A stretch of DNA of 64,000 bases from a bacterium. GTDB taxonomy: Bacteria > Bacteroidota > Ignavibacteria > Kapaibacteriales > UBA2268. Made by a program: the position numbers and the translations under genes. The stretch covers positions 1 to 64,000 of the forward strand of contig JAUIIX010000009.1 of assembly GCA_030431515.1 (NCBI GenBank), written 5' to 3'. This document shows, piece by piece, positions 1 to 64,000 of this stretch. Under the pieces are notes generated by a model. That model was not told the origin of the DNA, searched no databases, and saw only the letters and a program-made list of their open reading frames with translations. Each line of letters starts with the position of its first letter. Position 1 is the first letter of the stretch.

Positions 1-84
1 ACTTATAATTTGTGGTATTTGTGAAAATGAATTATATTGAATAATTCCAAATAAAAAAAGTATGTATAATATTTGTATTTTCAT
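1..84 (-). CDS. Third tail-collar paralogue, 5' end only
   Basis: An ATG at 84-82 opens a frame that runs off the left edge of the window (28 codons visible). The visible part encodes the same signal peptide and first mature residues (SQIPQIIS) as the next gene, and the DNA is identical to the start of that gene. It starts 9 nt after the stop codon of the neighbour at 94-975, with the same GAGG ribosome-binding sequence overlapping that TGA stop. It is therefore the third member of a tandem array of exported tail-collar proteins. How much of the gene follows is not visible. Confidence 0.75.
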   Translation of the reverse strand, partial: MKIQILYILFLFGIIQYNSFSQIPQIIS

Positions 85-112
85 CTGAATACCTCAATAT
101 TTAATAATATAA
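1..112. repeat. 112-bp perfect direct repeat, copy 1
   Basis: Positions 1-112 are identical to 892-1003, an offset of 891 bp. The repeat spans the last codons and stop of one tail-collar gene, the 9-nt spacer with its ribosome-binding site, and the signal-peptide region of the next. Identity breaks abruptly after aatataat. This is the junction of a gene-length tandem duplication. Confidence 0.95.
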
Positions 113-975
113 TACAAATACACATTATTTGGTCTTGTTTCTGAGCTTGTTTTTGGTACGCCAAAACCTGGGTTTGCATAATCAGTTATAGCTCCTCGTG
201 TTTCACCTGCAACGAAATCAAAAGCATTTCTTGAATTAGTTGCAGTTGTTCCACCTGATCCTAAATCATTCCAACCACTTCCACCTTGTGCATTTTGATA
301 TACTTGATGTCCATGTCCTTGAAAAGCATCTGATTGAACACTTCCTACATTATTACCAGTGTTACCACCAGCATTCATTGCAGTTCTTGAAGCTTTATCT
401 GGGTCTATATTAGCAAGCCCATCAACACCTCTTACAAACCTACCTCTTAAGTCTGGCAAATTGAAAGTAGTAGCTCCATCTCCAGCTCCAAAAGCAACCC
501 CAATAGAATTAAATAAAGATGCGTAAGTAGTTCGACTTATGGCACTACCATCACAAATCAAGTAGCCTGAAGGAATAGATATTCCTCCAAAATTTAAAAT
601 TGTTCCAGGTGGTACACCATTCATAGCATAAGCTGCAGAAGTAAGTTGTGTTCGTGGAGTCATTTCAATTCCACCAACAGTAACACCTAAGTAATATTGA
701 GTACTAAAGCCAATAGTGAATGGAGTAACAGAACCAAGATTAACATTAAATACGCCTTGATTTGTTGTAACTGATTGACTTTCATTCCAAATTGACGAGC
801 CGGCTACTGCAACTGTATAAAGATTGAATGTTACATTGTAACTATCATCAGATACAAGATTACCTGAGTTATCAGTAAGTACACCTTGATAACTTATAAT
901 TTGTGGTATTTGTGAAAATGAATTATATTGAATAATTCCAAATAAAAAAAGTATGTATAATATTTGTATTTTCAT
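94..975 (-). CDS. Exported phage-tail-collar-domain protein, copy B
   Basis: A 293-residue protein in three parts. Residues 1-22 are a signal peptide ending near FSQ. Residues 23-120 are a beta-rich module (ISYQGVLTDNSGN...PRTQLTSAAYAMN) that often precedes collar domains in exported Bacteroidota proteins. The rest is a phage tail-collar domain with the hallmark LICDGSAISRTTY and FNLPDLRGRFVRGVDG segments. The ATG at 975 has GAGG 7 nt upstream, overlapping the stop of the preceding paralogue, which suggests translational coupling. It is very similar to the 985-1848 gene except in the region just before the C-terminus (about residues 220-270). It is probably a surface or secreted structural protein; no binding target can be inferred. 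It has no other phage neighbours, so it is not part of a prophage. Confidence 0.85.
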   Translation of the reverse strand: MKIQILYILFLFGIIQYNSFSQIPQIISYQGVLTDNSGNLVSDDSYNVTFNLYTVAVAGSSIWNESQSVTTNQGVFNVNLGSVTPFTIGFSTQYYLGVTVGGIEMTPRTQLTSAAYAMNGVPPGTILNFGGISIPSGYLICDGSAISRTTYASLFNSIGVAFGAGDGATTFNLPDLRGRFVRGVDGLANIDPDKASRTAMNAGGNTGNNVGSVQSDAFQGHGHQVYQNAQGGSGWNDLGSGGTTATNSRNAFDFVAGETRGAITDYANPGFGVPKTSSETRPNNVYLYYIIKY

Positions 976-1003
976 CTGAATACCTCAATATTTAATAATA
1001 TAA
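892..1003. repeat. 112-bp perfect direct repeat, copy 2
   Basis: Identical to 1-112. It covers the 3' end of the 985-1848 gene, the intergenic 9 nt and the first 28 codons of the 94-975 gene. Confidence 0.95.
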
Positions 1004-1848
1004 TTCATATAAACATTTTTAGGTCTTGTTTCTGAGCTTGTTCTTGGAACTCCATTTGTTCCATCAGTTATTGGGTGCTGGACTGTTTGCAAAAGATTTT
1101 GTTTAGTTGGTTCAGGAGGAGTTGAGAACTGATTTATTCCAGATCCACCAGGTGTAATCAACGCAGCCATACCTATAAAATTATGATAATGTCCTTGGAA
1201 AGCATCATCTTGCAAAGAACCAATATTATTTCCTGTATTACCACCAGTATTAGATTCAATACGGGTTACTTTGTCAGGGTCATTCCCAGCAGTTCCATCA
1301 TATCCTCTTATAAATCTACCTCTTAAATCTGGCAAATGAAATGTAGTAACACCATCACCATTGCCAAATGATGTTCCTATAATTGAAAATAATTCAGAGT
1401 ATGTTGTTCGAGAGACTGTATTTCCATTACAAATTAAGAAACCACTTGGAGCAGATGAACCTACGTAAGCTAAAACAGTTCCAGCTGGATTACCATTCAT
1501 CGAATAAGCCGCAGAAGTGAGTTGAGTTCTTGGTGACATTTCGGTGCCACCGATTGTAACACCAAGATAATACTGACTACTAAAGCCAATTGTAAATGGA
1601 GTAACAGAACCAAGATTTACATTAAATACGCCTTGAGTAGTTGTAACAGATTGAGTTTCTGTCCAAATAGACGACCCTGCTACAGAAACTGTATAAAGGT
1701 TAAAAGTTATATTATAATTGCCATCAGATACAAGATTCCCTGAGTTATCAGTTAGCACACCTTGATAACTTATAATTTGTGGTATTTGGCTACACAAATA
1801 AGAGATATTAATTATATATACGAGTAATACAATTTTGATAGTTTTCAT
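985..1848 (-). CDS. Exported phage-tail-collar-domain protein, copy A
   Basis: The most upstream visible member of the tail-collar array, 287 residues from the ATG at 1848. The track start at 1857 is a TTG three codons earlier; the ATG directly opens a normal signal peptide (MKTIKIVLLVYIINISYLCSQ). The beta-rich module and collar domain follow, with LICNGNTVSRTTY and FHLPDLRGRFIRGYDG. The signal peptide differs from those of copies B and C, while the start of the mature part (QIPQIISYQGVLTDNSGN) is the same. The region before the conserved TSSETRP..VY..YIIKY ending is different from copy B in sequence and composition, so the paralogues differ mainly in one exposed-looking segment. The role is unknown; surface adhesin or appendage tip is a guess. 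Confidence 0.85.
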   Translation of the reverse strand: MKTIKIVLLVYIINISYLCSQIPQIISYQGVLTDNSGNLVSDGNYNITFNLYTVSVAGSSIWTETQSVTTTQGVFNVNLGSVTPFTIGFSSQYYLGVTIGGTEMSPRTQLTSAAYSMNGNPAGTVLAYVGSSAPSGFLICNGNTVSRTTYSELFSIIGTSFGNGDGVTTFHLPDLRGRFIRGYDGTAGNDPDKVTRIESNTGGNTGNNIGSLQDDAFQGHYHNFIGMAALITPGGSGINQFSTPPEPTKQNLLQTVQHPITDGTNGVPRTSSETRPKNVYMNYIIKY

Positions 1849-1937
1849 AGGGTACAAAAACTAATTAAATAAAGATTTATTTAATATATATATCGGTATA
1901 AATTTTTTAAAACTTTAATATTTTTCAAAATTTACTC

Positions 1938-1967
1938 AAAAAAAAACCGTAATGAATATTACGGTTT
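1938..1967 (-). terminator. Rho-independent terminator of sucC
   Basis: A 10-bp perfect stem (aaaccgtaat / attacggttt) with loop gaat lies just past the sucC stop. A run of nine A on the plus strand gives the U-tract on the minus strand. Confidence 0.85.
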
Positions 1968-1991
1968 ACTATAAAAAAATAAAATTAAACT

Positions 1992-3230
1992 TTAAGCTGC
2001 AAAAACTTCTTTTACTTTATCAGCTACTTGATTAATATTTTTAGCAACTTTGAATTCCATATCAGAATTTTCTAAAATTACAGCAGCTTCATCTTTATTA
2101 GTACCATCTAATCTTACGATTACTGGTATATCAACTTGTACAGTTTTTAATGCTTCTACAATACCTAAAGCAACTCTATCACATCTAACAATACCACCAA
2201 AGATATTGATTAACACAGCTTTAACTCCTGGGTCAGACATCATAATTCTGAACGCATTTGATATTCTTTCAACATTAGCCCCACCCCCAACGTCTAAGAA
2301 GTTTGCGGGTTCACCACCAGAAAGTTTGATTAAGTCCATAGTAGCCATTGCAAGACCAGCACCATTAACCATACAACCAACATTACCATCTAATTTGATG
2401 TAGTTTAAGTTGTATTTTTCTGCTTCAACTTCTAATGGTGAAGTTTCACTTTCGTCAGCTAAAGCTAAGTAATCTTGGTGACGGTATAAAGCATTATCAT
2501 CAAAGTTCATTTTACAATCTAATGCAATGAACTCTTCATCTTCAGTAACAACTAAAGGATTAATCTCTAACATAGAACAATCTAATTCGTTGTAAGCTTT
2601 TTCTAATTTAACGATAAATTTAACAAAACTTTTAAAAGCATTGCCAGATAAACCTAAAGAAAATGCTAATTCACGAGCTTGATATCCTTGAAAACCAATT
2701 TTAGGGTCAATCCAAATTGTTTTAATTAACTCAGGATTATGTTCAGCAACATGTTCGATTTCCATACCACCTTCAGTAGATACCATGATGATATTTTGAG
2801 AAGTAGCTCTATCTAAAAGCATTGAACAGTAGTACTCTTTTTTAATTTTAGCACCAGCTTCAATCATCATTCTTTTAACTACAGATCCTTCTTCACCAGT
2901 TTGGATAGTAACAAGTTTATTTCCAAAAGTTGCTTTTGCTATTTGGTAACATTTGTCTGAGATATTTCCACCTGCAATAACATTAACACCTCTAACTGGC
3001 TTGTCAGATAACATTAATTCTTCGTTAGTTTCAAAATCCTTAACAACACCTTTACCTCTACCACCAGCATGAATTTGTGATTTTAAAACCACTACATCTA
3101 TGTCTTGAGATTCAAATTCTTCAAAACATACTTTTCCAGCTTGTGAAGGGTCAAATACAACTCTATTCTTTAAAACAGGTACACCATATTTGGCTAATAA
3201 TTCTTTCGCTTGATATTCGTGTATATTCAT
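1992..3230 (-). CDS. sucC: Succinyl-CoA ligase, ADP-forming, beta subunit
   Basis: Beta subunit of succinyl-CoA synthetase, which interconverts succinyl-CoA and succinate with phosphorylation of ADP or GDP in the TCA cycle. The 412 residues start with the family opening MNIHEYQAKELLAKYGVPV, followed by the ATP-grasp fold (KSQIHAGGRGKG near residue 50; LEINPLVV near 220). The C-terminal CoA-ligase domain has NFLDVGGGAN and INIFGGIVRCD. It is somewhat longer than the common 388-residue form. The alpha subunit sucD is not adjacent. The ATG at 3230 sits just downstream of a good promoter at 3260-3290, and a terminator follows the stop, so it is probably transcribed alone. The identification is secure. 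Confidence 0.95.
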   Translation of the reverse strand: MNIHEYQAKELLAKYGVPVLKNRVVFDPSQAGKVCFEEFESQDIDVVVLKSQIHAGGRGKGVVKDFETNEELMLSDKPVRGVNVIAGGNISDKCYQIAKATFGNKLVTIQTGEEGSVVKRMMIEAGAKIKKEYYCSMLLDRATSQNIIMVSTEGGMEIEHVAEHNPELIKTIWIDPKIGFQGYQARELAFSLGLSGNAFKSFVKFIVKLEKAYNELDCSMLEINPLVVTEDEEFIALDCKMNFDDNALYRHQDYLALADESETSPLEVEAEKYNLNYIKLDGNVGCMVNGAGLAMATMDLIKLSGGEPANFLDVGGGANVERISNAFRIMMSDPGVKAVLINIFGGIVRCDRVALGIVEALKTVQVDIPVIVRLDGTNKDEAAVILENSDMEFKVAKNINQVADKVKEVFAA

Positions 3231-3259
3231 ATTATTTTAAAATTAATTATACAATTTCA

Positions 3260-3290
3260 CAAAATTATGGATAAAGTAAGTAAAAAACAA
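3260..3290 (-). promoter_or_regulatory. Bacteroidota-type promoter of sucC
   Basis: On the minus strand, TTG, 20 nt, then TAATTTTG matches the housekeeping promoter pattern of Bacteroidota (TTG-N19..21-TAnnTTTG). The element lies 30 nt upstream of the sucC ATG. Confidence 0.7.
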
Positions 3291-3436
3291 GATATTTAAA
3301 ATAAAAGAGTAATTAAATTTATTTTAATTTTGTTTTTAATACTTGTTTTCAACTATTAGTTTGATAAATCAAGATAAATTATTTACAATTTATACACTAA
3401 ATTCAAAAAATATTTTTTTATTTTAAATAAATTATC

Positions 3437-3444
3437 TAATTTTG
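3437..3444 (+). promoter_or_regulatory. Promoter -7 element of rpsD
   Basis: TAATTTTG matches the Bacteroidota -7 element, 52 nt upstream of the rpsD ATG. The -33 region is a T-run rather than a clear TTG. Confidence 0.5.
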
Positions 3445-3495
3445 TAGTTCTATATGAAATGAAATTGAAAAAAAGTTTTTAAATAGGTTAAATAA

Positions 3496-4098
3496 ATGAA
3501 GTATAACGGACCAAAAGTTAAAATTTCAAGAAAAATTGGGATTAATTTAACTTCTAAAGCAGCTAAAGTTGCTGGTAAAAAGCCTTATCCTCCTGGACAA
3601 CATGGGCAAAGTAAGAGAAGAAATAAGCAATCTGACTACGGTAAGCAATTGCTTGAAAAACAAAGATTGAGATTGCAATACAACCTCTCTGAAAAACACA
3701 TGACTAAGTATTATGCTCAAGCTGTTGCTATCGATGGTAACACTGGTGATATCTTTATGCAGTTATTAGAGCAAAGATTAGACGCTGTTGTTTATAGATC
3801 AGGATTTGCTCCTACTATATATGCATCTAGACAATATGTTGGTCACGGACACATCTTAGTGAATGGCAAAAAAGTTGATGTTGCTTCTTGTAAAGTAAAA
3901 GTAGGTGATGTTGTTTCTATTAAAGAAAAAAGTAGAAAATTAGAAAATTTTCAAGATGCTGTAAGAGGTGCTAATCCTCCGCAATATTTAGAAATATCTA
4001 AAACTGATTTTTCTGTTAAATATTTACACATACCAACTCGTGAAGAAATACCTGTTGAGTGTGATATTCCATTAGTAGTTGAGTATTATTCAAGATAA
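3496..4098 (+). CDS. rpsD: 30S ribosomal protein S4
   Basis: S4 is a primary 16S rRNA binding protein that nucleates small-subunit assembly. The 200-residue length is standard. The N-terminal part (ISRKIGINLTSKAAK, KPYPPGQHGQ) and the S4 RNA-binding domain around residues 90-155 (LEQRLDAVVYRSGFAPT, ASRQYVGHGHILVNGKKV) are intact. There are no zinc-binding Cys pairs near the N-terminus, so it is the zinc-free form. The gene is alone between its own promoter and terminator, away from the usual S13-S11-rpoA cluster. Confidence 0.97.
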   Translation: MKYNGPKVKISRKIGINLTSKAAKVAGKKPYPPGQHGQSKRRNKQSDYGKQLLEKQRLRLQYNLSEKHMTKYYAQAVAIDGNTGDIFMQLLEQRLDAVVYRSGFAPTIYASRQYVGHGHILVNGKKVDVASCKVKVGDVVSIKEKSRKLENFQDAVRGANPPQYLEISKTDFSVKYLHIPTREEIPVECDIPLVVEYYSR

Positions 4099-4125
4099 TA
4101 CAATTCTATTATTTCAAGTTTTACA

Positions 4126-4152
4126 AAAGGAGCATTTGCTCCTTTTTTTTTG
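4126..4152 (+). terminator. Rho-independent terminator of rpsD
   Basis: Stem aaaggagc / gctccttt with loop attt, followed by a run of T. Confidence 0.9.
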
Positions 4153-4206
4153 CACTATATTTTAAAATTAAGTAGAATTACTAAGTAATTTGACTAATTT
4201 ACACTC

Positions 4207-4214
4207 TATTTTTG
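4207..4214 (+). promoter_or_regulatory. Promoter -7 element of the 4238 small gene
   Basis: TATTTTTG fits TAnnTTTG and lies 23 nt upstream of an ATG that has a strong ribosome-binding site. Confidence 0.45.
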
Positions 4215-4237
4215 TAATAAATAAATGGGGGTTTATT

Positions 4238-4474
4238 ATGAAAGTTAATAAAATTAATTCGTTTACACTAAATAGTACTTATAGTCAAAAAACTATTCCG
4301 AATATTGCTCATAATTCTGAAGAATATAAGAGTAATAGAAAAGATAATAATGAATTTAAAATTACAAAATTTCCAAAATATGATGATAGTTTCTATAAAT
4401 TAGAAAGAAATGACATCAGTACAAGAATAAAATCAGAATCTAATGTTGGGATTAATTTTGACCTAAAAGTTTAA
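4238..4474 (+). CDS. Small protein of unknown function, 78 residues
   Basis: The track opens this frame at a TTG (4190), but the ATG at 4238 has GGGGG 6 nt upstream, rare in this window, and a promoter-like element 23 nt away, so the shorter form is preferred. The product starts MKVNKINSFTLNSTYSQ and is polar, rich in Lys, Asn and Ser, with no signal peptide, membrane segment or Cys. No family is recognised. It lies between the rpsD terminator and murD and has its own promoter-like signal. It could be a small cytosolic protein or, less likely, a chance frame. Confidence 0.5.
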   Translation: MKVNKINSFTLNSTYSQKTIPNIAHNSEEYKSNRKDNNEFKITKFPKYDDSFYKLERNDISTRIKSESNVGINFDLKV

Positions 4475-4501
4475 TTATTTTTTTATTAAAGATAAAATAT
4501 T

Positions 4502-4509
4502 TAATTTTG
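4502..4509 (+). promoter_or_regulatory. Promoter -7 element before murD
   Basis: TAATTTTG lies only 6 nt before the TTG proposed as the murD start in the ORF track. If it is used, the transcript would begin close to that TTG, giving a leaderless mRNA or favouring the later TTG at 4546. Confidence 0.4.
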
Positions 4510-4515
4510 TCTTGA

Positions 4516-5931
4516 TTGCAGCATAAAATAATTAAAGGTATTGATTTGAAAATCGTTTGCTTAGGTGCAGGTAAAAGTGGTTTCGCTGCCGCAAAACTTG
4601 CTAAGAAAAATAATCATGATGTATTTTTAAGTGAATATAATTCTATTGAAAAATTCACAAATATATTAGATGAACTTAATTCACTCGAAATTGAATACGA
4701 ATTTGGTGGGCATAGTCTCAAGAAAATTCTTGATTCAGATTTAGTTGTTTGTTCACCTGGTATCAAACCCACTTCAGAAATAATTCAAGAAATAAAAAAT
4801 AATAATATAAAATTAATTTCAGAAATTGAATTTGCTTCTTATTATACAAATAATCCAATAATAGCAGTAACAGGAACAAACGGTAAAACAACTACTGTAA
4901 ATCTTATTCACTATATAATTACAAGTTGTGGAAAACAATCTGAGCTTCTTGGCAATGTAGGGAATCCTTTTTCTGATTACGCTCAAAATCCAAAGAAAGA
5001 TTCAATTATAAGTTTGGAACTGTCGAGTTATCAATTAGATAACATAGTTGACTTCAGACCTGATGTAGCTGTATTTTTAAATATTACAGAAGACCATCTT
5101 AGCTATCATGGTAGTTTTCAACACTATTTTGAGGCAAAGTGGAAAATTACTTCTAAGCAAAATGAAAATGATTTATTAATTTTGAATGTTGACGATAAAC
5201 TGTTAATGCAATTCTTAAATGTCGGGGGACACAAAAGTAAGGCAAGTTTTTCAGCAATTAGCACTAATCCAGATATAATTCTTGATGAAAGATTCAATGA
5301 CGGAATATATTCGGATGGTGAAAAAATATATTATTTCAAAATGCAGCAACACGGACTCCCAGTCCGACAGCAATATAAAGAGGAACTAATGCAGCTATCA
5401 AACTTGGCTTTACCAGGTATTCATAATCTGTATAATTCTATGGCGGCAGCTATGGCAGTTAGAAGATTTGAAATCAAAAATGAAGATTTGCGAGATTGTC
5501 TTGCTACATTCCAAGGGGTAGAACACCGCTTAGAATTTGTAAGAACTATAGGAAGAAATGATTATATAAATGACTCCAAAGCGACTAATGTGAACGCAGC
5601 TTGGTATGCATTATCTAGCTACGAAAGACCAATAATATGGATAGCAGGTGGTCAAGGAGAAAATGATTATTCCGAATTATTCGAACTTGCAAAAAGTAAA
5701 GTCTCAAAAATAATAACATTTGGCGAAGAAGCAAATAATATATTCAACTATTTCTATAAAGATTTTGATACTTACCTTGTTAATAATCTTGAACAATCAA
5801 TATTAAAAGCAAAAGAATTAGTAACTTCTAATGAAATAATTTTATTCTCTCCTGCTTGTAAAAGTTTCGACCAATATACTAACTTTGAAGAAAGAGGGCA
5901 GCATTTTAAAACTATAGTTAAAAGTCTATAA
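4516..5931 (+). CDS. murD: UDP-N-acetylmuramoyl-alanine--D-glutamate ligase
   Basis: Cytoplasmic Mur ligase that adds D-glutamate to UDP-MurNAc-L-Ala in peptidoglycan synthesis. Visible features: an N-terminal nucleotide-binding fold (IVCLGAGKSGFAAAKLA), P-loop VTGTNGKTTT near residue 118, SLELSSYQLD, NITEDHLSYHGSF, and in the C-terminal domain GVEHRLEF and YINDSKATN. The 471-residue length is normal. No ATG is available: the start is TTG 4516 or TTG 4546 (AAAGG 7 nt upstream of the latter). The residues between the two resemble the usual lead-in of MurD, so 4516 is kept with some doubt. It overlaps ftsW by TAATG. Confidence 0.93.
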   Translation: MQHKIIKGIDLKIVCLGAGKSGFAAAKLAKKNNHDVFLSEYNSIEKFTNILDELNSLEIEYEFGGHSLKKILDSDLVVCSPGIKPTSEIIQEIKNNNIKLISEIEFASYYTNNPIIAVTGTNGKTTTVNLIHYIITSCGKQSELLGNVGNPFSDYAQNPKKDSIISLELSSYQLDNIVDFRPDVAVFLNITEDHLSYHGSFQHYFEAKWKITSKQNENDLLILNVDDKLLMQFLNVGGHKSKASFSAISTNPDIILDERFNDGIYSDGEKIYYFKMQQHGLPVRQQYKEELMQLSNLALPGIHNLYNSMAAAMAVRRFEIKNEDLRDCLATFQGVEHRLEFVRTIGRNDYINDSKATNVNAAWYALSSYERPIIWIAGGQGENDYSELFELAKSKVSKIITFGEEANNIFNYFYKDFDTYLVNNLEQSILKAKELVTSNEIILFSPACKSFDQYTNFEERGQHFKTIVKSL

Positions 5932-7106
5932 TGGATAAAATTAAAGGACATATTGACTGGTATATTTTATTACCAATATCAGCTTTAATGCTTTTTGGTT
6001 TGTCTTTTGTTTATTCTGCATCGTCAGCTTATTCTGGTTTAAAATTAGATTCAAACGAAGCACTATTCTTTAGTCATTTAGGGAAAGTAATATTAGGATT
6101 AATATTGATGATTGTATTTGCAAAAATTGATTATCATGTATATCGAAAAATATCAAAATCATTTTTAACTATTTCAGTATTACTTTTAGTAATGGTTCTA
6201 TTCATAGGTAGTAGCGCAAAAGGAGCTACTCGTTGGATTGATTTAGGACCCATTAGTTTACAACCTTCAGAGATTGTAAAATTTGCAATGGTTATTCACT
6301 TTGCTTCTATGCTATCTGCAAAACAAGCATTTATAAAACAATTTGAACAAGGATTTCTACCATTTTTAATTTGGCTTGGACTAATTTCAATATTAATAGC
6401 ATTACAACCTAACTTTTCTACAATGATTGTAGTTTTGCTAATTGGTTATGCTATAATGTTTATAGGAAATGTGAACTTACTGCATTGGATAGGCACATTA
6501 TTAATTGGTATTTTTGCTGCTGGATTATATCTAATATCAGCACCATATAGAATGAAAAGAATATTGTCCTATTTAGGAATGGGCGATGCAACTTCTGCAG
6601 CTGGAAGTGATTACCAGTTAAACCAGGCACTGATTGCAATAGGGAATGGTGGTATAACAGGATTAGGACCTGGGCAAAGCCGTCAGAGTAATTTATTCTT
6701 ACCCGAATCTTATGGAGATTTTATATTTTCAATAGTAGGAGAAGAATTTGGTTTTATAGGATTAGTCTTAATATTAGCTGCATTCGGATTAGTATTTTGG
6801 CGTGGCTTAATAGTTGCTAAAAATGCACCAGATAACTTTGGTTATTTTCTATCAGTTGGAATAATAATCACATTTGCTTTTTATGTATTCGTGAATGCAG
6901 GAGTAAATACGGGTATATTACCCACAACAGGTGTACCTTTTCCATTTATTTCTTATGGTGGAACAGCAATTCTATTATATTCTGCTGCTATAGGAATTCT
7001 TCTTAATATTTCTGCTCAAACTGGAATGTATCCAATAATTGCAAACCAATCTCTTGACGATTCACTTGAAGAAGAAGACGATGATGATGACGACGATGAC
7101 GATTAA
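5931..7106 (+). CDS. ftsW: Septal peptidoglycan glycosyltransferase FtsW
   Basis: A SEDS-family polytopic membrane protein that polymerises lipid II at the division septum. The sequence has about ten hydrophobic segments, GATRWIDLGPISLQPSEI, and the family signature TTGVPFPFISYGG near the C-terminus. FtsW rather than RodA is chosen because it follows murD directly with a one-base TAATG overlap, as in division clusters. The last 16 residues are almost entirely Asp and Glu, encoded by simple GAA/GAT/GAC repeats, an unusual cytoplasmic tail. A strong terminator follows immediately. Confidence 0.92.
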   Translation: MDKIKGHIDWYILLPISALMLFGLSFVYSASSAYSGLKLDSNEALFFSHLGKVILGLILMIVFAKIDYHVYRKISKSFLTISVLLLVMVLFIGSSAKGATRWIDLGPISLQPSEIVKFAMVIHFASMLSAKQAFIKQFEQGFLPFLIWLGLISILIALQPNFSTMIVVLLIGYAIMFIGNVNLLHWIGTLLIGIFAAGLYLISAPYRMKRILSYLGMGDATSAAGSDYQLNQALIAIGNGGITGLGPGQSRQSNLFLPESYGDFIFSIVGEEFGFIGLVLILAAFGLVFWRGLIVAKNAPDNFGYFLSVGIIITFAFYVFVNAGVNTGILPTTGVPFPFISYGGTAILLYSAAIGILLNISAQTGMYPIIANQSLDDSLEEEDDDDDDDDD

Positions 7107-7108
7107 AA

Positions 7109-7136
7109 AAAAAGCAATCATATCTGATTGCTTTTT
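7109..7136. terminator. Bidirectional terminator between ftsW and dnaA
   Basis: A 12-bp perfect stem (aaaaagcaatca / tgattgcttttt) with loop tatc, with A-run and T-run on either side, serves both convergent genes. Confidence 0.85.
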
Positions 7137-7163
7137 TAAAATAATGACTAATTGCTATAAAAA

Positions 7164-8657
7164 TTAAATACTCATTTCTTTACAAAGATTGAATAATTTA
7201 TCATAATCTTTTTGAACTTTTTTATCAAAATAAAGATAATTATCAATAGCAGTGCATGAATGTAAAACAGTAGAATGATCTCTACCTCCAAATTCAGCAC
7301 CAATTGCCTTTAATGAATTTCTTGTAAATTTCTTAGCTAAATACATACTCATTTGTCTTGCTAAAGCAATTTCATGTTTTCTCGATTTTGACTCAATCAA
7401 ATCAATAGGAACTTGATAATGCTCAGAAACTAATTCTTTGATATTATGAATAGTAAATTCTTTACTTGTTAAAGAAAGTTGATTTCTTACAACTTGTTTA
7501 GCAAGGTCTAAATTTAATTCTTTCTTATCTAAAGTATGCTTTGCAATTAAATTAATTAGAATTCCTTCAAGGTCTCTAATTCTATGAGTTGCATTTTTAG
7601 CAATATACTCAGCAATTTCCATCGGAAGTTCAATTCCAGCATTTGCAGATTTTTGTTTTAAAATCGCAATTCTTAATTCAAGCTCTGGCTTTTGAATATC
7701 TACATTCAAGCCCCATTTGAATCTTGAAATCAATCTTTCATCAATACCATTTAATTCAGAAGGAGGAGTATCGCTTGATAAAACGATTTGTTTTCCTTGC
7801 TGATGTAAGGCATTAAATGTATGGAAAAAATTATCTAATGTTTTTTCTTTACCTGATAAGAATTGAATATCATCTAAAATAAGAACGTCAATACTACGGT
7901 AAAAGGCAACAAAATCATTGACTTTACTATTTTGGATGGCATTTACAAATTCTATGATAAAGTTTTCACTATGAGTATAAAGAACTCTTTTAGATGGATT
8001 GTTTTTCACAATATAATTACCAATAGCATGTAACAAGTGAGATTTTCCTAAACCTGTTTCACTATAAATAAAAATTGGATTAAATTGTGTTCCACCTGGG
8101 TTACCTGCTACAGCTTTTGCTGCTGATACTGCTAACTGATTACTTTCACCAGTTAGAAAATTGTCAAAAGAATACCTTGGATTTAAGTTGTTAGAATAAT
8201 GTTGAATTTTATTATCAGCACCTTGGAATGACAAACTCTGTTGTGCCACTGGTGGCGGAGTTTGAAATGCAGGAACTATAATTGATCTTTCTTCAACATT
8301 TTTATTATTTCTGTCAATCACAATATCATATTGCAATCTCGCACCATCACCAAACACTCTTTCAATTGTTTTGTGTAGTAAGTCATAATAATTGTTTTCT
8401 AATTGCTCATAAAAAAACTGACTTGGCACTTGAACAGTAATAACTTTGTCACTCCATTTAAGGGGGGTAATTGGAGTAAACCAAGTATTATATATCAATG
8501 ATGAAACATTATCTCTAAGTATTCTTAAACTTTTTTCCCACAATTCTTTAGTATTTGAATCTGCAGCCACTTTTTTTGTATTACTTTCGTCATACTTTGT
8601 GATTGTTGCAGCTTCTGTATTTTCGAAAAGTGAAATTGTCTCTGGATAGGTCAACAA
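7164..8657 (-). CDS. dnaA: Chromosomal replication initiator DnaA
   Basis: AAA+ initiator that binds DnaA boxes and opens the origin. Domain I lies at about residues 38-105 (LWEKSLRILRDNVSSLIYNTWF). A linker of about 50 residues follows. The AAA+ core has Walker A SETGLGKSHLL and Walker B VLILDDIQFLSGKEKT. Domain IV at about 395-497 carries the DNA-binding signature GRDHSTVLHSC. The 497-residue length is normal. The P-loop begins with Ser instead of the usual Gly. There is no ATG near the start; TTG 8657 (or 8654) with AGAGAG just upstream is used. It is not next to dnaN, and no DnaA-box cluster is seen upstream. Confidence 0.96.
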   Translation of the reverse strand: MLTYPETISLFENTEAATITKYDESNTKKVAADSNTKELWEKSLRILRDNVSSLIYNTWFTPITPLKWSDKVITVQVPSQFFYEQLENNYYDLLHKTIERVFGDGARLQYDIVIDRNNKNVEERSIIVPAFQTPPPVAQQSLSFQGADNKIQHYSNNLNPRYSFDNFLTGESNQLAVSAAKAVAGNPGGTQFNPIFIYSETGLGKSHLLHAIGNYIVKNNPSKRVLYTHSENFIIEFVNAIQNSKVNDFVAFYRSIDVLILDDIQFLSGKEKTLDNFFHTFNALHQQGKQIVLSSDTPPSELNGIDERLISRFKWGLNVDIQKPELELRIAILKQKSANAGIELPMEIAEYIAKNATHRIRDLEGILINLIAKHTLDKKELNLDLAKQVVRNQLSLTSKEFTIHNIKELVSEHYQVPIDLIESKSRKHEIALARQMSMYLAKKFTRNSLKAIGAEFGGRDHSTVLHSCTAIDNYLYFDKKVQKDYDKLFNLCKEMSI

Positions 8658-9039
8658 AATTTCTCTCTTTTTTTATTAAAGAATAATTAATTAAACGCAA
8701 TATCTAATTTTTTTCTTTACGAGGCAAGATATTTATTTTTCAAAATCAAAATATTTTTCTTGCATATTTCAATTGTATTGAAAAATAATGCAGTTAGAAA
8801 GTAAAAAAAAAATAATTATTTTTGTAGTTGAAATTAATTCAAATGACAAAAAAAAGTGATGTAAAATTCACATATTGTTTTTTAGTAAAAATTGTAATAT
8901 TTTGAAAAATAATGAGATGTGTTAGTCGGATAAATTAAATTGAATTTTGTAAATCTAATAAAAGCATAAAGTCAATTTAAGAAATCTTAACAAAAAAAGG
9001 AGAAGAAAATAATGTTAATAAACAAAAAAAACTAAAAAA
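8658..9039. other. Intergenic region between dnaA and the 9040 gene
   Basis: A very AT-rich divergent spacer of 382 bp. I looked for TTATnCACA-type DnaA boxes on both strands and saw none, so this is not an obvious origin. It contains TATTTTTG near 8815, a promoter-like -7 element on the plus strand. Near its end an AAGGAG-like site precedes a seven-codon frame (9012-9035) that stops 4 nt before the next gene. Confidence 0.6.
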
Positions 9040-11520
9040 ATGAAATTATTATTAATTTTAATTGTCATTGTATTTTTCCACATAAATACATATTCTTATG
9101 AAAATATAAAATGGGTGAAATCTGAATTGCCTGAACTTCCAAGTAATGATCCATTAAGAAATATATTTACAATTGCTAATTCAACTTTCCTTGATGTTAT
9201 GTTTTTAGAGAGTAATCCTAACTATGGTTGGGTTAGTGGATTTAACTCTTTGGTGTTAAGAACTGTTGATGGTGGGAAAAATTGGGATTACACAATAGTT
9301 GATAGAAACAATCAATATCAATTAGAGTCTGTTTTCTTTTTAAATGAAAATGTTGGCTATGCTTCTGGCCCTTGTAACTCATGCTATAATTTGGATGGAG
9401 GTGTATTCAAATCAACTGATGGTGGAATTACTTGGAAAGAAATAACTCCAATATTTTCATATCAGAGTATTTTAGGAATAAAACATAGCTTGCCACTTTG
9501 GGGATGTTTTTTTGAAAATGAATTAGAAGGTTATGTTGTTGGTGGAGATTGTGGGACAGAATATCCTATAACTAATTTTAGTAATTTCCAACAAGTAATT
9601 TATAAGACTAAGGACGGAGGTGAAAACTGGGAATTAATTCCTTTTAGTGAAGGTTTTACAAAAATGGCAGACATAATTACTGATGAAGATGGATTTAGCT
9701 GGGTTATTTCAAGTGGAAGATTATGGAAATCTAATATAGAAAAAACTAATTGGACAATTGTGAGTGAAACAGGTGAAGTAGATTGGCACGAAGATATTTC
9801 AAAGTATAATAATTCCTTCATTGTTCCTTATTCTGTTGGATGTGCTGGAAACAATAATGTAGATGGTGGGTTAAGGATTACAACTGACGGGGGTAATACT
9901 TGGCGAGATACTGTTACTGAAGGTGCAATGTATGGTTCTTTGATGGTAGATGATTTGACTGGCTGGGGAGTAGGTTATAATGCTTCAGTTTACCAAACAA
10001 CTGATGGTGGGTATAATTGGAAAAATATCAATGCTTGTTTAGATGGAGGTGATTTCTTAGATGATATTGCTTTAGCTTCTGATGGTAGGTATTGGATAGT
10101 TGGTGATGATATTTGGCACTCTGCACCTGCGATTTTTGATACTCTTACAAGGCAACAGGAAATCATTAATATTTGCAAAGGTGAAAAAATAATTTTAGAT
10201 TTAGATACTAATATTAATAATATATATTGGAATGTAAATTCCTTCTCCTCGACTTTTGAATATGAAGCTAATTCTTCTAAAACAATTACGGCAATGTATT
10301 ATAATGAAGAATGTGCTGATACTGTTTATCATTCAATATTTGAAATAAATGTCCTACCATTGCCAGATTATCAAATTACTTTCTCTAATAAGCAACCCTG
10401 TGTTGGCGAGGAAGTCCTTGTAAGTGTAAATCCTTTATATTCCAATTATAAATGGGAAAATATGACTGACTCGACTATTCTCAATACGACTGGGAATTCA
10501 GCTACTATTACAAAATCAGGAACTTACAAAGTATCAATAGTTGATGAGTTTCTCTGTGAACACTCTTATGAGTTTCCTGTTGAGTTTAAACCACTTCCTA
10601 TCCTAAATATTGATTCAATCGGCAGAATTAACTTTTGTCTTGGTGATACTTTACTTCTAATTGCAAAACATAACGGTACTTCAGTAGAATGGTATGAAGA
10701 AAATAATGAAAATAGTATTTCTAATCAAGATACATTAATTGTTTTAAATTCTGGTACTTTTCATGCAATAGTTACTTCAGAATATGGATGTACAATAAGT
10801 TCAGATATTATAAATGCAAAAGCAAGGATTGACACTAATAACTTTAAATTAAATTATGAATTTGATGGAAACTGGTTCGAAGATGATATAGTAGTCAAAG
10901 GTGATTATGTTTGTAATAAATTAATAATTAGAAATCATAGAGATTTTGATGCTGTAATTGATAATCCAATAGTTTTAGGCAATACAGAGTTTTCAATACC
11001 GTCTTATCAATTGCCACTTACTATTCCAGCAAATTCTCAAGCTGAACTCGAAGTTTGTTTTTTAGGAATTGGAGAACAAATAAGATTAGATACAATACTA
11101 ATTGCAGATAGATGTAGTGACCATTATTTACCATTAAAAGCAATTGTAAAAGATAAAGTAGAGTTAACAGAATCAAAATGCTTTTTATCAATTAAATTAA
11201 TTGATGTATCTTTAATGGATGAATATTTTATTACTCTTGGTGTTCCATATCCTAACCCAACTCAAAATATTTCAAAGTTAGAATATATAGAATTTATACC
11301 TAATGATTTTCAATTTACAATTGATGTAGCATTATACGACCTATTTGGAATTCGAATAAAAGAGTTAAATTATAATATTGTCGAAAGTGATATACAAAAA
11401 AACGGAAAATTAGTTAAGTCTATTATTGATATTGATATGACTGACCAAAACTCTGGAGTATATTTAATACAAATCGTAAATCCTAACTCAACAGACTATT
11501 TTAAAATAATAAAAATATAA
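9040..11520 (+). CDS. Large exported Asp-box protein with T9SS sorting domain
   Basis: An 826-residue surface or secreted protein. It opens with a signal peptide (MKLLLILIVIVFFHINTYSY). Residues about 60-350 form a beta-propeller of Asp-box (BNR) repeats: TVDGGKNWDY, STDGGITWKE, TKDGGENWEL, TTDGGNTWRD and TTDGGYNWKN. Two or more Ig/PKD-like segments follow (about 370-600). The last 90 residues are a type A T9SS sorting domain, with PYPNPTQN, VALYDLFGI and GVYLIQIV. The expected path is Sec export, outer-membrane passage by the T9SS and cleavage of the C-terminal domain. The propeller resembles Ycf48-type repeats, but no enzymatic site is evident. The ATG follows a tiny upstream frame by 4 nt. 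Confidence 0.85.
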   Translation: MKLLLILIVIVFFHINTYSYENIKWVKSELPELPSNDPLRNIFTIANSTFLDVMFLESNPNYGWVSGFNSLVLRTVDGGKNWDYTIVDRNNQYQLESVFFLNENVGYASGPCNSCYNLDGGVFKSTDGGITWKEITPIFSYQSILGIKHSLPLWGCFFENELEGYVVGGDCGTEYPITNFSNFQQVIYKTKDGGENWELIPFSEGFTKMADIITDEDGFSWVISSGRLWKSNIEKTNWTIVSETGEVDWHEDISKYNNSFIVPYSVGCAGNNNVDGGLRITTDGGNTWRDTVTEGAMYGSLMVDDLTGWGVGYNASVYQTTDGGYNWKNINACLDGGDFLDDIALASDGRYWIVGDDIWHSAPAIFDTLTRQQEIINICKGEKIILDLDTNINNIYWNVNSFSSTFEYEANSSKTITAMYYNEECADTVYHSIFEINVLPLPDYQITFSNKQPCVGEEVLVSVNPLYSNYKWENMTDSTILNTTGNSATITKSGTYKVSIVDEFLCEHSYEFPVEFKPLPILNIDSIGRINFCLGDTLLLIAKHNGTSVEWYEENNENSISNQDTLIVLNSGTFHAIVTSEYGCTISSDIINAKARIDTNNFKLNYEFDGNWFEDDIVVKGDYVCNKLIIRNHRDFDAVIDNPIVLGNTEFSIPSYQLPLTIPANSQAELEVCFLGIGEQIRLDTILIADRCSDHYLPLKAIVKDKVELTESKCFLSIKLIDVSLMDEYFITLGVPYPNPTQNISKLEYIEFIPNDFQFTIDVALYDLFGIRIKELNYNIVESDIQKNGKLVKSIIDIDMTDQNSGVYLIQIVNPNSTDYFKIIKI

Positions 11521-11620
11521 AAATTTTCTAAATTATTACAATAAAAAGCAAGCAAAATAGTTTATATATGTAATTAATTGCAAATGAAATTAATTTTATT
11601 TTTTAACAAAAAGGTTTTTT

Positions 11621-12130
11621 ATGAAAAGATTTAACTACTTACTTAGCATTTTCGCTATTTCTTTTTTACTTGTATTCACATCATGTTCTGAAGATGATGA
11701 TAAAGATACTGCAATAGAATATAAATTAACTGAATCACTATTCAGTAGTGCAACAAATCCAATTCAGACTAACATCAACACTGGTGCTATGGCACATAAT
11801 GGAGATGCAACTGCATCTGGAACTATGACATTCAGAGATGTTTATACAAATATGTCTGATGTAAGCGGAACTGCAAAACCAGGTGATATTATTACTAAAT
11901 ATGTATATGGAAAAGATTCTACTGGTGCAAAAGGTGCTTTAATGGTAGCTTTTGCAATGGTAAAACAAGAAGCTGGAAATGGAGATGATGATGGAAATTG
12001 GTATTGGTATATGTTACCAAATGGAAATGATACAGATTTTTCAACAGTTGCAAAAGTTGACCCTCAATCTAATTGTTCAGGATGCCACTCTGCTGGTATA
12101 AGTGACCATAGATATGTTTTTGGTAATTAA
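11621..12130 (+). CDS. Lipoprotein with cytochrome P460-like haem motif
   Basis: A 169-residue lipoprotein: a hydrophobic leader followed by the lipobox LVFTSC and an acidic SEDDDKD linker. The C-terminal part has CSGCH, a single c-type haem attachment motif, followed by DHRYVFGN. This order, a CxxCH close to the C-terminus followed by D..YVF, together with upstream aromatic and Gly-rich segments (NWYWYMLPNG), resembles the cytochrome P460 family, whose members oxidise hydroxylamine or handle NO. The P460 Lys cross-link was not identified. It may be only a small electron-transfer or NO-binding lipoprotein. It has its own terminator. Confidence 0.7.
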   Translation: MKRFNYLLSIFAISFLLVFTSCSEDDDKDTAIEYKLTESLFSSATNPIQTNINTGAMAHNGDATASGTMTFRDVYTNMSDVSGTAKPGDIITKYVYGKDSTGAKGALMVAFAMVKQEAGNGDDDGNWYWYMLPNGNDTDFSTVAKVDPQSNCSGCHSAGISDHRYVFGN

Positions 12131-12158
12131 TTCAAATTGCTATATAATTTCTTATTTT

Positions 12159-12184
12159 AAATGTCCTTAGAAATAAGGACATTT
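12159..12184. terminator. Bidirectional terminator
   Basis: An 11-bp perfect stem (aaatgtcctta / taaggacattt) with loop gaaa sits between the convergent 11621 and 12185 genes. Confidence 0.85.
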
Positions 12185-12862
12185 TTATTTTATATAGATA
12201 TTTTGTGCAAAAATCTCACTTAATTGTTCTATTTTATCATCAATCATTACTTCATAAGAATTGTCAAATTTTCTTTTTTCAATAATTTTTATTTTACTTC
12301 CTAATTCAATACCAATTTTACTAGCATACTTTAATAATTCTTCATTTTCATCATTAATAGAAGCAACTGTATGGACTTTATTAATTCCTATTTCAGATAA
12401 AAGTCTAAATTTTTCAATATGATAATTTCCACTTTTACTTGGTATCAATGAGCCATGAGGATCTTTCTTTGGAAAATCCATAAATTCATCTAATTTGTCA
12501 ATTAATTTTTCAGATTTTATATGTTCTAACTGTTCTGCAATCTGGTGGACTTCATCCCATGAGAAATTCAAATAATCACAAAGGAAGGTTTCCCAAAGGC
12601 GATGCTTACGTATTAATAATATTGCAAACTTTTTACCTTCATCAGTTAAGCTTATCTTTCCGTATTTTTCATAATTAACTATGTTTTTAGATTTAATTTT
12701 TTTTACCATCAAATTAACAGAACCCGGAGATAAATTTAGTTTATCAGCAAGTTTATTAGTGCCAATTTCTTTTTCACCTGATTCATAAGTCAATGAAAAA
12801 ATAGCTTTAATATAGTCTTGTTCATTTAAAGTAAGTCGGTTAAAATCTGAATTTTTTGCCAT
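12185..12862 (-). CDS. DtxR/MntR-family metal-dependent repressor
   Basis: A 225-residue transcription factor. The N-terminal winged helix (about 10-70) has TNKLADKLNLSPGSVNLMVKK. The dimerisation and metal domain has RKHRLWETFL and the EQLEH segment, followed by DPHGSLIP. The C-terminal 75 residues form a FeoA/SH3-like domain. The E-x-x-E-H ligand pattern is the manganese (MntR) type rather than the Cys-containing iron (DtxR) type, but the residue matching MntR Glu11 is Lys here, so the metal is uncertain. It is divergent from the glycosyltransferase at 13021. No feoB or mntH lies nearby, so the regulon is not visible. Confidence 0.88.
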   Translation of the reverse strand: MAKNSDFNRLTLNEQDYIKAIFSLTYESGEKEIGTNKLADKLNLSPGSVNLMVKKIKSKNIVNYEKYGKISLTDEGKKFAILLIRKHRLWETFLCDYLNFSWDEVHQIAEQLEHIKSEKLIDKLDEFMDFPKKDPHGSLIPSKSGNYHIEKFRLLSEIGINKVHTVASINDENEELLKYASKIGIELGSKIKIIEKRKFDNSYEVMIDDKIEQLSEIFAQNIYIK

Positions 12863-13020
12863 AGAAGTAGAAATTCAATGTAATTTTTATTTAATATTAT
12901 CAAAATTAAAAAAAATACTTGTCTTAAACTAATTATCTATTTTCTTCTATTTTAAAATAAATTAATAATCATTTGTTAAATTGCAATTTATATTTTTTTA
13001 ATTCAGAGAAAAAAAAATTA

Positions 13021-13968
13021 ATGAAGATTAGTATAGTAATAGCTACAACTAATAGAAAAAGTGAATTAGAATATTCAATTAACCAGTATTTTAAACAAAG
13101 TTATCAAGATTTTGAAATTTTAGTAATGGATAATGCTTCTAACGATGGTACTGGGGAAATGATTAAAGAAAAGTATTCTGATAATGAAAAAATTAGATAC
13201 TATCGTTTTGAAGAAAATTTATATTTTACTGCATTTAATTATGGAGTTTGGGAAAGCAAAGGGGATATAATTTGGGTATGTGATGATGATTCTAATCCAA
13301 GAGATACAGATTGTTTTGAAAAAGTTATTGAAAAATTTGTAAAATTTCCGCAAATAGCAATCTTAGGTACAGAAGATATTGAAGTAAATAGTAATAATTC
13401 GATCTGGAATTGGCATCCGCTTGAAGTTGATAAACATAATATTCCAGAAGATGGATTTAAAACTTGTTTATTTCATGGAACTGGAGCAGGTATTAGAAAA
13501 GAAGTTTTTAATAAAATTGGTGGATTTTGGGGCTTTGGAATGGAAGAATTAGATTTCACAACTCGTGCAATTATAGCTGGGTATGAAGCAAGATACTTTC
13601 CTAATATTGTTACTATGCACCATAATTCACCTAAAATGCGATTCAAAGAGGAACGCTGGATTCACATGAGTTCACAAGTAGTTAAATATAATTATAAATA
13701 TTTCTCTTTTTGGAAAGCAACTGGAAAAGTGTACCCTTTGTTAATTATTGAACTATTCAGGGCTATTGCTTTAAGATTTAGACCTTTAATTATTCTAAAT
13801 GCTATATTATCATGGAAATACTTTGCAATTAATACTTTTAGAAAAGAGCATACACCTATTCCAAAAGATAAAATCAACGATGTTACTCTTGGAGTAAGCA
13901 CTTGGAAAAATCAAATGAAATATATCAAATATGTTATTAATAATAAAGTCTTTAGGAAAAAGAGTTGA
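13021..13968 (+). CDS. Family 2 glycosyltransferase
   Basis: A GT-A fold glycosyltransferase of 315 residues from the ATG at 13021. The track start at 12973 is an upstream TTG with no support. The N-terminus MKISIVIATTNRKSELEYSI and VMDNASNDGT are the nucleotide-sugar binding part, and WVCDDDSNP carries the DxD metal motif. It is probably soluble or membrane-associated and involved in surface polysaccharide or rhamnosyl-type transfer; donor and acceptor are not predictable. It overlaps the next glycosyltransferase by 4 nt, so the two are coupled and probably act on the same glycan. Confidence 0.85.
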   Translation: MKISIVIATTNRKSELEYSINQYFKQSYQDFEILVMDNASNDGTGEMIKEKYSDNEKIRYYRFEENLYFTAFNYGVWESKGDIIWVCDDDSNPRDTDCFEKVIEKFVKFPQIAILGTEDIEVNSNNSIWNWHPLEVDKHNIPEDGFKTCLFHGTGAGIRKEVFNKIGGFWGFGMEELDFTTRAIIAGYEARYFPNIVTMHHNSPKMRFKEERWIHMSSQVVKYNYKYFSFWKATGKVYPLLIIELFRAIALRFRPLIILNAILSWKYFAINTFRKEHTPIPKDKINDVTLGVSTWKNQMKYIKYVINNKVFRKKS

Positions 13969-15158
13969 AAATCTTACAATTAATACCGCAATTTATACTT
14001 CCTGCTACTGATGGAGGAAAAATTGGTATTTATAATATTATTAAGGAATTTTCTAAATATTCTAATATTGAATTAATTGTTTTTACTAATCACCTACCAG
14101 AAGAAGAATATATAAATGAATTAAAAGAATATGCGAATATTCATTTTATAGTTGAAGATATTTCTAATAGTTCGAATAATATTATTAAATCTATACTTCA
14201 CAACAAATCTGTATATCTTGATAAATTTTATAATCAGAAAATATTAAATCAAATTGATAAAATAATTGAAAATATTGAATTTGATATAATTCACGCAGAC
14301 CATACTTCTATGGCTCAAATTGCAGAATACATTGCTAAAAAGAAAAATAAAAAATTCGGATTACGTCTTCACAATATTGAATATATAATATGGGAAAGAT
14401 ACGCCAAAGATTTACCAATATTTGACCCAAAAAAAATAATAATTAAATATCAATCTGGATTATTAAAAAAAGAAGAAGCAAGATTAATTTCAGAATCAGA
14501 AATTTCATTTCCAATCACAAACAAAGATAAAAGTATAGCAAAAGAATTATCTCCTAATTCAAAAATGATTGTAGCAAGTGCAGGAGTTGATGCTGCAAAA
14601 TTAAAAAGAAGCAAAGTTGAAAGGAATCCCTATCAATTAGTAATTGCAACAACTTATAATTGGGTACATAATATTAATGGTTTAATATGGTTTATCGAAA
14701 ATGTGCTAAGTAAAGTTAAATATAAAATTCCAAATATATCACTTAAATTATTCGGTAAAAATCTGCCCGATTCACTTAAAAAATATGGTCATCTTGGAGT
14801 AGAAGCTATTGGTTTTGTTGACGATATAGGAATTGAACTTAGCAAAGCTTCAATTTATATATCACCATTATTTGTTGGCTCTGGAATACGTATAAAAGTA
14901 TTAGAAGCATTAGCTTATGAACTACCAGTTATTTCAACATCAATATCAGCCGAAGGAATAGAAATAGATGAAGAGAATGGATTATTTATTAGCGATGACG
15001 CTGAAACACAAGCAAATAAAATAATTGCTTTAATCAATAATCCTCAATTAATCAATACAATAGGGGAGAGAGCAAGGAATGCTGTCCTTGAAAAATATAC
15101 TTGGGAAAGTAATGTTAAACTAATGATTGATGAGTATCAAAAAATAATCAACGATTAA
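13965..15158 (+). CDS. Family 4-type glycosyltransferase
   Basis: A GT-B fold glycosyltransferase of 397 residues. The start is TTG 13965 overlapping the previous TGA, with AAAGAG just upstream. The opening KILQLIPQFILPATDGGKIGIYNIIKEF is the acceptor-domain start of this group. The C-terminal half has VEAIGFVDDI, ISPLFVGSGIRIKVLEALAYELPVISTS and the nucleotide-sugar Glu region EGIEIDEENGLF. It probably works with the preceding GT2 in building a surface glycan. Its 3' end overlaps the convergent 15148 gene by 11 bp. Confidence 0.87.
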   Translation: MKILQLIPQFILPATDGGKIGIYNIIKEFSKYSNIELIVFTNHLPEEEYINELKEYANIHFIVEDISNSSNNIIKSILHNKSVYLDKFYNQKILNQIDKIIENIEFDIIHADHTSMAQIAEYIAKKKNKKFGLRLHNIEYIIWERYAKDLPIFDPKKIIIKYQSGLLKKEEARLISESEISFPITNKDKSIAKELSPNSKMIVASAGVDAAKLKRSKVERNPYQLVIATTYNWVHNINGLIWFIENVLSKVKYKIPNISLKLFGKNLPDSLKKYGHLGVEAIGFVDDIGIELSKASIYISPLFVGSGIRIKVLEALAYELPVISTSISAEGIEIDEENGLFISDDAETQANKIIALINNPQLINTIGERARNAVLEKYTWESNVKLMIDEYQKIIND

Positions 15159-15861
15159 TTAAAAATGCAGCACCAACATTTATAAAATAGAAATCATCTC
15201 TTTCACTAATATCTTTTCCTAAATGACAATCAACTTGAAAATTATCATTTATCATATAATTCATACCAAAATCTACTGCATTTGAAGTGAAATTATTTCT
15301 ATTCTCTAAAGAATTTCCATAAATCTCAGCAAATATTCCAATCTTTGAACTTAAATTATACCCAAGATTAAAAGTATAAGCAAAATCAGAATTATCTTTT
15401 AAATAAACATATCCTAAATTGTAAGATATAGTAAAATCATTAAATGTATTTCTAAAAATTAAACGAATACCTGGGCTAATATCAATATTATCATTAGTTA
15501 AATTTGGAGTAATTGCACTTAGCAAAATACCAACTGATGGTATAAATCCTTCTTTGTCTATAAGTTCTCTTTTATAATTCAAACTTACAGAAGTAATATC
15601 ACTTTCTTTGTTAGTCATATTATTATTTAAAGCAAATCCAAATTTCAATTCTTGCTTGCTTGATAATCCATATCGAATTTCAGTAACTCCCAACGCAATA
15701 TTCTCGTTAAATGAATCATCACTATAGTTTATTCCGCTTTCAATCATAAATGAATTAACTGGAACAACCCAAGGTGAATTTGATTGACTTGGTCGGTTTG
15801 GTGCAAAATTATCTTTTGCAGAAAGATTAAAAATACTGAAAAATATAATTAAAAATATCAT
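15148..15861 (-). CDS. Outer-membrane beta-barrel protein, MetA-pathway transporter type
   Basis: A 237-residue exported protein with a signal peptide (MIFLIIFFSIFNLSAK). The opening NRPSQSNSPWVVPVNSFMIESGINYS resembles the start of the putative outer-membrane transporter family called MetA-pathway of phenol degradation. The rest alternates hydrophobic and polar residues as in a 10-12-stranded barrel and ends with a short hydrophobic strand (INVGAAFLINR). It overlaps the stop of the upstream gene (TAATG), so the two are one operon. Substrate unknown. Confidence 0.7.
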   Translation of the reverse strand: MIFLIIFFSIFNLSAKDNFAPNRPSQSNSPWVVPVNSFMIESGINYSDDSFNENIALGVTEIRYGLSSKQELKFGFALNNNMTNKESDITSVSLNYKRELIDKEGFIPSVGILLSAITPNLTNDNIDISPGIRLIFRNTFNDFTISYNLGYVYLKDNSDFAYTFNLGYNLSSKIGIFAEIYGNSLENRNNFTSNAVDFGMNYMINDNFQVDCHLGKDISERDDFYFINVGAAFLINR

Positions 15862-16775
15862 TAAATTAACTCATTGTTTTCATTATAAAAAATCGACTCA
15901 CTCCATGGACCAAAACCATTAAAGTTTAATCCTCTAACTTTAAATTCACCTTGTTTAATGTCAATTGGCGATTTAAGTTCATTACCTTCATAAATTATTT
16001 GCCAATCTACAGAATTAAACCTATTCCTAAAAACTAATTGATATGATTGAGCATTAACATCTTTTTCCCAATGTACAATACTATTTTTGACAATTAATTT
16101 AGAAGTATTATTTGGAGTATTTTTATTTTTAAAGGATAATTTTGGTAAAGCAAAACCTAAATCTAATAATTTTGCTTCTTTTTTACTCCAATAAACAATA
16201 CATAAACTATATAGACTTCTCAAATTAAGTGAATCTTGATTGAATCTTTTTTTAATTCTATTTGATAAGTTAGTTTGTTCTTCTTTATAATTTAATGCAC
16301 TTCCGTAAGTGTTTCTAACCTCATCTAACATAGGAATTAATAAATCAATTACACCTTGTGTCATTTTATCAATCTTAATTTTTGAATTAGTTCTAACTTT
16401 ATTAATAAAATCACTGCTAAATTCTATTTTATCAATTCTTGTTGTAGGAAGTTGAGTATCATCTTCATCAAATACATTTTGATTTTTATATTGACTTAAA
16501 ACCAAATCTTTAAATGAATTAAATTTTTGAAAGAACTCTCTTTCAATTGTGCTAATTAAATTAAAACTTTCATTTTTCTTAATTGTAATTTCATTAAATT
16601 TATCGGTGAGATATAAGAATTCCTCATAAGAATATAAAGCCCAATCCAATAGTTCATGCGATATATTTATTTCTTTAGCATACTTATTGATATTATTCTG
16701 AAGCAAATCTAATCTCGATATTCTTGCTTCCCTTGTATCCATAGTAAAACTATTATTTTCTATTAATATCTTCAT
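15861..16775 (-). CDS. Unknown protein with C-terminal fibronectin-III-like segment
   Basis: No full-length family is recognised. From the ATG at 16775 it has 304 residues; the track start at 16790 is a TTG. There is no signal peptide. Residues 10-210 are helical, with coiled-coil-like spacing and many Lys, Glu and Asn. Residues about 225-300 look like a fibronectin III or purple-acid-phosphatase-type beta domain (IVHWEKDVNAQSYQLVFRN, FKVRGLNFNGFGPWSES). It is translationally coupled to the barrel gene. A cytoplasmic or structural role tied to that protein is possible, but the sequence does not say. Confidence 0.6.
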   Translation of the reverse strand: MKILIENNSFTMDTREARISRLDLLQNNINKYAKEINISHELLDWALYSYEEFLYLTDKFNEITIKKNESFNLISTIEREFFQKFNSFKDLVLSQYKNQNVFDEDDTQLPTTRIDKIEFSSDFINKVRTNSKIKIDKMTQGVIDLLIPMLDEVRNTYGSALNYKEEQTNLSNRIKKRFNQDSLNLRSLYSLCIVYWSKKEAKLLDLGFALPKLSFKNKNTPNNTSKLIVKNSIVHWEKDVNAQSYQLVFRNRFNSVDWQIIYEGNELKSPIDIKQGEFKVRGLNFNGFGPWSESIFYNENNELI

Positions 16776-16893
16776 TTTTAAATTTGTCAATAATAAAACC
16801 CTAAAATTAACAAAAAATCATTGAAATAAATAATATTTAATAGAAATACTCTAAAATCTTAAAAAATAGCAAAAATTCCATTGAAATAGATAT

Positions 16894-17787
16894 TTACATT
16901 TTGTTCCGTTTTGATAAAAACCTAATCAAAGCTTTATCAAAATCTTCATTAGTCAATATTAAATTATAGTCAACTTTATTCTGGTGACAAACATTCTTAA
17001 TTTGGTCAATAAATTTATTTACAGTCTCAACATAAGATTTCTGCAAATGATGTGGCTGAGTAATTAGTTCTTCATCAGTCTCTAAATCAATAAAATTAGA
17101 CGCACTACCTAAATCAAAGTCCATTTCCCTTGGGTCAAGAACCTGAAATAAAAGCACTTCGTGATTTCTATGTCTAAAGTGATTCAATGCTTTACTAATT
17201 GACTCAATATCATCAAGCAAATCAGATATAATTATAATTAACCCTCTACGCTTAATTCTTTCAGCCAAATTATCCAACGCAAGAGAAGTTCCAGTCAGAT
17301 TGCTTGGTTGATTATTCTCTAATTTATTAATAATCTCACCAATATAAGAAGTTTTAGAGCGAGCAGGCATATAATCAACTAACTCATTATTATAAATAGC
17401 AAGTCCCACAGCATCTCTTTGCTTATTCATTAGATATGCAAGAGTTGACGCTAAAAATATAGAATAATTATATTTACTCACATTCCCTTTAGAAGCATAA
17501 GACATAGATTTTGAACTATCAATAACAATAGTTGCACGTAAATTAGTCTCTTCTTCAAACTGCTTCACATAAAATTTATTAGATCGCCCATAAACTTGCC
17601 AATCAATATGCCTAATCTCATCACCTGGTCTATATTGTCTATGTTCCGCAAATTCAACACTAAAGCCATGATAGGGTGATTTGTGAAGTCCAGTTATAAA
17701 TCCCTCTACAACTAATCTGGCTTTCAATTCCAAATTCTTTAAACTTGAAGCACTCTTTGGGTCAAAAACATTTTCTTTATTTTTCAT
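16894..17787 (-). CDS. DUF58-domain protein
   Basis: A 297-residue protein from the ATG at 17787. The track start is a TTG 12 codons earlier without support. The opening FDPKSASSLKNLELKARLVVEGFITGLHKSPYHGFS and RQYRPGDEIRHIDWQVYGRS are the hallmark of DUF58 proteins. These carry a VWA-like fold: TIVIDSSKSM is the MIDAS-like DxSxS. They normally sit beside a MoxR ATPase and Bat proteins. Here no moxR is visible, and the bat genes are 17 kb away (34.6-36.6 kb). Probably cytoplasmic and linked to envelope stress or protein assembly; the precise role is unknown. Confidence 0.88.
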   Translation of the reverse strand: MKNKENVFDPKSASSLKNLELKARLVVEGFITGLHKSPYHGFSVEFAEHRQYRPGDEIRHIDWQVYGRSNKFYVKQFEEETNLRATIVIDSSKSMSYASKGNVSKYNYSIFLASTLAYLMNKQRDAVGLAIYNNELVDYMPARSKTSYIGEIINKLENNQPSNLTGTSLALDNLAERIKRRGLIIIISDLLDDIESISKALNHFRHRNHEVLLFQVLDPREMDFDLGSASNFIDLETDEELITQPHHLQKSYVETVNKFIDQIKNVCHQNKVDYNLILTNEDFDKALIRFLSKRNKM

Positions 17788-17922
17788 ATAATATAATGCG
17801 AATATCTTTAAAATTTGTTGCAAATAATAATATATATATTACAAAAATACTGAATTATTCCTATCATTAGCAACTAAAATTATTCAATCATTGTCCACAT
17901 TTTAAAAATAAATAAAATAATA

Positions 17923-17954
17923 TTTGGTTTATAATAAAATACTACTTAATTTTG
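17923..17954 (+). promoter_or_regulatory. Bacteroidota-type promoter of rplS
   Basis: TTTG, 20 nt, TAATTTTG: a full match to the Bacteroidota -33/-7 pattern, 29 nt upstream of the rplS ATG. Confidence 0.75.
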
Positions 17955-17983
17955 TAATTCTTTTCGTAACGAAGGCAATAAAA

Positions 17984-18364
17984 ATGGATAAGTTAATATT
18001 AGTTAATGAAATGTTCAAAGAAAAAGCATTGAACATTCGCAAAGAAAAAGATGGTGATTCATTTGTTGAACGTCCTCAGTTTAAAGCTGGTGACCAAGTG
18101 AATGTTGCTGTTAGAGTATCTGAGGGTAACAAAGAGAGAATCCAAAATTACAAAGGTATTGTAATTGCACGTCAAGGTGGTGGATTAACTGAAACTTTCA
18201 CTGTTAGAAAAATTTCTAATGGTATTGGTGTGGAAAGAATTTTCCCTATCTATTCTCCTCATGTTCAAAACATTGAAGTATTAAAAGTTGGTAAAGTTCG
18301 TAGAGCTAAATTATTCTACTTACGTGGAATGAGCGACAAAAGAACTAAACAAAAACTTAGTTAA
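17984..18364 (+). CDS. rplS: 50S ribosomal protein L19
   Basis: L19 sits at the subunit interface of the 50S subunit. The ORF track starts at 17924 inside the promoter; the ATG at 17984 with GAAGG 9 nt upstream gives a 126-residue protein close to the usual length. Hallmarks are [54 protein letters not shown] and [15 protein letters not shown]. It is not in the common rpsP-rimM-trmD-rplS order. A strong terminator follows. Confidence 0.97.
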
Positions 18365-18386
18365 TTCTATTCTAATGACTATTTTA

Positions 18387-18415
18387 AAAAAACCTCTTAT
18401 TTTAAGAGGTTTTTT
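18387..18415. terminator. Bidirectional terminator between rplS and rsgA
   Basis: Stem aaaaaacctctta / taagaggtttttt (13 bp) with loop ttt and T-run to 18419. It serves rplS on the plus strand and can also end the convergent rsgA transcript. Confidence 0.88.
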
Positions 18416-18417
18416 TT

Positions 18418-19446
18418 TTATTCTAATGATTCCAATAATAATAGATAACTCTCATATCTATCTGCATCAATATCACCTTCTTCTACAGCTGCCAATACTG
18501 CACATCCTGGCTCATGAGTATGACTGCAAGGCAAAAATTTACAATTATGGTGATACTCTATAAAATCATCAAAGTAAGTAGGTAACTCATATTTATCTAT
18601 ATCCCATAAAGCAAACTCTCTAATCCCAGGCGAATCAATTATCTCACCACCAAAAGGTAATTCAAACATTCTAACAAAACTTGTAGTATGCAAACCCTTA
18701 GCAGTTCGCAAACTAACAATCCCAACTTCCTGAACTTCATTATTTAATAAATGATTAATAAAAGTAGATTTTCCAGACCCAGAAGGACCTGAAATTATTG
18801 TTCGTTTATCTTTTAATATTAACTCAATAGTATCTAAGTTAATTTTTTCTTGAAGTGAAATTAAAAATAATTCTATACCTAATTCATCAGTGTAAGTATA
18901 TAAATCTTCATAAATAGTTTCTTCATCACCTAATTCAGATTTATTTATCACAATAATTGGTGTTAAATCCCCGCATTTAGCCGCAACTAAATATCTATCA
19001 ATCAATCGTCTATTATATTTAGGATTATCTGCAGCCATAAAAATCAGCATCATATCAGAATTTGCTCCAATTACATGTTCCATATTTTTATTTTGCGGTG
19101 ATATTCTTGATAATTTAGAAAATCTATTTCCAACCTCCCGAATTGTACCTTTTTGATAACCCGATGATTTAGAAAATTCATCATAAATTTCAATCTTTAC
19201 ATTATCGCCAACCGCTACAATCGAAGAGTCCGAATACTTTGATTTAATTATCCCAGCAACTTGACATTCATAAGTAACTCCATCACATTTAACTAAACTA
19301 ATTGAACCAATTGTAGCAATAAGTTTCCCTTCGATAAGATTACTCTGATCGATTTCATCTTTAAATCTAATTCGTTTGTTTCTAATTTTAAATTTTTCTT
19401 GCTTTTCTTTATTCTTGAATTGCTTTATTTTATTTTCAACAGACAA
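18418..19446 (-). CDS. rsgA: Ribosome small-subunit GTPase RsgA
   Basis: Circularly permuted GTPase that checks late maturation of the 30S subunit. The N-terminal OB fold (about 35-105) has GKLIATIGSISLVKCDGVTYEC. The G motifs are in permuted order: VINKSEL (G4), GPSGSGKST (G1), SLRTAKGLHTT (G2) and DSPGIREF (G3). The C-terminal zinc site is CKFLPCSHTHEPGC. Its length of 342 is slightly above the usual because of a Lys-rich N-terminal extension. The start is TTG 19446 with AGGA 6-7 nt upstream. It lies 26 nt downstream of the UmuD-like gene, probably the same transcript. Confidence 0.95.
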   Translation of the reverse strand: MSVENKIKQFKNKEKQEKFKIRNKRIRFKDEIDQSNLIEGKLIATIGSISLVKCDGVTYECQVAGIIKSKYSDSSIVAVGDNVKIEIYDEFSKSSGYQKGTIREVGNRFSKLSRISPQNKNMEHVIGANSDMMLIFMAADNPKYNRRLIDRYLVAAKCGDLTPIIVINKSELGDEETIYEDLYTYTDELGIELFLISLQEKINLDTIELILKDKRTIISGPSGSGKSTFINHLLNNEVQEVGIVSLRTAKGLHTTSFVRMFELPFGGEIIDSPGIREFALWDIDKYELPTYFDDFIEYHHNCKFLPCSHTHEPGCAVLAAVEEGDIDADRYESYLLLLESLE

Positions 19447-19472
19447 ATCAAATCCTACTAATATTTAAGTGA

Positions 19473-19892
19473 TTATATTGAATGTACAATTTTAGTTATA
19501 ACTCCTATAATTTTCCAACTTAACTCATCACCTAACTCAAGAGGTGTAAAGAAAGAATCGTGTGATTCTAAATATTGTTCACCATCTATATTTCTGTAAT
19601 ATTTTACAGTCAAATTATCATCTAATGTTGCAAGTACTAATTTCCCATCTACCAATTCTACATCTGTATCTATTATTAATATATCTCCATTAGAAATCCC
19701 AACAGGACTTAATTCATCACCAGTAATTCTGGCAAAGAATGTAGTGTTCGGATGCTCAATTAGAAATTCATTTAAGTCAATTACCGTATGAGAATCTGTA
19801 TCAATTGGAATTGGAATTCCAGCAGAAACTGATACGTCATAAAATGGTAATTTCGACGTACTACCCTTGAATGAACCAAATAATTCAATCAT
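19473..19892 (-). CDS. UmuD-like S24 protein lacking the catalytic Ser
   Basis: The track opens at 20261, but the conserved protein begins at the ATG at 19892, which has AAAGG 7 nt upstream; the earlier part overlaps the divergent glycosyltransferase. The 139 residues follow UmuD closely: cleavage-site-like SVSAGIPIPID, then IDLNEFLIEHPNTTFFARITGD, GISNGDILIIDT and LTVKYY. The Lys of the Ser-Lys dyad is present. At the nucleophile position, where UmuD has GDSM, this protein has GDEL (codons GAT GAA TTA), so the catalytic Ser is Glu. Self-cleavage is therefore unlikely. No umuC is adjacent. It may be a non-cleavable UmuD-like regulator. Confidence 0.85.
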   Translation of the reverse strand: MIELFGSFKGSTSKLPFYDVSVSAGIPIPIDTDSHTVIDLNEFLIEHPNTTFFARITGDELSPVGISNGDILIIDTDVELVDGKLVLATLDDNLTVKYYRNIDGEQYLESHDSFFTPLELGDELSWKIIGVITKIVHSI

Positions 19893-20031
19893 TTTAATAC
19901 CTTTATTTTGTTTGTCCCCCGTGAAGAATTTAAAATTAAAGCATTTTTTATTAATTTGCAAATTATAATTTATTCTTTTTATTGTTAAATTAAATGATTT
20001 GGTTAATTTAGTGTTTAATCTTTGAAAAAAA

Positions 20032-20763
20032 TTGAATTTAAAATTGAAAATATTAGTAATTGTACCTGCATTTAACGAACAAGATTGTATTGACCAAGTA
20101 ATTCTTGATTTAAAAAAAACCAATAATGATTGGGATGTCCTTATTGTAAATGACGGGTCAAAAGACAATACAAGCCAAGTAGCAAAATCAACAAAAAAAG
20201 CAAAAGTCATTGACTTAGTTTCTAATCTTGGAATAGGTGGAGCTGTACAAACTGGCTTCAAATATGCTGAAAGAAATGGCTATGACATTGCCTTACAGTT
20301 CGATGGTGATGGGCAACATATATCTACTGAAATACCTAAGTTAATTGCACCAATCATCAGCAAAGAAGTTGATATGGTAATTGGTTCACGATTTGCAATA
20401 ACACACTCGGGTTGGAAATCAAGCGTACCAAGACGAATGGGAATTTTTGTATTTACAATTCTTAATAGATTATTAATTAGACAAAGAATAACAGATAGTA
20501 CATCTGGCTTCAGAGCATATAATAAAGAAACAATAAAGTTTTTATCTGCACATTATCCTATGGACTATCCAGAGCCAGAAGCAATAATTTTGCTTGGTAA
20601 AAATGGCTTTAAGATGAAAGAGATTTCAGCTGATATGAAAGCCAGAGAAACAGGAACATCATCAATAAATTATAGAAGAGCAATATATTATATGATAAAA
20701 GTAGTGCTTGCAATATTAATGACATCAATAAGACCAAAAATAAGAAAAGGAGTTAAAAAATGA
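20032..20763 (+). CDS. Family 2 glycosyltransferase, dolichyl-phosphate mannosyltransferase type
   Basis: A 243-residue GT-A transferase of the DPM1/polyprenyl-phosphate group. Motifs: LVIVPAFNEQDCIDQVI, VLIVNDGSKDNT, IALQFDGDGQH (metal DxD) and ITDSTSGFRAYN. It has no long C-terminal membrane region. The start must be a TTG: 20032 is kept, and 20044 (directly before KILVIVPAF) is equally possible. It is coupled by ATGA overlap to a DUF2304 membrane protein, a frequent pairing. The likely role is transfer of a sugar from its nucleotide form to a polyprenyl phosphate carrier for envelope glycans. Confidence 0.88.
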   Translation: MNLKLKILVIVPAFNEQDCIDQVILDLKKTNNDWDVLIVNDGSKDNTSQVAKSTKKAKVIDLVSNLGIGGAVQTGFKYAERNGYDIALQFDGDGQHISTEIPKLIAPIISKEVDMVIGSRFAITHSGWKSSVPRRMGIFVFTILNRLLIRQRITDSTSGFRAYNKETIKFLSAHYPMDYPEPEAIILLGKNGFKMKEISADMKARETGTSSINYRRAIYYMIKVVLAILMTSIRPKIRKGVKK

Positions 20764-21152
20764 TTGATTTATTTTTGAACTTTAGATTTCAATTTATATC
20801 AGTATTTGGAAGTATTTTTGCAATTCTTTTTGTTGTTGAACTAATAAGAAGAAGAAAAATAAAAGAAGAATACTCATTACTTTGGTTATTCTTAGGATTT
20901 AGTTTTCTTGCAATGAGTTTATCCCAAACATTGATAAATAAATTAGCTGATATGATAGGAATAGCATATTCCCCTGCGGCATTGCTATTATTTTTGATAC
21001 TCGGTTGCTTCGCAATACTAATTCACTATAGTGCAGTTATCACTAAAATTACAATAAAAAACAAAGACTTAGTTCAAGAACTATCAATATTAAAATATGA
21101 ATTTGAAGAATTTAAGACTAAATTAGAAGCAAAGGAAAAGGGAGAGGAGTAA
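20760..21152 (+). CDS. DUF2304 membrane protein
   Basis: A 130-residue protein with three hydrophobic segments (about 10-25, 38-55, 68-90), the Arg-rich loop VELIRRRKIKEEYSLLWLFLG typical of DUF2304, and a charged helical C-terminus. The ATG overlaps the previous stop (ATGA), with AAAAGGAG 7 nt upstream. DUF2304 proteins commonly accompany DPM1-like glycosyltransferases and probably anchor or assist them at the membrane; the biochemical role is not established. Confidence 0.85.
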   Translation: MIDLFLNFRFQFISVFGSIFAILFVVELIRRRKIKEEYSLLWLFLGFSFLAMSLSQTLINKLADMIGIAYSPAALLLFLILGCFAILIHYSAVITKITIKNKDLVQELSILKYEFEEFKTKLEAKEKGEE

Positions 21153-21172
21153 GGGGAGAATAATGATTTTTA

Positions 21173-21427
21173 TTAATTTAAATCAATAACTATTCTTATT
21201 ATTTCATCTTTTTGCATATTATTTTGAATACAAATTTGATTTATAATTGCTGATAGTGTTCCAACTTTTAACGGCTTATGATTTGGTAATGAAATAGAAA
21301 ATTTTGAATCATTTATTGTTTTAGAGAATTTTATATGACTACCCCTCTGATGAACAAAATTATAATTCAAATATTTTAAAAGTTTGATAAAATCATTACT
21401 ATCTAAATTTCTAGGAATTTTTGTCAT
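21173..21427 (-). CDS. hicA: HicA-type mRNA interferase toxin
   Basis: An 84-residue small basic protein of the HicA/YcfA double-stranded-RNA-binding fold. Visible are KIPRNLDSNDFIKLLKYLNY, HQRGSHIKF with the catalytic His, and LPNHKPLKVGTLSAIINQ. It is expected to cleave mRNA when free of antitoxin. It overlaps the antitoxin gene by 4 nt (ATGA), antitoxin first, the order seen in many HicB-HicA pairs. The fold and catalytic His look intact. Confidence 0.85.
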   Translation of the reverse strand: MTKIPRNLDSNDFIKLLKYLNYNFVHQRGSHIKFSKTINDSKFSISLPNHKPLKVGTLSAIINQICIQNNMQKDEIIRIVIDLN

Positions 21428-21636
21428 ACAGACAATAATTCCTCTTTTACAAATTGTAATCTAATTGTTTTAGGCGAATATTCTTCATCATAAAAATGGC
21501 ATTCAACTGCATCTTTAACCATTAACTTTAGTTCTTCTAAAGTGTCACCTTGAGTAATAATTGAAAATTCGAGAGATGATGCAGAATACCCACCCTCTAA
21601 ATCTTCTTCCACAATAAATGTTATTTCTTTATCCAT
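21424..21636 (-). CDS. hicB: HicB-type antitoxin, short form
   Basis: A 70-residue partner of the HicA-like toxin. The sequence EITFIVEEDLEGGYSASSLEFSIITQGDTLEELKLMVKDAVECHF is the RNase H-like HicB core. It ends at about residue 70 and lacks the C-terminal helix-turn-helix or ribbon-helix-helix domain of full HicB, so it may neutralise the toxin without autoregulating in the usual way. Short HicB-like proteins of this type are common. Confidence 0.82.
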   Translation of the reverse strand: MDKEITFIVEEDLEGGYSASSLEFSIITQGDTLEELKLMVKDAVECHFYDEEYSPKTIRLQFVKEELLSV

Positions 21637-21698
21637 ACATTTATAAACGTATAAATTGTTAATATATTTTACTTCGATTTAAAGTAAAAATTAAATAA

Positions 21699-21959
21699 TT
21701 AAATTAACTCTTCAATTTTATATTCAGGAGATGGAATTGCATTTATAAGTCCTGTCATGCTCAAATCTTCATCTATATCTTCCCAATGAATCCCTAACCC
21801 TGAACCAGATATGTTAAAATTATTACGTTCAATTTCATTCGCTTTATCTAATCTTGGATACAAATAAATAGGTGTAGATACAATTCTATCATCGCTTAAA
21901 TAAATTGTAATATGACTATCGCTAATAGTAACATTTATTATTCTAAAATCATTATTCAT
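21699..21959 (-). CDS. DUF2442 protein
   Basis: An 86-residue protein with the DUF2442 pattern: VTISDSHITIYLSDDRIVSTPIYLYPRLDKANEIER and GIHWEDIDEDLSMTGLI. DUF2442 genes usually follow a DUF4160 gene in a two-gene unit suspected to be a toxin-antitoxin system. Here the upstream gene is a wreck: its last codons, ending KWRRFFNE, overlap this gene's start by 8 bp. DUF2442 is therefore an orphan partner. It lies 62 bp upstream of hicB on the same strand. Confidence 0.85.
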   Translation of the reverse strand: MNNDFRIINVTISDSHITIYLSDDRIVSTPIYLYPRLDKANEIERNNFNISGSGLGIHWEDIDEDLSMTGLINAIPSPEYKIEELI

Positions 21960-22051
21960 TAAAAAACCTTCTCCATTTTTCTAACATTAATTCTTGATTT
22001 TTTACAGTACATTGTTTATTGACATTCTGATGTGATTAATAATGTTCCCAT
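21952..22051 (-). pseudogene. DUF4160 gene relic
   Basis: In the frame ending at 21952 the minus strand reads VKNQELMLEKWRRFFNE then stop, which matches the typical C-terminus of DUF4160 (NQELLIEKWNEFFN). About 60 bp further upstream a well-formed start remains: AAGGAG, then ATG at 22051 reading MGTLLI, comparable to the MPT(I/V)L opening of DUF4160. The two ends are in different frames and the body (about 50 residues) is missing, so an internal deletion has destroyed the gene. The overlap with the DUF2442 start is the usual arrangement of the intact pair. The family consensus is from memory. Confidence 0.7.
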
Positions 22052-22100
22052 TTTTGCTCCTTATACATAAAGAACAACGAAGATTATAATGTTTTATTCT

Positions 22101-22140
22101 AAAAAAGGTTCATTCTTTGGGGTAAGAATGAACCTTTTTT
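22101..22140. terminator. Strong terminator hairpin
   Basis: A 17-bp perfect stem (aaaaaaggttcattctt / aagaatgaacctttttt) with loop tggggt. It lies just past the stop of the 22158 gene and most likely ends the sigma-factor operon on the minus strand. Confidence 0.88.
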
Positions 22141-22157
22141 TGAATAGAATAATAATT

Positions 22158-23243
22158 CTATTTATACTTCATTTTCAATAATCTTCCATTATCCCCACCA
22201 GAAATATATAAATTACCATCATGTAACTCAATATCCTTAATTGAACTATTTTCATCTTCATATATTGTTTTTATAATATTTGAATTCTTTATAGATTTAT
22301 ATTCAAATTCTTTTACAATAGCAGTGTTAAAACCGATTCCTAATAGTAATTTATCACCTACAAATTCAATATCGCTAATACTTTTTTTAACTCCAACATC
22401 AAACCATTCCCAACTTACTCCATTATCGGATGTTTTGGCAAGTATTCCTCCAACTCCATAAATCCAAAGTTCTTGTTTATGCTTTTTTATATTCCAAACA
22501 CCTTTATCTTCTACTTCTACAAACTCGCTCCAACTATCTCCAAAATCAGTAGATTGTAAAAACAATTCCCTTTTATAAGTAGAGTCTGGTTTTTTATTGA
22601 GTACACTATTTGGGTCATCATCAGTTTTTATCCATTTTGACACGTTATTTAAACTATCAACAACTTGGACATATAGATTGTTACCAGACATCATGTAATT
22701 TTTGTCTCCATTACTTGAATAATCTATACTATAGTACAAATACAAGATGTTGTCAAATAGAAATAAATTACTGTATTTATAATTATAACCATCTACTTTT
22801 GAAATATCTTTTACAATCCAACTTTTTCCATAATCTCTCGAAATTGAAATCTTATTGTTAAAATGACTAAGAACAATATTATTTCCTTGAATTGCTATTG
22901 AGTTATTATATGAACCGTTATTTTTCAATTCAAAATATCCAACATCTATATCTTTAATTTCATTAGTTTTTGGATTTACTTTAAATAAAATTCCACCTCT
23001 ACTCACTGCCCAAAGAAACTTTCCATCATATTCAATGTCTTCAATATCTTCAACTGTTCCAAAGTTTAAATTTTTCCAATTTTTGCCACCATCTTTTGTG
23101 TAAAACAAATATGGTTTGCTTATAGTCATTGCATATATTATATCATTATTTATAACACAAGTTTCAGTTATAGTTGAATACTTATGATAAAGTAACTCTT
23201 CTTGTGAAAATAACATTTGCATTAATAGCATTAAAATAATCAT
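22158..23243 (-). CDS. Exported Asp-box beta-propeller protein
   Basis: A 361-residue protein. It has a short signal peptide (MIILMLLMQMLFSQ) and no C-terminal sorting domain. Asp-box-like repeats follow at intervals of 40-60 residues: TKDGGKNWKN, SRDYGKSWIV, STDFGDSWSE and TSDNGVSWEW, plus degenerate blades near the end (YISGGDNGRLL). It is probably a beta-propeller in the periplasm or outside the cell. It is the last gene of the sigma/anti-sigma operon, 12 nt after the anti-sigma stop, which suggests a role as sensor, ligand or target of that system (inference). No enzymatic residues are recognised. Confidence 0.75.
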   Translation of the reverse strand: MIILMLLMQMLFSQEELLYHKYSTITETCVINNDIIYAMTISKPYLFYTKDGGKNWKNLNFGTVEDIEDIEYDGKFLWAVSRGGILFKVNPKTNEIKDIDVGYFELKNNGSYNNSIAIQGNNIVLSHFNNKISISRDYGKSWIVKDISKVDGYNYKYSNLFLFDNILYLYYSIDYSSNGDKNYMMSGNNLYVQVVDSLNNVSKWIKTDDDPNSVLNKKPDSTYKRELFLQSTDFGDSWSEFVEVEDKGVWNIKKHKQELWIYGVGGILAKTSDNGVSWEWFDVGVKKSISDIEFVGDKLLLGIGFNTAIVKEFEYKSIKNSNIIKTIYEDENSSIKDIELHDGNLYISGGDNGRLLKMKYK

Positions 23244-23255
23244 TTTTTTTATTCC

Positions 23256-24710
23256 TTAATTTGTTATAAATCTTTTTGTTAGATAATCGCCTTTATTACT
23301 TGTTAATTCAAGAATATAAATGCCTTTTGGTAAATTATTCAAAATCAATTTTTTAGTAAACTCACCTTTGCCAACCTCTTGACTAAAAAATGTTCCCACT
23401 TCTTTTCCAAGCATATCATAAACTTTGATATTAATTTTCAGATCAACATTAATTTTTAAGTTTACATTAATTTCTGAATTATCATTCCCAACATAAACAT
23501 TATTTATTTCAATATTCTGTAGTTTGTTAGAGCATAATCCTAAAAAGTTTTCTGCTGGTACTTCTTCACATAATTCCTTAGACTTATTCTTCAAAATTGC
23601 CAATTCATATTCTAAAATTCTTTTATATCTATCAGGTAAAACTTTTGCAAGACATTCTGTAACAGGATACCATACAACAACTTTATCAATATAATTACTA
23701 TTACTAATATTAACTACAACAGGAATTAAATTCAAGTTATTTAATAGCCCATCTACATTTTTGATGTTATTATTGTATTGACTACAATGAATTACTGCTT
23801 CATTCTCCATCCCTTTAATCTTAAATGCTACCAAATAAGGTAAAGGTAAATTCTCTTTTGTTTTTTCTAAATCATTATAATTCTCAACTTTAATTTGTTG
23901 ATAATCATTAATGTAATCAGTTGTCTCTAAGCTGTCTTCAATCATCCAATAATCTACATTCTTGATGCTTTCCAAGTCCAAATATACTGTTTGCAATATT
24001 TCAATAGTATCCATTGCAGGAATATAATTTTCTCGTATAAATGCTTGAACTTTTGATGAATTTCTATAGTTTGTATTATATTTCAAACTATATTTTGCAA
24101 ATAAATCACTTGCAATAAACTTGTAATTCAACACTTCATTTTCAAACTTAATTCCAAATTTTATTGCTTCATCTGCGGTAATAACTGGTATTATAACACC
24201 AGGTATTGACCCATTTGTAGATTTACTTAGTATCAATTCATCAGGGTTTGAATAACCTTTGCCTGTACTTACAAGGAAACCTGAAAAAGTAGTTGATTCT
24301 GACTCTATATTTTTTGAGATAGGAGACTTTATTCTAAAATTCTCATCTCTGTAAGTAATATACTTATTCTCATTAACTTTAGGCAATACAGTTTTTTTAA
24401 CTATATTCTTTACATCATCAATCCCAACAATCGTAGTCAGAGTACCAGAATGTTCGTATTGTTTATTGCCACTTTCTTCTGCTTTAATTTGAGCAATATT
24501 ATCATTGATTTTGAGATTTGCAATTTCAACTTTTTCATCACTATAAAAATAATAGATAGAAGTTATCGCAGTAATCAAAGCAAACAGCAAAGGAATATAG
24601 AGTTTAAATCTATTTTTATTAAAGAATTTCATTTCGATTTCCTCTTTATCAAATGGAACATTTTTTACACCTTCTTTATATGAGTTAAAATATTTATCTA
24701 AATTATTCAT
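23256..24710 (-). CDS. Putative membrane anti-sigma factor with T9SS-like C-terminal domain
   Basis: A 484-residue single-pass membrane protein. Residues 1-34 are polar and should be cytoplasmic (YFNSYKEGVKNVPFDKEEIE). Residues 35-54 are the only membrane segment (LYIPLLFALITAITSIYYFY). About 340 extracytoplasmic residues of unknown fold follow. The last 80 residues resemble a T9SS type A sorting domain (IKVYDMLGKEVG, LPKGIYILELTS, KRFITN), but the YPNP motif is missing and an 18-bp duplication gives NLKIN/DLKIN in the first strand. It overlaps the ECF sigma gene by ATGA, the arrangement of sigma/anti-sigma pairs. There is no cleavable signal peptide. The anti-sigma role is inferred from context and topology. 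Confidence 0.65.
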   Translation of the reverse strand: MNNLDKYFNSYKEGVKNVPFDKEEIEMKFFNKNRFKLYIPLLFALITAITSIYYFYSDEKVEIANLKINDNIAQIKAEESGNKQYEHSGTLTTIVGIDDVKNIVKKTVLPKVNENKYITYRDENFRIKSPISKNIESESTTFSGFLVSTGKGYSNPDELILSKSTNGSIPGVIIPVITADEAIKFGIKFENEVLNYKFIASDLFAKYSLKYNTNYRNSSKVQAFIRENYIPAMDTIEILQTVYLDLESIKNVDYWMIEDSLETTDYINDYQQIKVENYNDLEKTKENLPLPYLVAFKIKGMENEAVIHCSQYNNNIKNVDGLLNNLNLIPVVVNISNSNYIDKVVVWYPVTECLAKVLPDRYKRILEYELAILKNKSKELCEEVPAENFLGLCSNKLQNIEINNVYVGNDNSEINVNLKINVDLKINIKVYDMLGKEVGTFFSQEVGKGEFTKKLILNNLPKGIYILELTSNKGDYLTKRFITN

Positions 24711-25183
24711 TTTTCTACTCCCATTAACTCTTTTAATTCTTGCATTCCTCTTGAAATCCTCGACTTAACTGTTTCTTCACTAACACCTTGCAAATCAGCA
24801 ATTTCCTTTCTCGAAAACCCTTGGATTTTCGTCAATATAATTGCTTCTGCTTTATCTTCACTAATTTTGCTAAGCATATCAAAAAGAACCTTAATATCAA
24901 ATTGAACTTCAGAATCAAAGTTATCAATCAAAAACTCTTCATTAATCTCTTGATTTGATTTATTCTTTTTACTTAACTTAAAGAACTCTCGCCTCAAAGT
25001 TGTAAACATAAACGATTTCAAAGAATTATCATCTCTGATAGAATTAAGATTTTTCAGAGTACTATAAATCGAATCGCTCATTATATCATAAGCATTCTGT
25101 CTATTCTTTGTTAAGAATAGAGAATAGTTCCAAAGTTGAACTCTGATTTTTTCAAACTCTTCTAAAAACCTGTTTTTCTTCAT
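24707..25183 (-). CDS. ECF-type RNA polymerase sigma factor
   Basis: A 158-residue sigma-70 family protein with regions 2 and 4 only. Region 2 covers about residues 10-75 (FEKIRVQLWNYSLFLTKNRQNAYDIMSDSI, SLKSFMFTTLRREF). Region 4 covers about 100-155 (AEAIILTKIQGFSRKEIADLQGVSEETVKSRISRG). It is first in a three-gene operon with the putative membrane anti-sigma factor (4-nt overlap) and an exported propeller protein, so it probably responds to an envelope or surface signal. Confidence 0.9.
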   Translation of the reverse strand: MKKNRFLEEFEKIRVQLWNYSLFLTKNRQNAYDIMSDSIYSTLKNLNSIRDDNSLKSFMFTTLRREFFKLSKKNKSNQEINEEFLIDNFDSEVQFDIKVLFDMLSKISEDKAEAIILTKIQGFSRKEIADLQGVSEETVKSRISRGMQELKELMGVEK

Positions 25184-25567
25184 TAATTGAATTGCTTTTT
25201 GCTTATTAGAGATTTCAATTTACAAAAAGGGTGCAAAAGGTAGGATATTTTTTTTGAAATTTTTATATAAATATTAATATTGTAAAACTAAATGTAAATT
25301 CTTCATAGATTTTAATTCTTCTTTAAGGTCACAAATTGTGATTTTAAACAAAACAATTAACTTATAATTTTGTAAAATAAAATAAACGATATTATAAATT
25401 AATCACCAAGTATTCTATCTTAAAAAAATATTATAAATTTGTCGCTTATGTTTAGTTTAGAATCGGAAAGTTCGAATCCATAAGTTTAATAACTTCATAA
25501 TATATATAATTTAAAATATATTAAATTTCCATATATTTGTAAATTTAATTTTAAACAAAATCTAAAT
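25184..25567. other. Divergent intergenic region, sigma operon and acyltransferase
   Basis: 384 bp without a gene. On the plus strand it has three promoter-like -7 elements: TAATTTTG at 25365, TAAATTTG at 25434 and TATATTTG at 25532. At 25329-25341 there is a 13-bp inverted repeat with 6-bp arms, TCACAA-A-TTGTGA, a possible operator. The promoter of the sigma operon must lie in the right-hand part on the minus strand; no consensus site stands out, which would fit ECF autoregulation. Confidence 0.5.
25532..25539 (+). promoter_or_regulatory. Promoter -7 element of the acyltransferase gene
   Basis: TATATTTG fits TAnnTTTG, 28 nt upstream of the ATG at 25568. The -33 region lacks a clear TTG. Confidence 0.4.
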
Positions 25568-26629
25568 ATGATTAATAATCATTTGTATTCAAATGAAAGT
25601 AGAAAAAATAATTTTGATTTTCTTCGTTTGATTTTTGCCTCATTCGTAATTATCACTCATTCTTATCCACTTTCAGGGTCAATAGAATATGATTTAATTG
25701 GTCAACTTACAAATGGACAATATAGCTTTTCTTATATTGGTGTTAAGGGCTTTTTTGTAATAAGTGGTTATTTAATATTTCAAAGTCTTCTAAGAAGTAA
25801 AAATATTGTTAATTATTATAAAAAAAGACTATTAAGACTATATCCAGCACTTTTTGTAGTTTTATTGCTTACTTTAATTTTAGCACCTATTGTCTATGAA
25901 GGTAATTATTCAATTTTTAATAATAAATCTTTTTGGACTTATTTGCCAAACAATCTTTTGTTTTATAAACTTCAATATTCAATTGATGGTATATTCGAAA
26001 ATAATAAGTTTAAATCAGGAATTAATGGAAGTCTTTGGACTATTCGATTTGAATTTACTTTATATGTTATAATATCATTTTTAATTATATTTAAAAAAAA
26101 CAAAAGATTACTTAAAGTTGCTTTAATTTTATTATTCTTTTTGTTTTTTGTATCTTATGTAGTTATATATGAACAAATAATTTATTATATTGAAAGTATT
26201 GGAAAAATTAAAATTTTTGATGGAGTTAAAAATTTATTAGATCTTGGATTGTTTTTTATAGGAGGTTCAGTATTAGCAGCTTTTGATTTTGAAAAAATTA
26301 AAAGTAAAGAAAGAATACTAATTTTAATTTTCATATTTTTATTACTTTCATTTTATTTTGATATATTATATTTCACAATTTACTTTTGTTTTCCAATTCT
26401 AATTATAGTTTTAGGTTTATATCCAATACCATATTTATATAAAATTGGTCATAAAATAGGTGATTTGTCTTATGGTATATATATATATGGATTTCCAGTT
26501 CAACAAACCTTAATGTATTATTATAAATTAACTACAATAGAATTAATGATATACAGCATGATTATATCTTATATTTTTGCTTATTTTTCATGGCACGTAG
26601 TAGAAAAAAAGGCATTAAAACTAAAATAG
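25568..26629 (+). CDS. Acyltransferase 3 family membrane protein (OafA-like)
   Basis: A 353-residue polytopic membrane protein with about ten hydrophobic segments. The N-terminal pattern FDFLRLIFASFVIITHSYPLSG and GVKGFFVISGYLIFQSL is the acyltransferase 3 hallmark, containing the catalytic-type His in the first helix pair. YKKRLLRLYPAL and GSLWTIRFEFTLYVI follow. Such enzymes O-acetylate surface glycans or lipids. Its third-position base use is even more AT-rich than the neighbours, and it is isolated from other polysaccharide genes, so horizontal acquisition is possible. Substrate unknown. Confidence 0.87.
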   Translation: MINNHLYSNESRKNNFDFLRLIFASFVIITHSYPLSGSIEYDLIGQLTNGQYSFSYIGVKGFFVISGYLIFQSLLRSKNIVNYYKKRLLRLYPALFVVLLLTLILAPIVYEGNYSIFNNKSFWTYLPNNLLFYKLQYSIDGIFENNKFKSGINGSLWTIRFEFTLYVIISFLIIFKKNKRLLKVALILLFFLFFVSYVVIYEQIIYYIESIGKIKIFDGVKNLLDLGLFFIGGSVLAAFDFEKIKSKERILILIFIFLLLSFYFDILYFTIYFCFPILIIVLGLYPIPYLYKIGHKIGDLSYGIYIYGFPVQQTLMYYYKLTTIELMIYSMIISYIFAYFSWHVVEKKALKLK

Positions 26630-26668
26630 ATTTTTTTTGAAACTAATATCGAAATTATAAGAACATCT

Positions 26669-27688
26669 TTACTTCTTGCCAAGTATTCTACTATATAAGT
26701 CAATGAATGTTTCTTTGTTTAGGTTGAATTTTGGAGCTGAACGTTCGAAACTAACTACTTTATTGTTCTCAAAAATTAATTTGAATCTGAAAATGAAGGA
26801 GCCACCTTGTTTGATATAAAAATCTGAACGGCTAAATCGTAAATCAATAAAGTATAATTCGTTCTGCTCTTCGATAATAGTATATATTCCTCTTGAAAAC
26901 CACATTAGTTTTTTTATTACTTCATCATTCAGATTATCCTGAATTAAATGAGTATTTCTTGTGATTTTCTCGAATTTAACATTTTTGTTATTATCAAGAT
27001 GCGAATAAACTGCAACATAAGCCGTATCATTTTCTGCTATAAAAATACTATTCCAAAGTATAATATTTAATGGACTAGGGGAGGAAAAATCATTGACAAG
27101 TTCAAGCTTATATTTTTCAAAATTATCTTCAAAAACCTCATCAGCAGAGTATTTTGAAATCAAACCTAAAAGCAAATAAAATGTAGTAAATATTAAAGCT
27201 ATATTATTAATTAATCTTCGTTTTTTACTTTGTCTATTAAAAAACAAAATAGCAATTAATGCAATTATAAATGGTAAGGTATAAACTAAATCAATTATAA
27301 ATATAGAATTAAATGCAACTGGATAATCACTGAAGGGTTGAAATAACTGAGTTCCATAGACTGTGAAGGCATCTAAAATCGGATGAGTAACTACTGCTAA
27401 AAATGATAGTAAAAGCCAATCTTTGTAATTTGATTCTTGTTTTTTATGAATTTTAAATTGAATGAATGCTAATAAAGGAGCTATCAAAAATGCAAATAAA
27501 AAAGAATGTGAAAAACCTCGATGAACTCCAAGCATTTCTACTTCATCATAAAATAATCTCATAAATACATCTAAATCAGGAATTGTACCACAAATACCAC
27601 CCCAAAGCATAGCCCAATTTCCAGCTCTTTTCCCCGCTACTGCTTCACCAACCGATGCACCCAAAACAAATTGCGTTACAGAATCCAA
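26669..27688 (-). CDS. YdjM-like membrane metal-dependent hydrolase (DUF457)
   Basis: A 339-residue membrane protein. The opening MDSVTQFVLGASVGEAVAG, GTIPDLDVF, HRGFSHSFLFA and THPILDAFTVYG are the metal-binding His/Asp motifs of the LexA-regulated YdjM/DUF457 group. About five membrane segments occupy residues 1-190; a soluble domain of about 150 residues follows and is less conserved. The gene is 11 nt downstream of the GNAT gene. The enzymatic activity of this family is not established. No SOS-type operator was recognised. Confidence 0.82.
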   Translation of the reverse strand: MDSVTQFVLGASVGEAVAGKRAGNWAMLWGGICGTIPDLDVFMRLFYDEVEMLGVHRGFSHSFLFAFLIAPLLAFIQFKIHKKQESNYKDWLLLSFLAVVTHPILDAFTVYGTQLFQPFSDYPVAFNSIFIIDLVYTLPFIIALIAILFFNRQSKKRRLINNIALIFTTFYLLLGLISKYSADEVFEDNFEKYKLELVNDFSSPSPLNIILWNSIFIAENDTAYVAVYSHLDNNKNVKFEKITRNTHLIQDNLNDEVIKKLMWFSRGIYTIIEEQNELYFIDLRFSRSDFYIKQGGSFIFRFKLIFENNKVVSFERSAPKFNLNKETFIDLYSRILGKK

Positions 27689-27699
27689 ATTATCCTAAA

Positions 27700-27975
27700 T
27701 TATTTGATAAGTAATAAATCGTGAGTCTTATTGTTTTTTGACATAAACTTAGTCATCATACTGTGCATAGGAAATACTTTTAATTTATTATCACGAGCAT
27801 ACTTAATAGTATAATTCATAAGTTCTAAGCCAACACCTTGTCCTTCCAAAAACTTAGGAACTTCAATATGAAACACAACAATATGATTTTGTCTCGGAAT
27901 ATACTCCAGATGAGCAGTATATCCATCAACTACAACTTCAAATCTGTTCTTATCTTTATTATTTTTAATTTTCAT
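27700..27975 (-). CDS. Small GNAT-type N-acetyltransferase
   Basis: A 91-residue single-domain protein of the short YjdJ-like acetyltransferase group. RFEVVVDGYTAHLEYI, the acetyl-CoA-binding loop VPKFLEGQGVGLELMNYTIKYARDNKLKVFP and the short tail fit the family, although the usual C-terminal PxC.Y segment is replaced by FPMHSMMTKFMSKN. Substrate unknown. It is probably co-transcribed with the YdjM-like gene. Confidence 0.82.
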   Translation of the reverse strand: MKIKNNKDKNRFEVVVDGYTAHLEYIPRQNHIVVFHIEVPKFLEGQGVGLELMNYTIKYARDNKLKVFPMHSMMTKFMSKNNKTHDLLLIK

Positions 27976-28089
27976 AATTTTTTCTTTTAGAGACGATTAA
28001 TAACAGATATTCATTTATACAAATTCAAAATAAAAGATAAATGAATATCCTCCTCCTAAGTCTAAACTTGTTTCATAATTTTTTACTTG

Positions 28090-28154
28090 TCATTCAGAGC
28101 GTAGCGATGAATCTATAAAAACTCTAGGTCATTCTGAGGCGTAGCCGAATAATC
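28090..28154 (+). repeat. 65-bp composite dispersed repeat, copy 1
   Basis: Two related units, TCATTCAGAGCGTAGCGATG and TCATTCTGAGGCGTAGCCGA (each continuing to AATC), are joined by a 15-nt spacer (tataaaaactctagg). The reverse complement of 42664-42728 has the same 24+15+26 layout with 57 of 65 bases the same. GC content is well above the surroundings. Confidence 0.9.
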
Positions 28155-28195
28155 TCCCCGAAATACCAAACGACCTTCTACATTAATCGAAAATT

Positions 28196-28271
28196 GCGTC
28201 TTTAGATGCAAAATGTTTGTAAACAACAAAAAACCACCAAAACAAAAGCTCCGTTGGTGCGAAATGTTAAC
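28196..28271 (+). repeat. Two related hairpin-AAATGTT repeat units
   Basis: Unit 1 (28196-28227) has the near-palindrome gcgtctttagatgc followed by aaaatgtttgtaaac. Unit 2 (28248-28271) has gctccgttggtgc followed by gaaatgttaac. Both pair a small hairpin with a conserved AAATGTT tail. They look like members of a short interspersed repeat family; copy number elsewhere cannot be judged from this window. Confidence 0.55.
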
Positions 28272-28628
28272 TAAAAAACATCATATTTTCAAAAATAAAT
28301 TATAAATTTTTAATGTCTTATTTGCAAGATTAAGAAAATTTGCAAACAAATCACAAGATGGATTTAATCCTGCACGTAAATGTTGTGAGATTTTTATATA
28401 TATTTACTAAATTCAATTCTTCGATTTCGTTGTATTTTTTGAAAAAATTTGCAGTGTTTGCAGTTTTTTGCAGTGATTTTTTAAAGTATTTTAGTATTTT
28501 CAGCATATTTTGCATTTGTAAATAGTTGTTGTTAAAAGTTATATACGATTTTTGCAGTATTTGCAGTAAAATCGGTGTTTTTTCGTTATTTGTAAGAACT
28601 GGGTTTAATTAACAAGTACAGTAAATCA

Positions 28629-28706
28629 CACTCTGTCGTTTTGACAGCTCCCTCCATTGAACATAAAAAGAAGATTGATTCTTTACTTCACTCAGAAAGA
28701 CAAGGC
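28629..28706. repeat. Small element with inverted ends
   Basis: It starts ctctgtcgttttgac and ends cttcactcagaaagacaag; the ends are imperfect inverted copies (tgtcgttttga against tgtctttctga). It may be a decayed dispersed repeat. No coding content. Confidence 0.35.
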
Positions 28707-28880
28707 AAAATTAATATATTAATTTTTTATATAAAGATTTTTATTATAAAATATTTGTAATTTATTTTAAAAAATACGTGCTTTGTGATTACTCTTAGAT
28801 TCTTCGATTAAGCCTAGAAGTGATGTATTTTATTTTAGATAAAATAGATGGACTCCAAGATTTACATTGAAAAGCAAAAA

Positions 28881-28902
28881 AAAAGGAGCCGAAGCTCCTT
28901 TT
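28881..28902 (-). terminator. Terminator of the E2 gene
   Basis: Stem aaaaggagc / gctcctttt with loop cgaa, preceded on the plus strand by an A-run that is the U-tract on the minus strand. The identical hairpin sequence occurs at 42777-42798 after glnN. Confidence 0.88.
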
Positions 28903-28921
28903 AAATAAAAAAAATAAACAA

Positions 28922-30700
28922 TTACAATTGAATTGTGTCTTCATTTAATGATTCTAAGTAATCAACTGCTGCTTTTAGTGATTTTCCACCAAGCATTCCA
29001 TCGATAACTCTATGGTCATACGTAATTGACATATACATTATATGTCTAACTACGATTGCATCTGCACCGTCTAATTCACGAACTACTGCTTGTTTTTTAA
29101 TTGCCCCAACGCTGAAGATTACACATTGTGGTTGATTAATTACAGGAGTTCCGAATAATGTTCCGAATGTACCAACATTAGTTAATGTGATAGTTCCACC
29201 CATTACATCATCTGGATCTAATTTTTTGATTCTTGCTCTTGAAGCTAAATCAGCAACAGATCTTTGTAAGCCAGTAATACTCAATCCATCTGCATTTTTA
29301 ATTACAGGTACGATCAAGTTTCCATCAGGTAATGCAGTTGCCATTCCAATATTTGTATTTCTATGTCTTAGTATATTTGTACCATCAACACTTACATTTA
29401 TCATTGGGTTTTGTCTTACTGCTTCTGCCACAGCAGATATAAAGAAAGAAGTATAAGTTAATTTAGTACCTTCTCTCTTCTCAAAAGCAGCTTTATTTTT
29501 CTCTCTAAATTTAACTAAGTTTGTTACATCAACTTCAGCTACTGATGTAACGTGAGCAGATGTACGTTTAGAATTTACCATGTGTTCAGAGATTAATTTT
29601 CTCATTCTATCCATTGGGATAACTTCTACATTTTTACCAGCATGTGATGGTGCTGATGCTTGAGTGTTAGCCGCTGGAGCTTGAGGAGTTGCAACAGGAG
29701 CAGGGGCTGGAGCTGCTGGAGCAGGTGATGCTGGAGCAGTATAAGTTTGTTGAACAGGAGCAGGCGCTGGAGCAGATGTTGCTTGACTTCCTCTATTGTT
29801 CATATAATTCATTATGTCGTCTTTAGTAATTCTACCTTCAATTCCACTTCCGTTAATTACTAATAATTCTTCTAAAGATACACGATTAACTTTTGCAATT
29901 TCTCTAACTAAAGGAGAGAAGAATTTGCCATTGTGTGTTCTTGGAATTTCAAATGTTGTACCACTTACTGCTTGTTGAGGAGCAGGAGTCGGTGCAGATT
30001 GAACTGGTGCTGGAGCAGGTGCAGCCATTGGAATAGGAGCAGAAACTTGAGGTTCGGGAGCTGCTGCCTGAGCAACTGTAGCACTTCCACCAGTAGAAAT
30101 TCTTGCAATTGGAGTACCAACTTCAACAGTTTCTTCTTCTTGTACTAAAATTTCAGATAAAGTACCAGATACTGGAGATGGAACTTCTGTATCTACTTTA
30201 TCAGTAGAAATTTCAAGTATCATTTCATCTCTTTCTATAGTTTCGCCAACTTTTTTCATCCATTTGATAATAGTACCTTCTTGCAAAGATTCACCCATTT
30301 TAGGCATAACTACATCAACTAAATTACCACCACTTGTAGCAGCAGGAGCTGGTGCAGCTTGAACTGGTTCTGGAGCAGGAGCAGCTTGTGGAGCTGGCTC
30401 TGATTGAACAGGTGCAGGGGCTGGAGCTGCTTGTGCAGCAGGAGCCGGTGCAGATGCCGAAGCATCAGTTTCAATAATTGCAATAGGAGTTCCTACTTCA
30501 ACTGTAGTTTCTACAGGAACTAAAATTTTGTATAAAATACCAGATTGTGGAGAAGGAACTTCAGTATCAACTTTATCAGTAGAAATTTCTAAGATCATTT
30601 CATCTCTTTCAATTACATCGCCTTCTTTCTTCAACCAGTTAATAATCGTGCCTTCTTGGAGTGATTCCCCCATTTTCGGCATTACAACTTCAACTTGCAT
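28922..30700 (-). CDS. Dihydrolipoamide acyltransferase (E2) of a 2-oxoacid dehydrogenase
   Basis: A 592-residue core subunit of a 2-oxoacid dehydrogenase complex. It has two lipoyl domains (about 1-76 and 128-203), each with the lipoyl-Lys motif STDKVDTEVPSP. Ala/Pro-rich swinging linkers separate them. A peripheral-subunit-binding domain lies near 260-300 (SPLVREIAKVNRVSLEEL). The catalytic domain at about 360-592 ends with the active-site DHRVIDG. The ATG at 30700 has AGGAG upstream. The TDKVDTEVPSP lipoyl type is common in 2-oxoglutarate and branched-chain complexes, so sucB or bkdB are both possible. The E1 and E3 genes are not in the window. Confidence 0.92.
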   Translation of the reverse strand: MQVEVVMPKMGESLQEGTIINWLKKEGDVIERDEMILEISTDKVDTEVPSPQSGILYKILVPVETTVEVGTPIAIIETDASASAPAPAAQAAPAPAPVQSEPAPQAAPAPEPVQAAPAPAATSGGNLVDVVMPKMGESLQEGTIIKWMKKVGETIERDEMILEISTDKVDTEVPSPVSGTLSEILVQEEETVEVGTPIARISTGGSATVAQAAAPEPQVSAPIPMAAPAPAPVQSAPTPAPQQAVSGTTFEIPRTHNGKFFSPLVREIAKVNRVSLEELLVINGSGIEGRITKDDIMNYMNNRGSQATSAPAPAPVQQTYTAPASPAPAAPAPAPVATPQAPAANTQASAPSHAGKNVEVIPMDRMRKLISEHMVNSKRTSAHVTSVAEVDVTNLVKFREKNKAAFEKREGTKLTYTSFFISAVAEAVRQNPMINVSVDGTNILRHRNTNIGMATALPDGNLIVPVIKNADGLSITGLQRSVADLASRARIKKLDPDDVMGGTITLTNVGTFGTLFGTPVINQPQCVIFSVGAIKKQAVVRELDGADAIVVRHIMYMSITYDHRVIDGMLGGKSLKAAVDYLESLNEDTIQL

Positions 30701-31049
30701 AATATTCTCCTAAACTTAAATATTTTTTTAATTTTCTTTTTATAATCTACTAAATTAACCAAATTTAACAATACATACAAAGAATTTGCTCACAATTTAT
30801 AAAAAACTTTTTCCTCATTTTTGAATTTATTGATTAGCAAACTCTATGAAGATTTTATTAACTCTTATTTTATATACTGTTAAGTAATTATTAATTTGAT
30901 TTTAACTAAAATAAATGAGTTAATTTTAACAAGATTATCATTAGATTTTAGAGGGAGGTATATTTGGAATATGAACATATTTTAAAAATATTTTTTTTAA
31001 CTTGCAGATGAAAGATATTTATTTTTAAAACAATTTGAGATAAAAAAAA
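30701..31049. other. Intergenic region between the E2 gene and trigger factor
   Basis: About 350 bp, very AT-rich. On the minus strand CAAATTTA at 30760 (TAAATTTG read on that strand) is a probable -7 element for the E2 gene. On the plus strand a strong GAGGGAGG at 30951-30958 precedes a TTG by 5 nt; the frame it opens has only 15 codons (30964-31011). Confidence 0.5.
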
Positions 31050-31069
31050 AGCCGATTAAAAAATCGGCT
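31050..31069 (-). terminator. Terminator of tig
   Basis: Stem agccgatt / aatcggct with loop aaaa and a nine-base A-run on the plus strand side that forms the minus-strand U-tract. Confidence 0.85.
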
Positions 31070-31076
31070 GTTTGTT

Positions 31077-32378
31077 TTACATTTCTTCGTCCATTAGGTC
31101 TTCGTAAGGAACTTCGTTGGTAACTGCGAAATCTAAAATAAAGTCAATCACTTTTTTATTTAGAATTTGCATTTTAATATTTTCGTTAGTTTCGATTACT
31201 TTTCTAACTTCTGCTACTTCTCTTCCAACTTTAGCAGCTTCTGAAGCAGCTAATTGGTCGATGTCGTAATCTTCAACTTCGATATTTTCTAATTCAATTA
31301 CTTTATTTCTAATTAATTCCCATTTTACATTTCTAACTGCAATTGGATGGAATTGTTCATTAAAAATTTCTCTTTTAACATTTTTAGCAGCTTCGCCATA
31401 TTGTTTTAAGAAATTATTAACTAAAATTTCGATTGCATTATTTACAAATGGTTCAGGAGCATCAACTGTATTATCGTTGATTAATTTTGCAACAATTTGA
31501 TCTTCTACAGCAGCTCTACACTTTCTATCCCATTCTTCTTGTAATGAAAATTCTAAATCTTCTTTAAAATCTTCTACATTGTCAAATTTTTCTTTTGTAA
31601 ACTCTTTTACAAATTCATCAGTTAAAACTGCTGGAATAAGTTTTTGAATATCTTTTACTTCAACTTGGTAGATATGTTGGTGAGTTTCACCTGCTTCGTG
31701 TTGATGTTCATCATGTGGTTGGTCATGTTCGAAAATATATTCTACTTTTTCACCAACTTTTGCACCAATAAGTACGTCAACTAATTTTCTATCAATTTTT
31801 TCATTATTAAGATAAACATTATCTTCAAATGGTTCGATTTCAGTATTAATTTCTTTAGTTTCATTATCTAAAGTAAGGAAAGATAAGCCAACTACAAAGT
31901 TTTCATCATCCACTATAGTTGCATCTTCGAAAGTACCTTGAGCATTAAGTATTTTACTTATTTCAACTTCAACTTCATCTTCAGTAACTGCGTGAACTGG
32001 TTCATCAACTGTCAAGCCCTTGTATTCGTTTAATGTAACTTCTGGATAAACACCATATGAAAAATTAAATTTAACTACACCATTATTCATATCAATGTTA
32101 GTTAATTCGGGGCGAGAGATTAAATGAATTTTATCTTCAGTAACAACTTTTTCAAAAGAGTCTTGAGCAGCTTCATCAATTGCTTGTTCTTGAATCATAC
32201 CGCCAAATTGTTTTTTTGCGATATGGAATGGAACTTTACCTTTTCTAAAACCAGGAATACTTAATTTATTCTTAATTTTATTATAAGCAGTATTGTAATA
32301 AGATTGAAAGGCATCATCATCAATAATGATTTCCAGTTCTTGTATACCATTTTCAGTTTTTAGTATCTTCCTTTCCAA
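31077..32378 (-). CDS. tig: Trigger factor, ribosome-bound chaperone
   Basis: A 433-residue chaperone that meets nascent chains at the ribosome exit. The ribosome-binding domain carries the signature IPGFRKGKVP near residue 41. The central part replaces the PPIase domain, and the C-terminal helical arms follow. Residues 217-235 form a His-rich stretch (six His in 19 residues, EHDQPHDEHQHEAGETHQH), unusual for the family. The start is TTG 32378 with AGG 7 nt upstream; no ATG is available. It is 54 bp downstream of tRNA-Leu on the same strand, probably sharing its promoter. Confidence 0.93.
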   Translation of the reverse strand: MERKILKTENGIQELEIIIDDDAFQSYYNTAYNKIKNKLSIPGFRKGKVPFHIAKKQFGGMIQEQAIDEAAQDSFEKVVTEDKIHLISRPELTNIDMNNGVVKFNFSYGVYPEVTLNEYKGLTVDEPVHAVTEDEVEVEISKILNAQGTFEDATIVDDENFVVGLSFLTLDNETKEINTEIEPFEDNVYLNNEKIDRKLVDVLIGAKVGEKVEYIFEHDQPHDEHQHEAGETHQHIYQVEVKDIQKLIPAVLTDEFVKEFTKEKFDNVEDFKEDLEFSLQEEWDRKCRAAVEDQIVAKLINDNTVDAPEPFVNNAIEILVNNFLKQYGEAAKNVKREIFNEQFHPIAVRNVKWELIRNKVIELENIEVEDYDIDQLAASEAAKVGREVAEVRKVIETNENIKMQILNKKVIDFILDFAVTNEVPYEDLMDEEM

Positions 32379-32432
32379 TTTAATACCTGATATTATTTCG
32401 AAAAACCTTTATTAATGAAAGGTTAAAATTAG

Positions 32433-32514
32433 TACGGACGGGGAGACTTGAACTCCCACGGGTCGCCCCACTAGATCCTAAATCTAGCGCGTCTGCCAAT
32501 TTCGCCACGTCCGC
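32433..32514 (-). tRNA. tRNA-Leu (anticodon TAG)
   Basis: On the minus strand the 82-nt sequence folds as a class II tRNA. The acceptor GCGGACG pairs with CGTCCGT, the discriminator base is A, and the D arm reads TGGCGAAATTGGCAGACGC. The anticodon arm is CTAGA-TTTAGGA-TCTAG with anticodon TAG, followed by a variable arm and the T arm with GTTCAAGTC. The 3' CCA is not encoded. Confidence 0.97.
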
Positions 32515-32549
32515 ATTGATTATTTTCTTATTTTTGAAAAAATAAAACA

Positions 32550-32580
32550 CAAAATTAAGTAATTATTATATATTTAACAA
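32550..32580 (-). promoter_or_regulatory. Bacteroidota-type promoter of tRNA-Leu/tig
   Basis: TTG, 20 nt, TAATTTTG on the minus strand; the -7 element lies 35 nt upstream of the tRNA 5' end. Confidence 0.7.
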
Positions 32581-32592
32581 AATATTATTTCT

Positions 32593-33879
32593 ATGAAGCA
32601 AAAGATTATTATTTTAGGTGGTGGTGTAGCAGGAATTTCGGCGGCTTTTTATGCCTTAAAAAGTGGATTTGATCTTACTTTAGTTGAAGCTAATAGTAGT
32701 TTAGGCGGTAGAATTAACTCAAGAATTGATAGTAAAACTAATGATTCGATTGATAATGGTCAGCATTTATTAGTTGGTGCCTATAGTGTCTTCTTAGATA
32801 TATTGAAGAATATAAAGACTTATGATAAGTTGAAAATCCAAAATTCTTTTTTTGTAAAATATCTTGATTCTAATTCTACTTTTAATCTAGAAGAAAAATA
32901 TTTTAAAGGTCAAGTTGGATTATTATTTGGATTATTACTTTTAAACAAATTTACTTTTAATGAAAAAATTTCTGCAATTAATTTTATTTTGAAGATAAAA
33001 CTGAATTTATTTGCTAAAAACAAGGAAAAACTGATTGATGTTTTGAAAAAAAATAATCAAAGTAATGAATTAATTAGAATTTTATGGGAGCCAATGTGTT
33101 TGGCAACTTTGAATACTCCGATTAATATTGCAGATACTTCTATTTTTGCAAATGTTTTAAGGCAATCATTTTTTGCTGGTGGTTTTGCTTCAAAATTAAT
33201 TTTATCAAAAATTGGATTATCTGAATTAATTTCTCCTTTTGAAAAGTATTTAATTGAAAATGGTGTTAGATTATTAAAAAATCATTCTGTAAAGGAGTTT
33301 GAAATAAATGATAAAAAAATTACAAAAGTTAAACTTACTAAGAATATTGAATTAGAAGCTGATTATTTTATTTCTTGTTTACCATATAATAGACTAAATA
33401 AATTAATAGAAAATGATATTGAATTAGATAGTTCACCTATTATTTCTGCTTATTTATGGTTTGATGAAGTATTTTTTGAAGATGAGTTTGTTGCTGTTCT
33501 TGATAAAAATATTCAATGGATTTTTAATAAAAGAAAATTTGGTTTTAATGAGGGTGAAAAAGAGTTTCCTCAGTTTTTATCTATTGTAATTAGTGATGCT
33601 TCAAAATTAATTGAATTGGGCAATGAAGAGATTTTAAATATAATATTGAAAGAAATCGATGAATTATTCCCAGTTAAAAAGAATTTATTGCATCATAAAA
33701 TAATAAAAGAGAAAAATGCTACTTTTTTAGCTGACTTGAATAATCAAAAGAAAAGGGAAAATATTATTTCCCCTTTTGATAATTTATTGATTGCAGGTGA
33801 TTGGACTGATTTAACTTTACCATCTACAATTGAAAGTGCTGCTCGTAGTGGTAAATTAGCAATTGATAAGATTAGCTAA
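32593..33879 (+). CDS. hpnE: Hydroxysqualene dehydroxylase HpnE-like FAD oxidoreductase
   Basis: A 428-residue flavoprotein of the amine oxidase/phytoene desaturase superfamily. The N-terminus IIILGGGVAGISAAFYAL is the FAD-binding Rossmann motif, followed by LGGRINSR and the HpnE-type DNGQHLLVGAYSVFLDIL. The C-terminal FAD motif reads NLLIAGDWTDLTLPSTIESAARSG. HpnE completes squalene formation in the HpnC-HpnD-HpnE route for hopanoids and related lipids. No hpnC, hpnD or squalene-hopene cyclase is in the window, so a role in carotenoid desaturation cannot be excluded. It overlaps the convergent rluB by 8 bp. Confidence 0.78.
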   Translation: MKQKIIILGGGVAGISAAFYALKSGFDLTLVEANSSLGGRINSRIDSKTNDSIDNGQHLLVGAYSVFLDILKNIKTYDKLKIQNSFFVKYLDSNSTFNLEEKYFKGQVGLLFGLLLLNKFTFNEKISAINFILKIKLNLFAKNKEKLIDVLKKNNQSNELIRILWEPMCLATLNTPINIADTSIFANVLRQSFFAGGFASKLILSKIGLSELISPFEKYLIENGVRLLKNHSVKEFEINDKKITKVKLTKNIELEADYFISCLPYNRLNKLIENDIELDSSPIISAYLWFDEVFFEDEFVAVLDKNIQWIFNKRKFGFNEGEKEFPQFLSIVISDASKLIELGNEEILNIILKEIDELFPVKKNLLHHKIIKEKNATFLADLNNQKKRENIISPFDNLLIAGDWTDLTLPSTIESAARSGKLAIDKIS

Positions 33880-34645
33880 GTTTGACTTTTCTTTTTAAAA
33901 TATTTATTTCATTTGTTGTTAAGAATCTATAATCGCCTCTTTTCATACCAGAATTTGTTAAACCAGCATATTCTTTTCTGTCTAATTTTTTAACAACATA
34001 ACCAAAATGCTCAAACATTCTTCTTATTTCTCTATATTTACCTTCTCTTAATACTATTGTGATTTTAGTATTATCAGTTGGTTCGATAAACAAGTAACAA
34101 GGTGCAGTTTTACCATCTTCAAGTTCTACTCCTTCTGCTATTTTTTTCGCATGAGTGAACTCTAATTTTTTATCTAAAGTTGCTTTGTATAGTTTTTCTA
34201 TTTCATAAGAAGGATGGCTAAGTCTATTAGCAAGTTCACCATCATTAGTTAATAATAACACACCAGTTGTATTTCTATCTAATCTACCTATAGGAAAAAT
34301 TCTTTCTTTTCTTTTAACTATATCTAATACTGTTTTTCTTCCAAGTTCATCAGATGTAGTAGTGATTACATCTTTTGGTTTGTTTAGTAAGATATAAACA
34401 TTTTTACTATAATAAGAAACTGGATCACCTTGAACTGTTACTTGGTCAGATGGACTAATTTTTGTTCCCAGTTCTTTAACTAATTTACCATTAACTTTAA
34501 CAACTCCAAGTTCGATAAATTCATCAGCTTTCCTACGAGAGCAAAGTCCTGATTCTGCAATAAATTTATTTAAACGGATTAATCCATTTGTATTTTTCGT
34601 CAAGTTTGTATTAACTATAACTTTTTCTTTTTTAGGTCTATTCAT
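33872..34645 (-). CDS. rluB: rRNA pseudouridine synthase, RsuA/RluB family
   Basis: A 257-residue enzyme that converts uridine to pseudouridine in rRNA. A Lys/Asn-rich N-terminal extension precedes an S4 RNA-binding domain (RLNKFIAESGLCSRRKADEFI, about 22-65). The catalytic domain has GRLDRNTTGVLLLTNDGEL with the catalytic Asp, and later REGKYREIRRMFEHFG. RluB, RluE, RluF and RsuA share these motifs; S4 domain and length favour RluB. It overlaps batA by one base (TAATG) at the end of a possible five-gene operon. Confidence 0.88.
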   Translation of the reverse strand: MNRPKKEKVIVNTNLTKNTNGLIRLNKFIAESGLCSRRKADEFIELGVVKVNGKLVKELGTKISPSDQVTVQGDPVSYYSKNVYILLNKPKDVITTTSDELGRKTVLDIVKRKERIFPIGRLDRNTTGVLLLTNDGELANRLSHPSYEIEKLYKATLDKKLEFTHAKKIAEGVELEDGKTAPCYLFIEPTDNTKITIVLREGKYREIRRMFEHFGYVVKKLDRKEYAGLTNSGMKRGDYRFLTTNEINILKRKVKLS

Positions 34646-35649
34646 TATGGATTTATCCTTAAATAAGTATATTTTAAAATCAGTTCTAATGCGATTAAAG
34701 CAAATGCTAATAAAGCAAAAAATAAATATTCTTCACTGTAATCATTAAAGTAAGCAATGTCTATTTCAGTTCTTTCAAGATTGTCAATTTCTTCATAAAC
34801 AGTTTCTAAAGACTTATTATCAGTAGCACGGAAGTATTGTCCCTTTGTTAATTCTGCAATTTTTTTCATTGTATCTTCGTCAAGGTCAACATCAACATTT
34901 TGATATCTTATTCCAAAAGGAGTTTTAACTGGGTAAGGGGCTTTTCCTCTTGTTCCTATTCCTATTGTGTATGTTTTTATATCAAATGTTCTTGCAAGCT
35001 CTGCTGCTGTCTCTGGTGCTATAAAACCAGTGTTGCTAACACCATCAGTAAGCAATATTGCTACTTTTGATTTTGATTTACTGTCTTTTAATCTTGATAC
35101 TGCTGTTGATAAACCGTCTCCAATTGCAGTTCCATCTTTTATTTTACCTGTTTCGAGTTGCGAAAGCACTGTTTTAACTACTGCATGATCAATTGTAACT
35201 GGAGTTTGGGTAAAGCTCTCACCAGCAAAGATAACTAATCCTATTCTATCATTTGGTCTTTTGTCAATGAACTCCATAGCAGTTTTTTTAGCTGCTTCAA
35301 GTCGATTAGGTTTAAAATCTTCTGCTAGCATAGAAGTTGAAACATCTATTGTAAGGACTATATCAATTCCTTCACTTTTAACATTTCTTCTTGAAGAAGA
35401 AGTTTGAGGTCTTGCTATTGCAACTATTAATAATCCAATTGCAAAAATTCTTAGAACACTTGGTAAATAAATTAATCTTTGTCTTATTGTTTTTTTTGCA
35501 TTATTAATAGCATCACTTGTTGGCAATACTAATTCTGGGTAAAGTTTTTTGTTCTTCCAAATAAGCCATGCAAGCATAATTGGAATTACAAGTAAAAACC
35601 ACAAATACTCTGGATTAGCAAATTTAATATCATTAAAATTTGGAATCAT
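34645..35649 (-). CDS. batA: BatA-like VWA-domain membrane protein
   Basis: A 334-residue protein with two N-terminal membrane segments (about 12-28 and 58-75). A VWA domain follows (about 90-285), with the MIDAS motif TIDVSTSMLAED and LTDGVSNTG, and one membrane segment lies at the C-terminus. This is the layout of the Bacteroides aerotolerance proteins BatA and BatB. It directly abuts the BatD-like gene, with no space between stop and start. Only one VWA protein is present, and MoxR and the DUF58 protein are elsewhere. The molecular role of Bat proteins is not settled. Confidence 0.85.
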   Translation of the reverse strand: MIPNFNDIKFANPEYLWFLLVIPIMLAWLIWKNKKLYPELVLPTSDAINNAKKTIRQRLIYLPSVLRIFAIGLLIVAIARPQTSSSRRNVKSEGIDIVLTIDVSTSMLAEDFKPNRLEAAKKTAMEFIDKRPNDRIGLVIFAGESFTQTPVTIDHAVVKTVLSQLETGKIKDGTAIGDGLSTAVSRLKDSKSKSKVAILLTDGVSNTGFIAPETAAELARTFDIKTYTIGIGTRGKAPYPVKTPFGIRYQNVDVDLDEDTMKKIAELTKGQYFRATDNKSLETVYEEIDNLERTEIDIAYFNDYSEEYLFFALLAFALIALELILKYTYLRINP

Positions 35650-36600
35650 TTAGTCCTCTTCTTCCTCATTTTTAACAATTAAACTTTTAGTTTTTTCAAC
35701 AAAATCGAAAGCATAATTAATTGCACTTTCATTAATTTCTTGAATTGGCTTTTCTTTAGCGAATTTAACTAAATCTGAATTTGTGAAGATAAACTTTAAG
35801 TTAGAGAATAATATTTCATCAATATTTTTAGATTTTAATTCTTCTAATATTTCTGATGATGTCATATCAAGTGCGTTGATATCATATACTCTAAATATAT
35901 ATATTCTAAGAATATCAGTCAGTTTTGTATAATAAAGTTTAAACTCATTGTTTTGCCAAAGTTTCTCTTCACTTAGTTTTTTTAATGCTTCTAATGCCAG
36001 AATATCAGCAGGGATTTTAGGGTCATAAGGAACATTATCTTCTTCCTTAACTCTATTTTTATAGTATTTTTTATACAAATACCATAAAATTAGTGCTAAT
36101 ATTAGAAATCCTAAAGTAAAGTATATATAATTGATGATTTCCCAAATTGAAAATGGAACATCCATTAATGGCTTTATATCCTTGAATGTCTGTGTTGTAT
36201 CAATCTGAACTGAATTAACATAAACAGGGATTGAATTAGTAGATATTGTTCTAAAATCAGCGAGTTTATTTGAATCATTTTTATCTTTATAAACAAATTT
36301 GATTGATGGAATTTCAAAATGACCACTATCGAACTGAATTAAAGATAAATTTTGTTTATACTTTAGAATATTTTCTTGCTTAATAGTATCAATTTTAGAA
36401 ATATTTATAATTTCAAATGATGATAAAGTATCACTGTAATTAGGAAAAATAATATCATATTCACCATTAGAATTTATTTCAAATGACATTATAAGCTCTT
36501 CACCAATAACTATATTATTGCTATTGACGGTAGCTACTACATTTGGCTCATTAGAGTATGATAAGGTATTTAGAAGTAATAATATTAGTAAAGTTTTCAT
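35650..36600 (-). CDS. BatD-like membrane protein
   Basis: A 316-residue protein with a signal peptide (MKTLLILLLLNTLSYSNE). An extracytoplasmic beta-sandwich of about 120 residues follows (VVATVNSNNIVIGEELIMSFEI). A membrane segment lies near 160-183 (YIYFTLGFLILALILWYLY), and the cytoplasmic helical domain of about 120 residues ends in acidic EEEED. The position before batA and the domain order fit a short BatD; full-length BatD proteins are about twice as long. Probably part of a membrane complex with BatA. Confidence 0.75.
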   Translation of the reverse strand: MKTLLILLLLNTLSYSNEPNVVATVNSNNIVIGEELIMSFEINSNGEYDIIFPNYSDTLSSFEIINISKIDTIKQENILKYKQNLSLIQFDSGHFEIPSIKFVYKDKNDSNKLADFRTISTNSIPVYVNSVQIDTTQTFKDIKPLMDVPFSIWEIINYIYFTLGFLILALILWYLYKKYYKNRVKEEDNVPYDPKIPADILALEALKKLSEEKLWQNNEFKLYYTKLTDILRIYIFRVYDINALDMTSSEILEELKSKNIDEILFSNLKFIFTNSDLVKFAKEKPIQEINESAINYAFDFVEKTKSLIVKNEEEED

Positions 36601-36662
36601 AGTTTTTTATAGCATTTCACAACGCAAAACAATCAGGATATACGAATCAAAGTTAAAAAAGT

Positions 36663-37331
36663 TTAGTTATTTAATACTGCTTTTGTTAAAAAATCTTTTA
36701 CATCTTTAGCAGCATAATAATATTCAATTAATAACTCTTTTATATTATCAGATATTATATGTTTTTTGTCAAGTTCAGTCCAATAATATAGTTGCTTATT
36801 TGCTAAATAAGGTTCTTTTTTAGCAATTTCTTTAAAATCTTTGGGAATGATTTTATTTTTTTCACCTTGAAGTTTTCCATAGTATTTAACAAATTTTTTA
36901 TCATTTATTACTTCTTGAAATTCATCAAGGTTATTTGCAATATAAGTTCTAAAATTTAAAATTTGGTGTTTGTCTGCTTGATAAATACCACCTGCTAAAT
37001 TAATTCCTTCATATCCAAGTTGAAAATAATATCCAGGATAGAAGTTATCTTTTTTAGTCATCGCACTTATTATAGCACCAACATGATTTTTATAAGGTGT
37101 TTTATCTGCAGAAAATCTAATATCTCTATTAATTCTGAAAATTGCATCTTTTGCTTGCATTGTAATATTATCATCAAGAGATAATTCCGCTATCAAATCA
37201 GTAACGAAGTTATTAAATGGATCTTTTACAATTTTTAAATATCTTTTTCTATTTTCATCAAACCAATTTTTATTGTTATTTTCTTCGAGTTCTTTAAAAA
37301 AATTCAGAAAATCCTGTTCAAAATACTTCAT
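36663..37331 (-). CDS. DUF2461 (TIGR02453) protein
   Basis: A 222-residue cytosolic protein of the DUF2461 family. DFLNFFKELEENNNKNWFDENRKRY is the conserved start, followed by IFRINRDIRFSADKTPYKNHVGA and GYYFQLG. No catalytic role is known for the family. It starts on the last base of the apaG stop (TAATG), so it is coupled to apaG. Confidence 0.9.
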   Translation of the reverse strand: MKYFEQDFLNFFKELEENNNKNWFDENRKRYLKIVKDPFNNFVTDLIAELSLDDNITMQAKDAIFRINRDIRFSADKTPYKNHVGAIISAMTKKDNFYPGYYFQLGYEGINLAGGIYQADKHQILNFRTYIANNLDEFQEVINDKKFVKYYGKLQGEKNKIIPKDFKEIAKKEPYLANKQLYYWTELDKKHIISDNIKELLIEYYYAAKDVKDFLTKAVLNN

Positions 37332-37735
37332 TATTCATCCTCAATTAGCTTTTTATTTATGAAATAAAATCTATCAATTTTAGCGTTAAAAGAAGTACCG
37401 TCTTCTTTAAGCATTTCAAAGTGACCTTCCATAGTTCCCCATTCAGTATCGAGAGGGCAATAAGAAGTATAAGTAAAAGTTGAGCCAGGTTTTAGTTCAG
37501 GATAATATCCAACAACTCCACCGCCTCTAACTTCGTCTTTTTCACCATCTGCATTAATAATACACCAATATCTACTTTGGAGTTTTGCCCAATGATCGCC
37601 TATATTGGCTATCTCTACTCTATATGAGAATAAATTCTTTTGACCTTCTTTTGTGTTTTCTTCTTGTACAAATTCAGGTTCAACAGTGATTTTTATTCCA
37701 TTGGTAATAGTAACAGAGTTTGCTTTATTTGGCAT
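37331..37735 (-). CDS. apaG: ApaG-domain protein
   Basis: A 134-residue beta-sandwich protein. The family features are ITVEPEFVQEE, FSYRVEIANIGDHWAKLQSRYWCIINADG, VRGGGVVGYYPELKPGSTFTYTSYCPLDTEWGTMEG and a short aromatic C-terminus. ApaG is linked to cobalt/magnesium efflux phenotypes, and the same fold occurs in F-box proteins; its exact function is not established. It is first in the apaG-DUF2461-batD-batA-rluB run. Confidence 0.95.
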   Translation of the reverse strand: MPNKANSVTITNGIKITVEPEFVQEENTKEGQKNLFSYRVEIANIGDHWAKLQSRYWCIINADGEKDEVRGGGVVGYYPELKPGSTFTYTSYCPLDTEWGTMEGHFEMLKEDGTSFNAKIDRFYFINKKLIEDE

Positions 37736-37758
37736 AGTGTTTGATAATTATTATAAAA

Positions 37759-38862
37759 ATGCAGCAAAATAAAATGATAAACATCACAAAAATAATCCTA
37801 TTAACGTTTATCTTAGTTTTTACTTTTAAATTAAATGTTTTTTCTCAAGAAAACATAAATGAAGTTAAACTAAGTATTAAACATTTATCTGATTCTTTAT
37901 TAATCTTAGATTTACGAACTAAGACTAATTTGAATAAGTTAAATAGTCTTGCTAAAACAAGTAAGAACGATTATAATAAAAATAGAAATAGACTAAATAA
38001 ACTTAGTGAATCAGTTTTAAAAAATATTCAAGATATTAATTTAATCAATGAAGATATTTCTAAAAATAAAAGAGATATTAGTGATATTAGGATTTTAATC
38101 TATGATATGGAAGTAGATTATACTAAATTAGTAAATAGATTAAATGAAATAGAAGATTTTTTAAAAGAAACTAAAGATGAAATTGATATTTTAAAGCAAA
38201 ATCAAACTGCAATTTATGAAGATATTGAAATAATTCATAATAAGCAAAGAGATATGGGAGTAAAATTAAATCAACTTCCTGAAATACTTTTTTGTAGAGA
38301 ATGTATTCCGACTATTGCTTTCGGTCTTGGAGGGAGTTTTTTTCCAACAAATATTGTAGATATTCCAAATTCTTATGCTTGGAGTATTGATGCAAGGTAT
38401 TTAGTTAATGAAAATATTAGTATTATTGCAGAGGCAAATTTCCCTAAAGTACTAATTAGATCAATACCTCCTATGAACGGAAGTAATTTTATGGTTGATA
38501 AATGGGATATTAGTATCTACTCTTTGGGAGTAAACTTTTCATTATATAGTTTTTTTGAAAATAAAATAAATATCTCTGGCGGAAGTTCATTGTTTTATGC
38601 TTTAGGTGATTTGGATAATTTTTATAATCAAAGTCAGTATAATACTAAAACAAAAATTGACCAAAACAAAGCAGGACTTATGTTAGATTTAGAATTATCA
38701 TATCGAGATTACTTAAATAAAAATCCTTTAGAGTATTATATTAGTTTTAACTCATATATTTCGAGTTCCAATATACTACTTACTAACTCAGTTGGTCAAT
38801 TTACTGACATAGGATTATTTTTACCTTCATTAAAAACTGGTATAAGGTTTAATTTCTATTAA
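37759..38862 (+). CDS. Exported coiled-coil protein with C-terminal beta-barrel
   Basis: Start ATG 37759 (or 37774); the track start 37741 is a TTG. The signal peptide ends near NVFSQ. Residues about 30-185 form a long coiled coil with heptad spacing (LNKLNSLAKTSKNDYNKNRN, LNEIEDFLKETKDEIDILKQ). From about residue 190 the protein is beta-rich with alternating pattern, starting after CRECIPTIAFGLGGSFFP and ending in LKTGIRFNFY, a typical outer-membrane barrel end. Anchoring in the outer membrane with a periplasmic or external coiled coil is likely. No specific family is recognised. A terminator follows. Confidence 0.7.
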   Translation: MQQNKMINITKIILLTFILVFTFKLNVFSQENINEVKLSIKHLSDSLLILDLRTKTNLNKLNSLAKTSKNDYNKNRNRLNKLSESVLKNIQDINLINEDISKNKRDISDIRILIYDMEVDYTKLVNRLNEIEDFLKETKDEIDILKQNQTAIYEDIEIIHNKQRDMGVKLNQLPEILFCRECIPTIAFGLGGSFFPTNIVDIPNSYAWSIDARYLVNENISIIAEANFPKVLIRSIPPMNGSNFMVDKWDISIYSLGVNFSLYSFFENKINISGGSSLFYALGDLDNFYNQSQYNTKTKIDQNKAGLMLDLELSYRDYLNKNPLEYYISFNSYISSSNILLTNSVGQFTDIGLFLPSLKTGIRFNFY

Positions 38863-38906
38863 AGATGATATTTCTATAATATTTATATACTTACTAAAAT
38901 TTAATG

Positions 38907-38940
38907 AAAAGTAGAATTATCAACAATTCTACTTTTTTTT
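38907..38940 (+). terminator. Terminator of the coiled-coil barrel gene
   Basis: A 12-bp stem (aaaagtagaatt / aattctactttt) with loop atcaac and a T-run. Confidence 0.88.
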
Positions 38941-39012
38941 TATACTTTATTAATATTTCTTAAAATATTCGTAATTTTAACTTTATTTTATTTACATTTT
39001 AGGAAATAATCA

Positions 39013-40608
39013 ATGACATATAATGTAACTCCAAATAATTCAAGTTTAGATTATCTGAATATTAAAGATGCAAAAGTACATTGGAACTTATCACCAGATG
39101 AATTAGCACAAATATCTGTTGATAAAAATATGGCTCAAAAAGCTGATAATGGTGCAATTTCTGTAAATACAGGAGAATTTACTGGTAGGTCGCCTAAGGA
39201 TAGATTTATCGTAAAAGATTCTGTAACGAATGATGCAGTCTGGTGGGGAGATGTAAATATTGCATTTGATTCTAATAAATTTGATAAATTGTATGATAAA
39301 GTAACTAATTTTCTATCAAATAAAGAATTGTATGCACGTGACGCTTATGTATGTGCTGACCCAAATTATAAAATGAATTTAAGAGTAATAACTGAATATC
39401 CTTGGTCGAGTTTATTTGCTCATAATATGTTTTTAAGACCAAGTGAAGAAGAATTGAAAAACCCATCTCCAGAATGGACAATAGTTTGTGCTCCAAGTTT
39501 TATGGCAAACCCTGAAGAAGATGGAACAAGACAACATAATTTCGCTATATTAAATTTTGAAAGAAAAATTGCTTTAATTGGTGGAACTGGTTATACTGGT
39601 GAAATTAAAAAAGGTATTTTCTCAGCATTGAACTTTATTTTACCTCATCAAAAGAATGTATTATCAATGCACTGCTCTGCTAATGTAGGGAAAGATGGTG
39701 ATACTGCATTGTTCTTTGGTTTATCTGGAACTGGTAAAACTACTTTATCTGCTGACCCAGATAGAAAATTAATTGGTGATGATGAGCATGGCTGGTCTGA
39801 TAATAGTGTATTCAACTTTGAAGGTGGATGTTATGCTAAAGTAATTGACTTAAGTGAAGAAAAAGAACCTGATATTTATAGAGCAATTAGACCAGGTGCT
39901 TTACTTGAAAATGTTACTTTCAAAAATGGAAATGAAGTAGATTACGAAAGTTCTAAAATTACTGAAAATACTCGTGTATCTTACCCATTATATCATATTG
40001 ATAATACTCAAGACCCAGCTGTTGGTCCGCAACCAAAGAATATATTTTTCTTAACTTGTGATGCTTATGGTGTTTTACCTCCAATAAGTAAATTGAGCCC
40101 AGGTCAAGCTGCTTATCACTTTATTTCTGGTTATACTGCTAAAGTTGCAGGAACAGAAGCTGGACTTACTGAACCAAAAACTACTTTCAGTGCTTGTTTT
40201 GGTGGTCCATTTATGTTATTGCACCCTGGTGTTTATGCTGATATGTTAAGCAAGAAAATTAGAGAATCTGGTGCAAGAGTTTGGTTAGTTAATACTGGCT
40301 GGACAGGTGGTGCGTATGGTACTGGTAATAGAATGAGTTTGAAACATACTCGTTCGGTAATTACGGCAGCTTTAAATGGTGAATTAGATAATGTGGAGTA
40401 TTACACTTCTGATATATTTAATTTACAAGTTCCTAAAACTTGTCCTAATGTTCCTTCAGAAATATTGAACCCAAGAAATACATGGGCTGATAAAGATAAA
40501 TTTGATGAAACTGCAAGAAATTTATCTAAACAATTTAATGCAAACTTTGCAAAATTTGAAGATGGATCAACAGAAGAAACTTTATCTGGTGCACCTTCTG
40601 TTAAGTAA
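39013..40608 (+). CDS. pckA: Phosphoenolpyruvate carboxykinase (ATP)
   Basis: Converts oxaloacetate and ATP to phosphoenolpyruvate, ADP and CO2 in gluconeogenesis. The 531-residue length is normal. Motifs: TGRSPKDRFIVKD, MHCSANVG, P-loop GLSGTGKTTLSADP, metal-binding GDDEHGWSD, and FSACFGGPFMLLHP. It lies in its own unit between two terminators, with TAATTTTA in the spacer upstream as a weak -7 candidate. Confidence 0.97.
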   Translation: MTYNVTPNNSSLDYLNIKDAKVHWNLSPDELAQISVDKNMAQKADNGAISVNTGEFTGRSPKDRFIVKDSVTNDAVWWGDVNIAFDSNKFDKLYDKVTNFLSNKELYARDAYVCADPNYKMNLRVITEYPWSSLFAHNMFLRPSEEELKNPSPEWTIVCAPSFMANPEEDGTRQHNFAILNFERKIALIGGTGYTGEIKKGIFSALNFILPHQKNVLSMHCSANVGKDGDTALFFGLSGTGKTTLSADPDRKLIGDDEHGWSDNSVFNFEGGCYAKVIDLSEEKEPDIYRAIRPGALLENVTFKNGNEVDYESSKITENTRVSYPLYHIDNTQDPAVGPQPKNIFFLTCDAYGVLPPISKLSPGQAAYHFISGYTAKVAGTEAGLTEPKTTFSACFGGPFMLLHPGVYADMLSKKIRESGARVWLVNTGWTGGAYGTGNRMSLKHTRSVITAALNGELDNVEYYTSDIFNLQVPKTCPNVPSEILNPRNTWADKDKFDETARNLSKQFNANFAKFEDGSTEETLSGAPSVK

Positions 40609-40630
40609 TATTATTTTTTAATTTAAGTTT

Positions 40631-40667
40631 AACCCAATCTTAATGGATTGGGTTTATCTTTTTTTTT
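40631..40667 (+). terminator. Terminator of pckA
   Basis: Stem aacccaatc / gattgggtt with loop ttaatg and a long T-run. The ATG chosen by the ORF track for the next gene lies inside this hairpin. Confidence 0.88.
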
Positions 40668-40678
40668 GGAGAATATCA

Positions 40679-41881
40679 TTGGCTTTAAATTATATAAAAC
40701 CCGCTAGAAGAACTGAAAAAATAAAATATGCAATTAGAGATATTATTGTTTTGGCTGATGAAGTTGCTAAAACTGGTATGAAAATGCACTATTTGAATAT
40801 TGGTGATCCAAATGTATATGACTTTGAAACACCAAGTAAATTAGTTGAGATAGTTCACAAAGCAATGTTGGAAAATAAGAATGGTTACTCGCCTTCTTCG
40901 GGGATTCCAATTGCAATTGATGCGATTAAAGAAGATGCTAAAAATAAAGGCATTGAGAATATTTTAGATGTTTTTGTTACAACAGGTGCTGCTGAAGCAA
41001 TTGAAGTTTCACTTACTGCTTTACTTAATAATGGCGATAATTTTTTAATGCCAACTCCTGGTTATCCACTTTATACAGCTATTCAAGCGAAATTAGAGTG
41101 TGAACCAAATCCATATTATCTTGATGAAGAAAATGGATGGCAACCTGATGTTGAGGATATTAGAAAAAAAGTAAATAGTAAAACTAAAGCGATTATTCTA
41201 ATTAATCCTAATAATCCAACTGGGTCTATTGCTTCAAGAAAAGTTTTAGAAGAGATAATTGAAATTGCAGTTGCTCATAATTTAGTGATTATTGCAGATG
41301 AGATTTATGATAAATTAATTTTTGATGATAAAGAGATGATTTCAATTGCTTCTCTTAATAAAGAGGCAAATTGTATCACTTTCTCTGGCTTATCTAAGAA
41401 TTTCTTAGCTCCAGGTTGGAGAATTGGTTGGGGTGTTGTTTCTGGTAAAAAAGAATTTATGGGCGATTATGTTGAGGCAATTAATAAAATATTACGCTCT
41501 CGTGTTTCTGCAAATCATCCTTTACAATATGCTATCCCTGAAGCTCTTTTAGGTGATAAATCACATATAATTGAAACAATTGAAAAACTTCAAAGTCGTA
41601 GAAATTTAGTAATAGATAAAATTGCAAAAATTGATGGAATTGATCTTGTTCAACCAGAAGGAGCTTTCTATGCTTTCCCGAAAATTGATGTAAAAGATGA
41701 TTGGGATTTCTGTAGAAAATTGCTAACTGAAACTGGTGTAATTGTAGTGCCGGGTGATGGTTTTGGTCAAAAGCCAGATACTAAACATTTTAGAATTGTT
41801 ATCTGCCCAACTGAAGATGTTCTTGATGAAGCATTTGATTTGTTAGGTGATTTTTATAAAGAATATAGGAAAAGTTTATGA
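40679..41881 (+). CDS. PLP-dependent aminotransferase, AlaA-like
   Basis: Fold-type I aminotransferase of 400 residues. The track start (40643) is inside the pckA terminator; TTG 40679 with GGAG 7 nt upstream is preferred and yields MALNYIKPARRTEKIKYAIR. Motifs: HYLNIGDPNVYDF, TTGAAEAIEV, LINPNNPTGS, IIADEIYDKL and the PLP Lys in SGLSKNFLAPGWRIGW. The pattern is close to glutamate-pyruvate transaminase AlaA. It overlaps dapB by 4 nt, so a role with diaminopimelate or lysine synthesis is also possible. The amino donor is not decided by sequence alone. Confidence 0.85.
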   Translation: MALNYIKPARRTEKIKYAIRDIIVLADEVAKTGMKMHYLNIGDPNVYDFETPSKLVEIVHKAMLENKNGYSPSSGIPIAIDAIKEDAKNKGIENILDVFVTTGAAEAIEVSLTALLNNGDNFLMPTPGYPLYTAIQAKLECEPNPYYLDEENGWQPDVEDIRKKVNSKTKAIILINPNNPTGSIASRKVLEEIIEIAVAHNLVIIADEIYDKLIFDDKEMISIASLNKEANCITFSGLSKNFLAPGWRIGWGVVSGKKEFMGDYVEAINKILRSRVSANHPLQYAIPEALLGDKSHIIETIEKLQSRRNLVIDKIAKIDGIDLVQPEGAFYAFPKIDVKDDWDFCRKLLTETGVIVVPGDGFGQKPDTKHFRIVICPTEDVLDEAFDLLGDFYKEYRKSL

Positions 41882-42609
41882 GTATTGCGATAGTTGGCTA
41901 TGGTAGAATGGGACAAGAAATTGAGTCCACTGCCAATGAACAAGGTGTTAAAATTAATGCAATATTTGATGTAAAAAATCATCTTACTAATTTGAGTGAT
42001 TACGATTTTTCAACTGCTATTGAGTTTACTAATCCAGATTCTGTTATCGAGAATATTAAACTTCTCGCTGAAAATGGAAGAAATATTGTAACTGGAACTA
42101 CTGGCTGGTATGGTCAAATAGATGAGGTTCAGAAAATAGTAGAGCATAATAAAATTGGTTTTATTTGGGGTTCAAATTTTTCTGTTGGTGTTAATTTATT
42201 TTTTAAAATAGTTGAAAATGCATCTAAAGTTTTTAATTCATTTGAAGATTTTGATGTTATGGTTCATGAAATGCACCACAAAAGAAAATTAGATAGTCCA
42301 TCTGGCACTGCTTTGAAATTAGGATATTTAATCAATGAAAATATTGACAGAAAAGAAAGTATTGTGAGTGATAAAATAGATGGTGAAATAGATCCTAAAG
42401 CACTTCATATAAGTTCAACTCGTGGTGGAGAAATATTTGGTAAGCACTCAGTATATTTTGATTCAGTTTCTGACGAGATACTACTATCACATAATGCAAA
42501 AAACAGAAAAGGATTTGCCAAAGGAGCTGTACTTGCTTCCGAATGGATATATAACCGTAAAGGATTTTATGAATTTAGAGAAGTAATTGAAGATATAGTT
42601 CAGATATAG
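41878..42609 (+). CDS. dapB: 4-Hydroxy-tetrahydrodipicolinate reductase
   Basis: NAD(P)H-dependent reductase of the lysine/diaminopimelate pathway. The 243 residues include the Rossmann start MSIAIVGYGRMGQEI, EFTNPDSV, NIVTGTTGW, SNFSVGVNLFF, and the catalytic region VMVHEMHHKRKLDSPSGTALKLG. It is on the short side of the family, as is usual in Bacteroidota. It is coupled by ATGA to the aminotransferase. A terminator follows. Confidence 0.95.
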   Translation: MSIAIVGYGRMGQEIESTANEQGVKINAIFDVKNHLTNLSDYDFSTAIEFTNPDSVIENIKLLAENGRNIVTGTTGWYGQIDEVQKIVEHNKIGFIWGSNFSVGVNLFFKIVENASKVFNSFEDFDVMVHEMHHKRKLDSPSGTALKLGYLINENIDRKESIVSDKIDGEIDPKALHISSTRGGEIFGKHSVYFDSVSDEILLSHNAKNRKGFAKGAVLASEWIYNRKGFYEFREVIEDIVQI

Positions 42610-42630
42610 TATTGTTTTAAGTTTACAATC

Positions 42631-42663
42631 AAAAGCCATTTAGAGATAAATGGCTTTTTTTTT
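42631..42663 (+). terminator. Terminator of dapB
   Basis: A 12-bp perfect stem (aaaagccattta / taaatggctttt) with loop gaga and a T-run. The dispersed repeat copy 2 begins directly after. Confidence 0.88.
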
Positions 42664-42728
42664 GATTCTTCGGCTACGCCTCAGAATGACGGGGAGTTTT
42701 TATGGATTCACCACTTCGCTCTGAATGA
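42664..42728 (-). repeat. 65-bp composite dispersed repeat, copy 2
   Basis: The reverse complement of this segment has the same layout as 28090-28154: unit of 24, spacer of 15 (cataaaaactccccg) and unit of 26, with 57 of 65 bases identical. It lies between two convergent terminators. Confidence 0.9.
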
Positions 42729-42776
42729 CCTAGATAATACTTGTAAGATAATGAAATATGTGAAGAAATACATAAA

Positions 42777-42798
42777 AAAAGGAGCCGAAGCTCCTTTT
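42777..42798 (-). terminator. Terminator of glnN
   Basis: Stem aaaaggagc / gctcctttt with loop cgaa; the A-run on the plus strand forms the minus-strand U-tract. Same hairpin sequence as at 28881-28902. Confidence 0.88.
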
Positions 42799-42823
42799 AA
42801 TTTAATATAAATTTATTATTATT

Positions 42824-45007
42824 TTAATGTAAGAATAATAATTCTCTGTATTTAGGTAGTGGCCAAGATTTATCTTCTACTAACATCTCTAAATTATCTG
42901 CTGAAACTCTAATTTTATCAAAATAAACTTTTACATTGTCGTGATACATTTGAGCAGAAATTTTATGTTCGAATGTATGTGCTGTTGTTCTTTCTTCTTT
43001 CATTTTATCAATATCAGCCATCATTGCTTTAATGTTTGAAGAAATTTTAGCGATTAAAACTTTTAAATTTTCTGCTTCGTCTGTTAGCCCAATTGAGCTT
43101 AGGTTTTTAACATTTTCAATTAATTTATTTTGATATTTAACACAAGCAGGTAATATTTCAGTAGTAGCAATTTCGTCAATTAATCTAGATTCTATATCTA
43201 TTTTATTAATATATTCTTCAATAAAAATGTTAAATCTTGATTTTAATTCTGCTTCTGAGTAAATATTATTTCTTGCAAAAAGTCCTATTGTTTTGTCAGA
43301 TAAGTAATGTTGTAGAGCTTCTGGAGTGGAACGTAAATGAGGAAGTCCTCTTTTTTCTGCTTCTGTAACCCATTCTTGTGAATAACCATCACCATTAAAA
43401 ATTATGCTTTCAGATTCAATTAAAATTAATTTTAACTCTTCTCTGATCGCTTGTTCAGTTTCTTGTCCATCAGCTATTCTTTTATCAATAGATATTTTGA
43501 AATTATTTAATTGATCTGCCATTATAGTATTCAAAACTGTAATAGGATTAGAAACATTTACAGACGAGCCAACTGCTCTAAATTCAAAACGATTTCCAGT
43601 AAATGGAAATGGTGATGTTCTATTTCTATCTGTTTTATCTTTTTTAATGCGTGCAACTTTTTCTAAATCAATTTCTAATAAAGTTTCACCTTCTTTGTCT
43701 TTTAGTATCCCTTGTTTGAAGTCATTTAATACTTCTTGGATATCATCTCCAGTAAAGATTGAAATAATTGCAGGTGGTGCTTCGTTAGCTCCTAATCTGT
43801 GTTCATTTCCTGTGTTTGCAATACTTGCTCTTAACAGTTCAGAATGATCTTTTACAGCTTTTAGAGTATTTATAAAGAAAGTTAGGAATTGTAAATCGTG
43901 TGCTGGGTCATCTCCACCATCGAATAGATTTTTACCTGTATCTGTTTGTAAAGACCAATTATTATGTTTACCAGAACCATTAATTCCTTTATATGGTTTC
44001 TCGTGAAGTAATACTCTAAGCCCATGTCTTTTTGCAATTCTGTCTAAAACATCCATCAAAAGTTGATTATGGTCAGCAGCTGTGTTTGCAGCTTCAAAGT
44101 GTGGAGCACATTCAAATTGAGTAGGAGCAACTTCATTATGTCTTGTAGTTAGGGGAATACCCATCATTAAACAGTCGTCTTCAAAATCAATCATAAAGTC
44201 ATGAACACGCTCAGGAATTGATGCAAAATAATGATCATCAAGTTGCTGGCCACGAGCAGAAGCATTTCCAAATAATGTTCTTCCACAAAGCATTAAATCT
44301 GGACGTGCATTAAATAAACTACCATCTACTACAAAGTATTCTTGCTCCCAACCTAAGTTTGCGTGCACACGAGTAACTTTTTCATCAAAGAATTGGCAGA
44401 CAGGTACAGCAGCTTTATTGATTGCATTGATAGATTTTAATAATGGAGTTTTTAAGTCCATTGAATCGCCTTCGAAAGAGATAAATATTGCTGGAATACA
44501 TAAAACTTTACCGTAAGCAGTTTCTTGGATAAAGGCAAAAGAAGAAGGATCCCATACAGTATAAGCTCTAGCTCTGTGAGTTTCTCTAAGTCCACCATTA
44601 GGGAAGCTTGAACCATCTGGTTCTTGTTTAACTAATGTTTTTCCATCAAAATTTTCAATAGGATTACCTTTTTTGTCTAATCTAAAAAAGGAATCATGTT
44701 TTTCTGCAGTTTTGCCAGTAAATGGTTGAAACCAATGAGTATAGTGCGTTGCACCAAGATCCATAGCCCAGTTTTTCATACCAACAGCTACAAAGTCTGC
44801 AGTTCTTTCATCGATTTTTTCACCAGTTTCGATTGACTTCATTAAACTTTCGTAAGCATCTCGCATAAGATATTTTTTGATAGCTTCTTCACCAAAAACA
44901 TATTCACCATACATTTTGGATAAATGTTTATCTTTTACATTACTAACAAATCTACGGTCTTCACGAGTTTCGGAAATTTTTTGAAGAGAGGATAATCGAA
45001 TTGACAT
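42824..45007 (-). CDS. glnN: Glutamine synthetase type III
   Basis: Forms glutamine from glutamate, ammonia and ATP. The 727 residues match GSIII, the large form common in Bacteroidota. The N-terminal part has FGEEAIKKYL and DLGATHYTHWFQPFTG. The catalytic core has WEQEYFVVD, MMGIPLTTRHNEVAPTQFE, GINGSGKHNNWSLQT and RLGANEAPPAI, and the C-terminal GSIII extension is present. A promoter with both elements precedes it and a terminator follows, so it is a single-gene unit. No nitrogen-regulation site was recognised. Confidence 0.96.
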   Translation of the reverse strand: MSIRLSSLQKISETREDRRFVSNVKDKHLSKMYGEYVFGEEAIKKYLMRDAYESLMKSIETGEKIDERTADFVAVGMKNWAMDLGATHYTHWFQPFTGKTAEKHDSFFRLDKKGNPIENFDGKTLVKQEPDGSSFPNGGLRETHRARAYTVWDPSSFAFIQETAYGKVLCIPAIFISFEGDSMDLKTPLLKSINAINKAAVPVCQFFDEKVTRVHANLGWEQEYFVVDGSLFNARPDLMLCGRTLFGNASARGQQLDDHYFASIPERVHDFMIDFEDDCLMMGIPLTTRHNEVAPTQFECAPHFEAANTAADHNQLLMDVLDRIAKRHGLRVLLHEKPYKGINGSGKHNNWSLQTDTGKNLFDGGDDPAHDLQFLTFFINTLKAVKDHSELLRASIANTGNEHRLGANEAPPAIISIFTGDDIQEVLNDFKQGILKDKEGETLLEIDLEKVARIKKDKTDRNRTSPFPFTGNRFEFRAVGSSVNVSNPITVLNTIMADQLNNFKISIDKRIADGQETEQAIREELKLILIESESIIFNGDGYSQEWVTEAEKRGLPHLRSTPEALQHYLSDKTIGLFARNNIYSEAELKSRFNIFIEEYINKIDIESRLIDEIATTEILPACVKYQNKLIENVKNLSSIGLTDEAENLKVLIAKISSNIKAMMADIDKMKEERTTAHTFEHKISAQMYHDNVKVYFDKIRVSADNLEMLVEDKSWPLPKYRELLFLH

Positions 45008-45049
45008 TTTTATCTCAAATATTTAATTATTTTTTAAAAAATATATCTG

Positions 45050-45079
45050 CAAAATTAAGAAATTTATATTTTAATTCAA
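45050..45079 (-). promoter_or_regulatory. Bacteroidota-type promoter of glnN
   Basis: TTG, 19 nt, TAATTTTG on the minus strand; the -7 element lies 42 nt upstream of the ATG. Confidence 0.7.
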
Positions 45080-45106
45080 TTGATTGTTTTAATTGTTTAA
45101 AAAAAA

Positions 45107-45505
45107 TCAACTGTAGCTATTATCAACTTTTAGTGCTTCTGAAAGCAATTCTCTAACTATTTGTTCATCAATATCTTGAATTGAATAAAATATTCTGCTA
45201 TATATCTGTTTTCTATTAGCTCTATCTAAATAGTTGTGTTTGTCATTTAATAAATATCCTTTAGACAAACTAAAACTAACACCTTTATTTTTTACTTTAC
45301 CCCAAGGAATTGAGGAAGGCCAGATATAGCAAATAGCTTTATTTCTATGAAAAAAAGGAACATTAAATGATAATTTCTCTTTTGCATCAGGAATAATTTC
45401 ATATACTAAGTCTCTTAAATATAAGACAATTTCCTTCTCATCTTTATCAATGTAGTCGTAAAATTCATCAAAATTATTAAAATTTACATTTTGAAATTTA
45501 TTCAT
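45107..45505 (-). CDS. DUF1801 protein
   Basis: A 132-residue protein of the DUF1801/YdhG group. The core is IDKDEKEIVLYLRDLVYEIIPDAKEKLSFNVPFF, with PSSIPWGK and GVSFSLSKGYLL following. The family is small and cytosolic with no settled function. It lies 8 nt downstream of the methyltransferase gene and is probably co-transcribed. Confidence 0.85.
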   Translation of the reverse strand: MNKFQNVNFNNFDEFYDYIDKDEKEIVLYLRDLVYEIIPDAKEKLSFNVPFFHRNKAICYIWPSSIPWGKVKNKGVSFSLSKGYLLNDKHNYLDRANRKQIYSRIFYSIQDIDEQIVRELLSEALKVDNSYS

Positions 45506-45513
45506 TTCATATT

Positions 45514-46164
45514 TTAATTGTTAAATTCTTTGATACACATAATTTGAAATGCTTTTTTAGGATTATTTCTAACAAAAAACTGAGTTATATCTGAAATAAA
45601 CATCCAAAATGATTTAGGTGAATATCTTATATTAGAGTATTCTCCTCTCAAAGGTTTCCAACCATTAATACCAATAACTTTGTATCCTCTTTCTTGCATT
45701 TCTTCTACTGACCAGCCAGATAAGTGAACTTGCCAAGGATTATTATCATATTCACCTTGTTGCAAGAATCCATTTGGAGTAAAAATAATTACTCTTTTTG
45801 AAGCGACCTTTTCCATTAATTCAATTAATTTAAGACCATCTTCTTTAGTTAGATGTTCAATTAAATCAGAAGCTAAAGCACAATCAAAAGATTTATCTTC
45901 GAAATGTTTGTCAATATCTAAAACACCAATTTGATAATATTCATCGTGGATATTTTGCTTCTTACTTTTTTCTATTGATGGTAAAAAAGCGTCTATTCCA
46001 ACGGCATGAATCTTTTTAGAGAAATATTTAATCGGAGAATCTGTTCCGCAACCAATATCAATTAAAGACTTAGAGTCCTTAACTGCTTTTTCAAGTTCAT
46101 AGAAATAATTCTTAAAAAATTTCGGATAAACATTTTGATGAAAATTTTGAAGTAATTTTTTCAT
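45514..46164 (-). CDS. SAM-dependent class I methyltransferase
   Basis: A 216-residue Rossmann-fold methyltransferase. SAM-binding motif I is LIDIGCGTDSPIKYF near residue 35; the acidic motif II is AVGIDAFLPS; motif IV is FDCALASDLIEHL. The C-terminal part (WQVHLSGWSVEEMQERGY) resembles small-molecule or lipid methyltransferases near polysaccharide genes. Substrate unknown. It follows the carboxyltransferase gene by 11 nt. Confidence 0.85.
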   Translation of the reverse strand: MKKLLQNFHQNVYPKFFKNYFYELEKAVKDSKSLIDIGCGTDSPIKYFSKKIHAVGIDAFLPSIEKSKKQNIHDEYYQIGVLDIDKHFEDKSFDCALASDLIEHLTKEDGLKLIELMEKVASKRVIIFTPNGFLQQGEYDNNPWQVHLSGWSVEEMQERGYKVIGINGWKPLRGEYSNIRYSPKSFWMFISDITQFFVRNNPKKAFQIMCIKEFNN

Positions 46165-46175
46165 TAGTTAATTAT

Positions 46176-47783
46176 TTACATTCTAAAAATACCAAATTTA
46201 GCTTCTTCAATAGGAGCATTTAACGATGCAGAAATACCCAGAGCAAGAACTTTACGAATATCTATAGGGTCAATCACTCCATCGTCCCACAATCTTGCCG
46301 AACTATAATAAGGAGTTGCTTGATATTCGTATAAATCTAAAATTGGTTTTCTAATATCTTCAATTTCTTCAGCACTTAGTTTATTACCTTTTGCTTCGAG
46401 TTGTTTTACTTTAACTTGTGCAAGTACATTAGCAGCTTGTTCTCCACCCATTACAGATATTTTCCCAGAAGGTAACATCCATAAAAAGTTAGGGTCATAA
46501 CCTCTTCCACACATTGCATAATTCCCAGCACCATAAGAGCCACCTACAATAAGTGTAAATTTCGGAACAGGAGCATTTGCAACAGCATGCACTAATTTTG
46601 CACCATCTCGAGCAATACCAGCGTGTTCAGATTTTTTCCCAACCATAAAGCCAGTAATATTTTGAAGGAAAATTAATGGAATTTTTCTCATGCTACAAAG
46701 TTCAATAAAGTGAGCACCCTTTTGACTTGATTCACTAAATATTACTCCGTTGTTACCAATAATTCCAACAGGATAGCCCATTATATTAGCAAAACAAGTT
46801 ACAAGAGTCTTCCCATAATTTTCTTTAAATTCTTGAATTTTAGAGCCATCAACAATTCTTGCAATTAATTCTCTAATATCAAATGGTGTTCTAATATTTT
46901 GAGGAATAATTCCGTAAAGTTCTTCTGGTGAGTAAAATGGTTCTTCATAGTTTTTTCTACCAATATCAGTTTTAGGTCTAATTCCAAAATTCTCAACAAT
47001 ATTACGAGCAATTTGTAAAGCATGATCATCATTTTCTGCGAGATGGTCTGCCACACCTGAAATTTTAGTATGTACATCCGCTCCACCGAGTTCTTCGGCT
47101 GTTACTACTTCACCAGTTGCTGCTTTTACAAGTGGAGGCCCACCAATGAAGATTGTAGCTTGATTACGAACCATAACCACTTCATCACTCATTGCAGGAA
47201 CATAAGCACCTCCAGCAGTACAAGAACCCATCACAACAGCAATCTGAGGAATACCCATCGCTGACATTTGTGCTTGATTGTAAAAAATATTACCAAAATG
47301 GTCTTTGTCAGCAAATGTTTCTGATTGAAAGGGAAGGAAAATTCCTCCCGAATCAACTAAGTAAATGCAGGGAAGATTATTTTTCATTGCAACATTTTGA
47401 GCTCTAACGTGCTTTTTGATTGTCATAGGGAAATAAGTTCCACCTTTAACAGTTGCGTCATTTGCTACAATGATACATTCCTGTCCGTGTATAACACCTA
47501 TACCTGTAACAACACCAGCAGAAGGAGCTTCATCATCATACATATCATAAGCTGCTAATGCAGATAACTCTAAAAATGGGGTATCTTTATCAATTAATTT
47601 ATTTATTCTATCTCTTACAAGTAACTTTCCTCTTTCTTGATGTCTAACCCTGTGTCTTTCGGGACCACCAAGCTTAATTTTAGAAAGTTCTTCACTCAAT
47701 TTTGTTGTAATTTCTTTATTAAATTTAAAATTATCTTTAAATTCAGGTGAATTAGTCGTAATACTGGATTTGAATCTTTTCAT
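46176..47783 (-). CDS. Acyl-CoA carboxylase, carboxyltransferase subunit (methylcrotonyl-CoA type)
   Basis: From the ATG at 47783 the protein has 535 residues, the usual length of methylcrotonyl-CoA carboxylase beta; the track start is a TTG seven codons earlier. It transfers CO2 from carboxybiotin to an acyl-CoA. Motifs: [57 protein letters not shown], and [22 protein letters not shown]. The pattern fits the methylcrotonyl or geranyl group (leucine or isoprenoid breakdown) better than propionyl-CoA carboxylase. No biotin carboxylase or biotin carrier gene is nearby. Confidence 0.88.
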
Positions 47784-47848
47784 ACTTTGTAAATATATTT
47801 TCAAATAAATGTAAAATTAAGGAATGCGAGTTAGAAAATCAAATAAAA

Positions 47849-47877
47849 AAAAAGCAAGTCATTTAGACTTGCTTTTT
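47849..47877 (-). terminator. Terminator of the cyclophilin gene
   Basis: A 12-bp perfect stem (aaaaagcaagtc / gacttgcttttt) with loop attta. It follows the stop at 47882 on the minus strand; the U-tract comes from the A-run. Confidence 0.87.
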
Positions 47878-47881
47878 AAAC

Positions 47882-48499
47882 TTATAATTTTTCAGCAGCT
47901 TTTAGCTTTGGAAATTTCTTATCTAAGATTTTATTCCACTCATCAACTCTTGATTGAACTGCTTTTACTTCAGCTGGAATCTTACCAGAAATTGATACAG
48001 AAATAATTTTATCACCTTGTTTAATAGCATCTACTACATTTTGCCCTTGGATAACTTTACCAAAAACTGTATGCTTACCATTTAACCAAGAAGTTTCTTT
48101 GTGTGTGATAAAAAATTGAGAACCATTTGTAGAAGGACCTGAATTAGCCATTGATAAAATACCTGGACCAGAGTGCTTCAAATCGCCTCTTGTTTCATCT
48201 TCAAATTTGTACCCTGGGTCACCTGAACCAGTACCAAAAGGACAGCCACCTTGAATCATAAAATCGTTGATAACTCTATGAAAATTCAAACCATCATAAT
48301 ATCCTCTTTTTGCTAAATTAACAAAACTACCAACAGTTAGTGGAGTTTTATCACCATAAAGCTCTAATATTATATCACCTTTATCAGTTTTAATAGTTCC
48401 AGTTAACATATCTTTTTTAGTTGCATCAGATGATTTTGCTGATGATAGAAAAGAAAGAGAAAATACAGTTAGTAATGCTAAAATTGAAAATAATTTCAT
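47882..48499 (-). CDS. Exported cyclophilin-type peptidyl-prolyl isomerase
   Basis: A 205-residue isomerase with an N-terminal signal peptide (MKLFSILALLTVFSLSFLSSAKS), so it acts in the periplasm or beyond. The cyclophilin core has DIILELYGDKTPLTVGSFVNLA, the active-site FHRVINDFMIQGG, and SMANSGPSTNGSQFFIT, WLNGKHTVFGKV. It ends with a 30-residue helical tail. It probably assists folding of exported proteins. Confidence 0.92.
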   Translation of the reverse strand: MKLFSILALLTVFSLSFLSSAKSSDATKKDMLTGTIKTDKGDIILELYGDKTPLTVGSFVNLAKRGYYDGLNFHRVINDFMIQGGCPFGTGSGDPGYKFEDETRGDLKHSGPGILSMANSGPSTNGSQFFITHKETSWLNGKHTVFGKVIQGQNVVDAIKQGDKIISVSISGKIPAEVKAVQSRVDEWNKILDKKFPKLKAAEKL

Positions 48500-48576
48500 A
48501 AAAATCCTTTAATTTATTGTTTAAATAATTTACTTTATAATACTTAAAAATTCTGAAAATGTTTCAAAAAAAAAAA

Positions 48577-49671
48577 TTAGTTTTTAGGAATAGTAAAACT
48601 GAATGTTGTGCCTTTTCCTAATTCAGAAACAGCCCAAATTTCACCACCTAATAATTTAACAAACTCTTTACAAACTATCAGACCTAAGCCAGTTCCTTTT
48701 TCATTATCAGTACCAAGAGTAGTTGTATTAAAATCTAAATTAAATAGATTATCAACTACTAATTCACTCATTCCAACACCAGTATCAGTTACATTCACTT
48801 GATAATTTTTTATATTACTATCAACAGAAATTGTAATTTTACCATTAGTATTTGAAAACTTAACAGCATTATTAATTAAATTTCTCAAGACTGTATTTAT
48901 TAAATTTGAATCGGAATAAACTTTTATTTCTTCAGTTACATTATTAATGATTTCAATATTTTTTGCAGTAGCAACAGTATGATAAAGTTGGATATTACCA
49001 TCTATAATAAATCTTAAATCAAAAATATCAGGAGTGAAATTAATTTTTCCTCTTTGAGTTCTTGACCAAGTTAATAGATTTTCCAAAAGACCATAAATGT
49101 TTTGAGCATTATCTTTTAAATCTATTAAATACTCATTCAAGTCTTCTCTATCTAAGTTTTCATACTCTTTAACTAAAGTATCAGTCGCCAAGGCAAAGAT
49201 TGAAAGCGGACTTTTTAAATCATGAGCCATAATAGAGAAAAATTTATCTTTAGTTGCATTTAATTCTCTAAGTTCATTTTCAGTTCTAATTCTTCTTATA
49301 GCAAATTTAATTGCTTTTAGTAAATCCTTAGAATTAATATCTTCTTTCATTATAAAGTCTTGAGCACCTTTGTCAATAAGGTCTAATCCTAATTCAACAT
49401 CAGAGTGTCCAGTCAATAAAATTATTGGAATATGAGGGCATTTATTAAATACTTTGCTAAAGGCATCACCTTTTTCACCATCTGGTAAGTGCATATCTAA
49501 TAAGATACAATCAATATTTTCAGTATCAATTAGTGCTAAACCATCAAAAATAGTATTTGCACTCATCAAATTAATTTCTTCACCACTGCTTTTCAAGATT
49601 TTTTTAATAAATAATAAATCTAAGTCTTTGTCTTCTATAACTAATAAATTCATATTTTTTATTTTTTCCAT
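48577..49671 (-). CDS. Receiver-histidine kinase fusion protein
   Basis: A 364-residue cytosolic signalling protein. The N-terminal receiver (about 7-125) has phospho-acceptor IDCILLDMHLPDG and LLTGHSD. A coiled linker leads to a dimerisation domain with the His motif FFSIMAHDLKSPLS near residue 145. The ATPase has NTVLRNLINNAVKFSN, VTDTGVGM and EKGTGLGLIVCK. There is no membrane segment. A receiver at the start of a kinase suggests that it receives a phosphate from another kinase and forwards it. The gene is 14 nt downstream of rnhB. The output partner is unknown. Confidence 0.9.
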   Translation of the reverse strand: MEKIKNMNLLVIEDKDLDLLFIKKILKSSGEEINLMSANTIFDGLALIDTENIDCILLDMHLPDGEKGDAFSKVFNKCPHIPIILLTGHSDVELGLDLIDKGAQDFIMKEDINSKDLLKAIKFAIRRIRTENELRELNATKDKFFSIMAHDLKSPLSIFALATDTLVKEYENLDREDLNEYLIDLKDNAQNIYGLLENLLTWSRTQRGKINFTPDIFDLRFIIDGNIQLYHTVATAKNIEIINNVTEEIKVYSDSNLINTVLRNLINNAVKFSNTNGKITISVDSNIKNYQVNVTDTGVGMSELVVDNLFNLDFNTTTLGTDNEKGTGLGLIVCKEFVKLLGGEIWAVSELGKGTTFSFTIPKN

Positions 49672-49685
49672 TTATAATATACAAT

Positions 49686-50312
49686 TTAAAACATTTTTTT
49701 TTGATTTGAAAATATCTTAGTCAAAAAAGTTTTCCTATGAATAGGGCATACGCCATATTCAATGATTTTTTCTCTATGATATTTAGTTGCATATCCTTTA
49801 TGTTTTGCAAAACCGTATTCAGGATATAATTTATCTGCTTCCTCAATCATATATCTATCACGTATTACCTTTGCAATTATTGATGCTGCTGCGATAGAAT
49901 ATGAAATACTATCTCCTTTTACAATTAAAGTATATTCAGTATGAAAATTTCCAAATCTATTTCCATCAATAAGAAGATGATCAACTTTAGAGTTTAATTC
50001 ATCAACACTATTTTTCATAGATTGAATTGATGCTTGAAGTATATTAATATCATCAATAACATTATTATCTATAAAATTAACAGAATACTCAATATCATTA
50101 ATTAAGTCCTTATAAATTAATTCTCTTTTGTCTTTAGTTAATGCTTTTGAATCATTAATTTTATCAAAATAATCTTTCTTTAATATTTGATTGTTCAAAA
50201 TAGCTGCAGCACTAACAACTGGACCTGCTAAACAACCTCTACCAACTTCGTCAAGTCCAGCAACTATTTTGCCTTTTTTCCATAATTTTTCTTCGTATTC
50301 AAATGTTGGCAT
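49686..50312 (-). CDS. rnhB: Ribonuclease HII
   Basis: Removes ribonucleotides from DNA and RNA of RNA-DNA hybrids. The 208 residues have the family signature VAGLDEVGRGCLAGPVVSAA with the catalytic Asp-Glu, then DSKALTKDKRELIY, LLIDGNRF, SYSIAAASIIAKVIRDRYM and PEYGFAKHKGYATKYH. Its start overlaps the queD stop by one base (TAATG), so the two are co-translated. Confidence 0.96.
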   Translation of the reverse strand: MPTFEYEEKLWKKGKIVAGLDEVGRGCLAGPVVSAAAILNNQILKKDYFDKINDSKALTKDKRELIYKDLINDIEYSVNFIDNNVIDDINILQASIQSMKNSVDELNSKVDHLLIDGNRFGNFHTEYTLIVKGDSISYSIAAASIIAKVIRDRYMIEEADKLYPEYGFAKHKGYATKYHREKIIEYGVCPIHRKTFLTKIFSNQKKMF

Positions 50313-50758
50313 TAAACTATATAATCGTTAAATTTTTTTATTTTTACAGGGTCACCATTGTATTCAATTACATTATTTTCAGTTTCCCATAATTTTATTT
50401 TACTTAATTTAACGTTTTCGCCAAATTTATCTTTTAATATTTCCCAAAATATTACAACAATGTTTTCAGCCGATGGAATTATTCCTTTTAAAAAAGGGAC
50501 ATCTAAATTTAAGTTTTTGTGGTCAACTTTATCAACAATATATTCTTTTATGATGCGTTTCATTATTTTTAAATCTAACACATAACCAGTGTTTATATCA
50601 GGTACACCAGATACAGTTACTTCCATTATATAATTGTGACCATGACCATTTGGGTTATTACATTTATCAAATATTTCATAATTTTTCTTTTCATTCCACT
50701 CTGGATTATGCAATCTGTGGCTTGCAGAAAATAAGACTCTTCTAGTAACGTGTATCAT
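50312..50758 (-). CDS. queD: 6-Carboxytetrahydropterin synthase QueD/PTPS family
   Basis: A 148-residue T-fold enzyme, QueD in queuosine synthesis or a 6-pyruvoyltetrahydropterin synthase-like enzyme. The zinc His residues are in SASHRLH and GHGHNY; the catalytic Cys is in FDKCNNPNGHGH; VDHKNLNLDVP and WETENNVIEY complete the site. Other queuosine genes (queC, queE, queF) are not in the window, so the pathway assignment is not certain. First gene of queD-rnhB-receiver kinase. Confidence 0.92.
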   Translation of the reverse strand: MIHVTRRVLFSASHRLHNPEWNEKKNYEIFDKCNNPNGHGHNYIMEVTVSGVPDINTGYVLDLKIMKRIIKEYIVDKVDHKNLNLDVPFLKGIIPSAENIVVIFWEILKDKFGENVKLSKIKLWETENNVIEYNGDPVKIKKFNDYIV

Positions 50759-50786
50759 ATATTTTTCGTATAGTTTATTTATTTAG

Positions 50787-50794
50787 TAATTTTG
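50787..50794 (+). promoter_or_regulatory. Promoter -7 element of the DUF4292-lptD unit
   Basis: TAATTTTG, 38 nt upstream of the ATG at 50833. Only a T-rich -33 region is seen. Confidence 0.5.
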
Positions 50795-50832
50795 CATAAT
50801 TGACGTTATCTTTTTAAAAATATTTATAAAAA

Positions 50833-51579
50833 ATGAAAAAATTAATTTTAGTTATTTTACCAGTTCTATTTATCATTTCTTGTACTACAAGTAAGAAAAT
50901 CACAGAACGATTCGAGGAAACTCAAAATTTACCTTTTTATAATCCAAAATTAACTACACTTCTAATCGAAGGGAATATGGATGTAAATATGCCTTCAAAT
51001 AATGTTGGGGCAAGTGTAGAAGTTAATATTAACAAATTAGAAGAATTTAAAATGAACCTATTTGGTCCATTTGGAATTGAAGTAGCAAAGCTATATTCTA
51101 ATTCAAGCAAGTTTATATTTTATAATATGTTTCAAGGTGAAGCTTATGGAGGAGTACCTTCATCGGAAAATCTGAATAAAGTAGCAAATATAGCATTATC
51201 TTTCGAAGATTTAATTTCAATTATGAGATGTGAAATCCCATCTGGTACTAAACAGTATAAAAAGAAATCAGAAAATAAAGAATCAACTACTTATCATAAC
51301 AAACTTGATAATAAAACAACTGAAAAAGTAATTGTTAATAAATTTGGCTTACTAACTAAATATGAATTACTTGATCAGTCAAATAAAGCTATATTAACTG
51401 TAGATTATTTAGATTATAAAGCTGTTGATAATTTTAAATTAGCACATAAAATCAATATTATATTTCCTAAAATAGCTGGACGTTTGGAAATGAAAATAGA
51501 TAATTATAAAATAAATGATAAATTAGAAGAACTACAGTTTAGTTTACCTAAGTCAATTAAACTTCAAGAAATCAAGTAA
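50833..51579 (+). CDS. DUF4292 lipoprotein
   Basis: A 248-residue lipoprotein: a hydrophobic leader, then lipobox FIISC, then TTSKKITERFEE. The body alternates beta strands (TLLIEGNMDVNM, ASVEVNINKLEEFKMNLFGPFGIEVAKLY, YSNSSKFIFYNMFQGEAY) in the half-barrel pattern of DUF4292, which resembles LolB and LolA. It lies 3 nt before lptD, so it is co-transcribed and possibly functionally tied to LPS or lipoprotein delivery to the outer membrane (inference). Confidence 0.8.
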   Translation: MKKLILVILPVLFIISCTTSKKITERFEETQNLPFYNPKLTTLLIEGNMDVNMPSNNVGASVEVNINKLEEFKMNLFGPFGIEVAKLYSNSSKFIFYNMFQGEAYGGVPSSENLNKVANIALSFEDLISIMRCEIPSGTKQYKKKSENKESTTYHNKLDNKTTEKVIVNKFGLLTKYELLDQSNKAILTVDYLDYKAVDNFKLAHKINIIFPKIAGRLEMKIDNYKINDKLEELQFSLPKSIKLQEIK

Positions 51580-51582
51580 CAA

Positions 51583-54207
51583 TTGAAATTAATAATAATA
51601 ATATTTTTTATTTTCAATTCTATCTATGTGTATTCTCAGATAGATACTTCTCTTGTTATTAAAACTGAAAACCAAATCATTAGTGATACCTTGAATTTGG
51701 ATAATGTGCTAAGTGATACTTTAAAAACTCCTTCAAAAAAATCTTCTTCTGGCTTAGATACAATTATTGAAATGAAATCTTTAGATACAATTTCCCTTAA
51801 TCTTAAAAGCAAAAGAATGAGATTGAAAAATGAATCTGTGATTAATATGGGTGGTAGAAATCTCGAAGCAGATGAAATCATAGTAAGGTTTAGTGAAAGC
51901 ACCTTAGAAGCATTAAGTGGAACAGATTCACTCGGAAATGAATTTGGCTATCCTAAATTAGTTGAAAAAGGTGAAGAGTATTATGGTGAGCGAATTTTAT
52001 ATAATTATAAAACAAGTAAGGGTGTAATCTCTCAAGGAGAAACAGAGCTAAGCGAAGGTTATTATTACGGAAAGAAGATAAAACGTATTTCTCAAAATGA
52101 ATTTAATATTCAAGACGGTTTTTATACACCTTGCAATGAAGAAAATCCGAGTGCATATTTTGGCTCCTCAGAAATGAAAATGATTGGAAAAAGTAAAATA
52201 TTTCTTGACCCGATTGTATTTTATGTTCAAGATATGCCGCTCTTAGTTTATCCATTTGGTTTATTTTTTAATATGCAATCAGGACGCAGGTCAGGATTTA
52301 TTATTCCTCAATTTGATTTTTCATCAACAAGGGGATTAGTTTTCCAAGAGTTTGGATATTACTTTGCTGCATCTGAATATTGGGACACAAAATTAACAGC
52401 CGATTTTTATTCAAAAGGTGGATTTGTAGCAAAGTCATACTCAAGATTCAGAAAAGGTGATGAACTAAATGGTAATGTTGATATTCAATGGGGTAAAACA
52501 AGATTTGACACCGAATCTGAAATGCAAGAAAACTACTCTGTTAATGTTTCAAATTTTAATTGGGCAATAACACCCGAAGATAAAATAAGTGGGAATTTAA
52601 TCTATAAAACTCAAGACTTTAATAGAAGAACTGTATCTAATTTAGCTCAGCGTGTTACTCAAAATGCAAATTCTAATTTATCTTATGCAAAAAATAGTTT
52701 GTTAGTTACAGGTGATAATCTATCGGTAAACTATTCAAGAAACCAACAATTAATTACCGGTGAATTTGACCAAACTCCAAGAGTAGAATATAACTTACCA
52801 AATAAATCTTTATTCAAATTATACAATCAAGACTTTAACTTTTCTTATGGAGTTAGGGGAGAACTGTATCAGAAAAAGACAAGAGATATAAGTTCATTTA
52901 TTGAAGATGAAGTAACAAACTATGATACTACATTTAATACAAATGAAAAATACTATGTATATCATAATCCAAGAATTAGCTATAATGTTCCTAAATTTTG
53001 GAATTTAAGTTTACAACCATCAGTAAATTTCGGAATGAATAATTTTGGAAGGAAAATAGAGAAATACTATGACCCAATAGACGATGAAGTAAAGGAAAAT
53101 GAAATTCAAGGATTTTTCTCAGAATATTGGTGGTCAACAGGTGCAAGATTACAAACTCGATTATATGGTATTACTCAAGCAGAGTTTTTAAGGAAGATAA
53201 ATGTAAAAGGTGCAAGACACACTATAGAACCATCAATCTCTTACAATTACCGTCCAGACCAATCGCAATCAAGTTTTTATGACACATATATTGATAAAGA
53301 TACTAACGAAATAATGTACAGAGTGTTTGAAAAAGATGGAGGTGGTGGTTCATCATCTAATAGAGCTTCTCAAAATTTATCATATAACCTGAACAATAAA
53401 TTTGAAATAAAAGTAGATAAAGGAGATTCAGTTGATGCAGAAAACCTTGAATTGTTAAACTTTAATTTAAATGGTTCTTATGATTTTGAGAGAGATTCAT
53501 TAAAATTTTCAGATATTAGAGCAAATTTTAATACTCCCGTATTAGAGTTTTTAAATTTTTCTGGTAATATAGTATTTGGATTATATGATTCAGACCCTGT
53601 TTTTAATACTACTACTAATCAGATAACATCATACCGTAAAGTAGATAGATCACTCTACGAGGCAGGAAAAGGAATAGCCAAAGTAGAGTCATTTGATATT
53701 GGTATAGGAACTTCATTCTCTGATAAAGGAATATCATTAAATCAAAGACAAGATCAGAATAATCAATCAATTACTGATTCTACAAGAAAAAAATTAGGTG
53801 GAAGGATTTTTAATAATCAAACTAATAACTTTGAAGACTTTGATGTTTTTGGCGATAACACTCCGGGATATGCACCAATTGATTTTGAATGGAATGTAAA
53901 TATAAATGTAAACTATTCAAATAATAGGAGTAATCCATTAAATATTACAGAAACATTTAGAACACAAATCACTATTGATTTAAAACTAACAGAAACTATG
54001 AAATTAGCAGGTGGAATCAATTATGATTTTATCAATAAAGAACTTAATGCACCGCAGATTAGAGTTAGCAAAGATTTAGGTTGTTGGGATATGTCTCTTA
54101 ATTGGACTCCTATTGGTATTCATAGAAGTTTATTTTTCCGTATTGGCTTAAAAGCATCACAACTAAAAGACTTCCAATACCTATTACGTGAAAGTAATAT
54201 TTATTAA
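51583..54207 (+). CDS. lptD: LPS-assembly outer-membrane protein LptD-like
   Basis: An 874-residue outer-membrane protein. The start is TTG 51583, giving the signal peptide MKLIIIIFFIFNSIYVYSQ; no ATG is near. The N-terminal OstA-like beta-jellyroll covers about 85-185 (INMGGRNLEADEIIVRFSE; ISQGETELSEGYYYGKKIKRI; IQDGFYTPCNEE). The long C-terminal barrel starts at about 210 (PLLVYPFGLFFNMQSGRRSGFIIPQFDFSSTRG). The order and motifs fit the large LptD form of Bacteroidota. It inserts LPS in the outer leaflet together with LptE, which is not identifiable here. Confidence 0.87.
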   Translation: MKLIIIIFFIFNSIYVYSQIDTSLVIKTENQIISDTLNLDNVLSDTLKTPSKKSSSGLDTIIEMKSLDTISLNLKSKRMRLKNESVINMGGRNLEADEIIVRFSESTLEALSGTDSLGNEFGYPKLVEKGEEYYGERILYNYKTSKGVISQGETELSEGYYYGKKIKRISQNEFNIQDGFYTPCNEENPSAYFGSSEMKMIGKSKIFLDPIVFYVQDMPLLVYPFGLFFNMQSGRRSGFIIPQFDFSSTRGLVFQEFGYYFAASEYWDTKLTADFYSKGGFVAKSYSRFRKGDELNGNVDIQWGKTRFDTESEMQENYSVNVSNFNWAITPEDKISGNLIYKTQDFNRRTVSNLAQRVTQNANSNLSYAKNSLLVTGDNLSVNYSRNQQLITGEFDQTPRVEYNLPNKSLFKLYNQDFNFSYGVRGELYQKKTRDISSFIEDEVTNYDTTFNTNEKYYVYHNPRISYNVPKFWNLSLQPSVNFGMNNFGRKIEKYYDPIDDEVKENEIQGFFSEYWWSTGARLQTRLYGITQAEFLRKINVKGARHTIEPSISYNYRPDQSQSSFYDTYIDKDTNEIMYRVFEKDGGGGSSSNRASQNLSYNLNNKFEIKVDKGDSVDAENLELLNFNLNGSYDFERDSLKFSDIRANFNTPVLEFLNFSGNIVFGLYDSDPVFNTTTNQITSYRKVDRSLYEAGKGIAKVESFDIGIGTSFSDKGISLNQRQDQNNQSITDSTRKKLGGRIFNNQTNNFEDFDVFGDNTPGYAPIDFEWNVNINVNYSNNRSNPLNITETFRTQITIDLKLTETMKLAGGINYDFINKELNAPQIRVSKDLGCWDMSLNWTPIGIHRSLFFRIGLKASQLKDFQYLLRESNIY

Positions 54208-54275
54208 TTTATTTTATTTTTTATAAATCCTTTTTTAAATTGCAAAATCTCAAATTAAAATTTAAAGGAATTATA

Positions 54276-54830
54276 ATGGACAACCCAGCTCAAACAATGA
54301 TAGACAATTTGGCTAAAAATACAGGAAAAACAATTCACGAATGGGTTGAAATTGTTAAGAATGAAAATTTTGAGAAACATGGCCAGATAATAAAATTTTT
54401 AAAAGAAAAACATAATTTTACTCATGGATTTGCTAATTTAGTTGCTCATAAAGCAAGAGAGTCGGACTCTGCTTCTGTAGAGAATAAAGAAGATTTGGTA
54501 GAAAAGCAATATAAAGGTAAAGAAAATCTAAGAGAAATCTATAATATATTGTTAAAAGAGATTTTGAAATTTGGAGATGATATTGAAGTAGCTCCAAAGA
54601 ATGCTTCTGTAAGTTTAAGAAGAAAAAAGCAATTTGCTTTACTTCAACCAGCAACTAAAACTCGATTTGAAATAGGGTTAAATGTAAAAAATGTTGAAAA
54701 TGAAGGTATCTTAGAATATGTGAAGAGTAAAAATTCAATGTGTTCACATAAAATTAAAATTATGGATAAAAAAGAAATAACAGACGAAGTATATAGTTGG
54801 ATTAAAAAAGCATATCAAGATGCAGGATAA
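54276..54830 (+). CDS. DUF4287-DUF5655 protein
   Basis: A 184-residue cytosolic protein from the ATG at 54276, with AAAGGA 8 nt upstream; the track start at 54240 is an unsupported TTG. The N-terminal DUF4287 part has MIDNLAKNTGKTIHEWVEIV and THGFANLVAHKA. The C-terminal DUF5655 part has EILKFGDDIEVAPKNASVSLRRKKQFALLQPATKTRFEIGL. The two domains often occur together; function unknown. The gene is convergent with hppD, sharing a terminator. Confidence 0.87.
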   Translation: MDNPAQTMIDNLAKNTGKTIHEWVEIVKNENFEKHGQIIKFLKEKHNFTHGFANLVAHKARESDSASVENKEDLVEKQYKGKENLREIYNILLKEILKFGDDIEVAPKNASVSLRRKKQFALLQPATKTRFEIGLNVKNVENEGILEYVKSKNSMCSHKIKIMDKKEITDEVYSWIKKAYQDAG

Positions 54831-54832
54831 AA

Positions 54833-54862
54833 AAAATGGCTGTCTATTTAGACAGCCATTTT
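54833..54862. terminator. Bidirectional terminator
   Basis: A 12-bp perfect stem (aaaatggctgtc / gacagccatttt) with loop tattta, between the convergent 54276 gene and hppD. Confidence 0.86.
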
Positions 54863-54881
54863 ATTTAATATTAGCTTAAAA

Positions 54882-56045
54882 CTATTTATCTAAGTTACCA
54901 CGTTTAGCTTGGTCAACTTCAATAGCTTCGAATAAAGCTTGGAAATTACCTTGCCCAAATCCAGAAGCTCCTTTTCTTCTTTGTATTATTTCATAAAAGA
55001 AAGTGGGTCTGTCACCGATAGGTTTTGTAAATATCTGAAGTAAATAACCTTTACCTTCAACATCAATCAAGATGTTGTTTTTTTGTAATTCTTTAATATC
55101 TTCAGTTAATCCAAAATCTTTGCTTGCTATATCTTCATAGTAAGAGTTTGGTGGTGGGTCTAAAAATTCAACGCCATTCTTTCTTAAATTAGACACTGTA
55201 GTAATAATATCAGTAGTTAGTATAGCAATGTGTTGAATACCAGATCCATGATATTGCATAATATATTCTTCAATCTGACTTCTTTTCAATCCATCATAAG
55301 GTTCGTTAATTGGATTCTTTATAATATCATCTTTAGAACGAACTACTTTAGAAATTAATGCAGAATATTGAGTTGAAATATCACCAGGTCCAAAATCTAC
55401 GAAAGTTTCAAAATCTAAAGATTTATTAATATAACTTGCCCAGTAGTCCATTTCATTAATATTTACATTACCAACAATATGATCAATACCTTTTAAGCCA
55501 GTATCATTTCTTTCAATATTCCAATCAAAATGTGGTTTTTCAAAACCAGGTTGAAACAATCCTTTGTAATTATCATAATTAACAAAATTTATTTCACAGT
55601 CATCATATAGTCTGATTGCAGCCATATCAACATAACCGTCCTTATCTTCTAATTTATAAGGATCTTTAACTGGAATTGCACCATTTTTTAATGCTTTCGC
55701 ATAAGTTACTTCTACATTATCAACTTCTACTGTCCATCTTTTAACACCATCACCATGTCTATTTAAAAAACTATGAATATCATAAGTTTCAGGTTGAAGT
55801 GCAGAAGTTATAACAATTTTAAAGTTTGGATTTGATTCAGACGCTAATAAGAAAGACATTCTGTCTCTATGACCAGTTTCTGGTCCTTTATAAGCAACTA
55901 TGTCCAATCCCATAGCTTTAGCATGCCAATAGGCAAACATTTTTCCAGCACCAGAGTAGAATTCAATGAAGTCATACCCTCTTATTCCCATTGTGTTATT
56001 ATGAATTTTGGTTGGAACACCACCATAACAAATTCCCATTTCCAT
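54882..56045 (-). CDS. hppD: 4-Hydroxyphenylpyruvate dioxygenase
   Basis: A non-haem iron dioxygenase that makes homogentisate in tyrosine breakdown. From the ATG at 56045 (AAAGGAG 7 nt upstream) it has 387 residues; the track start at 56105 lies in the promoter. The N-terminal domain has GYDFIEFYSGAGKMFAYWHAKAMGL. Iron ligands are the His of LKGIDHIVGNV, the His of GIQHIAILTTD and the Glu of FFYEIIQRR, followed by GASGFGQGNFQALFEAIE. Homogentisate dioxygenase and the rest of the pathway are not in the window. Confidence 0.94.
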   Translation of the reverse strand: MEMGICYGGVPTKIHNNTMGIRGYDFIEFYSGAGKMFAYWHAKAMGLDIVAYKGPETGHRDRMSFLLASESNPNFKIVITSALQPETYDIHSFLNRHGDGVKRWTVEVDNVEVTYAKALKNGAIPVKDPYKLEDKDGYVDMAAIRLYDDCEINFVNYDNYKGLFQPGFEKPHFDWNIERNDTGLKGIDHIVGNVNINEMDYWASYINKSLDFETFVDFGPGDISTQYSALISKVVRSKDDIIKNPINEPYDGLKRSQIEEYIMQYHGSGIQHIAILTTDIITTVSNLRKNGVEFLDPPPNSYYEDIASKDFGLTEDIKELQKNNILIDVEGKGYLLQIFTKPIGDRPTFFYEIIQRRKGASGFGQGNFQALFEAIEVDQAKRGNLDK

Positions 56046-56074
56046 AATTTTTCTCCTTTGATAATATATTTTTA

Positions 56075-56106
56075 CAAATTTACGAAATGCAAAATTGTAA
56101 AGCAAA
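56075..56106 (-). promoter_or_regulatory. Bacteroidota-type promoter of hppD
   Basis: TTTG, 20 nt, TAAATTTG on the minus strand, 29 nt upstream of the hppD ATG. It rules out the longer track start. Confidence 0.72.
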
Positions 56107-56140
56107 ACTTATAGATACTTATTATTTAATTTTTTATTAT

Positions 56141-56148
56141 TAAATTTG
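56141..56148 (+). promoter_or_regulatory. Promoter -7 element of the PAS kinase gene
   Basis: TAAATTTG, 28 nt upstream of the ATG at 56177. Confidence 0.5.
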
Positions 56149-56176
56149 TGTAAAAAATCAATAAAATATTAAAAAA

Positions 56177-59100
56177 ATGCAAAATAAGAATATTGAAGAG
56201 CTGATATCAAAGAACCTTGAACTAAAAGCTATACTAAAAACTAATCCTGATTTAATTTTTGTTTTAGATAATGACAGTAATTTTTTAGAGGTATATACAA
56301 ATACTCCTGATTTATTATTTATGCCTATTGAAGAATTTATAGGTAAAAATCTAAGTATAATCATACCACCTGATATATACGATATCATTAAAACCAAAAT
56401 AGAAGATGCTAAAAATAGCTCAACTTTACAAGTTGCTAAATATGATTTGATGATTTTAGACAAAAAATCATATTTCGAAGCAAGAATTCTTTCATTTGAA
56501 GGAGATAAATTAATTTGTATAATTAGAGACATAACAGAAGAAGAAAATTTAAGAATTCAATTAGAAGAAAGAAGTAAATTATTAGATTCGATAACTAAAG
56601 CCAGCCCTTTTTATATATATGTATATGATTTTATTAATAATGAATTTATTTTTAACAATGTAGATTTTTCTGATTATTTTCATGTTGATGATGAAATTTT
56701 AGATATATTTGAAGTATATAGAAGATTATTTCATAAGGATGATTTAAATAAATTTTTAGAAAATCGAAAAAGATTATTAGAAAAAAATACGGATGATACA
56801 TATTCAACAGAAGTCAGAGTATTAGATAAAGAAAATAATTTTATTTGGAATAGAATAACTAATAAAATATTTGAACGAGATGAAAATAATAATCCAACTA
56901 AATTATTAGGAATTATTGAAAATATTGAAAAGCAAAAAGAAAATGAATCAAAGATAATTGAAAGTAGTTTATTTATTAATAATGTCTTATCTATATCACC
57001 TGTTTTCATTGGTATATTTGATAATAATAGTTTGAAATTATCATATATTAATAAAAGGATAGAAGATAGACTGTCTTTCAACTTACAAGAAATCAATGAG
57101 TTTGAAAAATCTTTCTTTTCTTTGATAAATGAAGATGATAAAGAAGAAGTTTTAAATAGTATTATTGATTTATTAAGTTCGAATAAAGATAAAAGCGTAA
57201 ATGTTGAATTTAGGATAAAAGATAAAAGCGGTAAATTTATTTGGCTACAATCAACATTCAGTATATTTGAGAAAAATGCAGACTCAACCAAAATTGTCGG
57301 TGTTGGTATTGAAATCAGCGAACAAAAAGAAAATGAGTTAAAAATTCAAGACCTTGAAAAAAGATGGCAATTTGCAATTGAAGGTAGTGGAGATGGTGTT
57401 TGGGATTGGAATACAAAAACTAATGAAGTATTCTTTTCTAAAATGTGGAAATCTATGATTGGCTTTGAAGATCATGAATTAAAAAATGAATTTGAAGAAT
57501 GGAATAATAGGATTCACCCAGACGACAAAGAAGAAGTATTTTCTAAATTAAATGATTATTTTGAAGGGAAACAAGATGTATATGTTTCACAAAATAGGTT
57601 GTTATGCAAAGATGGTACATATAAATGGATATTAGCAAGAGGTCAAATAATTGAAAGAGATGAAGAAGGAAATCCATTAAGGATTATTGGTACTCATACT
57701 GATATTAATGAATTATTATTAACTCAAGAGAAGTTAATTAATAGTGAAAAAAGATTCAAAAATATTATTGATGCTGCTGGTGAATATATCTGGGAAGCCG
57801 ATGAATTTAGTCGTTATACTTTTGTTTCTGATAGGTTTTATAAGTTGTTAGGTTATACTAAAGAAGAAGTAATTGGTAAGTCACCTTATGACTTTATGAT
57901 TGATGAAGATAAAAGGAAATTACAAAGACAATTCTTTTCAATTAGAAGATCTAAATCAAAATTTAAAGATATTTCATTCAAAATTAGAAGAAAAGATGGA
58001 CAATTTGTTCAACACTCAATAAATGGAAGACCATTATTAGATTCTAACGACGAAATCTTTGCTTATATTGGAGTTGGGGCAGATATTACTGAAAGAGTTG
58101 AACGAGAAATGGAATTAGTAAAAACTCAACAAAAATTAAGTAGTATATTAAATGAAATCAATGATGTTATTTCATCAGTTTCATTACCAGATATGAATTA
58201 TATTTATATTTCTCCTTCAGCTGAATTATTATTTGGTTACTCAACTGATGAATGGTTTAAAAATTCAAATTTATGGAAAGAAGTAATTTATAAAGACGAT
58301 AAATATATAATAGATAAAATAGATAAATTACTCCAAGAAAATGGAAATTTTAAAGATATTGTTTATAGGATAGTTACTAAACATGGTGAATTAAAATGGG
58401 TGAATAGTTCAGGAAGTATAATAAAAGGTAAAAATGGTGAAAGCGATAGAATTGATGGAATTGTAAAAGACATAACTAAACAAAAAATTCAAGAAAATGA
58501 AATACGTTATCGTGAATCTATATTTAACTCATTCGTTACTTTAGCTCCCTATGGAATAGCACTAACAGATCTCAAAACCGGTAAATTTATCGAAATTAAT
58601 GATAAAATATTAGAACCAACTGGCTATACAAAAGTAGAATTTTTAAATCTTAGTTATTGGGATTTAACTCCAAAAAAATATGAAGAACAAGAAAGAATTC
58701 AATTAGATGATTTGAACAAAAAGGGATCCTATGGACCTTATCAAAAAGAGTATATTAGAAAAGATGGTACTACTTATCCTGTTTTACTAAATGGAATTAG
58801 AATTAAAGATAACAATAATGTTGATTTAATTTGGAGTATAGTTGAAGATATTTCTGATAGAGTTGAAAAAGAAAAAGAAATCAAAGAAAAAAATAATAGA
58901 TTAGAACTCGCTGAGAAAACTGCAAAATTAGGGAATTGGGTAGTTGATTTAGTAAATGGAACTGTAACTTGGTCTGATGAAACAAAAAGAATCCACGAAG
59001 TTGATATGGATTTTGTACCTGACATTGAAACAGGTATTAATTTTTATGCACCCGAAGTAAGAGATCATGTTACTAATGTAATTACTGAAGCAATTAAAAC

Positions 59101-61012
59101 AGGTAAAGGTTGGGAATTTGAATTACCTTTAATCACTGCTAAAAATAACAGAGTCTGGGTTAATGCTATAGCTGAAGTATTGCAAGAAAATGGAGTTACA
59201 ACTAAAATTTTTGGTACTTTTCAAGACATAACCGATAGAATTAGATTACAAGAAGAAAGGGATAGTATTTTTAATATGTCTTTAGATATGATTTCAGTTT
59301 GTGGGACTGATGCATACTTTAAGCAATTAAATGATGCTTGGTCAGAAACCTTAGAATATTCGATAGATGAGATAAAAGCTAAACCACTTTGGAATTTTAT
59401 ACATCCAGATGATATTAATAGAACTCAAGAAGCATTTATTAATGTTATGAATGAACCAGTGTTAAATTTTGAGAATAGATATATTACAAAATCAGGCAAA
59501 ATTGTTTGGTTATCGTGGAATGCTCAATCTAATCCAGATGATATGTTAATATATTCAATTACAAGAAATGTGACGACTGCGAAGGAAAGAGAGCGGGAAC
59601 TAAAGTTAGCAAGAATAGCTGCTGAAGAAGCAAATAAGACTAAGAGTGTCTTTTTAGCTAATATGAGCCATGAAATAAGAACACCAATGAACTCAATTTT
59701 AGGATTTGGTGAAATATTGTTAAATCGTCTTGAAAACAAAGAAAATGTAGAGTATGTTAGTTCAATGATGTCGGCAGGTAAAACTTTATTAACTCTTATA
59801 AATGATATTTTAGATTTATCTAAAATAGAAGCAGGAAAATTAAATTTAGAGTTAAAAGATACCAATGTTAAAACAATGATAAAAGAGCTAAGTAATATGT
59901 TTTCAATACTAGCTTCAAAAAAACATTTAACATTTAAATATTTAATCGACGATGCTTTTCCAAAAGTATTAGAAGTAGATGAAATAAGAATTAGACAAAT
60001 ACTATTAAATTTAATAGGGAATGCAATAAAATTTACTGATAAGGGTGGGATAGAGATAGTTCTAAAGCATAAAATCAACAAGAATGATTTAGTAGATTTA
60101 GAAATATCTGTAATTGATACAGGAATTGGCGTTAAAGAAAGCAATTTGAATCTTATTTTTGAAGAATTTAAACAACAAGATGATCAATCAACTCGAAAAT
60201 ATGGTGGAACTGGTTTAGGATTGTCTATTTCTAAAAAACTAGCAAATATGATGAATGGTGAAATTAAAGTAAAAAGTGAATTAGGAAAAGGATCTGAATT
60301 TACTTTATTACTATCTAATTTAAAATATAAAGCAGAGGAACAATTTAAAATTCAAAATGCTTATAATATCACATTCATTAATTCTAAATTATTAATAGTT
60401 GATGATAATGAATTGAATTTATTACTTCTTGAAACAATACTAAAGCAAATTGGAATATTAAATTATGATAAGGCATATACAGGAAAAGAAGCTATCAGTT
60501 TCATGGAAAAAAATACTTATGATTTAGTGCTGATGGATATTCAAATGCCTGAAATGGATGGAATAGAGGCAACTCAGATTATAAAAAATGATATGAAAAT
60601 CAATACTCCAATTATTGCATTATCTGCATTAGCTATGAGTCATAATATTGAAGACAATGCAAAGTATTTTGATGATTATCTAACCAAACCAATTGAATTA
60701 AAAGTAGCATTAGAAGTTTTAAAAAAATATTTAGAATATGAAATAAGTGAAGTTAGCAAAGCAAGCAAAAGCATAAAAGGTTTTGTATCACTTGAAGATA
60801 TTAATTTTATAAAAAATAATCTCAAATTAGATTTGAATAATGTGATTGATACAATGCAAATTAATGAAGTGAATGAAATTGCAAATGAGATTCTTCAAAT
60901 TGGTAAAGAGGCAAATAATAATAATATCATTGAATTTGCTAATACATTGTTTGAATATTCAGATAGTTTTGATATAGAGATGATTACTAAGCATTTAGAA
61001 TTATTAATATAA
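56177..61012 (+). CDS. Hybrid sensor histidine kinase with nine PAS domains
   Basis: A 1611-residue cytoplasmic kinase. Nine PAS units follow one another from residue 10 to about 1135, most ending in a PAC motif such as IGTHTDINELL or DITERVE; several carry HPDD (for example IHPDDKEEVF and IHPDDINRT). The HisKA domain has FLANMSHEIRTPMNSILGFGEIL (about 1158). The ATPase has QILLNLIGNAIKFTD, VIDTGIGV and GGTGLGLSISKKLA. The receiver near 1403-1520 has LLIVDDNELN and LVLMDIQMPEMDG. A degenerate helical tail of about 70 residues follows, without a clear HPt His. There is no membrane segment, so the inputs are intracellular. No partner regulator is adjacent. Confidence 0.93.
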   Translation: MQNKNIEELISKNLELKAILKTNPDLIFVLDNDSNFLEVYTNTPDLLFMPIEEFIGKNLSIIIPPDIYDIIKTKIEDAKNSSTLQVAKYDLMILDKKSYFEARILSFEGDKLICIIRDITEEENLRIQLEERSKLLDSITKASPFYIYVYDFINNEFIFNNVDFSDYFHVDDEILDIFEVYRRLFHKDDLNKFLENRKRLLEKNTDDTYSTEVRVLDKENNFIWNRITNKIFERDENNNPTKLLGIIENIEKQKENESKIIESSLFINNVLSISPVFIGIFDNNSLKLSYINKRIEDRLSFNLQEINEFEKSFFSLINEDDKEEVLNSIIDLLSSNKDKSVNVEFRIKDKSGKFIWLQSTFSIFEKNADSTKIVGVGIEISEQKENELKIQDLEKRWQFAIEGSGDGVWDWNTKTNEVFFSKMWKSMIGFEDHELKNEFEEWNNRIHPDDKEEVFSKLNDYFEGKQDVYVSQNRLLCKDGTYKWILARGQIIERDEEGNPLRIIGTHTDINELLLTQEKLINSEKRFKNIIDAAGEYIWEADEFSRYTFVSDRFYKLLGYTKEEVIGKSPYDFMIDEDKRKLQRQFFSIRRSKSKFKDISFKIRRKDGQFVQHSINGRPLLDSNDEIFAYIGVGADITERVEREMELVKTQQKLSSILNEINDVISSVSLPDMNYIYISPSAELLFGYSTDEWFKNSNLWKEVIYKDDKYIIDKIDKLLQENGNFKDIVYRIVTKHGELKWVNSSGSIIKGKNGESDRIDGIVKDITKQKIQENEIRYRESIFNSFVTLAPYGIALTDLKTGKFIEINDKILEPTGYTKVEFLNLSYWDLTPKKYEEQERIQLDDLNKKGSYGPYQKEYIRKDGTTYPVLLNGIRIKDNNNVDLIWSIVEDISDRVEKEKEIKEKNNRLELAEKTAKLGNWVVDLVNGTVTWSDETKRIHEVDMDFVPDIETGINFYAPEVRDHVTNVITEAIKTGKGWEFELPLITAKNNRVWVNAIAEVLQENGVTTKIFGTFQDITDRIRLQEERDSIFNMSLDMISVCGTDAYFKQLNDAWSETLEYSIDEIKAKPLWNFIHPDDINRTQEAFINVMNEPVLNFENRYITKSGKIVWLSWNAQSNPDDMLIYSITRNVTTAKERERELKLARIAAEEANKTKSVFLANMSHEIRTPMNSILGFGEILLNRLENKENVEYVSSMMSAGKTLLTLINDILDLSKIEAGKLNLELKDTNVKTMIKELSNMFSILASKKHLTFKYLIDDAFPKVLEVDEIRIRQILLNLIGNAIKFTDKGGIEIVLKHKINKNDLVDLEISVIDTGIGVKESNLNLIFEEFKQQDDQSTRKYGGTGLGLSISKKLANMMNGEIKVKSELGKGSEFTLLLSNLKYKAEEQFKIQNAYNITFINSKLLIVDDNELNLLLLETILKQIGILNYDKAYTGKEAISFMEKNTYDLVLMDIQMPEMDGIEATQIIKNDMKINTPIIALSALAMSHNIEDNAKYFDDYLTKPIELKVALEVLKKYLEYEISEVSKASKSIKGFVSLEDINFIKNNLKLDLNNVIDTMQINEVNEIANEILQIGKEANNNNIIEFANTLFEYSDSFDIEMITKHLELLI

Positions 61013-61014
61013 AA

Positions 61015-61044
61015 AAAAAGGAATTACTTATGTAATTCCTTTTT
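61015..61044. terminator. Bidirectional terminator
   Basis: Stem aaaaaggaattac / gtaattccttttt with loop ttat, between the convergent PAS kinase and susD-like genes. Confidence 0.86.
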
Positions 61045-61067
61045 TATTTTCATCCAAAGAATATAAA

Positions 61068-62336
61068 TTATAAATTTGGATTTGCTTGTCTTTCAGCTAA
61101 AGGTAATGGCAAGTGCATCCAAGAAGTTGCTGGATCTAAATGCCATAAATCAAAATGTCTTTGATCTAATAACCTCATTCCTTCACAGAAGAATTCTTTA
61201 TCTCTTTCAGCAATAAGCATTGCCATAGCATCACCAGCATAGTTGTCAGTTATATACTGATCATCTATAGCATCTAAGTTATAACTTGCTCTTACATTAT
61301 TTACATGAATAAGTCCTGTCCCTACATCACCACCATCAATAGCTAATTCAGCTAATAACAATTCATTTTCTTGCCAACCTAAAAATCTTATTGGAGATTC
61401 AGTAGTTGAGTGTTTGTTTTGAATAGAATAAACATTCAAAGGTGCACCAGTACTATCAGTAGCTGTACCAGGAAAAGAAAATAATGGAATTCTTGCACTT
61501 TCTTTAGGATCCAAATCTAAATAAGCAGCATAACGAGGGGCTGCATACCATTGAATTCTACCATTACCAGAATCATAGAACCAATCATTTAAAGCTAAAG
61601 CATTGTATAAAGCATTAACATTTGCATCACCTTGAACCATTCCAGCACTTAGTGCTGTTGCAGCCATAGTTGTATTATTCTGAAGTATATAAATTCTAGC
61701 TCTAAAAGTATTGATTGATCTTAATTGAGCTTCAGAAGCATATTTTTCTGCTTCAGCCAAATCTGCTAAAGTCATTGTGTATAATTCACTTCTTGATAAT
61801 AATGGACCAACATCAATAGTAGCACCTGGGCTATTTATTTCTAATCCAAAATATGAACCTAAAAAGTATTTAGCAACTGCAGAATAGAAATATCCATTAT
61901 AAAGTGCATCATTTTTTATCCCTTCTTCGCCTTCATTGAACACAATGTCATTTTCACATTTTTCAATTAATAATTCAGTATGCTTTCTAAATTCTTGAAC
62001 AGCTTTAAACCCATTTGCAATTGAATTGTTATTTGGATTTAATGGTAAAGGAGGCAATGTAGTTGCTCTGTTAATTTCATCAAACTGAACAAAAGATGCT
62101 CCTTGGATATCTCTTGTAAAGTTCATTTCATCAGACAATCCTCCGGCCATTGATGTCATTTGATCATAAGCTTCAGCAAAAAGCCCTTGAACACCTTTTA
62201 CTAAAAACTGTGCATCTTTTGCAGTTTTAAATTGGTCGTTACCAATTGAATCATTTGGTTTTTCATAATCACTTACAAAGTCATCACATGAAAAAATAGC
62301 AAATGTTAAAAGTAATATTAAATATATATTTTTCAT
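61068..62336 (-). CDS. SusD/RagB-like nutrient-binding lipoprotein
   Basis: A 422-residue outer-membrane lipoprotein with the lipobox FAIFSC followed by acidic DDFVSDYEKP. The helical SusD fold is suggested by TPR-like segments (ALYNGYFYSAVAKYFLGSYFG) and the conserved C-terminal region WQENELLLAELAIDGG, HVNNVRASYNL, IAERDKEFFCEGMRLLDQRHF. It is shorter than many SusD proteins (about 500). It follows the SusC-like gene by 10 nt, so both form one uptake pair. No glycoside hydrolase or sigma regulator is next to the pair, so the substrate cannot be guessed. Confidence 0.9.
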   Translation of the reverse strand: MKNIYLILLLTFAIFSCDDFVSDYEKPNDSIGNDQFKTAKDAQFLVKGVQGLFAEAYDQMTSMAGGLSDEMNFTRDIQGASFVQFDEINRATTLPPLPLNPNNNSIANGFKAVQEFRKHTELLIEKCENDIVFNEGEEGIKNDALYNGYFYSAVAKYFLGSYFGLEINSPGATIDVGPLLSRSELYTMTLADLAEAEKYASEAQLRSINTFRARIYILQNNTTMAATALSAGMVQGDANVNALYNALALNDWFYDSGNGRIQWYAAPRYAAYLDLDPKESARIPLFSFPGTATDSTGAPLNVYSIQNKHSTTESPIRFLGWQENELLLAELAIDGGDVGTGLIHVNNVRASYNLDAIDDQYITDNYAGDAMAMLIAERDKEFFCEGMRLLDQRHFDLWHLDPATSWMHLPLPLAERQANPNL

Positions 62337-62346
62337 TTTGTTACCT

Positions 62347-64000
62347 TTATAATCCTAAATTAATTGAGAAATTAAATGTTCTTGGTGCTGCTAATGTTAA
62401 AAAGTCAACATTTCTTCCAACATTAGTTCTTGAACCAGTTGTATTTACTTCTGGATCTATACCATTGTATGGAGACCATATTGCTACATTTCTAACAGAG
62501 AAAACTAAATTTAAATCTGAAACTACTTTTCTATCCATTAGTTTATTGAACATTTTAGTAGCATTATATCTTAAACTAACTTCTCTTAATTTTAACCAGC
62601 TTGCTTCTTCTGCAAAGTTAGTTACATAATTAGCAGATAATTTAGCTAATTTATTTGCAGTTGCAATATATTCAGCACTACCTGGAGTTTGAGCTGCTAA
62701 TTGTTCACTTAATTCATTAGATTCTACATCAGTACCAAATAATACTTGATATCTTCTTGTATAATTTAAAGTATATACATCTTGAGCAAAATCAAAAAGA
62801 GAATAGAAAGTAAAGTCTTTCAAGAATCTAAAAGATAAGTTAAATGAACCAGTCATTTTTGGTAATGGACTACCAATATATACATTATCAGCAGTTACAT
62901 CTTCACCTGCATAAACTCCGTTTTCGTCAAATAATGCACCAAGTACTTTTTGACCCATAAATGCAGATCTTGGTTGGTTTTCATACCATCCAACTATATC
63001 CCAAGTTATTAAATCTTGAGATCCACCTAAACTTACTATTTTATTAGTTTGATAATTTAGAATTAATCTTAAATCTAATTGATAATCCTCAGTCATAATT
63101 GGAGATGCGTAAAACATTGATTCAAACCCAGAACTTTCAATTTCGCCAATATTTGTAGGAATACTAGTGGCTGTTAATCCAGTTGAAGGAGCATTTGGTC
63201 TATTGATGATAGAGTTCGTAGCAAATTGTTGGTAATAAGTGAAATCAACACCATAAGCATTGTTATATTCTACTTCAAAACCAAACTCAATTTCATTAAT
63301 ACTTTCTGGCTTAATATCAGCATTACCTATTGATGTAATTTGAGCTCCAACTCCTGGTCCTGCATTTAAAGGTCCCCATCTTAGAGATTGACCAGCTAAC
63401 AGTCCTGGTAATTGTCCTGATTGCCCCCAACCAGCTCTAATTTTCACTAAATTAAAATCTTTAGTATCCATCACATTATCTAATCTGAATGCAGTTGATA
63501 ATCTTGGATAAATTATTTTATTAGCATCTGCACCTAAAACACTTGAATAGTCTTGTCTAATTGCAGCAGTTGCGTAAACTATATCTTTATAGTTAAAATC
63601 TTGTCTTAAAAATATTCCTGCTTCTCTATATTCTCTAATATAATCATCAGCAGATTGATAAGTAAGTCCAGACAATAAGTTTGTTAAATCTGCAGAAGGA
63701 TAATCAATAACAGAAATAAAATTTGTATTACTTTTATAAGTAAATACTTGTGAACCAATAACTGTTTCCATTCCTATGTCATCGTTAATCTTCCAATCAT
63801 ATCCAATATTGAAGTCCATGTTGAAGTTCTTTCTATTTTGATTATATACTTGTTTTGCCCCACTTGCTGCTACACCTGAATAAACATAATCAGGAGAATA
63901 GATTTGAGTATTATTAAAATCCATATAATCCATTCCCATTGAAAGTCTTGAATGTAAGTTTGGCATCCAGTTCGGTTGATATGTAACAGCCGCAGATCCA
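62347..64000 (-). CDS. SusC/RagA-like TonB-dependent outer-membrane transporter, C-terminal part
   Basis: The frame continues past the right edge of the window: the track's first Met is internal and the upstream codons read GSAAVTYQPNW. The visible 550 residues are the barrel half of a TonB-dependent transporter of the SusC family: KIRAGWGQSGQLPGLLAG, IKPESINEIEFGFEVEYNN, LDLRLILNYQTNKIV, and the typical end WSPYNGIDPEVNT and LAAPRTFNFSINLGL. It lies 10 nt upstream of the SusD-like gene. The plug, carboxypeptidase-like domain and signal peptide are outside the window. Confidence 0.9.
   Translation of the reverse strand, partial: GSAAVTYQPNWMPNLHSRLSMGMDYMDFNNTQIYSPDYVYSGVAASGAKQVYNQNRKNFNMDFNIGYDWKINDDIGMETVIGSQVFTYKSNTNFISVIDYPSADLTNLLSGLTYQSADDYIREYREAGIFLRQDFNYKDIVYATAAIRQDYSSVLGADANKIIYPRLSTAFRLDNVMDTKDFNLVKIRAGWGQSGQLPGLLAGQSLRWGPLNAGPGVGAQITSIGNADIKPESINEIEFGFEVEYNNAYGVDFTYYQQFATNSIINRPNAPSTGLTATSIPTNIGEIESSGFESMFYASPIMTEDYQLDLRLILNYQTNKIVSLGGSQDLITWDIVGWYENQPRSAFMGQKVLGALFDENGVYAGEDVTADNVYIGSPLPKMTGSFNLSFRFLKDFTFYSLFDFAQDVYTLNYTRRYQVLFGTDVESNELSEQLAAQTPGSAEYIATANKLAKLSANYVTNFAEEASWLKLREVSLRYNATKMFNKLMDRKVVSDLNLVFSVRNVAIWSPYNGIDPEVNTTGSRTNVGRNVDFLTLAAPRTFNFSINLGL

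Follow-up and report, generated by a model that had tools for sequence, protein, structure and literature searches.

A UmuD homologue without its catalytic serine and a paired paralogue with a decayed cleavage site: a possible division of UmuD into substrate and protease

The window (the whole 64,000-nucleotide stretch of DNA analysed here) encodes a UmuD-type S24 protein, P1, in which the nucleophilic serine is replaced by glutamate, and relatives of this protein are accompanied by a second S24 protein, P2, that has undergone the reciprocal loss. P1 and P2 are paralogues that occur together, P1 has kept the cleavage site and mostly lost the nucleophile, P2 has kept the catalytic dyad and mostly lost the site, and P1 is under purifying selection. 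From this pattern we infer a heterodimer, its cleavage, its dependence on RecA, its signal and its target. On balance, we favor the reading that P2 cuts P1 in trans within a UmuD-like heterodimer of the two, which acts as a switch independent of UmuC. The stricter proposal, that the pair is a natural enzyme/substrate division of UmuD, with P1 the substrate, P2 the protease and cleavage obligatorily intermolecular and UmuC-independent, is in our judgment an even bet.

P1 (139 amino acids) is encoded on the minus strand at 19473..19892, with the reading frame running from 19892 down to 19476 and the stop codon at 19475-19473. The protein matched Peptidase_S24 (PF00717) with 72 bits against the Pfam cut-off of 23.3, and the closest solved structure by sequence was that of E. 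coli UmuD (8gmt, E 1.8e-16). A Foldseek search with the AlphaFold model of P1 (mean pLDDT 76, with about 90 in the core and low confidence for arm residues 11-25) returned UmuD' (1umu) as the top solved match. The residue numbering is that of E. coli UmuD: the predicted scissile dipeptide Ala24-Gly25 (codons at 19818..19823, minus strand) lies within a V22-x-A24-G25-x-P27 motif, Lys97, the general base in active UmuD, is kept (19602..19604, minus strand), and the slot of the nucleophile Ser60 is occupied by Glu60, encoded by GAA (19713-19715, minus strand). A sequence-only reading had already reported the Ser-to-Glu replacement along with the AG site, the IDLNEFLIEHP segment and the catalytic Lys, and each of these features is present. 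Its statement that the protein follows UmuD almost throughout holds for the fold and the numbering but not for overall similarity, as identity to E. coli UmuD' is about 34% in the matched core and the NCBIfam UmuD subfamily score of 87.5 bits falls below the cut-off of 110. P1 thus possesses the S24/UmuD C-terminal fold, the Ala-Gly site at 24-25 and Lys97, and lacks the Ser60 nucleophile, a passing subfamily score and a linked UmuC. RecA-stimulated self-cleavage is expected to be absent for P1 alone.

The gene following P1 is rsgA (18418..19446, minus strand), and no umuC was found beside P1 within the 64-kb window, both as previously noted. The adjacency to rsgA holds in this genome only; since rsgA is not conserved beside P1 in relatives, a functional link between the two was rejected. 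Elsewhere in the window, two small adjacent ORFs at 21173-21636 on the minus strand are putatively HicA/HicB toxin-antitoxin-like, as judged by eye only, and are followed by a DUF2442 protein (21699-21959). A check of the rest of the genome for another umuD or umuC, as had been recommended, located an ordinary umuD with a GDSM motif adjoining umuC on contig C115.

A set of 198 related genomes was searched for P1, the host family, one of uncultured Kapabacteria-type bacteria, comprising 54 genomes, mostly fragmented assemblies. P1 was called with profile A1, for which P1 proteins scored at least 173 bits and the next class, ordinary UmuD, at most 154. Orthologues were found in 37 of the 54 family genomes, across which they share about 40-59% identity, and one more was found in a genome of the sister family (G062), for a total of 38. 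Position 60 in these proteins is Ala (10), Ser (8), Asn (8), Met (4), Glu (3), Asp (3) or Phe (2), and position 97 is Lys in 26 and Arg in 12. Ser60 is absent from 30 of the 37 family orthologues, spread over 13 genera. The seven that keep it belong to four genera (G017, G021, G022, G027, G036, G044 and G050), and some of them carry Leu or Tyr at position 61; by their sequences, these seven might still self-cleave. The sister-family P1 has an intact GESM motif and Lys, suggesting that the intact catalytic state is probably ancestral. V22, A24, G25 and P27 are invariant in all 38 proteins. Another conserved nucleophile near the site was also considered and rejected: the invariant P1 columns offer only T51, which is common in UmuD generally. 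In viral contigs, only relatives at 28-39% identity were found.

Comparison of congeneric P1 pairs gave dN/dS values of about 0.01-0.16, most below 0.07, with no internal stops, indicating that the gene is functional. The nucleophile was lost long ago and across the clade, and purifying selection acts on the gene; the loss is therefore not a recent mutation but a selected or tolerated change, in line with the initial suspicion of selection. Serine in close relatives, which would have marked this copy as a recent mutation or pseudogene, was not encountered; the two genomes of the same genus have Asp (GSDL and GEDL). The suggestion that GDEL might be the signature of a clade fails, as position 60 varies freely among orthologues.

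P2 is the sister paralogue of P1 and is encoded directly downstream of it on the same strand in 35 of the 37 family genomes, with a spacing of -4 to 149 nt when the two genes are adjacent. Its profile, A2, gave at least 160 bits in 35 family genomes, and in G044 and G031 the P2 gene is interrupted by the end of a contig or by undetermined bases; counting these, P2 was found in all 37 family genomes that bear P1. P1 is missing from the other 17 family genomes, of which G013 alone carries a P2, in broken form. A survey of 123 genomes from the order found P2 outside the host family in G062 alone. P1 and P2 are unlinked only in the window genome (G000) and in G001. In the window genome, P2 is located on contig C26 at about 8075-8491 and adjoins a gene of cluster 13; in G002, from the same genus, cluster 13 is about 3 kb upstream of an intact pair, suggesting that a rearrangement probably separated P1 from P2 and that rsgA is an incidental neighbor. 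No neighbor other than P2 that is common to the whole family was found around P1. An RNase H-like gene (cluster 1) is present near P1/P2 in eight genomes (loci L041, L050, L052, L053, L054, L055, L062 and L065), usually divergent from the pair, with a cluster 3 gene beyond it in six.

The residues lost by P1 and P2 are mirror images. Ser60, Met61 and Lys97 are kept in all 37 P2 proteins, and the cleavage region has decayed, with A24 present in 8, G25 in 13 and P27 in 5 of the 37, counts that are approximate because the alignment of the P2 arm is gapped. Ordinary UmuD proteins of the host family have Ser60 in 40 of 40 and mostly keep the Ala-Gly site, and UmuD proteins from elsewhere (n = 78) have both Ser60 and A/C24-G25 without exception. 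Parsimony reconstruction assigned no changes to the motif columns of P1 and 12 to column 60, which places the latter at the 84th percentile among P1 columns. The reverse holds for P2, with 16-19 changes in the motif columns (92nd-99th percentile) and none in columns 60, 61 and 97; in ordinary UmuD changes were few at both motif and catalytic columns. Four given columns of P1 would all be unchanged with a probability of 1e-4, but UmuD conserves those columns anyway, so the informative control is P2, which is of the same age and has lost the motif. The sequence AG near the site is kept by P2 in eight genomes of three genera (g20, g25 and that of G010), with g20 also keeping P27, and the split between P1 and P2 is therefore incomplete in places. 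Taken together, the residue tables give a site without a nucleophile in P1 and a partner with the dyad in P2, as looked for in a trans-cleaving UmuD heterodimer. A non-cleavable S24 protein of the Synechocystis LexA type would have lost both nucleophile and Ala-Gly, the latter being present in 38 of 38 P1 proteins.

In a quick tree built from 98 columns, from which the arm and catalytic columns were left out and in which the finer branching is unsure, P1 groups with P2 to the exclusion of ordinary UmuD (SH-aLRT 96), with values of 87 for P1 and 91 for P2, and G062 is at the base of both branches. The tree is most simply read as a single tandem duplication that predates the divergence of the two families and gave two intact copies, of which P1 later lost its nucleophile. 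At least four changes between Ser and non-Ser at position 60 of P1 were placed on the tree. The partial distance correlation between P1 and P2 given RecA is 0.62, a value reached in 0 of 500 permutations, and 0.70 on a reduced set; between P1 and ordinary UmuD it is -0.22. Part of the P1-P2 mirror-tree signal may come from linkage, for example through joint operon transfer.

A Y-family polymerase was not detected in seven genomes with P1 and P2, including G018 and G021 at 99% completeness, and in the set classified ordinary UmuD is absent from 11 family genomes bearing P1, including the nearly complete G018, G021 and G025. The pair is thus independent of UmuC at least in these genomes, and probably has a role apart from UmuC. 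Other S24 proteins are also present in the family. A protein of roughly 205-220 amino acids with a different N-terminal part, a serine in a GQSM/GDSM-type motif and a Lys is encoded in many family genomes (L200-L203, L208-L215 and L160:879-1520), in G041 about 1.3 kb from P1/P2. The window genome has six S24 matches, none of which is a clear LexA with a DNA-binding domain joined to S24; its sole LexA_DNA_bind match, a weak one at C54:42083, lies outside the six.

The upstream regions of P1, ordinary umuD and recA were searched for an SOS box using GGA-N5-TCC, CTAA-N5-TTAG, GAAC-N4-GTTC and unbiased palindromes, with nothing clear found. In 25 of 37 family genomes, the 150 nt preceding P1 contain a GGGGG run, mostly GGGGGA, against 3 of 173 for other ORFs (p about 3e-20); the window has a GGGGGA at 19915..19920 (minus strand) in the 5' leader of P1. 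Ordinary umuD and recA genes rarely or never have such a run upstream, with 2 of about 40 and none of 30, respectively. Its distance to the P1 start codon varies widely, and several genera carry GCATAAAG before the P1 start in addition to or in place of the run. A search of five genomes for a GGGGGGAWW regulon showed none, the sites inspected being mostly inside genes.

Cutting of the P1 arm by P2 within a heterodimer would explain the retention of the scissile motif by P1 despite a drifting nucleophile, the retention of the dyad by P2 despite a drifting motif, and the constant co-occurrence of the two. E. coli UmuD works as a dimer and its cutting in trans is established; UmuD S60A in particular is cut efficiently in trans, in a RecA-dependent manner, by UmuD 18, which has a truncated arm and an intact dyad (PMC5342242). 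In the mechanism that we propose, P1 would have kept a cleavable N-terminal arm and given up its own nucleophile, P2 would have kept the Ser60-Lys97 dyad and mostly given up its own cleavage site, and the two would associate as a UmuD-like heterodimer. A signal, probably RecA-ssDNA, would then lead the P2 dyad to cut P1 after Ala24, releasing a P1' form. Either P1 or P1' might serve as a checkpoint or polymerase-manager switch without need for UmuC. A possible target is the replicative polymerase, on which E. coli UmuD can act, as it can on the clamp (PMC5342242). Speaking against this mechanism are the Ser60 of seven family P1 proteins, the AG kept by some P2, the separation of the two genes in G000 and G001, and the upstream searches that gave no known SOS box.

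The same residues could be read differently. If the P1 arm occupied the P2 cleft without being cut, or if the P2 dyad acted elsewhere, P1 would be a pseudo-substrate or regulatory subunit. Pairs of an enzyme and a pseudoenzyme are known from other families, an arm bound in the cleft could likewise require the small residues at A-G, and the pairing and co-occurrence of P1 and P2 fit equally well. We nevertheless consider this unlikely, as cutting requires the combination seen here, a strictly kept Ala-Gly in one protein and a strictly kept Ser-Lys dyad in the other, and a stable inhibitor would be likelier to drift at the scissile bond. The sequence-only reading had instead expected P1 to stay uncleaved. 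If P1 were a UmuD that is never cleaved, with a separate role and no functional relation to P2, the nucleophile missing from 30 of 37 family orthologues would be accounted for, and E. coli UmuD does have its own role when uncleaved (PMC5342242). This explanation appears quite improbable to us, and the expectation is probably wrong: the P1 motif has remained invariant in 38 of 38 proteins though that of P2 decayed over the same time, co-occurrence with P2, which supplies a Ser-Lys dyad in all 37 P1-bearing family genomes, is perfect, and Synechocystis LexA, regarded as non-cleavable, lost Ser and Ala-Gly both (PMC3091678).

Cutting of P1 in trans by an S24 protein other than P2, whether ordinary UmuD or a repressor, is suggested by the ordinary UmuD with an intact dyad in many P1 genomes, that of the window included. 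Yet the 11 P1-bearing family genomes without ordinary UmuD in the classified set all have P2, and the partial correlation between P1 and ordinary UmuD is negative, leaving this alternative with very little probability. A recent mutation, a sequencing error or a pseudogene can be dismissed almost entirely, as the non-Ser state in 30 of 37 family orthologues from 13 genera, the dN/dS of 0.01-0.16 and the lack of internal stops all speak against it; pseudogene and sequencing error were rejected on this distribution and dN/dS.

LexA, UmuD and CI are the textbook self-cleaving proteins of the SOS response, in which one chain is both protease and substrate. P1 shares its fold, length, numbering, cleavage position and the IDLN segment after the arm with the S24 protein E. 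coli UmuD/UmuD', a subunit of DNA polymerase V. E. coli UmuD, however, unites site and dyad in a single protein and acts together with UmuC, whereas in P1/P2 these are divided between paralogues unlinked to umuC. LexA of Synechocystis PCC 6803 resembles P1 as a natural S24 protein in which the nucleophile Ser has become Asp, but its Ala-Gly is lost as well and it is regarded as non-cleavable (PMC3091678). By analogy, that protein has the look of abandoned cutting, and P1, with Ala-Gly in every orthologue, would not. The non-canonical LexA/UmuD homologues of Bacteroidetes, a related phylum, are S24 proteins with the same Ala-Gly and Ser-Lys determinants as P1/P2; in the portions of that report considered here, each repressor chain combines all determinants with a DNA-binding domain, and no split pair is described (PMC8565304). 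The engineered combination of UmuD S60A with UmuD 18 has the same split as P1/P2, a nucleophile-less arm being cut by a partner whose own arm is uncleavable (PMC5342242), but was made in the laboratory from one gene, while P1 and P2 are two natural paralogues. No description of a natural split UmuD pair was found in the open-licence literature. If our preferred reading of P2 cutting P1 is true, this natural pair would demonstrate that the autoproteolysis of SOS proteins can be separated into a dedicated switch that acts in trans. It would also offer a ready-made enzyme-substrate system for structural studies and indicate a UmuD-like function without need for a Y-family polymerase.
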